Assembly: GCA_017439405.1 (NCBI GenBank)
Contig: JAFSJF010000089.1
Span: forward strand, 1-50,296
DNA length: 50,296 nt
Direction of reading: 5' to 3'
Source of the DNA: Bacteroidales bacterium
Lineage (GTDB): Bacteria > Bacteroidota > Bacteroidia > Bacteroidales > F082
Shown here: positions 1-50,296 of the stretch, piece by piece
Layout of the letters: every line of letters begins with the position of its first letter
How positions within the stretch are numbered: position 1 is the stretch's first letter
Made by a program: the position numbers and the translations under genes
Notes under the pieces: generated by a model
Databases searched by the model: none
Told to the model about the DNA's origin: nothing
What the model saw: only the letters and a program-made list of their open reading frames with translations

Positions 1-17
1 CCCTATTCCCCATATTG

Positions 18-46
18 GCGGCCAAAGTGTTGGCCGTCTTTTTTTT
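18..46 (+). terminator. Rho-independent terminator-like hairpin before pyrB
   Basis: A 7-bp stem (CGGCCAA with TTGGCCG, 4-base loop, 19-36) is followed by an uninterrupted T tract. It probably ends the gene upstream of the window. A role as a pyrimidine-responsive attenuator for pyrBI is possible, but no leader peptide is visible. Confidence 0.6.
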
Positions 47-76
47 GTCGAAACAACAAATTAAAACCATACGCCT

Positions 77-997
77 ATGTCAATTTCACTGAAAAACCGC
101 AGCCTGATTTCCATCAGCGACTACACGCCGGAAGAAATCTGCCATGTCCTTGACACCGCCGAAGACTTCGAGAAGAACCCGCACCAGAACCTGCTTCACG
201 GCCGCATCATCGCCTCCCTGTTCTTCGAGCCATCGACGCGCACGCGCCTGAGCTTCGAGACCGCCATCCAGCTCTTGGGCGGCAACGTCATCGGCTTTAG
301 CAGCACCGCCGGAACGAGCATCCAGAAGGGCGAGTCGCTCGCCGACACCATCACTATGGTGGCCAGCTACGCCGACCTCATCGTCATGCGCAACCCCATC
401 GAAGGTTCGGCGCGCTTCGCCTCCGAAGTGTCGAAGGTGCCGGTCATCAACGCTGGCGACGGCGCCAACCAGCACCCCACGCAGTGCATGCTCGACCTCT
501 ACAGCATCCGCAAGACGCAGGGAACGCTCGAAAACCTTGAGATCACCCTCGTGGGCGACCTGAAATACGGACGCACCGTCCACAGCTTGGTCGAGGCCAT
601 GTGCCACTTCAACGCCAAGTTCAACCTCGTCTCGCCCGTCGAGCTGAAACTGCCGAGCGTGGTGAAGCAGCACATCAAGGACCGCAAGCTTGAGTATCAC
701 CAATACACCGAATTGGAGGAGGCCATCCCCCACTCCGACATCATCTACATGACCCGCATCCAGCGCGAGCGCTTCCCCGACCCCGAGGAATACGAGAAGG
801 TGAAGAACTCGTATGTGCTGCGCAACGCCATGTTGGAGAACTCGAAGCCCAACTGCCGCGTGCTGCACCCGCTGCCGCGCGTCAACGAAATCCACGTGGA
901 CGTGGACGCCAACCCGAAGGCATACTACTTCCAACAGGCCCAAAACGGCGTGTATGCACGTCAAGCCTTAATCGCATCAATCTTAGGACTAAAATAA
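77..997 (+). CDS. pyrB: Aspartate carbamoyltransferase, catalytic subunit
   Basis: PyrB condenses carbamoyl phosphate with aspartate to give N-carbamoyl-aspartate, the committed step of cytosolic de novo pyrimidine synthesis. The 306-residue protein has the normal length for the family. It carries the carbamoyl-phosphate loop FFEPSTRTR near residue 50 and the HPTQ motif (GANQHPTQ) near residue 133, and it ends with the HPLPRVNEI segment that closes over the active site. pyrI follows after 8 bases on the same strand, so the two form an operon encoding the regulated holoenzyme, as in enteric bacteria and Bacteroidales. The start follows a hairpin with a T tract, so transcription probably begins in the short A+T-rich gap just before the ATG. 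Assignment is secure. Confidence 0.97.
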
Positions 998-1005
998 TCA
1001 CAACA

Positions 1006-1473
1006 ATGGAAAAAAGAAAAGAACTAGTCGTGTCGGCCATTGAGAATGGCACCGTCATCGACCATATCCCCGCCGGCAAGGTGTTCCAAGTCGTCAAGAT
1101 CCTGGACCTCGAAAAGGAAAGCAACCCCGTTTACGTCGGCATCAACGTGGAAAGCAAGAAATACGGCACCAAAGGCTTCATCAAGGTTTCGAACAAGTAC
1201 TTCGCCCCCGCCGACTTCAACAAGATCGCGCTCGTGGCCCCCACCGCCTCCATCATCGAGATCAAGGACTTCGAGGTCATCCGCAAGCAGACCGTCAGCA
1301 TCCCCGACAGCATCGAGCGCATCGTGAAGTGCTTCAACCCCAACTGCGTGACCAACAAGGAGCACGACGTGCCCACCAAGTTCAAGGTCATCAAGGACTC
1401 GGAAGGCAACTTCAAGCTGCACTGCCACTACTGCGAGAAGAACACGACGCCCGACAAACTGGAATTCATTTGA
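1006..1473 (+). CDS. pyrI: Aspartate carbamoyltransferase, regulatory subunit
   Basis: PyrI holds the catalytic trimers of PyrB together and binds the allosteric nucleotides that tune them (in characterised homologues CTP and UTP inhibit, ATP activates). The 155-residue protein has the two expected parts: an N-terminal nucleotide-binding domain and a C-terminal zinc domain. The zinc domain shows four cysteines in the arrangement CFNPNC (about residue 109) and CHYC (about residue 140). The ATG lies 8 bases after the pyrB stop, which implies cotranscription. Pyrimidine synthesis in this organism is therefore likely feedback-controlled at this enzyme. Confidence 0.96.
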   Translation: MEKRKELVVSAIENGTVIDHIPAGKVFQVVKILDLEKESNPVYVGINVESKKYGTKGFIKVSNKYFAPADFNKIALVAPTASIIEIKDFEVIRKQTVSIPDSIERIVKCFNPNCVTNKEHDVPTKFKVIKDSEGNFKLHCHYCEKNTTPDKLEFI

Positions 1474-1478
1474 TGTTT

Positions 1479-1619
1479 GACCATGACTAATGACCATGAC
1501 CAATTTGAGTGGCTTTTAGCAGTTAGCAATTAGCTATTAACCAGGTAGCTCCTAAGCTAAAGGCTAATTGCTAATAGCTAACAGCCTTGTGTGGTCATGG
1601 TCATAGTCAATGGTCATAG
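1479..1619. repeat. Long imperfect palindrome between pyrI and lemA
   Basis: The outer arms contain repeated gaccatgac-like words on the left and ggtcatggtcat on the right. The inner arms are ttagcaattagctatta and taattgctaatagctaa. The RNA would fold into one long hairpin. A related palindrome with the same inner word (agcaattagctatta) lies at 8816-8932. Both sit between co-directional genes. No ORF is apparent inside. Confidence 0.7.
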
Positions 1620-1635
1620 TACCTAAAAACCATTC

Positions 1636-2214
1636 ATGAAAAAAACTGGAACCATCATCGCCGTCATTGTGGGTGTCATCCTCATTTGGGGCGCTGGCAC
1701 CTACAATGGCTTTGTCAAGAAGCAAGAGGCCATGACCACGGCTTGGGGGCAGGTGGAGAACGTCTATCAGCGCCGTGCCGACCTTGTACCCAACCTCGTC
1801 GCCTTGGTGAAGAATTACGCTGAGTATGAGCAAGGCACCTTGATTGCCGTCACCGAAGCCCGCGCCAAGGCCGTTGCAGCGATCGTCAACACGGAGCGCT
1901 TCGACGAGATCGAGTTCGCCAACTTCGAGTCGGCGCAAGACCAATTGGGCAACTCACTGAACCGCCTCATCGTTTCCATCGAGAACTATCCCGACCTGAA
2001 GGCCAACGAGGAATACCTCACCCTGCAAGCGCAATTGGCCGGCTGCGAGAACCGCATCCTGACCGAGCGTGAGCGCTTCAACGAAGCGGCCAAGACCTAC
2101 AACCAAAGCGTCCGCCGGTTCCCGAGCAGCGTGATTGCCAAGATGTTCGGCTTCGAAAAGCGGCCTTATTTCGAGGCTGAGGCCGGGGCTGAACGCATTC
2201 CGGAGACGTTTTGA
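1636..2214 (+). CDS. lemA: LemA family membrane-anchored protein
   Basis: LemA proteins are small, widespread membrane-anchored helical proteins whose molecular role is not settled. This one (192 aa) has one N-terminal membrane segment (about residues 5-23), followed by the characteristic helical bundle with QVENVYQRRADLVPNLV near residue 40 and the NSLNRLIVSIENYPDLKANE region near residue 110. In many genomes lemA is followed by a TPM-domain (YgcG-like) or peptidase gene; here nothing follows for over 500 bases, so it stands alone. The start follows the long palindrome at 1479-1619. Its own promoter is not obvious, so read-through from pyrBI is possible. Confidence 0.93.
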   Translation: MKKTGTIIAVIVGVILIWGAGTYNGFVKKQEAMTTAWGQVENVYQRRADLVPNLVALVKNYAEYEQGTLIAVTEARAKAVAAIVNTERFDEIEFANFESAQDQLGNSLNRLIVSIENYPDLKANEEYLTLQAQLAGCENRILTERERFNEAAKTYNQSVRRFPSSVIAKMFGFEKRPYFEAEAGAERIPETF

Positions 2215-2338
2215 GGCCGGTTTGTCGTGGTTTGCATGGCAAATGGCATATCGCGCAAGGGATGTTGATAAGTTTTTGGTGTCTTCATATTACGCCATTT
2301 TATAGATTTTTGTAATTTCTCTCACCATGCCGTCACGC

Positions 2339-2524
2339 CTATATTGAACACCTTTGAACCTCTTTCAATCCTAGCAAATATAGGGGAATGGTATCAAGTT
2401 GTCGTCTGGTAGGGACAAACTGCCTGAAATGCATGGCTACTTCATCAACGCGGTATCCGAGCCCCCCGAGGATGTTTTCCTTTGCGTAACGCATCGTGTG
2501 CTCCACCACGCCGTCGGTTTTTAT
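2339..2524 (-). pseudogene. Possible coding remnant, unidentified
   Basis: A minus-strand frame stays open for 61 codons with a plausible protein-like composition (KTDGVVEHTMRYAKEN near its start, QFVPTRRQLDTIPLYLL near its end) and stops at 2339-2341. It has no clear start codon or ribosome binding site and does not continue upstream past a stop at 2525-2527. I do not recognise the family; it could be a decayed gene or chance. Confidence 0.22.
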
Positions 2525-2582
2525 TTACCAAAAACTGTAGATGCAAAATTATCGCTTACAGCTGAAAGACACAACTACACGT

Positions 2583-2621
2583 AACCGTAGGTCGCGACCT
2601 ACGGCAGCACCTCGGCAGGCA
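2583..2621. repeat. Dispersed palindromic repeat, copy 1
   Basis: The core is the perfect palindrome ccgtaggtcgcgacctacgg (2585-2604), followed by a conserved tail cacctcggcaggca. A 39-base copy differing at about two positions lies at 28034-28072. It is intergenic in both places. Confidence 0.8.
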
Positions 2622-2628
2622 AAAAAAA

Positions 2629-2710
2629 GGTTACTCGACTAAACGATTTTGTTCAAAAATCGGTTAGTCGACTAACCGAAAATTCATCAAAAAAGGTTAG
2701 TCAAATAACC
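2629..2710 (+). promoter_or_regulatory. Three palindromes with 33-bp period (operator array of ATPase 1)
   Basis: Three related inverted repeats begin at 2629 (ggttactcgactaaac), 2662 (inside the perfect palindrome cggttagtcgactaaccg, 2661-2678) and 2695 (ggttagtcaaataacc). The spacing is exactly 33 bases. The last one ends 8 bases before the TATTTTTG -7 box of the ATPase gene, so a protein bound here would cover the promoter. The binding protein is inferred, perhaps the winged helix of the ATPase itself. Confidence 0.7.
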
Positions 2711-2718
2711 TTTTTTAC

Positions 2719-2726
2719 TATTTTTG
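2719..2726 (+). promoter_or_regulatory. -7 promoter box (TATTTTTG) of ATPase 1
   Basis: An exact match to the Bacteroidetes -7 consensus TAnnTTTG, 22 bases before the ATG at 2749. The third palindrome occupies the region where a -33 element would lie. Confidence 0.65.
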
Positions 2727-2748
2727 CAGCCGAAAATGCAAAAACACC

Positions 2749-3945
2749 ATGGAAACACTATTCAGGAAACACCGGATTTTGATTTCGCAAGTGAGCATGG
2801 ACATCGTTCGCGAGATCATGCAGCACATTGCTTGGGAGAAGCAATTGGTGGCCCTCAGAGGCTCGCGAGGCGTGGGCAAGACGACCCTCATGCGGCAGTA
2901 CATCAAGCAAACCTATGGCGTCAATGCGGGCGAGGCACTCTATTGCGTACTCGACAGCCTTTATTTCACCAACCACTCTTTGCTCGACCTCGCCGAACAG
3001 TTCCACATGCGAGGCGGCAAGCACCTTTTCTTGGACGAGGTACACAAATACCCCACTTGGAGCAAAGAAATCAAGGAAATCATCGACCTTCATCCCGACC
3101 TCAAAATCACCTTCAGCGGATCGTCGCTGCTCCAAATCCTCAATGCCGACGCCGACCTCTCGCGCCGTGTACTCAGCTACATGATGGAAGGGCTTTCCTT
3201 CCGCGAATACCTCCATTTCTATAAAGGCATCCAACTGCCCAAACATAGCTTAGAGGAGATTCTGACCAACCCCGATGCCGTTTGCGACGAGGTGAACCGC
3301 GTTTGTCACCCTCAACCCTTGTTTGAGCAATACCTTCGTGCAGGCTACTATCCTTTCTACGACGGCAACGAGACCGAATACTACAGCCGCATCGAAAATG
3401 TCGTCAACTTCATCGTCGATCAGGAACTGACGCAGTTTTGCGGCGTGGAGGTCGCCAACACACGGAAAATCAAGGTATTGTTGCTTTTTTTGGCAGAAAA
3501 TGTGCCCTACGAGGTGAACATTGCCAAACTCTCGACCTATCTCGAGCTGAACAAGCAGACGGTGTTGGGCTACCTCAGCGGCCTGCAACGCGCCGAGATG
3601 CTCCACCTGCTGTATTCCGACAACAAGTCGGTGACGCGCTTGCAGAAACCCGACAAAATCTACCTTCACAATCCCAATTTGTTTTACGCCCTCGGCCAAC
3701 AAAACCAGATTGGCACCATCAGGGAGTGTTTTGTCGTCAATCAACTTGCCGTAAGCCATAGTGTTGAATATGGAAAACAGCAAGGCGACTTCCTCGTTGA
3801 CAGACACATCACTTTCGAAGTGGGCGGGCAAGACAAGACCTTCGACCAAATCGCCGACATGCCCGATTCGTATGTCTTGGCCGACATGATGGAATACCCC
3901 ATCGGGAAGAAACTGCCTTTGTGGATTGTGGGGATGATGTATTGA
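2749..3945 (+). CDS. AAA+ ATPase of the AAA_14/DUF4143 type (ATPase 1)
   Basis: A 398-residue solitary P-loop ATPase. The N-terminal AAA domain has Walker A GSRGVGKTT at residues 38-46, Walker B LFLDE with D96/E97, and a sensor-like FSGSSLL. A helical linker leads to a winged-helix-like segment (about 245-285; VNIAKLSTYLELNKQTV) and a C-terminal DUF4143-like part. In nuclease-like relatives that part holds a D...ExK site; here it reads GDFLVD...FEVGG, so the lysine is missing and nuclease activity is unlikely. Function of the family is not established. The gene is alone, with a private 33-bp-period palindrome array over its promoter, which suggests autoregulation through the winged helix. Two other ATPases of this broad class lie at 26431 and 42942, unlike it in sequence. 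Confidence 0.85.
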   Translation: METLFRKHRILISQVSMDIVREIMQHIAWEKQLVALRGSRGVGKTTLMRQYIKQTYGVNAGEALYCVLDSLYFTNHSLLDLAEQFHMRGGKHLFLDEVHKYPTWSKEIKEIIDLHPDLKITFSGSSLLQILNADADLSRRVLSYMMEGLSFREYLHFYKGIQLPKHSLEEILTNPDAVCDEVNRVCHPQPLFEQYLRAGYYPFYDGNETEYYSRIENVVNFIVDQELTQFCGVEVANTRKIKVLLLFLAENVPYEVNIAKLSTYLELNKQTVLGYLSGLQRAEMLHLLYSDNKSVTRLQKPDKIYLHNPNLFYALGQQNQIGTIRECFVVNQLAVSHSVEYGKQQGDFLVDRHITFEVGGQDKTFDQIADMPDSYVLADMMEYPIGKKLPLWIVGMMY

Positions 3946-3984
3946 AAAGCCCCAATGTTTCGCCATTTTGCGGAAAAAACACGC

Positions 3985-4012
3985 AGAGACGCCACACACC
4001 GTGACGTCTCAA
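3985..4012. repeat. Degenerate GAGACG/CGTCTC inverted repeat
   Basis: The arms gagacg and cgtctc flank a CA-rich loop downstream of ATPase 1. The better-preserved copy of this family is at 10582-10609, and a poor one is near 25262. Confidence 0.45.
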
Positions 4013-4021
4013 CGATCATGC

Positions 4022-4067
4022 GGGAATTGCAAATTCCCCTCTCAACACTTCCGAATTGCAAATTCGG
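4022..4067. repeat. Twin palindromes between convergent genes
   Basis: Two perfect palindromes share the centre gaattgcaaattc: gggaattgcaaattccc (4022-4038) and ccgaattgcaaattcgg (4051-4067). They lie between the ends of two convergent genes. They may stall or end transcription in both directions, although no T tract follows. Confidence 0.6.
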
Positions 4068-4082
4068 AAGAACCGCCCGTCA

Positions 4083-6011
4083 TCAGTTGACGGTCAGCAG
4101 TATATCGTCGACTTCCAAAAAGAACTCGTCGCTGCAATTGAAGTGACGGATGGCGATGTACTTCTCTCCGGCGTAGGCGCTCAGGTCGACGGTATATTGA
4201 TACCAGTTGCCTATGTCACGGGTGTTGCCGTCGCGGCCATTGCCTTTGTTGCCACTCGCGCCCTTGGCGGTCATCGTCCACTCCTGAACCATCGTCCAGC
4301 CGCTCGTGCCGTTGTCGGACACATACACGCCAAAGTGCTCGGCGGGATAATCGGCATCCTGGGCGCAAGCCCAGAAGCTGAAGGTGCTGCCCTGAACCAA
4401 GTTCACTTTAGGCGTAACAAGGTAGTTGTCGGGAGTAAGGGCACCAGCAGATCCATGGTATGAGCCTGAAGTCATCCCTACGGTTCCACCGTGGCCATCA
4501 TTGGGAGAACTATAGCCATAGGCTGCCATTTGATCGGTAAGCACCCAGTTGTAGCCGTCGCCATCGGCGTCGATGGTGGTCCAGCCTTCGGGCAAAACAG
4601 AATTATTGAAGTTCTGTGAGAATGAGGTCCCGGGTTTGGGGTCGCCCAATCTGATATTATCGACTTTCAAAAAGAAATTGTCGCTGCAATTGAAGTGACG
4701 GATGGCGATGTACTTCTTTCCGGCGTAGGTGCTCAGGTCGACGGTATATTGATACCAGTTGCCTTGGTAACGGGTATTGCCGTCGCGGCCTGCGCCTCTG
4801 TTGCCACTCGCGCCCTTGGCGGTCATCGTCCACTCCTGCACCATCGTCCAGCCGTCCGTGCCGTTGTCGGAGACGAACACGCCAAAGTGATCGGCGGGAT
4901 AACCGGCATCCTGGGCGCTAGCCCAGAAGCTGAAGGTGCTGCCGCTGCGCAAGGTCACTTTAGGCGACACGAGGTAGTTGTCGGGGGTGAGGGCACCTTC
5001 AGTTCCATGGTATGATGCAGAGAGAATCTCGTGGCTGCCATCGAGGCCTGTATTGCTTTGGTTATAGCCATAGGCAGACTCGGTTTCCGTGTCAAGCACC
5101 CAGTTGTGGCCGTCGCCATCGGCGTCGATGGTCGTCCAGCCTTCGGGAAGGATGCCGTCATTGAAGTCTACGGTAAAAGCAGTGATAACAACAGATGTCG
5201 CAGTCAGGTCAACGCCTGCATTGAGGAACGTGTTCATCTCGATTGCATCCATTTGGGGGCGGGTGCCGGCGTACGCATCGTCGGCGGTATAAACCGAGCC
5301 GTCCTCGCCTTCAGCCAAAGCGTCTTGCGGAAGCACGATGGCCCAAGTGACGTTGTTTTCGTCCTTGGCGGGCATCTTGATCAAGCCGTCGCCGTCCTTG
5401 CCGTAGGTGAAGCCTTCGTCGGTCGGGTTGCTGAAGTCAACCGTCACGGTGTTGTTCATCCCCGTGATGCAGATGGCAGCCGTGGAAGGCGTGGTCACGT
5501 CGAACTTCATCAGCGAGCACTTGTTGTAGAGGCGCGATTCGTATTCGGTTTTGTCCGTGGAATAATACCCGACGGATTGCCCCATCGAGATTACGGGGAG
5601 TTCGCTCGTTTGGTCGCTGATGTCCACGGTGCAGGTGGTGCTTGTTCCTGCCGTAAGCTGCGTGACATCGGCCTTGTTGCCGAGGAAGTAGAAATAGAGC
5701 CGTTGTTTGCCGTTCTGGGTGACCGTGATGTCTCCCACGAACTGTGTGCCGTTGTGGGTGAGAGTGCCCACATACGCGCCATCGTAACCGACGAGAATCT
5801 GGTCGTTCACTCCAAAAGTGACTTGCTGTTCGGCTTCAGGGTTCACATCCACCCTTGAGCCGTTAGCTGCTGAGCCTGTCGGAGCACCGACGTTCAGCGT
5901 GATCCTCACGCCATTGCCCTCGCTTGGGGTGTCGTTGGTCTGTTCTTTCTTGCACTGGGCAAGGCCGAGGGTCAGCACAAGGGCTGCCACGAAAATCGAT
6001 AGCTTTTTCAT
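4083..6011 (-). CDS. Surface lipoprotein with two choice-of-anchor J domains
   Basis: This 642-residue protein starts with a lipoprotein signal (LGLAQC, lipidated Cys20), so it is probably outer-membrane attached. Residues about 30-280 resemble the beta-rich N-terminal domains of fimbrillin-like proteins. Two copies of a choice-of-anchor J (cleaved-adhesin-like) domain follow, about 285-465 and 468-642. Each opens with LPEGWTTIDADGDG and contains HFGVYVSDNGT-type and KYIAIRHFNCSD-type segments. The copies are so similar in DNA that they look like a recent tandem duplication. Such domains are jelly-roll folds used in adhesion or carbohydrate binding; the ligand is unknown. The ATG overlaps the stop of the upstream small protein gene by four bases, so the two are translationally coupled. 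Confidence 0.82.
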   Translation of the reverse strand: MKKLSIFVAALVLTLGLAQCKKEQTNDTPSEGNGVRITLNVGAPTGSAANGSRVDVNPEAEQQVTFGVNDQILVGYDGAYVGTLTHNGTQFVGDITVTQNGKQRLYFYFLGNKADVTQLTAGTSTTCTVDISDQTSELPVISMGQSVGYYSTDKTEYESRLYNKCSLMKFDVTTPSTAAICITGMNNTVTVDFSNPTDEGFTYGKDGDGLIKMPAKDENNVTWAIVLPQDALAEGEDGSVYTADDAYAGTRPQMDAIEMNTFLNAGVDLTATSVVITAFTVDFNDGILPEGWTTIDADGDGHNWVLDTETESAYGYNQSNTGLDGSHEILSASYHGTEGALTPDNYLVSPKVTLRSGSTFSFWASAQDAGYPADHFGVFVSDNGTDGWTMVQEWTMTAKGASGNRGAGRDGNTRYQGNWYQYTVDLSTYAGKKYIAIRHFNCSDNFFLKVDNIRLGDPKPGTSFSQNFNNSVLPEGWTTIDADGDGYNWVLTDQMAAYGYSSPNDGHGGTVGMTSGSYHGSAGALTPDNYLVTPKVNLVQGSTFSFWACAQDADYPAEHFGVYVSDNGTSGWTMVQEWTMTAKGASGNKGNGRDGNTRDIGNWYQYTVDLSAYAGEKYIAIRHFNCSDEFFLEVDDILLTVN

Positions 6012-6367
6012 TGTTCGTCCTCCTTCTTTTTGAGTGCCACATAGCCGAGGCCTGCGCCAATCAGCAGGACAAGGCCGCTGCCGAGGGGAGTGGGCTGCTC
6101 GCCGAAGTTGCCGTTGGTGATGCCGCTGTCGGAGATTTCGAGGGTCTCGCCGCTGCGGTTCTGTTCCATCAGTCCTTTGGGACTGTTGCCGTTGGCTTGG
6201 GGTTCGCTGCCGAACAGTCCTTTGGGACTGTTGCCGTTGGCTTGGGGTTCGCTGCCGAACAGGTCTCCGGGCCTGCTCTGGGCGTTCAGTGTGTTGGCCG
6301 GCAGCAGCAGGGCCGCCAGCCCGAGCGAAAGCGCGATGGCTTTCAGGGAATTCTTTTTTCTGAGCAT
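6008..6367 (-). CDS. Small secreted protein with C-terminal membrane anchor (sorting-signal-like)
   Basis: A 119-residue protein with a signal peptide (cut about after LNAQS). A low-complexity middle contains a perfect 15-residue repeat (GLFGSEPQANGNSPK twice). The C-terminal tail PLGSGLVLLIGAGLGYVALKKKE has a short motif, a hydrophobic span and basic residues. This tripartite tail resembles the PEP-CTERM-like and PID-CTERM-like sorting tails found in Bacteroidetes, which may be processed at the membrane; that assignment is by resemblance only. It is first in an operon with the choice-of-anchor J lipoprotein, overlapping it by four bases. The promoter (TACTTTTG, 6762-6769) implies a leader of nearly 400 bases containing a run of nine G and a GC-rich palindrome. 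Confidence 0.65.
   Translation of the reverse strand: MLRKKNSLKAIALSLGLAALLLPANTLNAQSRPGDLFGSEPQANGNSPKGLFGSEPQANGNSPKGLMEQNRSGETLEISDSGITNGNFGEQPTPLGSGLVLLIGAGLGYVALKKKEDEQ
6170..6259. repeat. Two tandem 45-bp units inside the small secreted protein gene
   Basis: Units 6170-6214 and 6215-6259 are identical and in frame, encoding the 15-residue repeat. Perfect identity suggests a recent duplication that could expand or contract. Confidence 0.9.
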
Positions 6368-6425
6368 TTTGTGATAATTTAGGTGTTTGAAGATTTAATG
6401 ATTTCAGATTTCAGGATTTGCCTGC

Positions 6426-6578
6426 CGGGGGTTGGTTGAAACCCCCGACCCCCTTTTAAGGGGGACACCTACCGGACGCTGGCCTATCGGACGTGGGCCT
6501 ATCGGACGTGGGCCTATCGGACCCAAATTCTGCGACGCTTTGCGCCGTCCCCCTTTGCAAAGGGGGCCTGGGGGTTTT
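6426..6578. repeat. GC-rich palindromic element with internal 15-bp tandem repeats, copy 1
   Basis: Runs of C and G form nested stems (cccccttttaaggggg near 6449 and ccccctttgcaaaggggg near 6549). Between them lie three units of ggcctatcggacgtg (6481, 6496, 6511). The right half shares the block from ctatcgga through ttctgcg to cgtccccctt with the element at 29796-29890. It lies in the untranslated leader of the minus-strand surface-protein operon. Confidence 0.75.
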
Positions 6579-6679
6579 CGAAGACCCCGATAGGCACAAA
6601 TAGGCAAAAAAAAATCCAAGGCAAACCATTTCGGCCTGTCTTGGATTAAGGGTATGGAAAAGCATGGAGTTGAGATTTA

Positions 6680-6688
6680 CCCCCCCCC
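6680..6688. repeat. Homopolymer of nine C (nine G on the transcribed leader)
   Basis: A run of nine C on the plus strand between the minus promoter at 6762-6769 and the gene starting at 6367. Such tracts are prone to slippage; an effect on expression is inferred only. Confidence 0.6.
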
Positions 6689-6761
6689 ACTTTTTCGTAA
6701 AATATTAATAATCAATGATTTACAAGTATTTAGCATAAAATCATGCCTTGATTTGAAACTG

Positions 6762-6832
6762 CAAAAGTAGGGAAATTTTGTTTTCCGCAATGCGGTTTTT
6801 GCAAGATTTTCGGGAATTTTTGCGTAATTTTG
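6762..6832. promoter_or_regulatory. Divergent promoters between surface operon and toxin-antitoxin pair
   Basis: The minus-strand box TACTTTTG (6762-6769) faces the surface-protein operon. The plus-strand box TAATTTTG (6825-6832) lies 28 bases before the antitoxin ATG. Both fit TAnnTTTG. The rest of the gap 6579-6760 holds no recognisable gene. Confidence 0.55.
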
Positions 6833-6860
6833 CAGGCATAAACACTAAAAACACAAGACG

Positions 6861-7118
6861 ATGACGACAATGGCATTGAACAATCTCTGGTCTTACCTGC
6901 AAGGATTGGCCCTGAGCCGCAAAGACCGCAACTGGTTGGCCAGCAAACTGATGGAAGCCACAGAAAAGGAAGTGGCCGAAACCCGCCACCAACAGGAGTA
7001 TGTGAAAGAAACGCTCTATCGCGCCCTCGACGAAGTAGAGGCGGCGAAACGTGAAGGACGACAACTGCAAACTTTGGATGACTTCATCAAGGAACTGCAA
7101 ATGGAGGAAACGGCATGA
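6861..7118 (+). CDS. Antitoxin-like small protein, partner of RelE-type toxin remnant
   Basis: An 85-residue acidic helical protein whose context marks it as the antitoxin of a type II toxin-antitoxin pair. It has its own promoter box, and its last codons overlap the ATG of a RelE/ParE-superfamily toxin reading frame (ATGA at 7115-7118). The C-terminal half (AKREGRQLQTLDDFIKELQMEE) looks like the toxin-wrapping arm of many antitoxins. I see no certain DNA-binding motif in the N-terminal half. It appears intact although the toxin frame is interrupted, so it may be an orphan or may neutralise related toxins elsewhere. Confidence 0.65.
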   Translation: MTTMALNNLWSYLQGLALSRKDRNWLASKLMEATEKEVAETRHQQEYVKETLYRALDEVEAAKREGRQLQTLDDFIKELQMEETA

Positions 7119-7456
7119 ATGTAACCATAACCCTCGGTGAGGATTTCAAACGGCAAGCCAAACCTCTGTCGAAAAAGTATCCTTCGTTCACCAACGACCT
7201 TATCGCTTTCCAAAAGGATTTGATGAAGCACCCCCTGTAAGGCGATGACTTGGGAGGCGGTGTACGCAAGGTGCGTATGGCCATCCAATCTAAAGGCAAA
7301 GGCAAAAGAGGCGGCGCAAGGGTGTTGACGCTGACCGTGCTTGTGAGTGGCGATGCCGATGTAACCCTACTGACCATTTACGACAAGGGCGAAATCGAAA
7401 ACGTAAGTGACGATTACATCAATTGGCTCGTGCAACGACACAATGCAAAGAAATAA
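7115..7456 (+). pseudogene. RelE/ParE-superfamily toxin interrupted by a nonsense codon
   Basis: The frame starting at 7115 encodes a 113-codon RelE-like toxin except for an in-frame TAA at 7238-7240, codon 42. Before it come MNVTITLGEDFKRQAKPLSK and a helical stretch ending MKHPL. After it the frame continues unbroken with GDDLGGGVRKVRMAIQSKGK and a C-terminal half (GGARVLTLTVLV, LLTIYDKGE) typical of Bacteroidetes RelE-type mRNA interferases, whose conserved core is RKxRxAIxSKGKGKxGGARV. A single C-to-T change (CAA to TAA) would explain the stop. A shorter product from an internal start such as the ATG at 7277 is conceivable but would lack the N-terminal helices. Confidence 0.8.
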
Positions 7457-7460
7457 TCCG

Positions 7461-7468
7461 TACCTTTG
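7461..7468 (+). promoter_or_regulatory. -7 promoter box (TACCTTTG) of der
   Basis: An exact TAnnTTTG match, 28 bases before the der ATG at 7496 and just after the toxin remnant. Confidence 0.65.
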
Positions 7469-7495
7469 CAGCCCAAAATCTAATTCAACAAGAAA

Positions 7496-8803
7496 ATGTC
7501 AAACATCGTAGCAATTGTGGGGAGACCCAATGTGGGAAAATCGACGCTTTTCAACCGGCTGCTGAAGCAGCGCATGGCCATCGTGGAAGAGACGAGCGGC
7601 GTGACGCGCGACCGGCACTACGGCAAAAGCGACTGGAACGGAAAGGAATTCACCGTCATCGACACCGGCGGCTATGTGGTTGGGTCGGACGACATCTTTG
7701 AAGAAGAGATCCGCAAACAGGTGGACCTGGCCATCGAAGAAGCAGATGTTATCATCTTTTTGGTGGACGGTCGCGACGGACTTCACATCTTGGATGAGGA
7801 AGTCGCACAAATTCTGCGTTTGCAAAAGAAGCCTGTCTTGTTGGCTGTCAACAAGATAGACGAACCTAACAAGGAAAACCTGATTGGCGAATTCTATAGT
7901 TTGGGCTTGGATGAGCCTTGGCCGATTTCCGCCATGACGGGAACGGGTACAGGCGAACTGTTGGACAAAATCTGCGAACTTTTGCCCTCCAACACCACCG
8001 ATTTCAACACCGACCTGCCGCGCTTCACTGTGGTGGGACGACCCAACGTGGGTAAGTCGTCGTTGATTAACGCATTTTTAGGCACCGACAGACATATCGT
8101 GACTGACATCGCCGGCACCACCCGCGACGCCAACTACACCAAATACAAGGCCTTTGGCATGGAGTTCATGCTCGTCGACACGGCTGGCCTGCGCAAGAAG
8201 AGCAAGGTGGAAGAAGACATTGAATTTTACAGCGTTTTGCGTTCCATCCGCGCCATCGAGGACTGCGACGTGGCCATCCTCATGCTCGACGCCACACAAG
8301 GCTTCGAGGCACAGGACATGAACATCCTCCGCCTCATCGAGCGCAACAAGAAAGGTTTGGTGATGGTCGTCAACAAGTGGGACCTCGTGGAAAAAGACTC
8401 CAACACGCACAAGGAATACGAGGAACACATCCGCTACAGGACGGCACCCTTCACCGACTATCCCATCATCTTCACCTCGGCCATCAACAAGCAACGCATA
8501 TACAAGGTGCTGGAAACCGCACACAAGGTCTACGAAAACCGCGAGCGTCGCGTTCCCGTGCGCGAGCTGAACGACAAAATGCTGGAAATCATCAACTCCG
8601 TGCCGCTACCAACGGCCTCGCGCGGACGCTTCCTGAAAATCAAGTACATTACCCAGCTGAAGAGCATCGCGCCGCAGTTCATCTTCTTCTGCAACCTGCC
8701 GAAGGACGTGAAGGACAACTACAAACGCTTCTTGGAGAACAAGATTCGCGAGACTTGGGACTTCAATGGTGTTCCGATTCAGTTGATTTTTAAGGAGAAG
8801 TAA
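7496..8803 (+). CDS. der: Ribosome biogenesis GTPase Der (EngA)
   Basis: Der is an essential cytosolic GTPase that acts in maturation of the 50S ribosomal subunit. The 435-residue protein shows the signature double GTPase array. The first G domain has GRPNVGKST near residue 8, the DTGG switch and NKID near residue 118. The second has GRPNVGKSS near residue 181, DTAGLRKK and NKWD. A KH-like C-terminal domain (about 355-435) follows. Length and motif order are normal. It has its own promoter directly upstream. Downstream there is a long palindrome and then the S4-domain protein gene on the same strand, so the two RNA-related genes may be cotranscribed. Confidence 0.97.
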
Positions 8804-8815
8804 GCTATGACCTAT

Positions 8816-8932
8816 GGCTTCTGGCTCCTGGCAGTTGGCTGTAAGCAATTAGCTATTAGCCATTAGCCTAGTGAGGCCAAGCTAATAGCTAACGGCTAAA
8901 AGCAAAAGCCAACTATGCAAAGGACCAGAAAC
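8816..8932. repeat. Long imperfect palindrome between der and the S4-domain gene
   Basis: The inner arms taagcaattagctattagc and gctaatagctaacggctaa are extended outward by ttctggctcctgg/ccagaa and agttggct/agccaact. It shares the word agcaattagctatta with 1479-1619. It would form a strong hairpin in the der transcript. Confidence 0.7.
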
Positions 8933-8945
8933 CAAAAACGACAAA

Positions 8946-9335
8946 ATGGAAAACAAGGAAGAACCTATAAGAATCGACAAATGGCTGTGGGCGGCACGCC
9001 TGTTCAAGACACGCTCGCTGGCTGCTGATGCCATCAAGGGCGGCAAGGTGAAGGTGGACGGCAACCCCGTAAAACCCTCGCGCGAGGTGAAGGAAGGCGA
9101 CGTCATCCAAGTGCAAATCGAGCAACTTCACAAAGTCGTTCAGGTGAAGACCGTCATCAAAAACCGCGTCTCGGCCAAACAAGTGCCCGAGGTTTATGCC
9201 GACCTCACGCCCAAGGAGGAATACGAGCGCATCGAGTTCATGCGTGCTTACAAAGCCGAGTGGCGCGACCGTGGCGCAGGCCGCCCGACGAAGAAAGAAC
9301 GTAGGATGATTGAACGGCTGAAGGATGAACTATAA
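8946..9335 (+). CDS. S4-domain RNA-binding protein, Hsp15-like
   Basis: A 129-residue cytosolic protein of the Hsp15 (HslR) type. In E. coli Hsp15 binds stalled 50S subunits that still carry a nascent chain and helps recycle them. The S4 RNA-binding domain is at the N-terminus (RIDKWLWAARLFKTRSLAADAI, then GGKVKVDGNPVKPSREVKEGD, about 10-60). A basic C-terminal tail (RGAGRPTKKERRMIERLK) is typical of the family. It follows der on the same strand, and its stop lies just before the start of the next gene. Family assignment is firm; the specific role is by homology. Confidence 0.9.
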   Translation: MENKEEPIRIDKWLWAARLFKTRSLAADAIKGGKVKVDGNPVKPSREVKEGDVIQVQIEQLHKVVQVKTVIKNRVSAKQVPEVYADLTPKEEYERIEFMRAYKAEWRDRGAGRPTKKERRMIERLKDEL

Positions 9336-9336
9336 C

Positions 9337-10428
9337 ATGAAAAAACTGTTATCGTTAGTATTTCTAATCACAGCAACGATTTCCGTTTCCGCGCAAAGCT
9401 TTTGCCAAAATCTCTATTACGAACCAGGTTTTGACCTTGGGCATTATACCCCTTTTAGTGCCAAACATGAGTATATTTCTCATTATCACCATTATGGATT
9501 CGATTTGCGCGTCGGGGAAGGGCATCAGGGTCTATTGATTGGCTACACGCACAACACCTTGGACAGCGTCATTTACTACACACATGAGGGCGACCGATAT
9601 GGTCCCATCGGGGATTGTTTCTCTTTGGCTTATTTTGTGGACGACCACATCTACAACGGAAAACGATGGTCGTTTGACTACGATATCATTTTTGGTGCCG
9701 ACCTTTGGACAAGGCATGGCAACGAGATGCTTGGCTCTGCCTTGAATTTCCATGTCAGTTTCGATTTAGGGCCAACCATCCGCTTGAGTGAACAATTGGA
9801 TGCAGTCATCCGTTACGGCTATTATCATTCTTCCAACGGAGCCACATTTCTCCCCGACAATGGCATCAACAGCCATTTCCTTAAATTGGCTTTGCGCTAT
9901 CATCCCAGCGGTAGAACAGAATCTTTACCACTTGAGAACCAGCCTTTTGAAAAGAAAAACAACCTAATGATTTCGGAAGGTTTCGGATGGCTCCAAACTT
10001 ATACCCGAGTGGACGATCAGTTGCCCAACGAAACTCCTTTTTTTGTGGGGAACACCTTTCGTGTGGGCTTCTCAAGGCAATTTCACCCAAGGTTTCGCTG
10101 GGATGTTGCAATGGATTTCCTTTGGACGGGAGAAACCCGTTACTGCCATAAACTCAGTGGAGTACCCTACCGTTTTTGGAATTCAACGCATCTCGCTGTC
10201 TCTGCTGATTTTGAAGCGCAATTTGGGCGTTTTGCCTTTTGTGCCGGTGCTGCCTATTACCTATATCATGGGTCGAAGCTTTTGCCAGAGTTCTACACAC
10301 CTTATTATGAAAGAGTTGGCTATAAGTATTATCTCGGCAAGAACCGCAACTACTACATCGGCACTTTCATGAAGATTCACCTCAATTCCATTGATTACAT
10401 TGAGTGGACATTTGGGGTGAATCTTTGA
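9337..10428 (+). CDS. PagL-like outer-membrane acyloxyacyl hydrolase family protein
   Basis: The start at 9337 gives a clean signal peptide (MKKLLSLVFLITATISVSAQ), preferred over the ATG at 9325, which overlaps the previous gene. The 363-residue product looks like an outer-membrane beta-barrel. A central segment YYHSSNGATFLPDNGINSH (about 175-195) resembles the PagL active-site strand, with an H-x-S pair followed by NxG...N. PagL removes the 3-O-acyl chain of lipid A. The acidic residue of the PagL triad is not obvious, and the protein is roughly twice PagL length with a second uncharacterised barrel-like half. Lipid A remodelling is therefore a hypothesis. Confidence 0.6.
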   Translation: MKKLLSLVFLITATISVSAQSFCQNLYYEPGFDLGHYTPFSAKHEYISHYHHYGFDLRVGEGHQGLLIGYTHNTLDSVIYYTHEGDRYGPIGDCFSLAYFVDDHIYNGKRWSFDYDIIFGADLWTRHGNEMLGSALNFHVSFDLGPTIRLSEQLDAVIRYGYYHSSNGATFLPDNGINSHFLKLALRYHPSGRTESLPLENQPFEKKNNLMISEGFGWLQTYTRVDDQLPNETPFFVGNTFRVGFSRQFHPRFRWDVAMDFLWTGETRYCHKLSGVPYRFWNSTHLAVSADFEAQFGRFAFCAGAAYYLYHGSKLLPEFYTPYYERVGYKYYLGKNRNYYIGTFMKIHLNSIDYIEWTFGVNL

Positions 10429-10581
10429 TGACATCATCAGTATTTGTCCCAATGCCCACTAAAATCGAGGCTCTTAATTCCTGCATTCTAACACATGATC
10501 TTGGCTTTCCGACTGCCAATATAAACATTTTTCCTCCAAACAAGGATAGTAGCCAGTTAATCACCAATTGCGACAAAAAAA

Positions 10582-10635
10582 GTAGAGACGCGCCATGGCA
10601 CGTCTCTACATTGTCGAATCGGAATAACTATTCCG
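10582..10635. repeat. Dispersed GTAGAGACG palindrome and adjacent hairpin between convergent genes
   Basis: An inverted repeat with arms gtagagacg and cgtctctac (10582-10609) surrounds the palindromic centre cgccatggca. Eleven bases later comes a second palindrome, cggaataactattccg (10620-10635). Together they separate the convergent pagL-like and atpK genes and may stop transcription. Degenerate relatives of the first are at 3985 and 25262. Confidence 0.6.
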
Positions 10636-10658
10636 CATTCCTAATTCTGCATTCCCAA

Positions 10659-11099
<441 letters not shown>

Positions 11100-11142
11100 T
11101 TATTTGTTGAATTGTTGAATTGTTGATTTCGAACTGATATTT

Positions 11143-11307
11143 AACTACGGATTTCACGGATTGGACGGATTCTTTTTCGTGAATTATTGGGATGCAAGCA
11201 TCCGATTGATACAGATAGGCTAACGCCGATAGGTATCCGTATGAATTGGGTGCTTGCGCCTTCCAAATTTTTGTCGGAAATCCGTTTAATCTGTATAATC
11301 CGTAGTT
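11143..11307. repeat. Large palindromic intergenic element, copy 1 (AACTACGGAT family)
   Basis: Terminal inverted repeats begin aactacggatttcacggatt and end with its imperfect complement ...aatccgtagtt. Inner hairpins lie around gatgcaagcatc. Related copies are at 28892-29054 and 37402-37547. It lies between atpI and atpK within the V-ATPase operon. Confidence 0.8.
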
Positions 11308-11315
11308 CTTCATAT

Positions 11316-13088
11316 TCATGATTGTAAAGGGTTGTACCTGCGGCCCGTGCCTTCGTAGCCAGAATTCTTGAAGAACTCGAGGAAGTTGAGTCGCAAGGGG
11401 TGAACGAAAGCACCAAGGACGCACATCGCGACATTCAGCGTGTGACCGATGACGACGATGAGGATGAACCAAATCCAGCCCACGCCACCGTCACCCAAGG
11501 CCTGTACGCCAATGGCATTGAAAGCCTCGCCAAGTTTGGCGCCAGCCAAGCCGAGAGCGTAGAGACGCAGGTAACTCAGCACATCACCGAGCAAGCCCGT
11601 AGCGGTGTTGTAAGTGTCCCACAAGCCCGAACCGAAATTCTTCAAAGGATTGCGGTGCAGGTCGTTGAGGAAGAAGATACCCAAGGCAGAGAGACCACCA
11701 AGGATGATAATCACCCACTTGGTCACCGCCTTGTCCATGACACCCATCAGGGCGAGACCGCCCACGATGACACCACCGACAATAAGCAACGTCCAGCCCC
11801 AAGTACCCAAGGAGTTGGCGAAGCCTTTCACCTTCGTGCTTTGGTAGGTCTTCACGATCATGGCGAGGCAAATATGCACAATACCGACGAGCAGGGCAAG
11901 GACCATCGTACCGTCATAGCCCGCAATTTGCGAAGGCAACATGCACTTCTTCACGCCTTCAGGAATCCAGCTCCATTGCAGCATATCCATGCTAAAGAAG
12001 GTGTGGAACAGCAATCCTATCACCGTTGTGGCAATGCCCAAAGTGACACCCAGGGGCGCGATTTTGCCCAAAACCTTCTTCAAGCCAAGGCTTCCCAAGA
12101 TGAGCACGAGGCCATAGCCCGCATCGCCCATGCAGAAAGCGAAGAAAAGCATGAAGAAGATGGAAATGAACACCGTCGGGTCAAACTCGTTGTACTTCGG
12201 GCGACCGTACATGTCGGTCAGCAGCTCGAACATCGACACGAACTTATTGTTCTTCAGCTTGATAGGCGGATTGTCATCGACCTTGGCCTTATCCTCGATG
12301 TAAAGCACGTTCTCTTTTTCGAGCATGTCGCGCAAGGCGTGTTCAGTCTCGGCGGGTGCATAGCCTTCAAAGACCGTGATGTAGTCTTCGGCGGCTTTGG
12401 TTCCCGAAACGTGAGCCAAATGCAGGTCGAGTTTTGAGAGTGTCTTGTCCAATTCGTTCTGAAGGTCCTTTTCGTGGCATTTCAGTTCCGAGAGCAGGCG
12501 TTCCTTTGTCTCAACCTTAAACTCCAACTCACTGATTTTCTTTTCAATGGAAGAGAAATCAGCGTTAGGGGCTGGCATTTCCTTCAGCGGGAAACTGTAG
12601 TCGTCGGCGTCGGAAACGACCACGAAATAGCTGTAGCCATCCACCGAGGCAATCTCGCTCAGCGCGTATTGTTCCTTCCATGCCGGTTCGATGGCCTTCG
12701 CCTTGTAGAAGTGCATGTTCAGCCCGCGCTCCTTGAGCTTTTCGATGGTCTTCCCATCGAAACGGCCCCAAGGCTTGCGTTCCTCAAGCTCTTTCTGAAG
12801 CTGGGACAACTGCTCTTGGGTCGTCTCAATCTCGCGAACCGTCTCGATGACGTTTTCGGCAAGGTCGCCATAATTCTTTTCGGCAAACTCAGCGGGGGTC
12901 ACGTTTTTCAGCAGCGACAAGGCTTTACGATACGACCCAGCCTTCGACGACAGCGTCTCCGACTTCTCGTCGATAGCCTTGGTGGACCGGGTGATGTCGA
13001 CCACGCCCACTTCCTGCAACTTGCGGAGGAAAGCGTCGGCGTCGCCACTCAACAGGATGAAATCATATTTCGTCATTTCAGTTACCAT
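11316..13088 (-). CDS. atpI: V-type ATPase stator subunit I
   Basis: Subunit I is the membrane stator (equivalent of eukaryotic subunit a) that provides the ion half-channels beside the K ring. The 590-residue protein has the expected two halves: a charged, coiled-coil cytoplasmic part (about 1-310) and a C-terminal membrane part with around seven helices. The membrane part includes FAFCMGDAGYG and LLGDVLSYLRLYALGLAGA, the latter containing the arginine that faces the rotor. The ATG overlaps the end of atpD by 11 bases, implying translational coupling. Confidence 0.95.
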   Translation of the reverse strand: MVTEMTKYDFILLSGDADAFLRKLQEVGVVDITRSTKAIDEKSETLSSKAGSYRKALSLLKNVTPAEFAEKNYGDLAENVIETVREIETTQEQLSQLQKELEERKPWGRFDGKTIEKLKERGLNMHFYKAKAIEPAWKEQYALSEIASVDGYSYFVVVSDADDYSFPLKEMPAPNADFSSIEKKISELEFKVETKERLLSELKCHEKDLQNELDKTLSKLDLHLAHVSGTKAAEDYITVFEGYAPAETEHALRDMLEKENVLYIEDKAKVDDNPPIKLKNNKFVSMFELLTDMYGRPKYNEFDPTVFISIFFMLFFAFCMGDAGYGLVLILGSLGLKKVLGKIAPLGVTLGIATTVIGLLFHTFFSMDMLQWSWIPEGVKKCMLPSQIAGYDGTMVLALLVGIVHICLAMIVKTYQSTKVKGFANSLGTWGWTLLIVGGVIVGGLALMGVMDKAVTKWVIIILGGLSALGIFFLNDLHRNPLKNFGSGLWDTYNTATGLLGDVLSYLRLYALGLAGAKLGEAFNAIGVQALGDGGVGWIWFILIVVIGHTLNVAMCVLGAFVHPLRLNFLEFFKNSGYEGTGRRYNPLQS

Positions 13089-13689
13089 GCTCTGCCTCCT
13101 CTTCTGCTATGTGTTTGTTTTTCACGATTTTCTGCGAAGCCTTATCAAGGTTCTCCGCGTCTTCCATGTATCGCTTGATCTTGCGTATGGCTTCGATGTA
13201 GCCAGGGATTTGCACCTTCTCGTAAAGGTTGACTTTCTGCGTGGTCTTCTTCCGTTGGTAGTCCAAAACGCGGCTCACCTCGGTGTAGACCTCCGACTCG
13301 ATGCCTAACTGCGCCAAGTTCTTCAGGATTTGCACCCCGTCGGCATACCACATCGGCTTGGTGAAAAGGTTGATGTCCTTCACATCGTAAAGCACCTCCT
13401 CCAAGGCCGGCACGGGCACGCCCGCAATCTTGACGGTCTTCAGCTTGACATCGGTCACCGAAATCAGTCCTGGCTCAAATTCATTCCAAAGCCGGGCCAT
13501 GTACTCATACGACTTGAGTTCGGCCTCTAACTGTGCGACAAGGCTCTCCGAATGTTGCTTGGCTTTCTTCACCTCAAGGCGCAGCGCACTCTCCTTGCTC
13601 TTTAGCGTGGGCAGGGCACGAGTTCGCGTCTTGAGCTGCTTGTTCAGCTCGTTCAGCGAGGTCTTGTTATATTGAAATTTGATGGCCAT
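13078..13689 (-). CDS. atpD: V-type ATPase central-stalk subunit D
   Basis: Subunit D forms the coiled-coil central axle of the V-type ATPase that couples A/B hydrolysis to rotation of the K ring. The 203-residue protein has long N- and C-terminal helices (NKTSLNELNKQLKTRTRALP at the start; a charged helix ending AEEEAEHGN). It overlaps atpI downstream. Upstream, in place of the usual atpB, comes an unrelated A+T-rich lipoprotein gene, so the operon is interrupted here. Confidence 0.93.
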   Translation of the reverse strand: MAIKFQYNKTSLNELNKQLKTRTRALPTLKSKESALRLEVKKAKQHSESLVAQLEAELKSYEYMARLWNEFEPGLISVTDVKLKTVKIAGVPVPALEEVLYDVKDINLFTKPMWYADGVQILKNLAQLGIESEVYTEVSRVLDYQRKKTTQKVNLYEKVQIPGYIEAIRKIKRYMEDAENLDKASQKIVKNKHIAEEEAEHGN

Positions 13690-13745
13690 GATTATTCTTT
13701 AGCATCGTTTACTTTTACAGTTCATTATTACGTTTTACATAAATA

Positions 13746-14468
13746 CTAATAATTGAACTTACCGCCAAGTGCAATATAGTATTCATAGGTATCTTTAATT
13801 GATTTGATCTGCTTTGCAGTCAGTGTACGCGTATCATAATACTGTTTTCCATTCATTTTAACTTTTACAGATTTAGCATTAGCGATGCATTTGATAAACT
13901 CTTCATTAATACCATTGAAATTTGACAAACTACCAACAAACTCATCACACCATTCCCAAATCATTCCACCATCTCCACAGTCAGTCTCCATTTTGGGTTC
14001 AATAGTAATGTTGTTTTCTCCATCAAAGTTGAATATCATATTCTTAATAAAGAGCCAATCATCAGCATAATACTGATAAACAAATCTGAAGTTGCTAGCA
14101 ACACCATTCTCCAATTTAAAATAGCAGTATATTCCATTTCTGTTCCTATACCTTGGAGCGTCTTTGGGTTCAACCCAAGCATAATTGCTAAAATCATCTT
14201 TCTTTTCAGTAAACAAAGATTTATGGGTTTTTATCACTTCAGCATTTTTTACTCGTGCAATTGAATCTTCAACTCTTGCTATCGAGTCAAAGACAAATTG
14301 CCTTCTTTTGATAATTGAATCTCTAATAGACTCCGCTCTTTCAATTGAATCCTTGACATATTGTTCCCTCTCCAATTTTGCTGATTTTGAAGAATCTCCG
14401 CAAGATGAAAACGAAAGTGAAACAACAAGGACAGCTACTAAATTTCTAATATACTTATTCATATTCAT
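13746..14468 (-). CDS. A+T-rich lipoprotein of unknown function inside the V-ATPase operon
   Basis: A 240-residue lipoprotein with a signal ending SLSFSSC. After the lipid anchor comes a charged helical stretch with a repeating pattern (DSIERAESIRDSI, FDSIARVEDSIARV; about 35-75), probably a coiled coil. A globular domain of unknown family follows. The gene is visibly richer in A and T than the V-ATPase genes on either side (atpB 22 bases upstream, atpD 56 bases downstream) and interrupts the canonical B-D order. It looks acquired; whether it is cotranscribed and linked to the ATPase is unknown. Confidence 0.75.
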   Translation of the reverse strand: MNMNKYIRNLVAVLVVSLSFSSCGDSSKSAKLEREQYVKDSIERAESIRDSIIKRRQFVFDSIARVEDSIARVKNAEVIKTHKSLFTEKKDDFSNYAWVEPKDAPRYRNRNGIYCYFKLENGVASNFRFVYQYYADDWLFIKNMIFNFDGENNITIEPKMETDCGDGGMIWEWCDEFVGSLSNFNGINEEFIKCIANAKSVKVKMNGKQYYDTRTLTAKQIKSIKDTYEYYIALGGKFNY

Positions 14469-14490
14469 AACTTAATTAGTTCCTTATTAT

Positions 14491-15816
14491 TTATTCCTTA
14501 CCTTTCCAATACTTTTGAATCAAAGCTTCCTTCAAACCTGTCTCGGCCTTGGTGAAATACTTGCCAAACAGCTCCCAAGCGGTGTCGAGCATCTCCGTAA
14601 TCGGGATGTTGACGTCGATGGCAAGCAGTCGGGTGGCGTATTCCTTGGCGTAGTCGAGGCAGCGCAGGTCGTAGTCGCTCAGGTCGAAGCCGTTCTCCAA
14701 CTTGGTCTTGGCGTTGGCGGCGTCGGCGTAGAGGCGCACTGAGGTGTTCATCACGGCGCTGTGGTCCTCGCGGGTCTTCTTGTTCTGCACATGTTGTTTC
14801 AGTCGCGACAGCGATCGGAACGGGTCGACGATTACCTTGCCCGAGTCGGGGTCGGCACGAAGGAACAGCTGGCCCTCGGTGATGTAACCCGTGTTGTCGG
14901 GGATGGCGTGGGTGATGTCACCATCGTTCAAAGTCGTCACGGCAATGATAGTGATGGAACCGCCATCGGGCAGCTGCACGGCCTTTTCGTAGATCTTCGC
15001 CAAGTCGGAATAAAGCGAGCCGGGCATGGAGTCCTTCGACGGGATTTGGTCCATACGGTTGCTCACGATACTCAAGGCATCGGCATACAGCGTCATGTCG
15101 GTGAGCAGCACCAAAACCTTCTCGTTCTTGTCGACGGCAAAGTATTCAGCCGCAGTCAGGGCCATGTCGGGAATCAGCAGACGCTCGACGGGCGGCTGGT
15201 CGGTGGTGTTCACGAAGCTGATGATCTTGTGCAAGGCACCTGCGCTCTCAAACTCGTTCTTGAAGAAAAGGTAGTCGTCGTTGGTCAGACCCATGCCGCC
15301 GAGGATGATCTTGTCGACATCGGCGCGGAGGGCCACCATGCTCATCACCTGGTTATAAGGCTGGTCGGGGTCGGCGAAGAACGGGATCTTCTGGCCGGAG
15401 ACCAAAGTGTTGTTCAAGTCGATGCCGGCGATGCCCGTCGGGATCAGTTCGGAAGGCATACGACGTTTGTACGGGTTCACGGAAGGGCCGCCGATTTGGC
15501 GTTTCTCGCCTTCCACAGCCGGACCGCCGTCGATAGGCTCGCCGTAAGCGTTGAAGAAACGGCCTGCCAGGTCGTCGCTCACGTTCAAGGTGGGCGGTTC
15601 GCCAAAGAAGGTCACTTCGGCATTGGTCGGGATGTCTTCCGTGCCGCCAAACACCTGAAGGGTGACGGCGTTGTCCTTGATTTTCACCACCTGTGCCAAA
15701 CGGCCTGCCACGAGGGCGAGTTCGTCGTTGGCCACGCCTTGCGCCTCAAGGGTCACGGTGGCCTTGGTGATGGCGCTCAGCTTGGTATAGATGCGTTGAA
15801 AGGCTTTCTCACTCAT
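14491..15816 (-). CDS. atpB: V-type ATPase subunit B
   Basis: Subunit B is the non-catalytic partner of A in the A3B3 head of the V-type ATPase. The 441-residue protein lacks a canonical P-loop, as expected, and carries family segments such as GRFFNAYGEPIDGGP, NPYKRRMPSELIPTGIAGID and LSRLKQHVQNKKTREDH. Its ATG overlaps the end of atpA by eight bases, so A and B are translationally coupled and made in equal amounts. Downstream the operon is interrupted by the lipoprotein gene. Confidence 0.96.
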   Translation of the reverse strand: MSEKAFQRIYTKLSAITKATVTLEAQGVANDELALVAGRLAQVVKIKDNAVTLQVFGGTEDIPTNAEVTFFGEPPTLNVSDDLAGRFFNAYGEPIDGGPAVEGEKRQIGGPSVNPYKRRMPSELIPTGIAGIDLNNTLVSGQKIPFFADPDQPYNQVMSMVALRADVDKIILGGMGLTNDDYLFFKNEFESAGALHKIISFVNTTDQPPVERLLIPDMALTAAEYFAVDKNEKVLVLLTDMTLYADALSIVSNRMDQIPSKDSMPGSLYSDLAKIYEKAVQLPDGGSITIIAVTTLNDGDITHAIPDNTGYITEGQLFLRADPDSGKVIVDPFRSLSRLKQHVQNKKTREDHSAVMNTSVRLYADAANAKTKLENGFDLSDYDLRCLDYAKEYATRLLAIDVNIPITEMLDTAWELFGKYFTKAETGLKEALIQKYWKGKE

Positions 15817-17557
15817 GTTTCAGTTCCTCCTTTAACTGTCCAAGATATTTTTCAAAGTTTTCCGACTTGTATTCCGAGTAGTTCATCTGACGGCAGATGT
15901 TGATCAAGCCCTTGAAGTAAGTCGTACATTCCTCAAAGTTATCGAACTTGAAGCTGCGGTCACAGATGCCGAGCACCAAGTCAAGCATGAACTTCTGGCG
16001 CTCCAATGGTGTTGAGCCGTCGATTTCGTCGAAAGCGTCTTGCTGAAGAATCACAAAGTCAATGAGTTCCGATTTCCAATATTGCTCGTGGTACGACATC
16101 GGCACGCCGTCGTCGCCCAAGATGTTGATTTGCTCGTAGGCATCCTTACCCTTACGGATGATGTATTTCGTCTTCGTCACCTTATCGACCCAACCCTTTT
16201 CAATCTTGTTGTCAAGATATTCAATGATTTCGGGGTATTCGAGGTATTTCGAGTAGGAATCCACGGGATCGACGGCGGGATAGCGCTTCTTGTCGGCGCG
16301 GTTTTGCGAAAGGCCGTAGAAGCAACGGGCGGCTTTCTTGGTGGATTCGGTGACAGGTTCCTTCAGGTTACCGCCGGCAGGCGACACCGTTCCGATGAAG
16401 GTGATGGAACCGGATTGTCCGTTGTTCAGTTTCACATAACCCGCACGAGCGTAGAAGTTGGAGATGATGGCCGAGAGATCGACGGGGAAGCCGTCTTGAC
16501 CAGGCAGCTCCTCCAGACGGTTACTCATCTCACGCAAAGCCTGAGCCCAACGTGAGGTGGAGTCGGCGAGCAGCAAGACCTTCATGCCCATGGCGCGGTA
16601 GTATTCGCCGAGCGTCATGGCAGTATAGACCGAAGCCTCACGAGCGGCAACCGGCATGTTCGACGTGTTGCAGATGATGATGGTACGCTCCATCAGCGAG
16701 CGACCCGTGTGTTTGTCTTTCAGTTCGGGGAACTCGGTGAAGATTTCCACGACCTCGTTGGCGCGCTCACCGCAAGCCGTCATGATGATGATGTCGGCAT
16801 CGGCTTGCTCGGCCAAGGCGTGTTGCAGCACGGTCTTGCCGCATCCGAAAGGTCCGGGGATGAAGCCCGTGCCGCCCTCGGCGATGGGATTGAGCGTGTC
16901 AATACAGCGCACACCCGTCTCCATCACCTTGAAGGGACGCGGTTTCTCCACATAGCCACCCACGGCCACCTTGACGGGCCATTTCTGCATCATCATCACC
17001 TTCACCTCCTCGCCTTCCGCGTTGGTCAGCGTGGCAATGGTGTCGGTGATTTTGTACTGGCCAGCGGCAGCCATGTTTTTCACGGTGTAAGTGCCTTCAA
17101 AATTGAACGGCACCATGATTTTGTGCGACAGCCAGCCTTCCTTGACTTCGCCCAACCAGTCGGCGGCGATGACTTGGTCGTCGGCCTTGGCAATGGGCGT
17201 AAAGTCCCATAACTTATTCTCATCCAACGGCTTGGTGTACTCGCCACGTTTCAGGAAGACGCCTTCCATCGTGGCTAAGTTGTTTTGCAGGCCGTCGAAG
17301 TTGCTCGATAGCAAACCAGGACCCAAGGTCACTTCAAGCATGTAGCCTTGGAATTCCACTGGATCACCGATCTGGAGGCCACGGGTGCTCTCAAACACCT
17401 GCACGGAGGCTTTGTTCCCGTTCACCTTGATGACCTCTGCCATCAGCTCGACGCCGTCGAGGTCGATGAAGCAGATCTCATTCTGTGCCACAGGGCCGTC
17501 CACCTCCACAGTGACGAGGTTTGCAATGATTCCTGTAACTTTTCCTGTTGTTTTCAT
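15809..17557 (-). CDS. atpA: V-type ATPase catalytic subunit A
   Basis: This is the catalytic, ATP-hydrolysing (or ATP-making) subunit of the V-type complex. The start is placed at 17557, giving MKTTGKVTGIIANLVTVEVD, the usual family N-terminus; a further 10 codons upstream are open but unlike the family. The 582-residue protein has Walker A GPFGCGKTVLQ near residue 230, the non-homologous insert of V-type A subunits before it, and the DSTSRWAQALREMSNRLEE segment. Upstream (to 20728) lies the block of inserted genes that separates it from the E and DUF2764 genes. Confidence 0.96.
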   Translation of the reverse strand: MKTTGKVTGIIANLVTVEVDGPVAQNEICFIDLDGVELMAEVIKVNGNKASVQVFESTRGLQIGDPVEFQGYMLEVTLGPGLLSSNFDGLQNNLATMEGVFLKRGEYTKPLDENKLWDFTPIAKADDQVIAADWLGEVKEGWLSHKIMVPFNFEGTYTVKNMAAAGQYKITDTIATLTNAEGEEVKVMMMQKWPVKVAVGGYVEKPRPFKVMETGVRCIDTLNPIAEGGTGFIPGPFGCGKTVLQHALAEQADADIIIMTACGERANEVVEIFTEFPELKDKHTGRSLMERTIIICNTSNMPVAAREASVYTAMTLGEYYRAMGMKVLLLADSTSRWAQALREMSNRLEELPGQDGFPVDLSAIISNFYARAGYVKLNNGQSGSITFIGTVSPAGGNLKEPVTESTKKAARCFYGLSQNRADKKRYPAVDPVDSYSKYLEYPEIIEYLDNKIEKGWVDKVTKTKYIIRKGKDAYEQINILGDDGVPMSYHEQYWKSELIDFVILQQDAFDEIDGSTPLERQKFMLDLVLGICDRSFKFDNFEECTTYFKGLINICRQMNYSEYKSENFEKYLGQLKEELKHE

Positions 17558-17602
17558 TATTGTTATATTTCTGATTTCAAATTTCAAGATTCTATTTTGT
17601 AA

Positions 17603-17767
17603 TCAAAAGTTTCCCTGTTTGCGCATGTTCACCGCACTGCACGGTGTAACACCGTCGGAGTCAATTTCTATATCATTGATTGAAAACGTTATTACATCAT
17701 TTATTTGTGCACTTACAGAATAAATTGCCAACCAAATAAATAGTATTGTAAATTTAATATTTTTCAT
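17603..17767 (-). CDS. 54-residue secreted peptide or truncated gene
   Basis: A short reading frame with a convincing signal peptide (MKNIKFTILFIWLAIYSVSAQ) is followed by about 33 residues (INDVITFSINDIEIDSDGVT, ending NMRKQGNF). It starts 38 bases after the stop of the sorting-domain protein and ends 46 bases before atpA. The abrupt, GC-richer 3' end contains small inverted repeats (caccgcactgcacggtg), so this may be the 5' end of a longer gene cut by a rearrangement. No function can be assigned. Confidence 0.5.
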   Translation of the reverse strand: MKNIKFTILFIWLAIYSVSAQINDVITFSINDIEIDSDGVTPCSAVNMRKQGNF

Positions 17768-17804
17768 TTTACTGTTGTTTTAAGGGTTAATGTTTTCAGA
17801 TTTG

Positions 17805-19118
17805 CTATTCTTTCAATAGCTTTTGAAGACAAATGCTTTTCCCGCATTTTTTTATGCCAAGATAGTATATTCCAGAAGGAAAATCACCAATTTCAATCTT
17901 TTGAATTTCATCCGTCATTTTCTGTTGGAGTAGCACTTGTCCTGAAAAGTTATATATTATTATAGTGCTGTTTTTTTCTCCAGAAACAAAAAGCGTGTTT
18001 GATACTGGATTTGGGAACACAAAGACACTGTCTTTTTCCTCAGCAAGTCCTTCGTATGTCTTCCCCAACTTATAGACTCCTCCGTTCCCCGAAGTAAGGT
18101 AATAAACACTTTCATAACTACTGATGCCAGCAAATAGTACGCTGCCAGGGCAAACCAATGCGTCCAATTCAATCCATGTATTGCCTCCGTCTTGTGTTTG
18201 ATAAGTGATAATTCCTGTCGGGTAGTAACCTTGTATTCCTTCCAATAAATAAACAATGATTCCGTGTTGTGGGTCAGAAAAGCTTATACTGGTTATTATA
18301 GGCCACAAATCCATTGGTAGGTTTTCAGTTTGCAGCCATTGATAGGTCGCAAATCCGTCATCGGTTCTAATCTCATTGTATTCGTAGGAGAGCTCATTTT
18401 CATCATAACCAAAAGCACCGAAAATGGAAACATGGTCTTTGTCATGGAACAAGGCCTTTTCTATGCCTTCCACCTCTGAATCAAACGACAAGAACTCTTC
18501 CCATGAAGAACCATAGTCTGTGGTTTTTGCAATATGAGTGCCTTGAAAATCGCCAGCCATTCCCCAAACGATATACCCGACATTTCCCTCGAAATATAAA
18601 TCTTGAGTCGAATTCAGCCATTCTATTTCCAATTGGGAAAAGCTATTACCTCCGTCTGTGCTTTTCATTAATTGGTCGCTGGCCACATACAAAGTGTCCG
18701 AATCGACCAAAAACAGGTCGCAGGATGAAGGAGAAAGGTAATTGTATGCATTGAAGGGACAGCCCATATCCATCCATGTTTCTCCTCCGTCAATAGTTTT
18801 GAGCAGTTTTCCTTTATAGTTATTATCGCTTCCAAAGGAAAATCCAATATTTGAATCAAAGAATTTGATTTTATACCATTGGTAGCCAGATTGTCTGTAT
18901 TTCTCTTGCCAACTGTTTCCTCCATCCTCGGTCTTCAATATCAGGCCGTTTTGTCCGCAGACGAACACCGTGTTGGTATCGATGCAACAGAGTCCATAAA
19001 GGTCTTCAGTAACTCCCGTGTGGAGTTCCTCCCATTGCTGCGCCTTCGCCACGCCCCCCACTGCCAACAGCAGAAGGAGGAAAAACGCGAATTTCGTTGT
19101 ATATAACAGTCTTTTCAT
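17805..19118 (-). CDS. Secreted Ycf48/BNR-like repeat protein with type IX secretion tail
   Basis: A 437-residue exported protein: signal peptide ending VAKAQ, then beta-propeller-like repeats with the recurring pattern ILKTEDGGNSW, LLKTIDGGETW, LMKSTDGGNSF, IAKTTDYGSSW, TYQTQDGGNTW. This pattern is typical of the Ycf48/BNR photosystem-assembly-like superfamily. The last about 75 residues (VFVFPNPVSNTLFV to the basic end) form a type A sorting domain recognised by the type IX secretion system, so the protein is probably carried to the cell surface. It has its own promoter at 19151-19158 although it sits inside the V-ATPase gene cluster. The gene is richer in A+T than its neighbours. Confidence 0.85.
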   Translation of the reverse strand: MKRLLYTTKFAFFLLLLLAVGGVAKAQQWEELHTGVTEDLYGLCCIDTNTVFVCGQNGLILKTEDGGNSWQEKYRQSGYQWYKIKFFDSNIGFSFGSDNNYKGKLLKTIDGGETWMDMGCPFNAYNYLSPSSCDLFLVDSDTLYVASDQLMKSTDGGNSFSQLEIEWLNSTQDLYFEGNVGYIVWGMAGDFQGTHIAKTTDYGSSWEEFLSFDSEVEGIEKALFHDKDHVSIFGAFGYDENELSYEYNEIRTDDGFATYQWLQTENLPMDLWPIITSISFSDPQHGIIVYLLEGIQGYYPTGIITYQTQDGGNTWIELDALVCPGSVLFAGISSYESVYYLTSGNGGVYKLGKTYEGLAEEKDSVFVFPNPVSNTLFVSGEKNSTIIIYNFSGQVLLQQKMTDEIQKIEIGDFPSGIYYLGIKKCGKSICLQKLLKE

Positions 19119-19150
19119 GGTTTTGTATATTTAAATTTGTTTATTCTGGG

Positions 19151-19180
19151 CAAAGATAATGCTGTTTTTCATTGAATCCA
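19151..19180 (-). promoter_or_regulatory. Promoter of the sorting-domain protein gene
   Basis: On the minus strand a TATCTTTG -7 box (19151-19158) has a TTTG about 20 bases upstream, a good match to both parts of the Bacteroidetes promoter. Confidence 0.65.
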
Positions 19181-19192
19181 AAGTTTTGCGCA

Positions 19193-19921
19193 TTAAATGA
19201 CCCAATTGATTATATTTGATTTTGTCAACAATTTCACGGCAACTCCCACCAAAATCGCAATCCCGAAACTCAACAAAGTGCCGACCAAAACGTATTCCGA
19301 CTTCACCGTGTCCGTTTCCCTAAACCTCAGCAACGACTTGGCGGCCAAAAGGAAGCCGATGGCTTCATACTGTCCCAACATGACGAACACAAGTGTCAAA
19401 AGACGCTCCATGTTGCCGATCACACGACCCGCATTGGGCAGACTTTGGTTCTCTTCGCCATTGGTGGGAACCGTGATTCTTGCATCCTTGAAAACGTTCT
19501 TAATGAAGAAGTTGGCAGGACGCAGACAAAAAACGAAGGCTACAATCCACAACAGCACATTCATTTCAGGCAACCAAGTTGGCAACGCAATCGCATTTAC
19601 CTTATTATATAGCATCACTGCCGCGACGATGACCGCCACATGAAGCAACTGATCGATGAAAAACGCGCCTTTCTTGTCGCTGAAAATGGACTTAAGCCCA
19701 TCTATGACAAGATGCAACACGGCAACCAGCAACGCCGCCCACCAAAAGCCCCAACTCATCGAAAGCAACCAAGCGCAGGCAAAAGTAATCGCCGAATGGA
19801 CATACAAATGCCTCGACTTGAACGCATTGTCGGCCTTGCTCTTGCACGATTTCTCCGTCTGCAAGTAGAAGTCGCTGACGAGGTGCGCCAAGAGTTGCAA
19901 TATGAGGAGTTTGCACATCAT
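19193..19921 (-). CDS. DUF3307 integral membrane protein
   Basis: A 242-residue membrane protein with about six hydrophobic spans. The N-terminal domain (LLILQLLAHLVSDFYLQTEK, then SRHLYVHSAITF, LVIDGLKSIFSDK and FFIDQLLHV) matches the DUF3307 family, with conserved histidines and aspartates near the membrane surface. Function is unknown. The start overlaps the stop of the SatD-like gene (ATGATG), so the pair is translationally coupled. By analogy with cyclase-plus-membrane-effector pairs it could be the output of the SatD-like protein, but this is speculation. Confidence 0.8.
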   Translation of the reverse strand: MMCKLLILQLLAHLVSDFYLQTEKSCKSKADNAFKSRHLYVHSAITFACAWLLSMSWGFWWAALLVAVLHLVIDGLKSIFSDKKGAFFIDQLLHVAVIVAAVMLYNKVNAIALPTWLPEMNVLLWIVAFVFCLRPANFFIKNVFKDARITVPTNGEENQSLPNAGRVIGNMERLLTLVFVMLGQYEAIGFLLAAKSLLRFRETDTVKSEYVLVGTLLSFGIAILVGVAVKLLTKSNIINWVI

Positions 19922-20592
19922 TTTTCGAAGTTCAGTTTTTCAAAGTAGTTTACGGCGGATTCGATGGCGTTCCAACCGATTGCGTTACTATGCTGATTGA
20001 CAACCGATTGTACTACACCTAATTTCTCTGCAATTTCCACCTCACTCATTCCCAACAATTTATAATAAAGAACTTCACACTGTTTTGACGTTGCTTCCTT
20101 AAACAACATATCAAGCAATCCTAACATCACATCCATTTGTTCGGAGAACAAAGAGTCTTTGCTGGCAAAAAACATAGTTCGCTTAATCGATAGACCTTCC
20201 TTTGTACCCTTCTCCAAAGCCCTACCCGAATAATAAATGGCCTCACCATCCAATACATCACGATTCTTATCTGCCACGCGCATTTCACCAATTCCAATGG
20301 CTATCCTGATTCCAAATTTTTTGAACAGACTTTGTTTCGCCTCCATGTTACTCTCCACGAAAGTCTTTTTCACTAATGCTTTCAGCAACAAAGCTACCCT
20401 AAGGGCTTCATGCGGGTTGCTCAAAAAAATCTCCACAGAATCGCCTTTAAAAAGACGACCCCAATCCGTATTTTGCGATTTTACCGACAGCTCATCCAAG
20501 AACTGCCGTATCACAGATTGAAGATGCATCAAGTCAAACACACTCAACGCAGTGGAAGAAACTATGTCCGCTGAAATCGTAGCCTTAACCAT
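19918..20592 (-). CDS. SatD-like protein: nucleotide-cyclase-like fold plus C-terminal HTH
   Basis: A 224-residue soluble protein. Residues 1-150 follow the class III nucleotidyl cyclase pattern. They show SADIVSST with D9 where the first metal aspartate lies, LFKGDSVEIF with D51 as the second, a helix LSNPHEALRVALLLKAL, then FGIRIAIGIGEM and DGEAIYYSGRALEKG, matching the GIHxG and GxAVNxAARL regions of cyclases. The C-terminus (about 172-220, LLGMSEVEIAEKLGVVQSVV) is a sigma-factor-like helix-turn-helix. The family appears to be the SatD group. It is coupled to a DUF3307 membrane protein, and its promoter region holds a 29-bp tandem palindrome array. It could be a nucleotide-sensing regulator or a true cyclase; catalysis is not shown. 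Confidence 0.75.
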   Translation of the reverse strand: MVKATISADIVSSTALSVFDLMHLQSVIRQFLDELSVKSQNTDWGRLFKGDSVEIFLSNPHEALRVALLLKALVKKTFVESNMEAKQSLFKKFGIRIAIGIGEMRVADKNRDVLDGEAIYYSGRALEKGTKEGLSIKRTMFFASKDSLFSEQMDVMLGLLDMLFKEATSKQCEVLYYKLLGMSEVEIAEKLGVVQSVVNQHSNAIGWNAIESAVNYFEKLNFEK

Positions 20593-20605
20593 TATATCCT
20601 TTTTT

Positions 20606-20731
20606 GGTTATATCCGATATTTATAACCTTTTTTAGTCATATTTATTGTTTAATTATCGGTATTTTTACCGATATTTACCAATTATCGGTATTTTTACCG
20701 ATATTTACCAATTATCGGCTTTTTTACCTAT
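20606..20731 (-). promoter_or_regulatory. Operator array: palindrome plus three tandem 29-bp units
   Basis: Units start at 20652, 20681 and 20710. The first two are identical over 29 bases and contain the palindrome tatcggtatttttaccgata; the third is diverged and runs into the DUF2764 stop codon. Nearer the SatD-like start lies a separate palindrome with arms ggttata and tataacc (20606-20628). The layout suggests cooperative binding by a dimeric regulator, plausibly the HTH of the SatD-like protein. Confidence 0.75.
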
Positions 20732-21336
20732 ACCTTCCCTCCTCCAACACTCAAATCCAAATCCGCATTCGTCCCACGAATCTCCTTCACCAACTTGCGG
20801 AACATCTCCTCGCCCTTCGCTGTGTCGAGTTCGGCCCAGCGTTGAACGGTCTTGGCCTTGACGAGGAATGCGAGGATGGCGTTCATGTTGAAATAGTCCA
20901 TGCGGGCGATGTCGCTGGCCTTCTCCCACTTCAGCTCATCCATCTTCTGCTCGCGTTTCACGAAGTCGGCATCCTCAAGGATTTCCTTGATTTGGTGTTC
21001 CTCCTCGAAGTCGGCTTCAGGGAAATCGACGACAAAAGCCTTGCCGTCCTTGCCGAGGCGTTTGGCCAAATAATTCACCTTCATGTTGCGCAGGCGACCG
21101 TCGAAATCGAAGTATTCGCGGATGAAGCGGTTCTTGCTCTCGGCAGCTTTGGCGTAGAAATCGGCGCCAAGGGTCTGCTCGTCGAAGCCCTCCTCCATCA
21201 GTTCGACCAGCTGCTGGTCTTTCTCGGAGAGCAACTCCATGACGGACTCCTTGAGCGCGGCATAGTCGAAGCCTGTGGTCTCGAATCCCGAGGTCAGTTC
21301 CGGCAAGCCGGCCACGATATAGACGTAGTTATCCAT
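20728..21336 (-). CDS. DUF2764 protein of V-type ATPase operons
   Basis: A 202-residue protein starting MDNYVYIVAGLPEL, the hallmark of the DUF2764 family found beside V-ATPase genes in Bacteroidetes and Chlamydiae. From its fixed place between E and A in those operons it probably takes the role of subunit C, the V-shaped linker between rotor and central stalk; this is inference. It is mostly helical, with an acidic middle. Its ATG overlaps the stop of atpE. Downstream, in place of atpA, comes the SatD-like operator array. Confidence 0.88.
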   Translation of the reverse strand: MDNYVYIVAGLPELTSGFETTGFDYAALKESVMELLSEKDQQLVELMEEGFDEQTLGADFYAKAAESKNRFIREYFDFDGRLRNMKVNYLAKRLGKDGKAFVVDFPEADFEEEHQIKEILEDADFVKREQKMDELKWEKASDIARMDYFNMNAILAFLVKAKTVQRWAELDTAKGEEMFRKLVKEIRGTNADLDLSVGGGKV

Positions 21337-21947
21337 CAGCCGAAGAGGATTTTCTTGGTGGCGGGACGCAGGTAGTTGGCGATGAGCTGGGTGAACTCCT
21401 CATCGGTGAAGCTGAGCACATAGCCGCCGTCCTTGGGCGCGACCTTGAAGCCGCCGTTCATCTTCTTGGAGTAGTCCACCTTCACCTCGGCCTTGAGTTG
21501 GCTGGCGATTTCGTTCTTCACGAAAGGCTCCACCTCGGCCTTGAGTTTTTCGGGCAGGATGAGATCCAAAGCCACGGGCGAGGCGTTTTGCGGGTTGAAG
21601 GCCTTCACCACGCTCGAAATCAGTTCCTTCACGAAGGCGGCATTGCCCATATTGGCTTTCACGCCCTCGGTGGCGGCCTTGGTCACGATCATTTTCTCGA
21701 TTTCCTGTTTCGTCACGGCGATGCTTTGCGTGGCGGCCATCTTCACGTCGGCGGTCACTTTGGTTTTCAGTTCTTCGGCTTCTTTGTTGGCTTGGGCAAT
21801 AATTCTCTTCGCTTCAGCTTCTGCTTGTGCAATGATATCCTTAGCCAGTGCTTCTGACTTTTGCACTATTGCTTCACCGTCTTGCTTTCCTTTCGATAGG
21901 CCTTCGTTATAAAGCCTGTCGGTCAATTCTTGCAGTTTGTCTTGCAT
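21336..21947 (-). CDS. atpE: V-type ATPase peripheral-stalk subunit E
   Basis: Subunit E is part of the peripheral stalk that holds the A3B3 head against rotation. The 203-residue protein has the expected long, alanine- and charge-rich N-terminal helix (ALAKDIIAQAEAEAKRIIAQ, about 30-80) and a compact C-terminal domain (MNGGFKVAPKDGGYVLSFTD). It is the first gene of the operon, with a TATTTTTG -7 box at 21987-21994, and it overlaps the DUF2764 gene by one base at its end. Confidence 0.93.
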   Translation of the reverse strand: MQDKLQELTDRLYNEGLSKGKQDGEAIVQKSEALAKDIIAQAEAEAKRIIAQANKEAEELKTKVTADVKMAATQSIAVTKQEIEKMIVTKAATEGVKANMGNAAFVKELISSVVKAFNPQNASPVALDLILPEKLKAEVEPFVKNEIASQLKAEVKVDYSKKMNGGFKVAPKDGGYVLSFTDEEFTQLIANYLRPATKKILFG

Positions 21948-21986
21948 ATATTCTTTGTTTTGTTTGTTGCTTTAGGATTTAGGTCG

Positions 21987-21994
21987 CAAAAATA
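21987..21994 (-). promoter_or_regulatory. -7 promoter box of the V-ATPase operon
   Basis: TATTTTTG on the minus strand, 40 bases before the atpE ATG. It matches TAnnTTTG exactly. Confidence 0.6.
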
Positions 21995-22050
21995 AGCAAT
22001 CCTAATAAAAAAAACGAAAAGAAAGCAGAAAAATTATCCGAAAAGAAGGA

Positions 22051-22575
22051 TCAAAGCGAGACAATCTCGTCCATGCGAATGTCGAACGGCTCGGCGGGTA
22101 CTTCGTCAACCAACTGGAAATCAAAGCAGATGCCGATGCGTTTCACATCAAGATGCTGACTAAGGAACCTATCGTAGTAGCCCTTTCCCCTGCCGATGCG
22201 GTTGCCCTTGCGGTCGAAAGCCACGCCCGGCACGATGATGAGGTCGAAACCTCCCGTGTAAGGTTCGTTTTGCGGCTCAAGGATGTTGAAGTCGCCCACG
22301 GCAAAGGTCGTTTCCTTGGCATATTCCACTGGGACAATGTCGTCGCCAACCACGGTAGGAAGGATGATTTTCTTGCGCAAATGCCACTTTTCCAAGAAGT
22401 TGAGCGTCTGAACCTCATCGGGAAGGGCATTGTAAAGCATTACCCTTTCGGCCTTCACGAAGTCGGAATGTTGCTCCAACTTGGCCAAAATCCTTTCGGA
22501 TTGCTCCATCAGTTGCTCACTCGTGTGCTGCTTTTTGAGTGCCTTGATTTGGGCACGAAGTTCTTTCTTCTCCAT
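22051..22575 (-). CDS. 5-formyltetrahydrofolate cyclo-ligase
   Basis: This enzyme uses ATP to convert 5-formyltetrahydrofolate into 5,10-methenyltetrahydrofolate in the cytosol, recovering a dead-end folate. The 174-residue protein has the normal length and shows KKIILPTVVGDDIVP in the middle and the nucleotide-binding motif GRGKGYYDRFL near residue 128. It is transcribed divergently from the GH16-GH20 gene, with its own TATTTTTG box at 22593-22600. It lies 103 bases from the V-ATPase operon promoter, facing the same way, so some read-through into that operon is possible. Confidence 0.95.
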   Translation of the reverse strand: MEKKELRAQIKALKKQHTSEQLMEQSERILAKLEQHSDFVKAERVMLYNALPDEVQTLNFLEKWHLRKKIILPTVVGDDIVPVEYAKETTFAVGDFNILEPQNEPYTGGFDLIIVPGVAFDRKGNRIGRGKGYYDRFLSQHLDVKRIGICFDFQLVDEVPAEPFDIRMDEIVSL

Positions 22576-22592
22576 AGTTCCAAATTTTTCGA

Positions 22593-22620
22593 CAAAAATA
22601 GGGAAAAAGCCGTATCTTTA
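22593..22620. promoter_or_regulatory. Divergent promoters of folate gene and GH16-GH20 gene
   Basis: Minus-strand TATTTTTG at 22593-22600 serves the cyclo-ligase. Plus-strand TATCTTTA at 22613-22620 (one mismatch) lies 20 bases before the glycosidase ATG. Confidence 0.5.
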
Positions 22621-22640
22621 CGCCCAAATTAAACGACATT

Positions 22641-25190
22641 ATGAAGCGACTGTTACTTATCTCATTGATTATTACATATTTATCAAACCCAACCTTGTCT
22701 CAGGAACACCGTCGTTACGCCTTGGTTTGGAGCGAGGAGTTCAACGAGGGCAAACTGGATCCCGACGTTTGGACGAAAATCTGGCGCAGCACGGCCGACT
22801 GGGCCATCCACATGAGCTCGCATGACTCTTTGTTTGCCTTCGAGGACGGCTCCCTCGTGCTACGCGGCATGGCCAACGATTTCCTGCCCAACGACACCGC
22901 TCCTTTCCTCACCGGAGGCGTTTGGAGCATCAACAAGAAATCTTTCGGTTTCGGGCGCATCGACGTCAGGGCGAAGTTCGACGTGGCGCAAGGTTTCTGG
23001 CCCGCCATCTGGATGCTGCCGCAGACGACAAAATCGCTGCAATGGCCCTATGGCGGCGAAATCGACATCATGGAGCATTTCCGAAGCAATCCCTTTGTCA
23101 ACCACACAGTCCACAGCAACTACACCTTCCACCTCCGCAAAATCTACAATCCTCCGCAGGCGGCCTATCCGAAATACGACGAAGGCGAATACAACACCTA
23201 CGGCATGGAACGCTTCCAAGACAGCCTCGTGTTTTTCGTCAACGGGAAGCGGACGTTCAACTACCCGCGCTTCCGCGACGGCGTGGACGGACAGTTCCCC
23301 TTCAGCAACCACGACTATTACCTCATTCTTGATGCGCAATTGGGCCGCGACCGCTCGCCTTACATCGACACGGCGAAACTGCCCGTGGCGCTTCGGGTTG
23401 ACTATGTGCGCTATTTCGAGCTTGACACCAAAACCGACATCATCCCCGAACCAAAAGATTTCCAGCAACTTAGCAAAAGAAAACACAGACTTCGCAAGGT
23501 GGAAACAGACCCGAAAAACACATTCGCCAACCCTGACGAATACCACATTGTCGTCAAGCGAGGCAAGGCTGTCGTTTCAGGCAATGCTGTTTGGGCGCAA
23601 AGCACTCTGGATCAACTCATTGACGAAAATGGCATGGTGGCCGACTTGGAAATCCACGACTGGGCAGCCTACCCTTTCCGTGGCTTCATGCACGACACGG
23701 GACGCAACTATCAGCCTGTCAGCCTGTTGAAAGAAACCATCGACCTAATGGCGTTCTACAAGCTGAACTACTTCCATTGGCATCTCACCGACTACCCCGC
23801 CTGGCGCATCGAGTGCAAGGTCTATCCGCAACTCAATGATCCCCAATACCAAAGGACTGGGCGCGACGAGGGTAAGTTCTACACCTACGACGAAATCCGC
23901 GAGGTGATTGCCTACGCCCACGAGCGCGGCATCACCGTGGTGCCTGAAATCGACATGCCGGGGCATTCCACCTATTTCAAGGACGCTTTCGGCTTCACGA
24001 TGGACTCCGAAGATGGCCGCAAAGTACTCGAAAAATGCCTCGACGAGTTCTTCAACGAAATCCCGAAAAGCGACTGTCCCTATTTCCATATCGGCTCCGA
24101 CGAGGTATGGGTCAATGACCCGAAAGGCTTCACGCAATGGATTGAAAACCTGATGGATAAATACGACCGACAGCCCATCGCTTGGGACCCAGGACTGCCC
24201 GCCTCCGACAAGGTCATACGGCAAATCTGGAACGAAGCGGCAGGCTCCAACGCAGCGGCTTCCGAAAAGGACGGGAAATACCTGGATTCTTTCGTCGGCT
24301 ATCTGAACTACTACGACCCGATGCTGTTCACGAGCCGCCTTTTCCTGCATACCGCCGCTGCGCAAGCCTTGCCTGACACCACCAAGGCCTTGGGCGGCAC
24401 ACTCTGCCTCTGGAACGACGTGCGCGTGGACGAAAAAGAGAACATCGCGCTACACAACGGCATGATTAACGGCATGATGGCCTTCGCCGAGCGCTTCTGG
24501 AACGGCGGCAACGCAGGCGGGGTCGCAAACGAGAACCTTCCCACCGGCCCGCTCACCGAGGCCGGATCGCGTTTGGCCAACTTCGAGGAAAAGATAGCCC
24601 TCCACCGCGACCGTTTCCACAAGGACAAAATGCGCTGGGTGGCCAACTCGCAAATGGAATGGAAGGTGAAAATCGATGAAAACGAACCTTTTGCAGCCTT
24701 CGGTGGAGCAGTTGATTTGGACGCTTTCTGCCAGCTTCACGACCTCCAGGTTGGCGACACCGCACTTGCAACAGCACAAACCATCATCATCGCCGAGCAA
24801 GAGATGGACATCGAGGCCTGGATTGGTTTCTGCACTCCTGCCCGTTCCAACCGCAACGGCTACGGCATTGGCGCTCAAGGCCATTGGGAAGGTGGCGGGC
24901 AATGCTTCGTGAACGGCACGGAAATCCTGCCCCCTACCGACTGGGACGAACCCGAAAAATACGACTATCCCTTCAACACTTGGGGCAAGCCGGAGGAAGA
25001 ACTGCCCTTCACCGACGAACAACTCTATTGGATGCGACAACCTGCCAAGATTCATTTGGTTAAGGGAGAAAACCGAATAGAGATAAAAACACCGAAGACC
25101 TACAGAGGCCTTCGGTGGAGTTTCGCTTTCATCCCTGTCGAGACACAATCTGACGGCTCGGTAAGGGAGGTGGAAGGGATTGGGGGCTGA
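22641..25190 (+). CDS. GH16-GH20 fusion glycoside hydrolase
   Basis: An 849-residue exported enzyme with two catalytic domains. A signal peptide (ends about LSQ21) is followed by a GH16 beta-jelly-roll domain (about 28-275). That domain holds the catalytic EIDIME motif, nucleophile E140 and acid/base E145. A linker leads to a GH20 domain (about 345-640) with NYFHWHLTDYPAWRIE, PEIDMPGHS and the D487-E488 pair in HIGSDEV, the polarising aspartate and acid of beta-N-acetylhexosaminidases. The C-terminal 200 residues are unassigned, probably beta-rich. GH16 enzymes cut internal beta-galactose or glucan linkages; GH20 removes terminal GlcNAc or GalNAc. Together they suggest stepwise cutting of poly-LacNAc, keratan-sulfate-like or mucin O-glycans. 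The following gene is a LytTR regulator; no SusCD pair is adjacent. Confidence 0.9.
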   Translation: MKRLLLISLIITYLSNPTLSQEHRRYALVWSEEFNEGKLDPDVWTKIWRSTADWAIHMSSHDSLFAFEDGSLVLRGMANDFLPNDTAPFLTGGVWSINKKSFGFGRIDVRAKFDVAQGFWPAIWMLPQTTKSLQWPYGGEIDIMEHFRSNPFVNHTVHSNYTFHLRKIYNPPQAAYPKYDEGEYNTYGMERFQDSLVFFVNGKRTFNYPRFRDGVDGQFPFSNHDYYLILDAQLGRDRSPYIDTAKLPVALRVDYVRYFELDTKTDIIPEPKDFQQLSKRKHRLRKVETDPKNTFANPDEYHIVVKRGKAVVSGNAVWAQSTLDQLIDENGMVADLEIHDWAAYPFRGFMHDTGRNYQPVSLLKETIDLMAFYKLNYFHWHLTDYPAWRIECKVYPQLNDPQYQRTGRDEGKFYTYDEIREVIAYAHERGITVVPEIDMPGHSTYFKDAFGFTMDSEDGRKVLEKCLDEFFNEIPKSDCPYFHIGSDEVWVNDPKGFTQWIENLMDKYDRQPIAWDPGLPASDKVIRQIWNEAAGSNAAASEKDGKYLDSFVGYLNYYDPMLFTSRLFLHTAAAQALPDTTKALGGTLCLWNDVRVDEKENIALHNGMINGMMAFAERFWNGGNAGGVANENLPTGPLTEAGSRLANFEEKIALHRDRFHKDKMRWVANSQMEWKVKIDENEPFAAFGGAVDLDAFCQLHDLQVGDTALATAQTIIIAEQEMDIEAWIGFCTPARSNRNGYGIGAQGHWEGGGQCFVNGTEILPPTDWDEPEKYDYPFNTWGKPEEELPFTDEQLYWMRQPAKIHLVKGENRIEIKTPKTYRGLRWSFAFIPVETQSDGSVREVEGIGG

Positions 25191-25484
25191 AGTAGCAGGT
25201 TCCCCTTTCCCATCGGAAGTGTTTCGTATGTCCGCGCCATCCGGGTGATACGGTTACTGCAAAGACGTTCCACGGCGCGTCTCTCCATGACCTGGCCTGG
25301 AATTATTGCAGGCGGCAAAAGCCAACAATACAAACTTTCTATGAACATCCTGTGCGGTTCCATCGCCGCAAAAACAGTCAAAATCCATTCGGTTGACGGC
25401 TCGCCGCTCCTGAAAATTCACACTATATTCGTTCAGCACGCACACAAAATCGCTATCTTTGCCGCAAATTTTCAGTAAGTACAC
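25191..25484. other. Intergenic region before the LytTR gene
   Basis: No gene is supported here. It contains a poor GAGACG-family inverted repeat (about 25262-25284) and the promoter box TATCTTTG at 25454-25461, 24 bases before the LytTR ATG. The remainder shows nothing recognisable. Confidence 0.5.
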
Positions 25485-26363
25485 ATGAGATTCCCAAAAC
25501 GCCTGATAACACAAACGCCCGAGTGCCTGACCGACCCTGTCGGACAGGTGCTCAATGTCATCATTTCGACGCTATTCGCATTGGTGTTTCTTACGGCCTA
25601 TGTTCCCTTTTCGGAGACGGCATGGTTTGAAGTGGGCAAAGGCAGCTATTTCTTCATCACGGCGGCCTTTGTGGGAGCCGGCACCATGTTTTTGGCACTC
25701 AGCCGAATGCTGATGAACTGGGTCATCCGCAAAAGCCGGCATTTCCCCTTCTGGATCTACCTATTATGGCTGTTCATCGAAATCATGATTATCGCCGTGT
25801 GCCACACGCTGATTTCCTACTTCGAAATCCGTGCCACCGACCATAGTTTCGGCTATCTCTATGCCAAAAGTGTTCTTATTACTTTTGTTGCTTTGGCGGT
25901 TCCATATACCGTTACTATTTTGGCTATCTTGTTGAAAGACACGCAACAACGCCTCATGCTCACCAAGAGCGACACGGTGGAGTCGGACGACGAGGTGATG
26001 CCCGAGCACACCGAGATCATCAACCTGATGGACAACAACGGCAACCTGAAACTGTCGGTCAAGCTCGACAACCTTTATTACATTAAGGCCGAAGACAACT
26101 ACATCAACGTGTTTTACCAACGCAGCGGCACCCTTGCGAGCTACATGCTCCGTTGCAAAATGCAGACCATCGCCGACAACTGCGTGGATTCCAGTGCTTT
26201 GATGCGTTGCCACCGCTCCTATATCGTCAACATCAACAAAGTGAGCGTCTTGCACAACGAGGCCGACGGCTTCGTCATCGACTTCGAGCGCGAAGGGCTA
26301 GAGTCGATTCCGGTTTCAAAGACTTACTCGGCGAAGGTTTTGGAGGCGTTCAATAAGAAATGA
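25485..26363 (+). CDS. Membrane-anchored LytTR-family transcription regulator
   Basis: A 292-residue regulator. The N-terminal half has four hydrophobic spans (about 20-150), so it sits in the inner membrane. The C-terminal 100 residues form a LytTR DNA-binding domain (LDNLYYIKAEDNYINVFY, then MLRCKMQTI, RCHRSYIVNINKV and IPVSKTYSAKV). There is no receiver domain, so it is a one-component membrane regulator and not a classical response regulator. Its ligand is unknown. It follows the GH16-GH20 gene on the same strand with its own promoter, so regulation of that gene is possible but not shown. A 46-base dyad right after its stop may serve as its terminator. Confidence 0.9.
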   Translation: MRFPKRLITQTPECLTDPVGQVLNVIISTLFALVFLTAYVPFSETAWFEVGKGSYFFITAAFVGAGTMFLALSRMLMNWVIRKSRHFPFWIYLLWLFIEIMIIAVCHTLISYFEIRATDHSFGYLYAKSVLITFVALAVPYTVTILAILLKDTQQRLMLTKSDTVESDDEVMPEHTEIINLMDNNGNLKLSVKLDNLYYIKAEDNYINVFYQRSGTLASYMLRCKMQTIADNCVDSSALMRCHRSYIVNINKVSVLHNEADGFVIDFEREGLESIPVSKTYSAKVLEAFNKK

Positions 26364-26370
26364 AGCCTGT

Positions 26371-26416
26371 ATAATCTGCTCAATTTGGTATTTTTTACCT
26401 AAATTGAGCAGATTAT
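26371..26416. repeat. 46-bp dyad at the 3' side of ATPase 2
   Basis: Perfect 16-base arms ataatctgctcaattt and aaattgagcagattat surround a 14-base T-rich spacer. It is nearly identical to the dyad at 27888-27933; only two spacer bases differ. It lies between the ends of the LytTR gene and ATPase 2. Confidence 0.85.
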
Positions 26417-26430
26417 GATTTTATAAATCA

Positions 26431-27843
26431 CTATATAAACAACTCATTTACAGTGATTTCATTCTGAATATTACCTGCATATTCATTGCGTACCAATCCG
26501 CATGGTGTGACCAAGGTGATGAAGATGGATTTTCGCTTGGGAAGAACCTCATGCAGTCTGTTTTTCCTGTGTTTCAGTCGTCTGTCTTCGGCCAATGTGA
26601 GTCGGTATTCCTCATCGGAGAACTTCATCTCACAAAGGTTGGCCACATGGTCGTCGCGGTCGATGACCATATCGATTTGTGCGCCAGAAAAGCCCTCTGA
26701 AGCCTCAACCTGCCATGCAAAGACATTGGTCTGCACCCCAGTGATGCCCAATGCCTGCTTCAGCTGCGCAACATGCTGAAAACACACTCGCTCGAAGGCC
26801 AAACCGTTCCAAGCGTTATAAGTCGGTGTGTCGAGGCTGTGCATCCAAAAATCAGGGTCGTTGGTCTTGTTTTCTTGAACGAACTTGAAATGGAACAGGG
26901 TGAAATTGTCCATCAACTGGTAGATCGCCTTATATTGTGCACTGCCGATAGCCCTGTATTTCCTAATGAACCCACAATGTTCAAGGTCGCCGAGAATCTT
27001 GCTCAACTTGCCGTTGTTGGTGATTTTCCCTTTTTCAATCAATTCCTCACGGGTCATGCCTATCTTGACCCGCCCCAACACTGTCACCACTTTGATATAG
27101 TCTTCGGGCGAGCGGAACAAGGAATCATACAGCTCGTCAAATTCAGAGTGCAAACGGCCCGTCGGATTAAAAACCAGTTGGTCAATGTTTTGGTCGATGC
27201 TCAATCCTTTCTTCAGCAACGACCAATAATACGGCACACCGCCGAACACCATGTAACCCTTGATGATGGCATAACGGTCGAAAGCCAGTTTCATGCTTTT
27301 GGCATATCGTTCACATTCGTTTAGGGTAAACGGCTGAAGTTGTATCTGCCGCGTTACCCGATTGTGCAGTCCGCCGTGGTTCTTGATGATTTTGTTGATG
27401 ATCCACGAAGTGGCCGAACCGCAAACGATGAGCAACACATCCTTTCGCGCCGAGGCCATGTTGTTCCAGAAATATTCCAAAGCTGAGACGAAAAAGGAAC
27501 GGGGCGTGTCCATCCAAGGCATTTCGTCGATGAAAACCACCTTGCGTTTCCTGCGCGATGCCTTGATGAGTTCGTTGAGCATGGCGAAGGCATCCAACCA
27601 CGATTCGGGAATCTTTTCGCCTTTCCAACCACAGTTTTTCAGCGAGGCGAACCAAGCCTCAAGCTGTTTCTCCATCGGTGCATGAGAGTTGCCGGAATGT
27701 TGGAAGGTGAAATGGTAGTCGAATGTCTCCCTGACAAGAAACGTCTTGCCAATGCGCCGACGACCATACACAGCCACAAATTCCGAATAATCAGATTGAT
27801 ACGCATCCAACAATTCCTGTCTTTCCTTGTCTCTTCCTATCAT
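26431..27843 (-). CDS. P-loop ATPase with DUF234-like nuclease-like domain (ATPase 2)
   Basis: A 470-residue protein of the archaeal-ATPase/DUF234 type. Walker A GRRRIGKT is at residues 27-34 and Walker B VVFIDEMPW has D106/E107. A winged-helix-like part (about 250-300; GMTREELIEKGKITNNGKL) precedes a C-terminal domain with an intact D...ExK signature of the PD-(D/E)XK superfamily: D391 in QIDMVIDRDD and E405-M-K407. Unlike ATPases 1 and 3, it could therefore still cut or bind DNA ends. Family function is not established. It stands alone, with a TATCTTTG promoter box at 27865-27872, and is bracketed by two near-identical 46-base dyads, forming a 1.56-kb cassette (26371-27933). Confidence 0.85.
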   Translation of the reverse strand: MIGRDKERQELLDAYQSDYSEFVAVYGRRRIGKTFLVRETFDYHFTFQHSGNSHAPMEKQLEAWFASLKNCGWKGEKIPESWLDAFAMLNELIKASRRKRKVVFIDEMPWMDTPRSFFVSALEYFWNNMASARKDVLLIVCGSATSWIINKIIKNHGGLHNRVTRQIQLQPFTLNECERYAKSMKLAFDRYAIIKGYMVFGGVPYYWSLLKKGLSIDQNIDQLVFNPTGRLHSEFDELYDSLFRSPEDYIKVVTVLGRVKIGMTREELIEKGKITNNGKLSKILGDLEHCGFIRKYRAIGSAQYKAIYQLMDNFTLFHFKFVQENKTNDPDFWMHSLDTPTYNAWNGLAFERVCFQHVAQLKQALGITGVQTNVFAWQVEASEGFSGAQIDMVIDRDDHVANLCEMKFSDEEYRLTLAEDRRLKHRKNRLHEVLPKRKSIFITLVTPCGLVRNEYAGNIQNEITVNELFI

Positions 27844-27864
27844 TTTTCAAGTGTTTTACAGCCG

Positions 27865-27933
27865 CAAAGATAGTAAAAATGAAAATTATAATCTGCTCAA
27901 TTTTGTATTTTTTACCCAAATTGAGCAGATTAT
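27865..27933 (-). promoter_or_regulatory. Promoter and operator-like dyad of ATPase 2
   Basis: A TATCTTTG -7 box (27865-27872) lies 21 bases before the ATG. Just upstream, covering the -33 region, is the second 46-base dyad (27888-27933), with the same 16-base arms as at 26371-26416. Confidence 0.7.
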
Positions 27934-27939
27934 AACTGA

Positions 27940-27966
27940 GAATGCCTCGCAAAACGCGAGGCATTC
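27940..27966. terminator. Strong hairpin downstream of fabG
   Basis: An 11-bp perfect stem (gaatgcctcgc with gcgaggcattc) and 5-base loop lie between the fab operon end and the ATPase 2 promoter. No clear T tract follows on the minus strand, so termination is probable, not certain. Confidence 0.45.
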
Positions 27967-28033
27967 CCTTCTGCTATCGTTTTCAAATATGTTTTTCTGA
28001 TACAAGCCCGCGTCCGTAGGACGCAACTGCCTT

Positions 28034-28072
28034 AACCGTGGGTCGCGACCTACGGCAACACCTCGGCAGGCA
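28034..28072. repeat. Dispersed palindromic repeat, copy 2
   Basis: Copy of the 2583-2621 element: near-palindrome ccgtgggtcgcgacctacgg plus the cacctcggcaggca tail. It is preceded here by a further short palindrome, gcgtccgtaggacgc. Confidence 0.8.
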
Positions 28073-28094
28073 GTCCCGCGTCCCGTGTCAAAAA

Positions 28095-28841
28095 TCAGCA
28101 ATTCATGCCACCGCAGCAGTGGATCACCTGACCCGTCACATACGACGAGAGGTCGCTGGCGAGGAACAGGGCCACGTTGGCCACATCCTCGGGCGTACCG
28201 CCGCGACGCAACGGAATCAGGCTTTCCCATGCCTTGCGCACGTCGTCGGGAAGGGCATCGGTCATGGCGGTGATGATGAAGCCAGGGGCGATGGCGTTGT
28301 GGCGGATGCCGCGCACACCCATCTCCTTGGCCGCACTCTTCGTGAAGCCGATGATGCCGGCCTTCGAGGCGCTGTAGTTGCACTGGTTGGCATTGCCCGA
28401 AACGCCCACCACCGAGCTCATGTTGATGACGCTGCCGCCGGCCTGCTTCCACATGACGGGTTGCACGGCCTTGGTGAAGTTGAACACCGACTTGAGGTTC
28501 ACGTTGATGACGGCGTCCCACTGCTCCTCGGTCATGCGCTTCAGCGCGGTGTCCTTGGTGATGCCCGCGTTGTTCACGAGGATGTCGATGCGACCGAAGT
28601 CCTTCACGATTTCATCGACCACCTTGTGGGTTTCCTCGAAGTTAGCAGCGTTGGAAGCATAAGCCTTGACCTTCACGCCAAGGGCTTGCAGTTCCTTTTC
28701 CGTTTCCATGACGACATCGTTCAGGGCGATGTCGGTGAAGGCGATGTTGCAGCCTTCTTGGGCAAAGCGCAGAGCGATGGCCTTGCCGATGCCGCGACCG
28801 GCTCCCGTAATCAGAGCCACTTTATTTTCCAGAAGTTTCAT
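28095..28841 (-). CDS. fabG: 3-oxoacyl-[acyl-carrier-protein] reductase
   Basis: FabG reduces 3-oxoacyl-ACP with NADPH in each round of type II fatty-acid synthesis. The 248-residue short-chain dehydrogenase has the cofactor loop TGAGRGIGKA near residue 14, NNAG near 91 and the catalytic Ser, Tyr and Lys (NMSSVVG, then CNYSASKAG near 155-159). The C-terminus GQVIHCCGGMNC contains three cysteines where typical FabG ends VDGGM. It is the last gene of the fabH-F-Z-acpP-G operon; the 163-bp palindromic element lies between it and acpP. Confidence 0.93.
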   Translation of the reverse strand: MKLLENKVALITGAGRGIGKAIALRFAQEGCNIAFTDIALNDVVMETEKELQALGVKVKAYASNAANFEETHKVVDEIVKDFGRIDILVNNAGITKDTALKRMTEEQWDAVINVNLKSVFNFTKAVQPVMWKQAGGSVINMSSVVGVSGNANQCNYSASKAGIIGFTKSAAKEMGVRGIRHNAIAPGFIITAMTDALPDDVRKAWESLIPLRRGGTPEDVANVALFLASDLSSYVTGQVIHCCGGMNC

Positions 28842-28891
28842 TTTCGTGTGATTTAAGATTTGAAGATTTAAGATTCAAAGATTTAATATTT

Positions 28892-29054
28892 AACTACGAA
28901 TGACACGAATGTAACGAATTATTCCCAATTGAATTATGCAACTTCGTTGCATATTGATACGAATGGTTTCAGTTGAAACTAATTCGTATAAATCCGCAGC
29001 CTTGGCTGCAAAATTCGCATATCTGTATTCGTAAAATTCGTTCAATTCGTAGTT
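28892..29054. repeat. Large palindromic intergenic element, copy 2
   Basis: Begins aactacgaatgacacgaat and ends ttcaattcgtagtt, overlapping the acpP stop codon by two bases. It contains the hairpins gcaacttcgttgc and gcagccttggctgc; the second is shared with the copy at 37402. It lies within the fab operon. Confidence 0.85.
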
Positions 29055-29289
29055 ATTTTACACAATGTTCAATCAGCTTGTACAAGTCACCGACGGTCTT
29101 CACGTTGGCGGTGTCGGCCTCGGTGAACTTGATGTTGAATTCGCGCTCAAGCAACATGGAAAGCTCCACGAAGTCGAGCGAGTCGGCACCCAGGTCGTTG
29201 AAGAAATTCTTGTCCTCGGTGACTTCGCTTTCGGCGACTTTCAGCTTGGAAGCAACCAATGCCCTTGTCTTGTCTTGGATGGTAGCCAT
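29053..29289 (-). CDS. acpP: Acyl carrier protein
   Basis: A small acidic carrier (78 aa) that tethers the growing acyl chain through 4'-phosphopantetheine on the serine of the DSL motif (LGADSLDFVELSM, about residue 38). Helices II and III and overall length match bacterial ACPs. It sits between fabZ and fabG and not in the common acpP-fabF pair, so it may be a second carrier dedicated to this gene set; other ACPs cannot be judged from this window. Confidence 0.95.
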   Translation of the reverse strand: MATIQDKTRALVASKLKVAESEVTEDKNFFNDLGADSLDFVELSMLLEREFNIKFTEADTANVKTVGDLYKLIEHCVK

Positions 29290-29300
29290 AGTCTCGGTTT

Positions 29301-29729
29301 TTACTTGTTTCTCGTATCAGGCAGCAAGGCGAAGGAAAGCTCGCCCCTGACGCACATCTTGCCACCGACGCTGAGCACGGCAGAGCAGATATAGATGTTG
29401 CGCATGTGATAAGTCAGCGTGGCTTCCACCTCGACGGTGTCGCCGGGTTTCACGCTGTTCTTGAAGCGCACCTTGTCGATGCCCGTGTAGAAGGTCAGCT
29501 TGCCGATGAGGTCGTCCTTCATCAGCAGGGCGCACGATTGGGCCATGATTTCGCAAAGGATGACGCCCGGCACTACGGGTTCGCCCGGAAAATGGCCTTG
29601 CAGGAAGAACTCCTCGCCCGTCACATGGTACTTGCTGTGGGCCACATGGTTCTCGTCGAGGGTCATCTCATCGACCAAGAGCATAGGCTCGCGGTGCGGG
29701 AGATACTGTTTGATTTCGTCTCTGTTCAT
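29301..29729 (-). CDS. fabZ: 3-hydroxyacyl-ACP dehydratase, FabZ-like
   Basis: Removes water from 3-hydroxyacyl-ACP to give trans-2-enoyl-ACP. The start at 29729 (MNRDEIKQYLPHREPMLLVD) matches the family; the frame extends upstream through low-complexity codons that are unlikely to be translated. The 142-residue hot-dog-fold protein shows the catalytic histidine in GHFPGEPVVPGV and the glutamate a little later in CEIMAQ. It lies between fabF and acpP; the GC-rich palindromic element separates it from fabF. Confidence 0.9.
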   Translation of the reverse strand: MNRDEIKQYLPHREPMLLVDEMTLDENHVAHSKYHVTGEEFFLQGHFPGEPVVPGVILCEIMAQSCALLMKDDLIGKLTFYTGIDKVRFKNSVKPGDTVEVEATLTYHMRNIYICSAVLSVGGKMCVRGELSFALLPDTRNK

Positions 29730-29795
29730 ATTGTTGAATTGTTGTATGTTGAATCGTTTAATTGTTTGTTTTTCAGTTTGGGTCTTTTTACTCTC

Positions 29796-29890
29796 CTGCC
29801 CTTTGGGCACCCCCTCAAGAGGGGGACGACTATCGGACGCAAGTTCTGCGCCGCTTTGCGCGTCCCCCTTTTAAGGGGGCAGGGGGATTC
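29796..29890. repeat. GC-rich palindromic element, copy 2
   Basis: Nested C/G-run stems (cccccttttaaggggg at the right end) enclose a central ctatcggacgcaagttctgc block shared with 6426-6578. It is located between fabF and fabZ inside the operon. Confidence 0.75.
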
Positions 29891-29894
29891 AAAC

Positions 29895-31133
29895 TCACCT
29901 TACTTTACGAATCGCCAGGCAAGCATTATGTCCGCCAAAGCCGAAGGAGTTGGAGATGGCGATGTCCAAGTTGGCTTTCACGGCTTCGTTAGGCGTGTAG
30001 TTCAGGTCGCACTCGGGGTCGGGCTCGTCCAAGCCGATGGTGGGCGGGATGATGCCGTTGTTCAGTGTCATCACGCTGATAATGAGTTCGATGGCACCAG
30101 CGGCGCCGAGGGCGTGACCCATCTCCGACTTCGTCGAGCTGATGTGCGCCTTGCCGGCTTCCTCTTCGCCCATCGCAATCTTGATGGCGCGGGTCTCGCC
30201 GCTGTCGTTCATCGGCGTACCCGTGCCGTGCGCATTGATGTAGAGGCTCTCGCCGACCTTGAATTGGGCCTCGTCGAGGGCTTGCTTGATGGCCAGGCTC
30301 TGGGTGGTGCCGTCGGGGCGAGGGGCGGTGTTGTGGTAGGCATCGCACGAGTTGCCATAACCGCACAGTTCAGCATAAATCTTCGCGCCGCGAGCCTTGG
30401 CGTGTTCGTATTCCTCAAGGAGGACGATGCCAGCACCCTCGGCGATGACGAAGCCGCCACGGTTCTTGTTGAATGGCAAAGATGCATATTTCGGGTCTTC
30501 CGACTTGGTCAGAGCTTTGCAGTTGGCGAAAGCGGCGATGGAAACGGGATTGATGCCCGCCTCGGTACCACCTGCGATGATGGCGTCGGCATAGCCGTGC
30601 TTGACGGCTCGATAAGCCTCGCCGATGGAGTTGGTTCCCGTGGAACAGGCCGTCACGATAGGCAGGCTGGGGCCTTGCGCGTTATACTTGATGGCCACGC
30701 TGCCCGAAGCCATGTTGCCGATCATCGTCGGGATCATCAAAGGCGAAATCCAGCGTGCGCCTTCGTCGTAGAACTTCTTGACCTCGCGCAAGATGGTGTC
30801 GAAGCCGCCGATGCCGGAGCCGACGTAAACGCCCAAGCGCGTCGGGTCCATTTGCAGGTCCTCGTTGTCTTTCATGGCTTGGTGGGCCGCTGCCATGGCG
30901 TAGATGGCGAAACGGTCGTTGCGCTTGACAAAGCCTTTGTCCACTCCACTTGCCTCAGCGTCAAAGCCTTTCAACTCAGCCGCGATTTTGACGGGCAGGT
31001 CGTTGGTGTCGAACGACTTGATGAAGTCGATGCCACAATAGCCTTTCATCAGGTTGTCCCAAATGGTCGGCAGGTCGTTGCCAATCGGCGAAACAGCACC
31101 CATGCCAGTGATTACTACTCTTCTGTTTTCCAT
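29895..31133 (-). CDS. fabF: 3-oxoacyl-ACP synthase II
   Basis: Elongating condensing enzyme of type II fatty-acid synthesis. The start at 31133 (MENRRVVITGMGAVSPIGND) is the family start; the upstream extension is not. The 412-residue thiolase-fold protein has the catalytic cysteine in TACSTGTNSIGEAYRA, the first histidine in NAHGTGTPMND, and the lysine and second histidine in SSTKSEMGHALGAAG. It follows fabH by 80 bases in the same direction. Confidence 0.95.
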   Translation of the reverse strand: MENRRVVITGMGAVSPIGNDLPTIWDNLMKGYCGIDFIKSFDTNDLPVKIAAELKGFDAEASGVDKGFVKRNDRFAIYAMAAAHQAMKDNEDLQMDPTRLGVYVGSGIGGFDTILREVKKFYDEGARWISPLMIPTMIGNMASGSVAIKYNAQGPSLPIVTACSTGTNSIGEAYRAVKHGYADAIIAGGTEAGINPVSIAAFANCKALTKSEDPKYASLPFNKNRGGFVIAEGAGIVLLEEYEHAKARGAKIYAELCGYGNSCDAYHNTAPRPDGTTQSLAIKQALDEAQFKVGESLYINAHGTGTPMNDSGETRAIKIAMGEEEAGKAHISSTKSEMGHALGAAGAIELIISVMTLNNGIIPPTIGLDEPDPECDLNYTPNEAVKANLDIAISNSFGFGGHNACLAIRKVR

Positions 31134-31213
31134 ATTTGTTGATTGTTTCTTTTTACTAGATTTTGTTCGGCTGCCACGATGTGACAGCCCTACAATTGTC
31201 AACTATTAACTGA

Positions 31214-32167
31214 TTATAACTCCCATTCCCAGAGGCAAGCCGCTGAGACGAATCCTGCGCCGAAGGCACTCATCACAATCTTTTGGCCGGCCTTGATTTT
31301 GTTGTCAGCAAGCATCTCATCAAGCATGATTGGGATGCTAGCCGAAGAGGTGTTGCCGTATTTTTCGATGACGGTGGGGTATTTTGCGCATGGACCTCCT
31401 ACGATATTGCGGATGCCCTCGATGATGCGCTTGTTGGCCTGATGGAGCATGAACCAGTCGATGTCGTCGTACGTCAAGTCGTTGCGTTTCAGCAAGGTAT
31501 TGATGTCTTTTGCCGACTCGGTGACGGCGGTCTTGAACAGTTCCTTGCCTTTCATCACTAAAGGCTGCCCAACGATGTATTTCTCCTCGAAAGGCGTGGT
31601 TTCCATGCCTCTTTCGTAATACAGCACGTTGCGGTCGCTGATCATGGTGAGTTTCACGTCCTTGAAGGCGTTGCCTTCGGTCAAGACCACCGCGCCGGCG
31701 CCGTCGCCGAAGAGCACGCTACAGTCGCGTTCCTTCCAGTTGCAGTATTTGGTAGGTTCCTCGGCACACAATATTAATATGTTCTTTGCGTGGCCGGCTT
31801 TCATCATGCCGTCGGCGAGCATCAGTGCGTTGACGAAGCCAGCGCAAGCCACGTTGATGTCGAGGCCGGCACAGGTGAGTCCGATGCGCTTCTGCACGAT
31901 GCAACTCAATCCTGGAGTGACATGGCGATTGGCCACGTTCGAGACCAAGAGGAAATCAATCTGATCGGGACGCAAGCCCGAAGCCTTGATGGCATTGACG
32001 GCGGCATCAACGGCTATGTCGTATAAGTCTTCAGTAGATAATAAGTGTCGCGCCTGGATGCCCGTGCGCGTGGTGATCCATTCGTCGCTTGTGTCCAAAA
32101 ACTTGGCCAAGTCGTCGTTGGTCACCGTCAAGGCGGGCAGTGCGCTTCCTGTTCCGATTATTTTCAT
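31214..32167 (-). CDS. fabH: 3-oxoacyl-ACP synthase III
   Basis: Initiates chain synthesis by condensing a short acyl-CoA with malonyl-ACP. Start chosen at 32167 (MKIIGTGSALPALTVTNDDL); the 23 codons before it overlap the promoter box at 32215-32222 and are not credible. The 317-residue protein shows the catalytic triad: cysteine in NVACAGF, histidine in MLHQANKRI and asparagine in YGNTSSASIP. It is the first gene of the operon fabH-fabF-fabZ-acpP-fabG. No enoyl reductase (FabI/K/V) and no malonyl transferase (FabD) lies with them. Confidence 0.93.
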   Translation of the reverse strand: MKIIGTGSALPALTVTNDDLAKFLDTSDEWITTRTGIQARHLLSTEDLYDIAVDAAVNAIKASGLRPDQIDFLLVSNVANRHVTPGLSCIVQKRIGLTCAGLDINVACAGFVNALMLADGMMKAGHAKNILILCAEEPTKYCNWKERDCSVLFGDGAGAVVLTEGNAFKDVKLTMISDRNVLYYERGMETTPFEEKYIVGQPLVMKGKELFKTAVTESAKDINTLLKRNDLTYDDIDWFMLHQANKRIIEGIRNIVGGPCAKYPTVIEKYGNTSSASIPIMLDEMLADNKIKAGQKIVMSAFGAGFVSAACLWEWEL

Positions 32168-32214
32168 TTTGATTCGGTTAAAATTAAAAACTCGTTTTCG
32201 GTTGTAAAACGCTG

Positions 32215-32222
32215 CAAAAGTA
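32215..32222 (-). promoter_or_regulatory. -7 promoter box of the fab operon
   Basis: TACTTTTG on the minus strand, 47 bases before the fabH start. It matches TAnnTTTG. Confidence 0.6.
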
Positions 32223-32335
32223 CAGCTTCGTACCATGCCCCGTGGAAAATGTGCCGAATACGGGCCGAATGTGGCGAAAATCCCGTATTTGGGGTGAAAT
32301 TCGGGCTTTTTTGGGGCGAAAATCCGGATATAAAC

Positions 32336-32365
32336 AAAAAAAGACGCAAAAAAATGCGTCTTTTT
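32336..32365 (-). terminator. Rho-independent terminator after the outer-membrane barrel gene
   Basis: An 11-bp stem (aaaaagacgca with tgcgtcttttt) with a 6-base loop and a T run on the minus strand, 32 bases past the stop of the barrel gene. Confidence 0.8.
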
Positions 32366-32396
32366 GGTGAAAATAATGGGGGATTAGGAGGGCTTT

Positions 32397-34862
32397 TTAC
32401 ATTCCGCCCATGCCCTGCGGCGCGCTACCCGAGTCGTCGCCGCCTTGACGGGCGCGTTGCTCAAGCTCCATCTTGCCGAAACGGAAGGTCACGCCGACCG
32501 AGACGCTGCGGCTGTTGTACTTCGAATTGGAGGTGGAAACAACATACGGGCTGCTGCTCGACTGGCCCCAACTGTTCCAATTGAAGATGTCGCTCGCGTT
32601 GACGAAGACCGACAGCTTACGGTCGAAGAAGTCGGCGCGAAGGCCGGCATTGATGCCATAGCGGGCATGACGCTCGCTGAAGAGCGATTGCGTGGGCGAA
32701 CTGTAATAGCCCGAGGCCGTCACTTCCAACTTATTCCACAGCTTGGCCCACAGATTCAGGCGGAAACTGTATGACCACATGTCGGGTTGCACATAGTGCT
32801 GGCCGTTGTAGTCGGTTTCCAAATAGGAGTCGTACAAATTGGCATAGAAGCGCACATTGAAGAAACCATTCGGACGATACATCACATTGGCCTCCAAGCC
32901 CGTGCTGTAGCTCTTACCCACATTGACGGGATAGCTATACGACACCGGGCGGCCATAAAGCCAATACATAGTGCTGTCGGAAGAAATCGTTATCGTATTG
33001 ACTTCGTTTGACTTGCCGCGATAGTAGGCCGACAAGCCCACCGAACCGAAACTCGTCCAATATTTGGTCCAGCCGGCTTCAATCGAGTTGGTGTAAATAC
33101 GCTCCAAGTCGGGATTTCCGCTGCTGTAGTTGTCCTCGTGATACATCGGGAAGGCGCTCAATTGCTCCGCTTCGGGTGCGGCGATGCGGCGCGTGTAGCT
33201 CAGCTTAAAGTTGTGCATCGACTTGGTGCGATACGACAAGTGAATCGAGGGACGGACGCTGAAGAAATGCTTCGAGAAGTTGTATTGCGTCGAGTCGGGA
33301 TACTCGCCGCTCACCAACTCACTGACGAAACGGATGCCCGGCTTCACCGTGAAACCGCCAAACTTGTGCTGCAAGGTGACAAAAGCCTCGTTGTTCAGCG
33401 TGCTGAAGTTGGCCTTGTAGGAACGATAAACGTCGTTGTCCCAATTCCAAGCGTCCTCGTCGCCGTAGGGATTGGTCACGGTGTCGGTGATGAGGTATCG
33501 TTTTTCGGGATCGATGCCCACGGTGTAGCCCACCGCAATCTCGCCGTTTTCGGAATAGGGGCGGTTGTAGACGATTTCGCCTTCCGCACCAAAAGAGCTG
33601 TAGTTGCTCACTTGTTGCATCACCTTCTTATATTCGTAAGGTTGGGTGAACGTCCTCGTAATCGTGCCGCCGTTGCCGCCGCCCCAACCCATCGCGTTCA
33701 CACTTACCGAAAGGTTGTGGCCTTTGTCGTCGAACTTGTGGCGATAATACAGGCCACCGTTGGCGAAATAGTTGCGGTTCCAAGCATTGCTGCTTTCAGC
33801 AAAATCAGTCGTCAAAGAGTCGGGGATAAATTCTTCGCGGAACACCGACATGCTGTTGGTGTTTTTGCCCCAATTCGGCCAACCGCTGAGCCAAACATTG
33901 ATGCTGTTGGCCGTATCTATCTCATAATCAAGGCTAAAATAGCCACCCGTATTGAAGTCTTTGCTGTTGTAAGTCGAAGTGTCAATTTCGTGGTTAGCCA
34001 AAAGATGTTCCTGCGTAAACAACGATTGGTCACTATAGCTGTTGCCTTTCCAAATGGAATAGCCGCCGTTGATATAGGCGTTGAACGTCAGCTTGTCGTT
34101 CGACCAAACGTATGACATCCAAGGCGTTACCGACGGCCTTGTGGAGCCATTCACGCCGAAACTGAAGAACTCGTTCTTCTGGATTTTGGCGTTGGTCACG
34201 ATGTTGATGATGCCGTCGGCATTGGAACCATAACGTGCCGAGGGGTTGGTGATGACCTCCACGCGGTCAATGCTGTTGGCGGGCATGGTCTGGATGTAGG
34301 TCTTGAGGTTTTCGGCGGTCATGTGCGAAGGCTTGTCGTTGATCCACACCTCCACGCTCGACGTGCCGCGCAGCGTGATGTTGCCCTCCACGTCGACCTC
34401 CACGCCCGGAGCGTTCTGCAAGGCATCGGAGGCCGTTCCCGTCTGGATGCTGGGGTCTTCGGCCACGTTGTACATGGTCTTCTCCCCTTCCACGGCAAAG
34501 AGCGGACGTTTTTCGGTGACGACCACCTCATCGAGTTTGGTGGCGCCTTCCGAGAGTTTCAGCTTGCCAAGGTCTTGGTTGCCTTTCACGGACAGCAGTT
34601 GCTCAAAGGTTTGGAAACCAATGGCCGAGACCGACAAACGGTAGTCGCCGTTGGGCGCTATGAGTTCGAAGCGGCCTTTGTCGTCGGCAGCCGCGCCGCT
34701 CACGAAGACACTATCTGCCTGACGGAAAAGCCCCACGTTGACAAAGGGAATCGCCCTGCCGTTGGCCTCCTCGACGATGGTTCCCGTGATTTTGTTTTGC
34801 GCTAAAGCCGGAAAAATGAAGCACATACAAAGTGCAAAAACCAAAATGGATTGCTTGTTCAT
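32397..34862 (-). CDS. Outer-membrane beta-barrel protein with carboxypeptidase-like N-terminal domain
   Basis: An 821-residue outer-membrane protein of the TonB-receptor-like barrel family common in Bacteroidetes. Order: signal peptide (ends PALAQ), a carboxypeptidase-regulatory-like beta-sandwich (KITGTIVEEANGRAIPFVNV, about 23-110), a plug-like domain (DALQNAPGVEVDVEGNITLRG, SIDRVEVITNPSARYGSNAD, about 140-230) and a large C-terminal barrel. The extreme C-terminus is Gly/Met-rich (QGMGGM). No SusD partner is next to it. It follows the efflux operon in the same direction but has its own promoter, which shares a 16-base motif with the efflux promoter, so the two units are probably co-regulated. 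Substrate unknown. Confidence 0.88.
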   Translation of the reverse strand: MNKQSILVFALCMCFIFPALAQNKITGTIVEEANGRAIPFVNVGLFRQADSVFVSGAAADDKGRFELIAPNGDYRLSVSAIGFQTFEQLLSVKGNQDLGKLKLSEGATKLDEVVVTEKRPLFAVEGEKTMYNVAEDPSIQTGTASDALQNAPGVEVDVEGNITLRGTSSVEVWINDKPSHMTAENLKTYIQTMPANSIDRVEVITNPSARYGSNADGIINIVTNAKIQKNEFFSFGVNGSTRPSVTPWMSYVWSNDKLTFNAYINGGYSIWKGNSYSDQSLFTQEHLLANHEIDTSTYNSKDFNTGGYFSLDYEIDTANSINVWLSGWPNWGKNTNSMSVFREEFIPDSLTTDFAESSNAWNRNYFANGGLYYRHKFDDKGHNLSVSVNAMGWGGGNGGTITRTFTQPYEYKKVMQQVSNYSSFGAEGEIVYNRPYSENGEIAVGYTVGIDPEKRYLITDTVTNPYGDEDAWNWDNDVYRSYKANFSTLNNEAFVTLQHKFGGFTVKPGIRFVSELVSGEYPDSTQYNFSKHFFSVRPSIHLSYRTKSMHNFKLSYTRRIAAPEAEQLSAFPMYHEDNYSSGNPDLERIYTNSIEAGWTKYWTSFGSVGLSAYYRGKSNEVNTITISSDSTMYWLYGRPVSYSYPVNVGKSYSTGLEANVMYRPNGFFNVRFYANLYDSYLETDYNGQHYVQPDMWSYSFRLNLWAKLWNKLEVTASGYYSSPTQSLFSERHARYGINAGLRADFFDRKLSVFVNASDIFNWNSWGQSSSSPYVVSTSNSKYNSRSVSVGVTFRFGKMELEQRARQGGDDSGSAPQGMGGM

Positions 34863-34910
34863 GATTGTATTATTTATAGATTTAGTTTACTATTTAAAAA
34901 TATAACGCAG

Positions 34911-34941
34911 CAAAAGTAGACATTATTTTGATACTGTCAAG
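34911..34941 (-). promoter_or_regulatory. Promoter of the barrel gene with shared TTGA-N5-TCAA motif
   Basis: A TACTTTTG -7 box (34911-34918) has the 16-base word ttttgatactgtcaag (34926-34941, plus strand) just upstream. The same word stands at the same distance from the -7 box in the efflux promoter at 40941-40971. The motif is a partial palindrome (TTGA, TCAA). Confidence 0.65.
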
Positions 34942-34955
34942 GGAAAAGTGAGATT

Positions 34956-36272
34956 TTATTCTGCATTCCTGTATAACTCAATAATCTTGCAGCGGTAGAG
35001 ATATTCATATCGCGCTTGCAGCAGGTCGGATTCGGCCTTGTGGAAGCGCGTCTTGCTCTCGTTCAGTTCGAGCAGGGTCTTTTTGCCCATGTCGAAGCCA
35101 GCCTTGGCATAGTCGTAGGCCACGCGCGAGGCCTCCAAGCTGTTTTCCATGGCTTCCATTTTTTGCTGCGCGGCCTTGGCGTTGCCGTAGGCTTGGCGGA
35201 TTTCCTTGCGCAGCGTTTTCTCCGTGTTTTCGAGGTCGAGTTGCTGGTCGGCGATGGAGAGTTCGGTCATCTTCACGCGGTATTTCGTCTTCATTCCGTT
35301 GAAAATCGGGATGTTGAGCGAGAAACCGAGTTGCGCCCTGCTGTTGCGTTTCAGTTGTTCATCGGCAGGCGTGTTGGGGTAGTTGTCGCCGAAATAATGG
35401 TACAGGCCGTTGGAATAGCCGGCATAGAAGTCCAAGGACGGATACCAAGCTGATTTTGAGGCTTTCAGGTCGTAATGGCTCTTTTGCAGGCGCAGACGTG
35501 CGGCTTCCATCGAAGGCTGGTTGAGCAAGGCTTGCGCGATGGTGGCTTGCGGCGCATCAAGTTCCTGGTTTTGACTCGCAAAGAAGGCCTCTGGAGTACT
35601 GATTTCAAAGCCTTCACTATCCTCAATTTCAAGGGCTTGCGTCAAGGTGAGCAAACTCAAGGCCAAATCGGTCTCGGCCTGCGTGAGGTTGGCTTGGTCG
35701 GCGGCGAGTTGTGCCCGACTTTCATAGACATCGGCCTCGGCAACGCGCCCGTTCTCAAAGAGTTGCTGCGTCTTTTCCAACTGTTCGGCAGAGAGTTCCG
35801 TTTGTCGGCGGGCGATTTCCACCTGCTCCTTGCCGTAAAGCACCTGCATGTAAAAGCCCATCACGCCGAGTTTCAGGTTAAGTTGGGCCGCTTCCTGGTC
35901 CTTTTCGGTGGCTTGCAGGTTCAAGGCATCGGCTTTGGCGGTATTGTAGAGGTTCAAGCCTTGAAACAGCGGCATGGAAAGGTTGGCGCCAAACGAAGCG
36001 GACGACGAGTTGTCGGATACATAAACACCTGTGTATGAGGGCGATTGGCCAAAACCAAAATACTCACCCGCATTAGCGTTCAAGGTTGGCAACCAGGCGT
36101 TTTTGCTGATTTTATATTGGTATTCGGCCTGCTCGCGAGCCAACTGGCTTTTGCGAATGTCGAGGTTGTGCTCAAGGGCGTAGTCGATGCACTCGTCAAG
36201 CGTCCAGACTTTCTGGGCTTGGGCGGCGAAAACAGTCGCAACAAGTAGCGTTGTCAGGAAAAAGCGTTTCAT
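34956..36272 (-). CDS. TolC-family outer-membrane efflux protein
   Basis: The outer-membrane channel of a tripartite exporter. The 438-residue protein has a signal peptide (MKRFFLTTLLVATVFAAQA), then two homologous halves of long helices and short barrel strands, with WTLDECIDYALEHNLDIRKS near the start and matching repeats near 110-230 and 320-430. The ATG overlaps the stop of the adaptor gene by four bases, so the two are translationally coupled. It is the last gene of the MacB-type operon. Confidence 0.93.
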   Translation of the reverse strand: MKRFFLTTLLVATVFAAQAQKVWTLDECIDYALEHNLDIRKSQLAREQAEYQYKISKNAWLPTLNANAGEYFGFGQSPSYTGVYVSDNSSSASFGANLSMPLFQGLNLYNTAKADALNLQATEKDQEAAQLNLKLGVMGFYMQVLYGKEQVEIARRQTELSAEQLEKTQQLFENGRVAEADVYESRAQLAADQANLTQAETDLALSLLTLTQALEIEDSEGFEISTPEAFFASQNQELDAPQATIAQALLNQPSMEAARLRLQKSHYDLKASKSAWYPSLDFYAGYSNGLYHYFGDNYPNTPADEQLKRNSRAQLGFSLNIPIFNGMKTKYRVKMTELSIADQQLDLENTEKTLRKEIRQAYGNAKAAQQKMEAMENSLEASRVAYDYAKAGFDMGKKTLLELNESKTRFHKAESDLLQARYEYLYRCKIIELYRNAE

Positions 36273-37372
36273 TTTTCTTCGGTTTTTTCGATTCCACGGA
36301 TTTTGTCGCCGACTTGCAGCCCCTCGGTGACAACGATGTTGACACCGTCCGAAAGCCCGACTTTAACGGCTTGTTTCTCAAATTGTTGCGGCAAGTCTTC
36401 CTTGGTGCAGCGATACACGAAGGTCTCGCCGTCCTCGTAACTGATGCAGCTTTCGGGCACGACGACGGCTCCGGTGGCCTTGTCGAGGACGATTTCGGCG
36501 TTGGCGGAGTAGCCGGCGCGGACGAAGACGTCGTCGGGCAGGATGGCGCGGGCCTTCATCTCGAAGAAGACGGCGCCGCTTTCTTGCGTGCCTTTGGGCG
36601 CGATGTACTCCAACACGGCGTCGAACTTGCGGTCGTTCATGGCGCCAATGGTCAAGGTCATGGGCATTCCCTCATGGATTTTTCCCACCTCGGTCTCGTC
36701 GAGTTTGCCCTTGAAAATCATATCCTTCATGTTGGCAATGGTCGCGATGGTGGTGCCGTCGTTGAAGGTGTTGGAGTTGATGACCGAGTTGCCGACTTTC
36801 ACGGGGATGTCGAGGATCATGCCCGAAATGGTGGCCTTGATTTTCGTGTTGCTGTAGCCCGAAGTGCTCTTCGAGATGCCCTCCTTGATGATGTTGAGTT
36901 GGTCTTGGGCATTGCTGTAGCTCTCCTTGGCTTGCTGGTAGTCGAGTTGCGACTTCTCGAATTCCTCGGTGGAAATCAGGCCTTTAGCCTTCAGGTTTTG
37001 CTGCCGTTGGAAGGTCTTTTCCACGTTGTCTAAGTTCATTTTGGCCACGCGCACCTGCGACTCGGCGGCGGCGAGGTTGCTCACGTCGGGGATGACCTTC
37101 ACGATGGCGATGACCTCGCCCTGCTGCACCGACTGTCCGGGTTCCTTCAGGATTTCGGAGATGATGCCCGACACTTGCGGCTTCATGGCCACCTCGTCGC
37201 GCGGGTCGATTTGTCCCGTCACGACCGTGGTCTTCTGGATTGTGTCGGTTTTGGCCTCTTCGATTTCGTAAACGACCTCTTGCGGCCTCGATTTCTTGTA
37301 GAGATATACGAAAGTCCAGATGACCCCCGCTCCTAACAAGATGAAAAACAAGATTTTGAAAAACTTCTTCAT
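36269..37372 (-). CDS. Periplasmic adaptor (MacA/HlyD-like) of the efflux system
   Basis: Connects the inner-membrane ABC pump to TolC across the periplasm. The start at 37372 (MKKFFKILFFILLGAGVIWT) gives a single N-terminal membrane anchor. The 367-residue protein shows the lipoyl-like half motif KPQVSGIISEILKEPGQSV, a coiled-coil hairpin (about 95-170), a second lipoyl half and a beta-barrel domain. The large palindromic element at 37402-37547 separates it from the permease genes upstream. Confidence 0.93.
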   Translation of the reverse strand: MKKFFKILFFILLGAGVIWTFVYLYKKSRPQEVVYEIEEAKTDTIQKTTVVTGQIDPRDEVAMKPQVSGIISEILKEPGQSVQQGEVIAIVKVIPDVSNLAAAESQVRVAKMNLDNVEKTFQRQQNLKAKGLISTEEFEKSQLDYQQAKESYSNAQDQLNIIKEGISKSTSGYSNTKIKATISGMILDIPVKVGNSVINSNTFNDGTTIATIANMKDMIFKGKLDETEVGKIHEGMPMTLTIGAMNDRKFDAVLEYIAPKGTQESGAVFFEMKARAILPDDVFVRAGYSANAEIVLDKATGAVVVPESCISYEDGETFVYRCTKEDLPQQFEKQAVKVGLSDGVNIVVTEGLQVGDKIRGIEKTEEK

Positions 37373-37401
37373 AACAATTTGGTATTTATTATTCAATATT
37401 T

Positions 37402-37547
37402 AACTACGAATTTCACGAATATCACCAATTTTTGACGAATTGAATTTTGCGACTTCGTCGCGAATGGGTACGAATATTCGTTTCATTCGCAGCCTTGGCT
37501 GCAAAATTCAAGCGGCAGCATTCGTTTAATTCGTGCAATTCGTAGTT
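37402..37547. repeat. Large palindromic intergenic element, copy 3
   Basis: Begins aactacgaatttcacgaat and ends gcaattcgtagtt. Internal hairpins are gcgacttcgtcgc and gcagccttggctgc. It lies between a permease gene and the adaptor gene in the efflux operon. Confidence 0.85.
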
Positions 37548-37558
37548 TCTATTCATAA

Positions 37559-38821
37559 TTATTCCTCCCGAATGGCATCAATCGCCTTAATCTGAATGGC
37601 CCTCCAAGCAGGCAAGACACCAGCCAAAAGACCTGAAAAAATGACTATAATCGTGGCCAACACAGCGGCCTTGAAACTCATGTACGGGTCTTGGAACATC
37701 ATGTTGTCGCTTGGCATGTTGGAAGTCACCATCCCGACGATGGCCATGATTCCAACGCCGAAGCACAGTCCCACCAATCCCGCCAAGGTGGTGAGCAGCA
37801 GACTCTCCGACAGCACTTGTCCGATGATGTCCTTGGGCTTGGCCCCGATGGCCCGTCGCACGCCGATTTCGCGGGTGCGCTCCTTAACCGTCACGAGCAT
37901 GATGTTGCTCACGCCGATGATGCCCGACATAAGGGTGCCCAAGCCCACAATCCAGATGAGGATGTGGATGCCGAGGAACAAGCCCTTGAAGGCCTTGAAC
38001 ATCTCCGTGAGATTGAAGGAGTTGATGGCCTCGTCATCGTAAGGAGCGATGTCGTGCCGCTGCTTGATGAGCTGCTTGATGTCTTCCTCGATGTCAGGGA
38101 TGGGCGTGTCGTCGTCGGCAACCATGGCGAAGAAACGGATCTTGTCGCCCAAAGCAAACGCCTGCTGCATGGTGGTGAAAGGCAAAATGACCGACTCTTC
38201 GATGGAGCCGTTGATGTTGACGTTGTCGGTGTAGGAACGCACCACGCCCACCACCTGGAAGTATATTCCGTTGACTTTCACCATCTTGCCAATCGGATCT
38301 TCGTCTTTCTCAAACATGGTCGTATAGACTTTCCGGCCCAAAAGGCACACTTTGCGGTTGGCGGCAATGTCGGTGTCGTTGATGAAACGCCCTTTCATGA
38401 CCTTCGACCGCTCAATCTCGTTGTATTCCGGCATCACGCCTTTCACCGTGAAACTGCCGCCGCGACTGCCATAAACCACGTTCTTGTCCTCGCTCGACCA
38501 CAAACTGGCCTCGGGCGAGATGGCCGTAACGCAAGGGAACGCTTCTCTGATTGCCTCAAGGTCAGCGAGTTGCATCGACCATAAGCGGCCTTTCTGGTAG
38601 CCCTTGTAGGGTTCGGTAGTCTCATCAACGAAGAAGAAACCCGTGTTGGGCGTCACGCCTTCCACCTGCATCATCAGGCCGTTCTCGAAGCCGTTGCCCG
38701 TTGACGAAAGCACCACGAGGAGGAAAATGCCCCAAAACACGCCGAAAGCCGTCAGCAAGCTGCGGGTCTTGTTGCGCGTGATGGTCTGCCAAATCTCGTG
38801 TATGCCGTCGAAGTCGAACAT
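37559..38821 (-). CDS. MacB-type ABC transporter permease (second)
   Basis: A 420-residue inner-membrane protein of the MacB/FtsX type: one N-terminal helix (LLTAFGVFWGIFLLVVL), a large periplasmic MacB core domain (about 45-290) and three C-terminal helices with the cytoplasmic coupling segment RTREIGVRRAIGAKP. Such mechanotransmission pumps push substrates from the periplasm through TolC. It is the second of two related permeases encoded side by side, which probably form a heterodimer with the ATPase encoded at 40066. Confidence 0.92.
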   Translation of the reverse strand: MFDFDGIHEIWQTITRNKTRSLLTAFGVFWGIFLLVVLSSTGNGFENGLMMQVEGVTPNTGFFFVDETTEPYKGYQKGRLWSMQLADLEAIREAFPCVTAISPEASLWSSEDKNVVYGSRGGSFTVKGVMPEYNEIERSKVMKGRFINDTDIAANRKVCLLGRKVYTTMFEKDEDPIGKMVKVNGIYFQVVGVVRSYTDNVNINGSIEESVILPFTTMQQAFALGDKIRFFAMVADDDTPIPDIEEDIKQLIKQRHDIAPYDDEAINSFNLTEMFKAFKGLFLGIHILIWIVGLGTLMSGIIGVSNIMLVTVKERTREIGVRRAIGAKPKDIIGQVLSESLLLTTLAGLVGLCFGVGIMAIVGMVTSNMPSDNMMFQDPYMSFKAAVLATIIVIFSGLLAGVLPAWRAIQIKAIDAIREE

Positions 38822-38833
38822 AGTGCGTGGTTT

Positions 38834-40069
38834 TTATCTGTAATTCATTGCTTCTATAGGTTTGATTTTCACGGCCTTGCGGGCAGGGAAAAAGCCTGCC
38901 AACACGCCGCAGACGATGAGCAAGGCCGTGGCCATCAGCACAATGCGGATGTCGATGCTCGGAACGATGTTCAGGGGAATGGCGTTTCCTTCTTGCATCT
39001 TGCCCAAGATATTGCCGCCGGCTTCGGCCACCACCATGCCGAGCCACATTCCGATGTAGCCGAAAATCGTAGTGATGATTAGGGATTCGGTGACGATGGA
39101 GGCCAAAATCGAGCGCGACTTGGCGCCGAGGGCCTTGCGGATGCCGATTTCGTTGGTGCGTTCCTTCACGGTGATGCGCATGATGTTGCTCACGCCCACG
39201 ATGCCCGAGATGAGCATGGCGAAGCCGATGATCCAGATGAAGAGTTGCAAAGTGTTGAAAATCTTCATGGTTTGCAGGTATTCCTCTTGTCGACTGCGGA
39301 TGTAAACTGCGGAGGTGTCGTCGGGGTCAAACTCGTGGAGATGCGCCAATTGGGTGCGCAGATGTTCGGTGAACGCCTCGTTGTCCTCCTTGGTTTCCAA
39401 GCCTTTGACGGTGAAATGAAGCATCCAGTAGCGGCTTCGTCTCGTGATTTTCTTCAAAGAGGAAAAAGGCACATAGCCGCTGCCATCAGAACGGCCTTCC
39501 ACATCACAAACGCCAACCACCTTGTAGGCGATGCCGCTAATGATGACAAATTGGCCAAGCGGGGAAACGTCATCGTCAAAGAGCTTGTCGCGCAACGACT
39601 TGTCAACGACGATGACTTTCTCGCTGTTTTTCTCATCCAAGTCGTTGATGAAGCGTCCTTCCGCCATCTTGACGTTGTTGATATCCTTGAAGACAGGTTT
39701 TACGCCGCTCATGAAAACGCTACTCGACTTGTCGCCGACGTTGGCAAAACCGTTTTGATAGATGCGTGGCGAAACTTTGTCCACATTCTTGACTTCGGTT
39801 TCCAAAAAACGTATGTCCCTGTCGTTGAACATGATGGAACGGTTGATGCCGTGACCCTTGAAGGGCATCGAGGTCTCGCCGCTATAAATCATATAGACAT
39901 TGGTGGACTGGTCGCTGAACTGCTCGCTGACGCCGTTCATGATGCCGTTGCCCGCCGCAAGCAGCACGATGAGGATGAAGATGCCCCAGGAGATGGCGAA
40001 TCCCGTGAGGAACGTCCTCAACTTGTTGCGGCTCAAGGCCATGAATATCTCGCGCCAGAAGTCCATCAC
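38834..40069 (-). CDS. MacB-type ABC transporter permease (first)
   Basis: A 411-residue paralogue of the following permease, with the same four-helix MacB layout: LRTFLTGFAISWGIFILIVLL near the start, periplasmic core, then RTNEIGIRKALGAKSRSI and two more helices. The ATG overlaps the stop of the ATPase gene by four bases; the next permease starts 12 bases later. Together with ATPase, adaptor and TolC it makes a complete tripartite exporter for an unknown substrate such as a peptide, lipid or drug. Confidence 0.92.
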   Translation of the reverse strand: MMDFWREIFMALSRNKLRTFLTGFAISWGIFILIVLLAAGNGIMNGVSEQFSDQSTNVYMIYSGETSMPFKGHGINRSIMFNDRDIRFLETEVKNVDKVSPRIYQNGFANVGDKSSSVFMSGVKPVFKDINNVKMAEGRFINDLDEKNSEKVIVVDKSLRDKLFDDDVSPLGQFVIISGIAYKVVGVCDVEGRSDGSGYVPFSSLKKITRRSRYWMLHFTVKGLETKEDNEAFTEHLRTQLAHLHEFDPDDTSAVYIRSRQEEYLQTMKIFNTLQLFIWIIGFAMLISGIVGVSNIMRITVKERTNEIGIRKALGAKSRSILASIVTESLIITTIFGYIGMWLGMVVAEAGGNILGKMQEGNAIPLNIVPSIDIRIVLMATALLIVCGVLAGFFPARKAVKIKPIEAMNYR

Positions 40070-40779
40070 TTAATTTCCTTATTGAAGTCGATAAGGTCGG
40101 GGTTGTTGATTTCGATGTTCTCGATGATGCCATCCTTCAGGTGGATGATCTTGTTGGTTCTCAGGGCAATGCCACGCTCGTGCGTGACGATGACCATAGT
40201 GATGCCCGTTTGGTTCACCTCGCGGAGGATTTGCATCACCTCGGCGGAGGTCTTGCTGTCCAAGGCGCCGGTGGGTTCGTCGGCGAGGATGATTTTCGGC
40301 TGTGTCACCAAAGCGCGGGCCATCGAAACGCGTTGCTTTTGTCCGCCCGAGAGTTCGTTGGGATAGTGGTCGGCCCATTCCTTCAGGCCAAACCTTTCGA
40401 GGTATTCCATGGCGAGCTGGTTGCGCTTCTTGCGGCTCACCCCTTGGTAATACAAGGGCAAGGCCACGTTTTCCATCGCCATCTTGAAGGGGATGAGGTT
40501 GAACGACTGGAAGATGAAGCCGATGGTTTGGTTGCGCACGTCGGCGGCCTCGTTCTCGCTGAGGTCTTTGACGAGTTTCCCGTTGAGGTAGTAACTGCCC
40601 GAATCGTAGTTGTCGAGGATGCCCAGGATGTTGAGCAAGGTCGATTTCCCCGAGCCGGATGCCCCCATGATGCTGACCATCTCGCCCTCATTGACCTGCA
40701 AATCAATGCCTTTCAGCACGTGCAGGGGCTGGGCACCGAAGTAAGTCTTGTTTATTTTCTCCAATCGAATCATCGCCAT
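40066..40779 (-). CDS. ABC transporter ATP-binding protein (MacB/LolD class)
   Basis: The 237-residue nucleotide-binding subunit shows Walker A GASGSGKSTLL near residue 40, the ABC signature LSGGQKQRVSMARAL near 143, Walker B IILADEPTGALD and the switch histidine in VTHE. The class is the MacB/LolD/FtsE group that pairs with FtsX-like permeases. It is the first gene of the operon ATPase-permease-permease-adaptor-TolC. Its promoter lies about 160 bases upstream (40941-40948), leaving a long leader. Confidence 0.95.
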   Translation of the reverse strand: MAMIRLEKINKTYFGAQPLHVLKGIDLQVNEGEMVSIMGASGSGKSTLLNILGILDNYDSGSYYLNGKLVKDLSENEAADVRNQTIGFIFQSFNLIPFKMAMENVALPLYYQGVSRKKRNQLAMEYLERFGLKEWADHYPNELSGGQKQRVSMARALVTQPKIILADEPTGALDSKTSAEVMQILREVNQTGITMVIVTHERGIALRTNKIIHLKDGIIENIEINNPDLIDFNKEIK

Positions 40780-40999
40780 ATCTTATTAATTAGGTGTACC
40801 TAAACAATGTTATCCCGTTTGTAATACGCAGAAAGTCCGCATTTGTTACATTTTTGCCAAAATAATTGTAAATCCTTTTTTCTCCTGACAATCTGCATGT
40901 TGCTTTAAATTTCATAGTGTATTAGTCTATTAGAACACTGCAAAAGTACGGATTTTTTTGATACTGTCAAGAGGAATATTGAATTTTTTCTGCAAGTAT
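40780..40999 (-). promoter_or_regulatory. Leader and promoter of the efflux operon
   Basis: TACTTTTG -7 box at 40941-40948, with the word ttttgatactgtcaag at 40956-40971 immediately upstream, as in the barrel-gene promoter. The leader 40780-40940 is A+T-rich, contains no ORF I can support and ends in the small dyad aattaggtgtacctaa near the start codon. Confidence 0.6.
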
Positions 41000-41072
41000 G
41001 TCATTGCGAGCGAAGCAATCCAGGAATAACGCTTCATGTCTGGATTGCTTCGTCGTTCCTCCTCGCAATGAC
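41000..41072. repeat. GTCATTGCGAG palindromic dispersed repeat
   Basis: The arms contain gtcattgcgag and ctcgcaatgac, with inner arms gaagcaatccag and ctggattgcttc around a short loop. This type of repeat is very common between genes in diverse bacteria. It lies between the efflux promoter and the SecD-head-like gene. Confidence 0.8.
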
Positions 41073-41088
41073 GCGAAGCGTGCCATAG

Positions 41089-42357
41089 TCACTGTTTCAT
41101 CAACCGTGCGCAGAAGTCGTCCAATTTGTCTTTCCCCCATTTCCAATGGATGAAGAACGAGTTGTTGGTAACGCCTTGCAAGGAAGTGAAATTCAAATTC
41201 CTATACACCACTCCATCAACGACGAGAGCAATGTCAATCGACTTGCTTTCCTCTTTCGGGTCGAATTGTTCGCTCCAAAGTTGTTTCGCCTCGGATGTCA
41301 AGAAAAGCACCACAGGGATGGTTTCTTCATTATGGTCGACTTTGGGTTCTCGCACTTTGATCTTTTCCACAACAGGCTTTCCGCCAAGGCGTTTCGAACT
41401 GACCAAGGGGCCTTCGGGTGAGGCCATTTTTAGCGCGTAAAGGTTCACGGTCTTTCCGTCGTCGCCATAACCTTTCGCGACAACGAGAGAAGGATCTTCT
41501 TGCCATAGTTTGGTCAAGGCGGGGACATCCTCGGCGGAGATGAGCGTATCGGCAAAGACCTCCCAAATCGAGAGATCGTCCTCCACGGGGAGACTGTTGT
41601 CGGAGCGCGTGTAGGTGACATTCCGCCACATCGGGGGAAGTTTCAGGTTGGACGCGATAATCTGGTAAGCCCAAACATCGAATCCGAGAAACACGACCAG
41701 CATGGCCGTGCAAAGCAGTTTCTGTTTCATAGTGAATCCTGTTTTCTTGTTATTGACTAAGTTAATTTCGGAAGCCTCGATTTGGCGGATGATGTCGTCG
41801 CAAGGTCTTGTCTTATAGCGGATTTCGGAAATACCAAGAAAAACGAAAAACACAAGGGCAGCACAAAACAAGATGACCACCGAGGTCATGTTATGCAAAT
41901 GCAACCTATCTCCCAATAAAGCCAAAAGCGCTCCAAAAACGAGGATGAGACCCGTTGAATAGTTGAGAATGGTAAAGAAAGAAAAGAACTTCTTGAAGTT
42001 CCGGGCATGATTCGATAAAGTGAGCAAATCACTGTTTTCCAATGCTTTAGAACGAAATTTCCGTGTCATCCATAACTCTATGGCTAAACAAATCGAGAAG
42101 AACAGGATGCAAAACAGCTGCATCGACCGATTGTTGCCCATTTCTTTGACAACCCAAAGGAAAAAAATTGCAGCCACAGGGTATCCGACCGCAGATTTCC
42201 AACGGTAGCGTCTGTAAAAATCGGTGCTATGCTTGATGGACGACTTCATCAGCCGGTCATTGACAATTTCCTGTTGGTCAAACTGTTGCTTCAACGTTTC
42301 GTATTGCGCTTTCAGTTGGTCGAGTTCGCTCAAATTGTTGTTTTCGTTGTTTTCCAT
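41089..42357 (-). CDS. Membrane protein with C-terminal SecD-P1-head-like domain
   Basis: A 422-residue protein of no firmly named family. It has an N-terminal coiled segment (about 5-35), four hydrophobic spans (about 55-75, 80-95, 130-150, 160-175), a short loop, a fifth span (about 212-230) and a soluble, probably periplasmic C-terminal domain. The last 80 residues (VVLFLTSEAKQLWSEQF, then SIDIALVVDGVVYRNLNFTS) resemble the P1 head of SecD, where a similar strand pair appears. It starts 12 bases after the sigma factor gene and is clearly cotranscribed with it, so it may be its target, sensor or anti-sigma factor; no known anti-sigma motif is visible. Confidence 0.6.
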   Translation of the reverse strand: MENNENNNLSELDQLKAQYETLKQQFDQQEIVNDRLMKSSIKHSTDFYRRYRWKSAVGYPVAAIFFLWVVKEMGNNRSMQLFCILFFSICLAIELWMTRKFRSKALENSDLLTLSNHARNFKKFFSFFTILNYSTGLILVFGALLALLGDRLHLHNMTSVVILFCAALVFFVFLGISEIRYKTRPCDDIIRQIEASEINLVNNKKTGFTMKQKLLCTAMLVVFLGFDVWAYQIIASNLKLPPMWRNVTYTRSDNSLPVEDDLSIWEVFADTLISAEDVPALTKLWQEDPSLVVAKGYGDDGKTVNLYALKMASPEGPLVSSKRLGGKPVVEKIKVREPKVDHNEETIPVVLFLTSEAKQLWSEQFDPKEESKSIDIALVVDGVVYRNLNFTSLQGVTNNSFFIHWKWGKDKLDDFCARLMKQ

Positions 42358-42369
42358 GATGATTCCCTT

Positions 42370-42858
42370 TCATTCGTTTTTCGACATTTTCACCAGTTTT
42401 TCCTTGATGCGCGCCAGCCTCACCCCCACATTGTTGGGCGTGATGCCGATGATGGCCCCGATTTCGTCGTAACTGATGCCTTCGAGCCAAAGCAAGATGA
42501 GGCTTCGGTCGATGAGGTCGAGGCGCGAGATGCGGTCGTAGAGTTCGCGGATTTGCTGCGTCCGTGGGTCGTCGGCCTCGTAGGGGTCGATGTCGACGGT
42601 CAGCGGCACAGTCTCGATGCGGCGTCGTTCCTTTTTGTCCTGGTTGATGGCCGTGTTGAGCGCGACGCGGTATATCCAAGTCTGCGCGGTGCTTCGTCCC
42701 TCGTAGTTGTCGAAGCCGTTCCAAAGCCGGATGAGGATTTCCTGAAACAGGTCGTCGATTTCGGCCTTGTTGCGCGAGAACATGTAGCACACCGTGTAGA
42801 TGGTCCGCTTGTGCTGCCGCACCAAGAGTTCAAACAGATGTTCCTTGTCGTTGTTCAT
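42370..42858 (-). CDS. ECF-type RNA polymerase sigma factor
   Basis: A 162-residue extracytoplasmic-function sigma factor. Region 2 (LVRQHKRTIYTVCYMFSRNK, then DDLFQEILIRLWNGFDNYEG, about 10-62) contacts the -10 DNA. Region 4 (ILLWLEGISYDEIGAIIGIT, about 120-150) is the helix-turn-helix for the -35. There is no region 3, as expected. It is cotranscribed with the membrane protein at 41089, suggesting a cell-surface stress circuit. No promoter box matching the housekeeping consensus is clear upstream, so it may be autoregulated. Confidence 0.93.
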   Translation of the reverse strand: MNNDKEHLFELLVRQHKRTIYTVCYMFSRNKAEIDDLFQEILIRLWNGFDNYEGRSTAQTWIYRVALNTAINQDKKERRRIETVPLTVDIDPYEADDPRTQQIRELYDRISRLDLIDRSLILLWLEGISYDEIGAIIGITPNNVGVRLARIKEKLVKMSKNE

Positions 42859-42941
42859 AATGCGTTTTTCGTTGCAACGTTCATCATGTTAGACAACTAA
42901 GGGTTAACTTTATTACAAAAAAATGAATGTTTTGGGATTGT

Positions 42942-44216
42942 TTACTGTAACAACCACTTCCAAACAGGAACCACTTCAATCGTCAGGCCGTCTTTTTCGA
43001 TGGTTTCCTCCTCGTCATAGGTAACGATGACAGCCTTCCTCAATTTGAAAACCTTGTTGAAGTCCACCAAGGCATTCACTTCGCGGATGCGGGTCGCATC
43101 CTCTTGGATGCTGTATGATGCCTGAACCGCCATGTTAGCCTCTGGAATATAGAAATCCAAATCCACATTGCCATGCTTGTAATAGAACAACATCGGTTCG
43201 TCAGGATTCCAAAAGTTCCTTCTCAGATGGAGTGCGACAAGGTTCTCCAACAGCTTGGTTTCGCCTTCAAACATAAAAAGGTTCAGCAGACCAGTATCCA
43301 TGAAATACCGTTTTCGTAGCGTTTCCTGATCAGAGACTGGTGAAGCATAGTTCGGAAACGAGAAAACAAGATAGCTTTCCTCCATATATTGCAGATAGTC
43401 CTTTATGGTAGGCGTGCTGATACTCTCCCCTGCCGATTTGATAATGTTGCCAAAACGCGAAATGGCGGTGGCTTGCATCACATTGTCGGCCACTTTTCGC
43501 GCCAACAGGCGCAGCTGACGATCATTGCGGATGCTGTTTCGTGTGATGATGTCGCCCATTAGGATTTTCTGGTACAGGCTGTTCAACCATTCGCGCTTGC
43601 CGACCAAATTGAAAGTCTCTGCAAAGCCGCCAAAATAGAAGTAATCGTCGAAAAGACGGCGGACCTGCAACTTCGCTTCGGGGTCATATTCCCAATTCTG
43701 GCCAGGAAAGACACCATAATAGGCCAAATATTCACGCCATGAGAACGGCAGCACTTCGCGGATGACGAAACGACCGCCCAAGGTTGTGGCGACTTGGCTG
43801 CTGAGCATCTTGGCGTTGCTGCCCGTCACCATCACTCGGTATTTGGCATCTGCAAGCCGACGGGCAAATTTCTCCCAGCCCTCGATGTTTTGGATTTCAT
43901 CCAAATACACCCACGGCTTCTTCGGTCCAAACAACTCCTGGTAACACTCAATGAGCAGGTTCAATTCGTCAGCCTTGATATCAGCAAGACGTTCATCCTC
44001 AAAATTGACAAAAAAACAATCCTCAAAGCTGATTTGTCCCGCTGAAACCCTTTCCTGAATATCCTGATACAACAAATAGGACTTGCCCGCACGCCGGATG
44101 CCCACATTCACATAGCACATATTGTCTTCATAAGAAAAAGGACGACAAACAAAATTTAACCTACTGATTTCCAGCTGTTTTTCCTTGATAATGGTTTTAA
44201 TGGCATTCTTATTCAT
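42942..44216 (-). CDS. AAA_14/DUF4143 ATPase (ATPase 3)
   Basis: A 424-residue solitary ATPase. The start is set at 44216 (MNKNAIKTIIKEKQLEISRL): the upstream TTG lies in the -7 box TATTTTTG (44241-44248) and cannot be the start. Walker A GIRRAGKS is at residues 39-46 and Walker B VYLDEIQN has D106/E107. There is a sensor-like VTGSNAKML, then a helical and winged-helix region (about 240-290; PTIKDYLQYM) and a C-terminal DUF4143 domain. The nuclease-like site is degraded (VDLDFYIPEANMAVQASYS; no ExK). Like ATPase 1 it is alone and has repeats at its promoter, here two units spaced 33 bases. Function of the family is unknown. Confidence 0.85.
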   Translation of the reverse strand: MNKNAIKTIIKEKQLEISRLNFVCRPFSYEDNMCYVNVGIRRAGKSYLLYQDIQERVSAGQISFEDCFFVNFEDERLADIKADELNLLIECYQELFGPKKPWVYLDEIQNIEGWEKFARRLADAKYRVMVTGSNAKMLSSQVATTLGGRFVIREVLPFSWREYLAYYGVFPGQNWEYDPEAKLQVRRLFDDYFYFGGFAETFNLVGKREWLNSLYQKILMGDIITRNSIRNDRQLRLLARKVADNVMQATAISRFGNIIKSAGESISTPTIKDYLQYMEESYLVFSFPNYASPVSDQETLRKRYFMDTGLLNLFMFEGETKLLENLVALHLRRNFWNPDEPMLFYYKHGNVDLDFYIPEANMAVQASYSIQEDATRIREVNALVDFNKVFKLRKAVIVTYDEEETIEKDGLTIEVVPVWKWLLQ

Positions 44217-44221
44217 ATCAA

Positions 44222-44278
44222 TATCTTGAAATATACCTTGCAAAAATATGAAATTATTTGAAAATATACTTCAAAATA
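44222..44278 (-). promoter_or_regulatory. Promoter and paired repeats of ATPase 3
   Basis: -7 box TATTTTTG on the minus strand (44241-44248). Two related words, cttgaaatatacctt (from 44225) and tttgaaaatatacttc (from 44257), have their atata cores exactly 33 bases apart (44231 and 44264). The upstream one is a near palindrome with arms tatttgaa and ttcaaaata. Confidence 0.55.
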
Positions 44279-44329
44279 TAATAATTTCGGCAATTCGCTG
44301 ATGACAATATTACAGCCTTCCCAAAAACA

Positions 44330-44420
44330 CTATTTCAATTTCTCTTTCACAAATTCATCGAAATGCAGGATTTGTTCGCTACGTAAGCCGTTGAATAAAT
44401 TTGATGGAAAGTTCAATCAT
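44330..44420 (-). pseudogene. Probable remnant of an AbiEii-type toxin gene
   Basis: An ATG at 44418-44420 overlaps the stop of the AbiEi-like gene, exactly where the cognate toxin should start. The frame (MIELSIKFIQRLT) ends after 13 codons. A second frame, shifted by one, reads on as NLFNGLRSEQILHFDEFVKE and stops at 44330, looking like a protein C-terminus. The simplest reading is a toxin gene collapsed by an internal deletion; similarity to the AbiEii family is by position only. Confidence 0.45.
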
Positions 44421-45033
44421 GGCGGTATGTTTTTAGCAGTAACTCAGTTCTTTTTTGAAGCGCAACATTTGCGGCTTTTCCCGAAAACTCACGCAATCTA
44501 TTGACCTCCAACCCGTCCTGCATCCACCAATCGTCCAAACGAAGGCCGAGTAGAGCGGCCTCGGTATCATATTGGGGATAAAGATACAACAAGTCGAGCA
44601 AGGCCTTTTCGGGCAATGCCAAAAAATAGCTATAGCCCTGCGGCAATACGACAGGCTTGTAACCGAAGAACATACTTGACTTGATGGTGTGGTATGTGTA
44701 TTCTCCGAAAGCGTTTTCGTAATGCGCTGTCCTGTTTGATGTTACACAAGTGATCTGGCTCACTGCCTCGGGAATGATGCCAAAGTAGGCCAAAGCCGTG
44801 TGCAAGCTAATATAGGAAGGCGCGTATATCTTTTGGGCGACATAACGCGAAAACTCAGCCTCGCCCAACAAGTCGGCAAAGGCGTACCAATCTTGACGCA
44901 GGCGTACAAGATAGCCCTTTTTCACCCAGCGCGTCAGGTTGCCACGGTCGAAATGCGGGGCGACAGACCGCACCTGATACACATTAAAGCAACCCACCTT
45001 GTGCCATTGCTCCCGAAATTGCAGATAGGTCAT
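44413..45033 (-). CDS. AbiEi-type antitoxin/transcription regulator, without an intact toxin
   Basis: A 206-residue protein of the AbiEi type. The start is set at 45033 (MTYLQFREQWHKVGCFNVYQ); the upstream codons overlap the -7 box. The N-terminal winged helix (about 5-55; VAPHFDRGNLTRWVKKGYLV) is followed by the family's C-terminal domain (APSYISLHTALAYFGIIPE, TYHTIKSSMFFGYK, LALPEKALLDLLYLYP). In type IV toxin-antitoxin pairs AbiEi represses its own operon by binding inverted repeats and opposes the nucleotidyltransferase toxin AbiEii. Here inverted repeats flank the promoter, but the toxin gene is only a 91-base remnant. The protein may survive as a repressor or as protection against related toxins. 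Confidence 0.8.
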   Translation of the reverse strand: MTYLQFREQWHKVGCFNVYQVRSVAPHFDRGNLTRWVKKGYLVRLRQDWYAFADLLGEAEFSRYVAQKIYAPSYISLHTALAYFGIIPEAVSQITCVTSNRTAHYENAFGEYTYHTIKSSMFFGYKPVVLPQGYSYFLALPEKALLDLLYLYPQYDTEAALLGLRLDDWWMQDGLEVNRLREFSGKAANVALQKRTELLLKTYRHD

Positions 45034-45043
45034 TTTTATTTTA

Positions 45044-45102
45044 TTCAAGAAACGCTGCAAAATTACCACTTTTCTTGAATATGTCATTCAATAATTTTGA
45101 AT
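45044..45102 (-). promoter_or_regulatory. Promoter and inverted repeats of the AbiEi-like gene
   Basis: -7 box TAATTTTG (minus strand, 45058-45065) is flanked by ttcaagaa (45044-45051) and ttcttgaa (45072-45079). A further dyad, attcaataattttgaat, lies at 45086-45102. AbiEi proteins are known to bind inverted repeats in their own promoters. Confidence 0.6.
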
Positions 45103-45146
45103 TAACCACAAGCTTAGGTACCGAACTGATGCTTTTTTTGAAAAAA

Positions 45147-45240
45147 GCGTTGCCTATAACCAACAGTTTTTACAAAAAAGTGTTGGCCAAAAGCAACATT
45201 TTTATTTGAAAAGTGTTGGTTGCAACCAACATTTTTGTAA
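45147..45240. repeat. Orphan array of three 33-bp units (array G1)
   Basis: Units start at 45147 (gcgttgc...), 45180 (gtgttggcc...) and 45213. The third holds the perfect palindrome TGTTGGTTGCAACCAACA (45214-45231). Period and architecture equal those of the ATPase 1 operator array, but no such gene follows. A degenerate two-unit copy is at 47509-47565. Confidence 0.75.
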
Positions 45241-45269
45241 TCCGTACCACTTTTACATGGCACCTATTT

Positions 45270-45303
45270 TATATTTGTAGGGGCGGCATACACCGCCCCT
45301 ACA
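45270..45303. repeat. TGTAGGGGCGG palindrome after an orphan promoter box
   Basis: A plus-strand TATATTTG box (45270-45277) runs into an 11-bp inverted repeat (tgtaggggcgg with ccgcccctaca, 45276-45303), a common dispersed bacterial repeat. Any transcript from this box would meet no gene on the plus strand. Confidence 0.55.
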
Positions 45304-45336
45304 AGTGTTTTCAAGAAATGTATTCCTTCACGGCTT

Positions 45337-46407
45337 TCACCTTTCGCCCTTGCGAACAAATTCAAAGTATAGCGGCTTGTCGAAATGACGACGTGAGTAA
45401 TAGGTTACGGCAGGGCTTGTCAAGTCCATTACAAGGGTCCAAGCTGTACCCATGTGCCTACCTTCCATAGGCGGCAAGGAAACGGAAGCCATCGCTTGAG
45501 TGAGTTGCTGTTTATCCAACACGCCTCCAGTGGCATCGAACTGGCTGCACAAGAATTCATATCTGCGATCTCCTTCTATCAGGCCAACGTTCAGCTTTGA
45601 CGCACACAAGTAGTGATTGGCAACGGCAGCTGATTCAACGACCTCCATCTGGTTGTCAACATACTCGACCACGACACTCCGGCCAGTGGCATCGGAAATA
45701 GCATAATGGTGAGCGGCACCGATGTCCGAGTTCATATCGATTCCTCGAAGCAGTTCCAAGGCTTCATCTACCGTGGCGGCATTTTTAAGAAGATAGCAGA
45801 TGGCCGAAGTGGTGGTTAGGGCAGGCTTCCCACTATCCTGATGAGTTTGAGCGGTGTCACCTGCCATCAAGTCTGCGACGGACAATCCTTTTTCGTTGAT
45901 GCCGTCCAAGGCGAAAAACAGTGTGGAAAGTGCTAAATACTGATTCTTGAAACCTTCTGGAACCCACCCGTCCCCGAAACCGAAGAAATCGAGGTTGAAG
46001 GTAGTGTAGGTCTCATAACCTTGGTCGGGAATCGTGTGAAGCACAATTCCAGTCGCCGAAGTGAAATCGAAGTTACGGCCCATCATGACGCTGCCTTCCG
46101 GCGTATGCACCGTCATGGCAGAGCAACCGTACTTCGCTGGTGCGGGATTTCCGCCTTTTGGGTTGTAGAAACCCTTTGAGAGGAAACGCGTGACGTATTC
46201 TGACAGTTCGGTGGCACTGCGTCCGCCGCCATTTTCCATCAGGTCGGCGAAGCCGTCATCTCCTTTATATTCCAAATAATAAAGTCCATCGTCAAGTTTT
46301 CGGACGGACATTGCGCCTTGTTCAAGCGGGTCGACTTGCGCCCTTGCGCTTGCTCCGAAAAGAAGCATAAGCACGCTCCATAAAAAGGTTTTGACTATCT
46401 TTTTCAT
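45337..46407 (-). CDS. Linear amide C-N hydrolase (choloylglycine hydrolase/penicillin acylase-like Ntn hydrolase)
   Basis: A 356-residue exported Ntn hydrolase. The start at 46407 gives a signal peptide (MKKIVKTFLWSVLMLLFGAS, cut near ARA-Q). The nucleophile is C95 in KYGCSAMTV. R111 and D114 (GRNFDF) lie 16 and 19 residues later, the spacing of the active-site Arg and Asp in bile-salt hydrolases. Because the cysteine must become the N-terminus, about 70 residues after the signal peptide would have to be removed as a propeptide, longer than in typical bile-salt or penicillin V acylases. Substrate could be a bile salt, N-acyl amino acid or lactone. It is the last gene of an operon with an HTH regulator and a membrane protein. 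Confidence 0.85.
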   Translation of the reverse strand: MKKIVKTFLWSVLMLLFGASARAQVDPLEQGAMSVRKLDDGLYYLEYKGDDGFADLMENGGGRSATELSEYVTRFLSKGFYNPKGGNPAPAKYGCSAMTVHTPEGSVMMGRNFDFTSATGIVLHTIPDQGYETYTTFNLDFFGFGDGWVPEGFKNQYLALSTLFFALDGINEKGLSVADLMAGDTAQTHQDSGKPALTTTSAICYLLKNAATVDEALELLRGIDMNSDIGAAHHYAISDATGRSVVVEYVDNQMEVVESAAVANHYLCASKLNVGLIEGDRRYEFLCSQFDATGGVLDKQQLTQAMASVSLPPMEGRHMGTAWTLVMDLTSPAVTYYSRRHFDKPLYFEFVRKGER

Positions 46408-46415
46408 TTTTTCGA

Positions 46416-46706
46416 TTATTTGCCTGCTGAAAGGTATTCTTTCAGCGATTCTACATATTTGTTGAAAGCCTCCTGACCTGCCGCCGTAATCTGGCAAGTG
46501 GTTCGCGGCATCTTGCCTTTGAAGCCTTTTTCCACCGTGATGTAGCCGGCGGCCATGAGTTTGTCGATCTGCACGCTGAGGTTTCCCGAGGTGGCGCCCG
46601 TCTGTTTCTTGAGGTAGGTGAAGTCGGCTTCATCTACTCCCACGAGGATGGACATCACCGCCAGCCGAAGCTCAGAATGGAGAAGTGGGTCTAATTTCGG
46701 GAACAT
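46416..46706 (-). CDS. Winged-helix transcription regulator
   Basis: A 96-residue one-domain DNA-binding protein: LRLAVMSILVGVDEADFTYL, the recognition helix in TGATSGNLSVQIDKLMAAGY, and the wing VEKGFKGKMPRTTCQIT. It resembles the small ArsR/MarR-like regulators (HTH_27 type) encoded beside membrane proteins in Bacteroidetes. It starts two bases after the stop of the membrane protein and ends nine bases before the hydrolase start, so the three genes form one operon that it likely controls. Confidence 0.85.
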   Translation of the reverse strand: MFPKLDPLLHSELRLAVMSILVGVDEADFTYLKKQTGATSGNLSVQIDKLMAAGYITVEKGFKGKMPRTTCQITAAGQEAFNKYVESLKEYLSAGK

Positions 46707-46708
46707 GG

Positions 46709-47293
46709 TTATCTGTATTGGTATTTGACTGTCAATCCAGTGGCTGCGAGCAACACGCCCCCAAGAGTAAAGAGAAGCAATTGAGCCTCAGATTTCACCA
46801 GCACGGCAACCAATGCGCCGCCCACGCCGAGGATGAATCCCGCAATGATGACAGGCCAATTCTTCAGCACGGCTCCAGAGATGCTTTCGGCGATGCCCAA
46901 CATGACCACGATGAGCAGCGTTACATGCAGGGGAACCCAGGAAACGGCGATGACGCTAATGCAGACAGAAAACACGCCGAAAACGGTCCAAATGTTACCT
47001 AGGATACGCCCGATTTCGTTTTGGGGCCTACCCTTGTCGCGGCTGCCCATCAAGGCTGCGATGGGATACCCGAGAGGCATGGCGAACCACAGGAAGTTCC
47101 ATTTGGGACTGCCCGTGAAATGCCAAAGCAGGTAAATCGCCAACGACATGACTGTCAGGAGGCATCCCCACAGCACAAAGTACTTGGAGTTGTTGCGCAG
47201 GATGTCTCTGCGGCTGTTGTTAAGGGTTTCGGTGATGAGGGAAAGACTTTTTGCCGCTGTCATTTCCTCGTTTCTTTCGATTTTTTCTTCCAT
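46709..47293 (-). CDS. Small integral membrane protein of the HTH/hydrolase operon
   Basis: A 194-residue inner-membrane protein. A short charged N-terminus (EEKIERNEEMTAAKSLSLIT) is followed by about five hydrophobic spans (about 42-60, 67-82, 102-120, 123-140, 150-185). I do not recognise a named family; membrane proteins of this size are often paired with small winged-helix regulators in Bacteroidetes and may sense or export the effector. It is the first gene of the operon, with a TATCTTTG box at 47345-47352. Confidence 0.75.
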   Translation of the reverse strand: MEEKIERNEEMTAAKSLSLITETLNNSRRDILRNNSKYFVLWGCLLTVMSLAIYLLWHFTGSPKWNFLWFAMPLGYPIAALMGSRDKGRPQNEIGRILGNIWTVFGVFSVCISVIAVSWVPLHVTLLIVVMLGIAESISGAVLKNWPVIIAGFILGVGGALVAVLVKSEAQLLLFTLGGVLLAATGLTVKYQYR

Positions 47294-47344
47294 GATTTTT
47301 AATGTTTAAGGTAAGACATTTGTTGTTCAAGTCAATTGACGCCG

Positions 47345-47352
47345 CAAAGATA
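47345..47352 (-). promoter_or_regulatory. -7 promoter box of the membrane protein/HTH/hydrolase operon
   Basis: TATCTTTG on the minus strand, 51 bases before the ATG at 47293. Confidence 0.6.
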
Positions 47353-47565
47353 AATAAGTTTATAATATAAACTACATTAATTTTCAAACTATTTTTCGAC
47401 AAACAATTTATCTTATTGATTATCAATAAAAACAATTTTTCACCATTTAAAGAGAACGAATCAATTGGCTTACAAGATATAGTGATTGACCCCTAATCCA
47501 AACAAATAGCGTTGCATACAGACAGCAGTTTTTACGGAAAAGTGTTGGCTGCGACCGACAGCCAT
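47353..47565. repeat. A+T-rich gap with degenerate 33-bp array (array G2, 47509-47565)
   Basis: 47509-47541 matches the first unit of array G1 at 26 of 33 bases. 47542 begins the second unit (gtgttggctgcgaccgaca, 16 of 19 to the third G1 unit). Spacing is again 33 bases and orientation is the same. The stretch 47353-47508 has no gene I can support. Confidence 0.65.
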
Positions 47566-47632
47566 TATCAAAACTCAGTTTCCAAATCGAGCAAAAAACC
47601 ATCGATTTGGAACACGAGTTTGAGAATTGACC

Positions 47633-47667
47633 TAAAAAAGCCATCTAACGAAAACATTAGACGGCTT
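47633..47667 (-). terminator. Rho-independent terminator of the DUF1573 gene
   Basis: A 12-bp stem with one mismatch (aaagccgtctaa with ttagatggcttt on the minus strand), an 8-base loop and a T run, 26 bases past the stop. Confidence 0.85.
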
Positions 47668-47692
47668 TAGGATGACCAAATAAAACTTCGGA

Positions 47693-48151
47693 TCAGTTAT
47701 TGTTGACAGGAGAACCGTTGCCGAAACTGTTCGCCTTCTCGGGGAGGGCTTCGGTAGGTTGGTCAAGCACGCGGCCCTTGATGCGCAACACCACGGTGGA
47801 GTTCTTGAGGGCGTTGGAAGTGACCGTCACTGTCTTGTTGATGATGCCGGATCGGTTGGTCCTGTAGGTCACCTTGATGACCTCCGACTCGCCGGGAAGG
47901 ACAGGCTCTTGGGGCCACGAAGGGATGGTGCAGCCACAGCTCGACTTGGGTTTCTGGATCAGCAGCGGCTCGTTGCCCGTGTTGGTGAAGCGGAACTCAC
48001 ATTCGCCGTTGCCGTTGAAAGGAATGTCGCCGTAGTCATGGACGACCTTCTCAAACTTGATTTCAGGGCCATTTTCGGCCTGGGTGTCTTGCGCCTTGGC
48101 CGCTCCTGCCATAAGGAGCATGATGCCAAGCAGATAAAGCACTTTCTTCAT
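47693..48151 (-). CDS. DUF1573 secreted protein
   Basis: A 152-residue exported protein: signal peptide ending GAAKAQ, then one DUF1573 immunoglobulin-like beta-sandwich with the family hallmarks FEKVVHDYGDIPFNG, FRFTNTGNEPLLI and the cysteine pair SSCGCTIPSWP. The family is abundant in Bacteroidetes and its function is unknown; it resembles ASH/MSP-type domains. It is a single-gene unit with a TAGTTTTG box at 48212-48219 and a clear terminator. Confidence 0.93.
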   Translation of the reverse strand: MKKVLYLLGIMLLMAGAAKAQDTQAENGPEIKFEKVVHDYGDIPFNGNGECEFRFTNTGNEPLLIQKPKSSCGCTIPSWPQEPVLPGESEVIKVTYRTNRSGIINKTVTVTSNALKNSTVVLRIKGRVLDQPTEALPEKANSFGNGSPVNNN

Positions 48152-48211
48152 TTTGCTGTGTTTTTAGAATTGTGAATAATTAGTAATAGCGTTTGTTTTT
48201 AAATGCTGCTG

Positions 48212-48219
48212 CAAAACTA
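48212..48219 (-). promoter_or_regulatory. -7 promoter box of the DUF1573 gene
   Basis: TAGTTTTG on the minus strand, 61 bases before the ATG. It fits TAnnTTTG. Confidence 0.55.
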
Positions 48220-48355
48220 CCGCCTTTGTCAAGCGGTTGAACTGACATTCCGAACAATTCCAAAACCAAATAAAACGTAATACACTGAAAACAAACGAGA
48301 TAAATCAAAAGTCGTTCCAAACATTCTTTGAGAAAAGTCCAAAGATTTTAACCTT

Positions 48356-48688
48356 TTATGGTTGTTTCATCCTGTCCAAAAGATGCTGCGGAAGCATTTT
48401 GGTATTCCAGACATCCACAATAAAGATGGTTTGTTGCCGCTCATCAAAACGATAAATGAGCTTGATTCGCTTTTGGATATGAACGAATCGGTATGTAAAT
48501 TCCTCGTCTTTCAAAAGAGGCTCAAGTGTCCCTGATTCGGGAAACTTGCAAATTCTTTCAATCTTTTCTTCTGCTGTTTTTACACAATCCAAAGCCACTT
48601 TCACGCCAAAAGTATCGGCGCAATATTCCAACTGTTCCTCCCAATGCTCTTGAGCCTTGGTATGCCATTCAACCAGCATACTTTTCAA
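48356..48688 (-). CDS. RelE/ParE-superfamily toxin
   Basis: A 110-residue toxin of the ParE/RelE fold: an N-terminal helical hairpin (VEWHTKAQEHWEEQLEYCAD), the RICKFPESGTLEPLL turn, and C-terminal strands with FRFD-like IKLIYRFDERQQTIFIVDVW. ParE members poison gyrase while RelE members cut mRNA; the sequence alone does not decide. The start overlaps the antitoxin gene by 20 bases; an alternative ATG three codons later (48679) is also possible. The frame is intact, in contrast to the interrupted toxin at 7115. Confidence 0.85.
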   Translation of the reverse strand: MKSMLVEWHTKAQEHWEEQLEYCADTFGVKVALDCVKTAEEKIERICKFPESGTLEPLLKDEEFTYRFVHIQKRIKLIYRFDERQQTIFIVDVWNTKMLPQHLLDRMKQP

Positions 48689-48851
48689 GTAGTTCGTACG
48701 AATGACTTATTACATTAGCATGAGGCACAACCTCGCCATTGGCAATGCCTCGTTCCGCTTCTTGAATACGGAGATGTGCCTCCATTGATGTCATAGGAGC
48801 AACATCAAGCACCTGCGAATCTATGTCTTCGAAAAAACCAATATCCCTCAT
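48669..48851 (-). CDS. Antitoxin of the RelE/ParE pair
   Basis: A 60-residue acidic protein starting at 48851 (MRDIGFFEDIDSQVLDVAPM); an upstream ATG at 48887 lies before the -7 box (TATTTTTG, 48875-48882) and is rejected. The C-terminal half (HLRIQEAERGIANGEVVPHA) looks like a helical toxin-binding arm. Its place directly before, and overlapping, the toxin gene gives the antitoxin role; the family itself I do not recognise. Confidence 0.7.
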   Translation of the reverse strand: MRDIGFFEDIDSQVLDVAPMTSMEAHLRIQEAERGIANGEVVPHANVISHSYELLEKYAG

Positions 48852-48874
48852 TTTTATTGCTTTTGATTTTGCTG

Positions 48875-48882
48875 CAAAAATA
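48875..48882 (-). promoter_or_regulatory. -7 promoter box of the toxin-antitoxin pair
   Basis: TATTTTTG on the minus strand, 23 bases before the antitoxin start at 48851. Confidence 0.6.
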
Positions 48883-48908
48883 CACATTTATTTGAAACAG
48901 ACGAACAT

Positions 48909-50296
48909 TTAAGTGGATTCACTCATCTTCTTCCGCCGTCTTCCGCGAATTTTGTCCACCATATTGACGGTGGTTCCAAGGTAATCCGCCTCCTCCTGGC
49001 GCGAGAGCTTGAAATAAGAGAGGATGTAGGACTTCCTTTCGTCCTCGTCCAAGTCGGGGTATTTCCGCCGAAGGGTTTCCACGAGGTCTGGATAAAGTTG
49101 GTCAACCACTTCTTGCATGGCCTCCCAATGGTCCTTGTCGCCGTAAACGGAGGTCTCCAAATCATTGAGGAGATTGGCCTTTTTGCCGCTATTCAGATAG
49201 TTGTCTAACAACAACATAATCCGCTGTTCCTTCTTTAAGGCCTCCGAAAGACGTCCGGCATAATCTTGCTGGATTTGCTCATGCTCGGCGTGCTTTTGCG
49301 CCAAATCATCGTTCTGCTGCTTGAAGTGGAAAAGCTCGGCATTGATTTCGGCCTCGCGTTTGCGCCTTCGTGCCAAACGGATTTGCGAGACCAACAACGC
49401 CGCCAAAACCAAAGTCGCCACCAAACTGACAATGACGATGATACGCTGCTTGATGATAATTTTGCGGTTCAATTCGTTCCGCATCACCTCGCTGTCGTAT
49501 TTATGGCTGATCAATGCAAGATTGTTCTCCTTTTGCTCCAATTCTCTTAGTTTGCTGCCTTCTTCATACAAACACCCATATTTGCAGGCGGTTTCATAAT
49601 CGCCGAGTTCTTCGGCAAAATCGGACAGGACACCATAATAGAACCAAGTATCCGCGTTGGGTTCGGTTTGGGATACAAGTTCCTCCAAACGGCTGTAATA
49701 ATAGTCCGCAGAATCCAAGTTGCCTGACTCGTAAAAGATGTTCCCCATGTCATGATAATAATACATCAGCACATTGTCGTCGGCGTCAGCCATCGAGGCT
49801 TGCCAAAACCGGTTGAGATAATCGGCTGACTTTTCGTACTCTCCTGCACTGAAATACATGGTATGAAAGGCAGACAAGACATTGCGTTTTGTTTCGGCAG
49901 ATCCGCTTCGGTCGGCATAGCTCATGGCCTGGTCCAAATAATACGCTGCACTATCAAATTGCTTGTGGAACTGATAGAAATCGCCCAACTCCCTCAGTGC
50001 TTCGGCACGGTCGGCATAGTCTTCGCCAAAGCCCTCTGCGGCAAACTTCAACAATGAAACAACGTCTTCTTTGTCGGCATAATAGCCCAAACAATGCGCG
50101 ATATTGAGTCGAGCGTGGGCAACCGTCAGGGGGTCATTGGCGGATAAACCGTAACGCTCCGCCTCCTTGAACAAGCGCATGGCATCCGCCTTGTTGCCCG
50201 AATCCAGCTGGATGCGAGCGTTTTCCAAGGCATCGTGGGCGGTTTGCCGTGCATCGCGGGAGGTGGGATGGCAAGCCGCCAACATTGCGATAAGGA
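48909..50296 (-). CDS. TPR lipoprotein-like membrane regulator with C-terminal HTH (5' end cut by window)
   Basis: At least 460 residues. The frame runs off the window; the residues before the first internal ATG (LIA, then MLAAC) form the end of a lipobox, so the true start lies beyond 50296. Order: lipid-anchored N-terminus, TPR repeats (about 10-265; DSGNKADAMRLFKEAERYGL, NLDSADYYYSRLEEL), one membrane helix (IVIVSLVATLVLAALLVSQI), a coiled coil (about 310-365) and a C-terminal HTH-like domain (YILSYFKLSRQEEADYLGTT). This layout matches TPR regulators of Bacteroidetes that sense outside the cytoplasm and bind DNA inside. Targets unknown. Confidence 0.85.
   Translation of the reverse strand, partial: LIAMLAACHPTSRDARQTAHDALENARIQLDSGNKADAMRLFKEAERYGLSANDPLTVAHARLNIAHCLGYYADKEDVVSLLKFAAEGFGEDYADRAEALRELGDFYQFHKQFDSAAYYLDQAMSYADRSGSAETKRNVLSAFHTMYFSAGEYEKSADYLNRFWQASMADADDNVLMYYYHDMGNIFYESGNLDSADYYYSRLEELVSQTEPNADTWFYYGVLSDFAEELGDYETACKYGCLYEEGSKLRELEQKENNLALISHKYDSEVMRNELNRKIIIKQRIIVIVSLVATLVLAALLVSQIRLARRRKREAEINAELFHFKQQNDDLAQKHAEHEQIQQDYAGRLSEALKKEQRIMLLLDNYLNSGKKANLLNDLETSVYGDKDHWEAMQEVVDQLYPDLVETLRRKYPDLDEDERKSYILSYFKLSRQEEADYLGTTVNMVDKIRGRRRKKMSEST

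Follow-up and report, generated by a model that had tools for sequence, protein, structure and literature searches.

The cassette analysed here resembles several described systems in part. The Pfam family SatD (PF16264) takes its name from a protein encoded in the sat operon of Streptococcus mutans, which is reportedly linked to acid tolerance, as in the title of a 2001 paper by Kremer. Pycsar combines a cyclase, PycC, with a membrane partner, PycTM. Autoregulated HTH–effector systems include AbiE-type operons, the controller proteins of R-M systems, and the repressor–operator immunity regions of phages, and the swapping of a regulator and its operator as a block is familiar from phage immunity regions. 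Autoregulation of AbiE-type operons is reported in PMC3985639. The DUF2652 proteins are an earlier example of a cyclase-like family in Bacteroidetes that is uncharacterised; according to PMC4886424, they are single-domain proteins with one exception and have substrate and transition-state residues.

The window, i.e., the whole 50,296-nt stretch of Bacteroidales DNA, contains a satD-like gene (19918–20592, minus strand) encoding a 224-residue protein with a cyclase-like N-terminal part, including D9 and D51, and a C-terminal HTH. The next gene (19193–19921, minus strand) encodes a 242-residue DUF3307 membrane protein with several hydrophobic stretches and conserved His and Asp residues. According to the ORF coordinates, the satD-like stop and the DUF3307 start share four bases, so the overlap claimed in the original prediction is real. 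The cassette sits in a V-ATPase operon, between the DUF2764 gene of that operon (20728–21336, minus strand), which flanks the cassette on the 5′ side and lies outside it, and the V-ATPase subunit A gene (15809–17587, minus strand) on the 3′ side. One extra gene (17805–19118, minus strand) separates DUF3307 from subunit A; its product is a secreted, BNR/Ycf48-like protein that has a Por secretion tail. A V-ATPase function for the cassette is rejected, because the V-ATPase context was observed in the window and its near kin only. Beyond the DUF2764 gene, the window encodes an 849-residue protein (22641–25190, plus strand) in which, by eye, two glycoside hydrolase domains appear to be fused.

The pairing with DUF3307 holds well beyond the window. 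SatD-like relatives are found by protein search in 44 of the 295 genomes of the order, and DUF3307 lies directly 3′ of the satD-like gene in all 35 first loci and follows it in 44 of the 46 loci of a wider set (two of the 44 are short). The order search gives 47 match places, six of them outside the 46-locus set; three of the six (G095, G013, and G030) are seen with DUF3307, and the others are the second place in G007 and the places in G130 and G089. At the phylum level, 77 of 296 genomes match, and a satD-like gene is directly 5′ of DUF3307 in each of the 30 loci fetched. The same order is seen in 13 of 13 plasmid loci read from 20 plasmid records, the hosts including haloarchaea, an actinobacterium, a fusobacterium, and both alpha- and gammaproteobacteria. 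Within the genus, 24 of 99 genomes carry a SatD-like gene, one per genome, and the other 23 proteins are 27–77% identical to that of the window. The pair forms a cassette with a patchy distribution among bacteria and haloarchaea. Shadow ORFs apart, no other gene occurs in more than 5 of the 46 neighbourhoods, some of which are short stretches; a neighbour cluster in 27 of the 46 loci runs antisense to DUF3307 and V-ATPase genes and was therefore interpreted as shadow ORFs. One same-genus SatD-like gene (L238:869–1516) has no DUF3307 in the fetched stretch and is followed by a transporter-like gene, as judged by eye. The original prediction knew of no described role for the pair, and no description of it is found in the open-access literature searched; one phage paper gives DUF3307 as a best match and one Fusobacterium paper uses a SatD name. 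The cassette is real, widespread, and, as far as the literature was searched, undescribed.

Just upstream of the satD-like gene, three 29-bp tandem units with palindromes and a second palindrome near the start codon had been claimed, and both are confirmed. The units at 20652–20680 and 20681–20709 are identical, and the third, at 20710–20738, is 79% identical, so the array runs slightly beyond 20731, the end originally quoted. The two identical units hold exact candidate operator sites, TATCGG-N8-CCGATA, at 20655–20674 and 20684–20703, spaced by 29 bp. An imperfect TATCGG copy lies 29 bp further on (20713–20732) and overlaps the stop of the DUF2764 gene. Nearer the start codon is a pair of candidate sites of another type, also 29 bp apart, at 20622–20641 (TATGAC/TATAAC) and 20593–20612 (TATAAC/TATATC), the latter abutting the satD-like start codon. 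In all, there are five 20-bp palindromes, three of the TATCGG type and two of the TATAAC type, spaced by 29 bp within the sets and by 33 bp between them. Another tandem palindrome array, with a GGTTAGTCGACTAACC core and a period of about 33, is present at 2623–2710 of the window, just 5′ of a gene that looks ATPase-like by eye (2749–3945, plus strand); this array and gene are possibly another self-regulated cassette.

Palindromes repeated at least twice are found upstream of 20 of the 46 satD-like genes versus 4 of the 221 remaining genes at these loci, and one of those four is a divergent neighbour that shares a satD array; the rate in shuffles is 0.35% of 2,300. The most enriched palindrome width is 20 bp (80 versus 7.5 expected). 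Pairs of palindromes at 29 bp number 46, in 26 of the 46 loci, versus 1.1 expected, and pairs at 28 bp number 27, in 10 loci, versus 1.2 expected. The arrays mostly have the form TATxyz-N8-z′y′x′ATA at a 28- or 29-bp pitch, and xyz varies. A chain score exceeds the 99% shuffle null in 37 of 46 order loci, 30 of 30 phylum loci, and 7 of 13 plasmid loci, the last including haloarchaeal and Vibrio plasmids, which leaves 9 order loci and 6 plasmid loci that fail the array test at this level. At the 99.9% null, 32 order, 30 phylum, and 2 plasmid loci pass. The loci yield 27 consensus half-sites, a few of which are register variants. In the repeating form TATxyz-N8-z′y′x′ATA-N8/9, the half-sites alternate every 14–15 bp, an arrangement in which either register could be open to a dimer. 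The Bacteroidota-type promoter element has the consensus TAnnTTTG; with this consensus, the element lies no more than 110 bp from the start in 45 of 76 loci, versus 6.9 in base-shuffled sequence.

The half-sites covary with the HTH of the adjacent gene, whose recognition helix corresponds approximately to residues 194–205. The comparison uses 59 of the 74 loci with a half-site consensus (those in the TAT or AATAAG register), or 53 after removal of those more than 90% alike. In the 53 loci, the mutual information of half-site position 6 with residue 200 and with residue 196 has z values of 11.7 and 10.4, and that of half-site position 5 with residue 197 has a z value of 9.5. Residues 200, 196, and 197, all in the recognition helix, outrank every other column, the best column outside the HTH reaching 6.3. 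Since all columns share one phylogeny, relatedness is controlled for mainly by this comparison among columns; permutations by themselves would not suffice. At residue 200, Q goes with G6 (22/22), R or K with C6 (9/11), G with T6 (5/5), and E with G6 (6/8); at residue 197, A or G goes with A5 (18/20), S, T, or V with G5 (22/28), and N with T5 (4/5). In 26 disjoint close pairs, residue 200 with position 6 comes first of 609 tests, at an uncorrected p of 7.8e-4 that fails correction and with residue 217, outside the helix, close behind. Because the half-site bases covary with recognition-helix residues, the SatD-like protein probably binds its own array, and regulation by this array is strongly suggested by the sequences.

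Candidate sites are essentially confined to the satD locus. In the window's own genome (3.5 Mb), the array geometry occurs at this locus alone (3 matches, versus 1 in a reversed control). The exact TATCGG palindrome is present twice, both times at the locus; with at most one mismatch it is present at five places, three at the locus and two elsewhere (7 in the control). Likewise, in ten genomes with TATAAG-type arrays, 21 of 28 exact sites are at the satD locus and 7 are elsewhere, versus 26 in the control. Sites elsewhere are therefore at or below the control level. The idea of a dedicated operator is thus supported by the pitch, the array score, the helix covariation, and the confinement of the sites.

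Ten cassette loci at the V-ATPase site (the window and L228–L236) were compared for exchange. Of 19 same-genus loci, 17 lack a cassette between the DUF2764 gene and atpA; in L227, one of the 17, about 0.85 kb of other sequence intervenes. Between the window and L232, the identities of DUF2764, SatD, and DUF3307 are 94, 68, and 94%, and between L228 and L229 they are 96, 68, and 98%. Between L230 and L232 the pattern is reversed, SatD being 99% identical between flanks of 88% (DUF2764) and 77% (DUF3307), which refutes fast evolution in place of exchange. The nucleotide identity profiles show abrupt steps close to the proximal operator and shortly after the beginning of DUF3307. Related species seem to swap the proximal operator and satD as a block at this site. 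In all ten alleles, one operator set matches the allele's own helix according to the code: V197/Q200 occurs with TATCGG (window and L229), A197/Q200 with TATAAG or TATCAG (L228 and L230–L233), and T197/R200 with TATAGC (L234–L236). Several of the arrays are mosaics of two operator types. In the window and L234–L236, the sites matching the allele's own helix are the distal ones, and in L230–L233 they are the proximal ones; the code does not assign the proximal pair of the window (20593–20641) to the window's own recognition helix. The non-fitting type may have been left behind by an earlier allele.

We favour, with a probability of about 0.62, the explanation that the cassette has spread horizontally as a self-contained control unit, in which the SatD-like protein, a nucleotide-sensing autoregulator acting on its own array, controls the DUF3307 effector. 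The SatD-like protein would probably be a dimer, whose class III cyclase-like domain probably binds a metal–nucleotide, and so senses nucleotide, without making a cyclic nucleotide. The HTH would contact a row of evenly spaced half-sites, with 20-bp palindromes every 28–29 bp, over its own promoter, and such an even row could allow neighbouring dimers to bind together. Occupancy of the array would set the level of the SatD-like protein itself and of DUF3307, the effector, presumably by repression rather than activation, and the trigger may be infection or stress. The pairing, the array geometry, the HTH–operator covariation, the near-confinement of the sites, and the block exchange are established computationally. 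Points that weigh against this explanation are the second operator type in many arrays at this site, the order and plasmid loci whose chain scores fail, the close-pair link that does not withstand correction, and the basic residue beside GD51 described below. Like the autoregulated HTH–effector operons, the cassette has a regulator that, as read from sequence, would act on palindromes over its own operon, and the specificity of both changes together; it differs from them in the cyclase-like sensor domain, the fixed 28–29-bp multi-site array, and the presence of DUF3307.

The effector gene is assigned to DUF3307 (PF11750) with a Pfam score of 84.4 against a gathering cut-off of 23 bits. Conserved His and Asp residues (H12, D16, H41, H69, D73, D89, and H93 in alignment numbering), together with E171, R172, K194, R198, and E208, are consistent with a membrane enzyme or transporter, and sequence searches of Pfam, NCBIfam, PADLOC, and the PDB give no activity for DUF3307. 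A YdjM/DUF457 hydrolase is rejected: the H-x3-D appearance alone is common to both, the hhalign probability is 6%, and the one match to YdjM among 31 DUF3307 members (2e-4) does not amount to homology with YdjM-type membrane hydrolases. The apparently catalytic nature of the conserved His, Asp, Glu, Lys, and Arg residues suggests a tentative alternative, held at well under even odds, in which DUF3307 processes or transports a metabolite or lipid at the membrane under the control of a nucleotide-responsive SatD-like regulator, and the module serves homeostasis with no phage or plasmid conflict. DUF3307 being the sole widely common neighbour, and the rarity of the cassette in phage and viral collections, agree with this alternative. 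The patchy presence in the order, phylum, and genus genomes (44/295, 77/296, and 24/99), the exchange of operator and regulator, and the two small plasmids that have the pair as main cargo argue against it.

These two plasmids, of 3.77 and 4.42 kb, carry the pair with little else. E. coli is rejected as a model, since none of 5,426 E. coli genomes matches the pair of plasmid pEC34A at the nucleotide level. On a Sphingomonas plasmid (L115:4352–7217), the SatD-like/DUF3307 pair is directly beside PycC (E 4e-183), PycTM, and an E2-associated protein, and a genome-contig copy, L068, adjoins a type I R-M system, which accounts for 2 of 10 picked neighbours, both at L068. A second ten neighbours include three Pycsar or associated proteins, from the Sphingomonas plasmid, and one weak DRT match at L068. 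For a defence scan, 28 loci supplied 158 neighbour proteins, of which 135 (24 loci) were scanned alongside 135 control proteins from 25 of 28 control stretches, the other three having no usable gene. Cassette neighbours match 229 PADLOC families at 1e-10 versus 42 for the controls; these are family tallies with heavy overlap, and the top families come mainly from two proteins, the methylase and specificity components of type I R-M. The enrichment of defence genes near the cassette is therefore suggestive at most. Proximity to defence islands, proposed as a check on the original prediction, is seen at some loci only, such as L068 and the Sphingomonas plasmid. A phage origin is rejected, as tblastn of both window proteins gives no match among 50,697 phage records and the DUF3307 profile finds 2 loci in IMG/VR.

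The plasmid and R-M/Pycsar contexts fit a role in conflict or addiction, and a defence role is possible. A broader version, speculative to the same degree as the homeostasis module, would make the cassette a mobile system, resembling immunity or exclusion, that bacteria and archaea share and that falls into regulator–operator specificity groups. The autoregulator, on a row of half-sites spaced by 14 bp, would keep a membrane effector in check, and phage or plasmid conflict would drive the operator–regulator swaps while the effector is kept. Somewhat more doubtful is a toxin–antitoxin-like addiction or abortive-infection operon, in which derepressed DUF3307 would be toxic to the membrane and a SatD-like autorepressor would hold it off. 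The overlapping genes with the regulator first, the palindromes over the own operon, and the small plasmids that carry mainly this pair are what speaks for such an operon, but DUF3307 matches no known toxin in Pfam, NCBIfam, or PADLOC, and its conservation is enzyme-like, unlike that of a pore-like small protein.

For the SatD-like protein itself, the claimed class III cyclase pattern with D9 and D51 is borne out, and the claimed C-terminal HTH is supported. The best PDB match of a profile of 34 relatives is the class III cyclase 3mr7 (E 0.0016, profile positions 4–105), other cyclases (Ma1120) being matched at E 0.65 or worse, and hhalign of 89 relatives against 15 Bacteroidota cyclases (those of 30 fetched loci that passed a motif filter) gives a probability of 85% over residues 2–104. 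In the alignment of the 89 relatives, position 9 is Asp in 86 of 88 and Glu in two, and position 51 is Asp in 88 of 88, and both metal-binding Asp residues align with the cyclase motifs over the N-terminal 100 or so residues. Two divergent SatD-like proteins (L072:7963–8634 and L073:7948–8613) have Glu in place of the first metal Asp; these loci lack DUF3307, and their array scores are not above the 99% null. The likeness to class III cyclases does not extend to the transition-state pair: with the places set by visual comparison with the G-x2-I-x4-R motif, because the hhalign alignment covers residues 2–104 only, the Asn place is Y, V, I, H, or R in the 89 relatives, and Arg (Arg124) is present in just 46 of 89, with Glu in 25. 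Beside GD51, 80 of 89 relatives have R or K; in the gapped hhalign alignment this residue, K49 (R in 59 and K in 21 of 89), falls on the substrate-Lys column, which is hydrophobic if aligned ungapped from GD51. The basic residue may thus occupy the substrate-Lys place of cyclases, leaving catalysis possible. Together, the sequences support common descent with class III cyclases and a metal–nucleotide site and speak against catalysis. Since the metal Asp residues are kept and the transition-state pair is not, a nucleotide-sensing autoregulator appears likelier than a cyclase. The protein also differs from the DUF2652 proteins, for which a mostly single-domain build and substrate and transition-state residues are reported.

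As for the SatD label, 13 of the 34 relatives in the alignment match PF16264 at E ≤ 1, the strongest with E 4.4e-14, so homology to accepted members is found through these relatives, and haloarchaeal plasmid records label the gene upstream of DUF3307 "SatD family". The window protein itself has no Pfam SatD match at E ≤ 1 and does not reach the PF16264 gathering cut-off, its Pfam matches being sub-threshold HTH matches and one unrelated weak match. PF16264 likewise gives no matches in the whole own genome, a search in which 14 controls were also silent. The SatD name for the window protein is therefore indirect.

An active cyclase with a membrane effector, along the Pycsar-like lines of the original suggestion, is not supported and appears unlikely; in this version, infection would cause the SatD-like protein to make a cyclic nucleotide, and DUF3307 would be opened or activated by it. 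The cassette does share with Pycsar a cyclase-like protein with a membrane partner, and the kept metal Asp residues, the basic residue on the substrate-Lys column, and the plasmid copy adjoining a Pycsar locus favour this version. However, the families are different: PADLOC finds no PycC or PycTM/PycTIR homologue in the window proteins, the SatD-like protein giving one unrelated weak CARF match over the HTH (E 0.0043) and DUF3307 no match. In addition, the transition-state pair is missing or variable at the places set by motif, and Pfam finds no cyclic-nucleotide sensor domain in DUF3307. Finally, that another factor binds the array, which would then serve as a promoter or as an element of chromosome architecture, is very improbable, although the two operator types together in several arrays might point to it, because the bases covary with the SatD-like protein's own recognition helix, the array geometry is nowhere else in the own genome, and the proximal sites move with satD.

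The analysis joins SatD and DUF3307 into one widespread unit, a joint description of which was not found in the literature searched. It makes a recognition-helix-to-operator code readable and open to gel-shift testing, and it makes the exchange of regulator and operator as a block between related species visible at one V-ATPase operon. Whatever DUF3307 does, the array offers a handle on the role of the effector.
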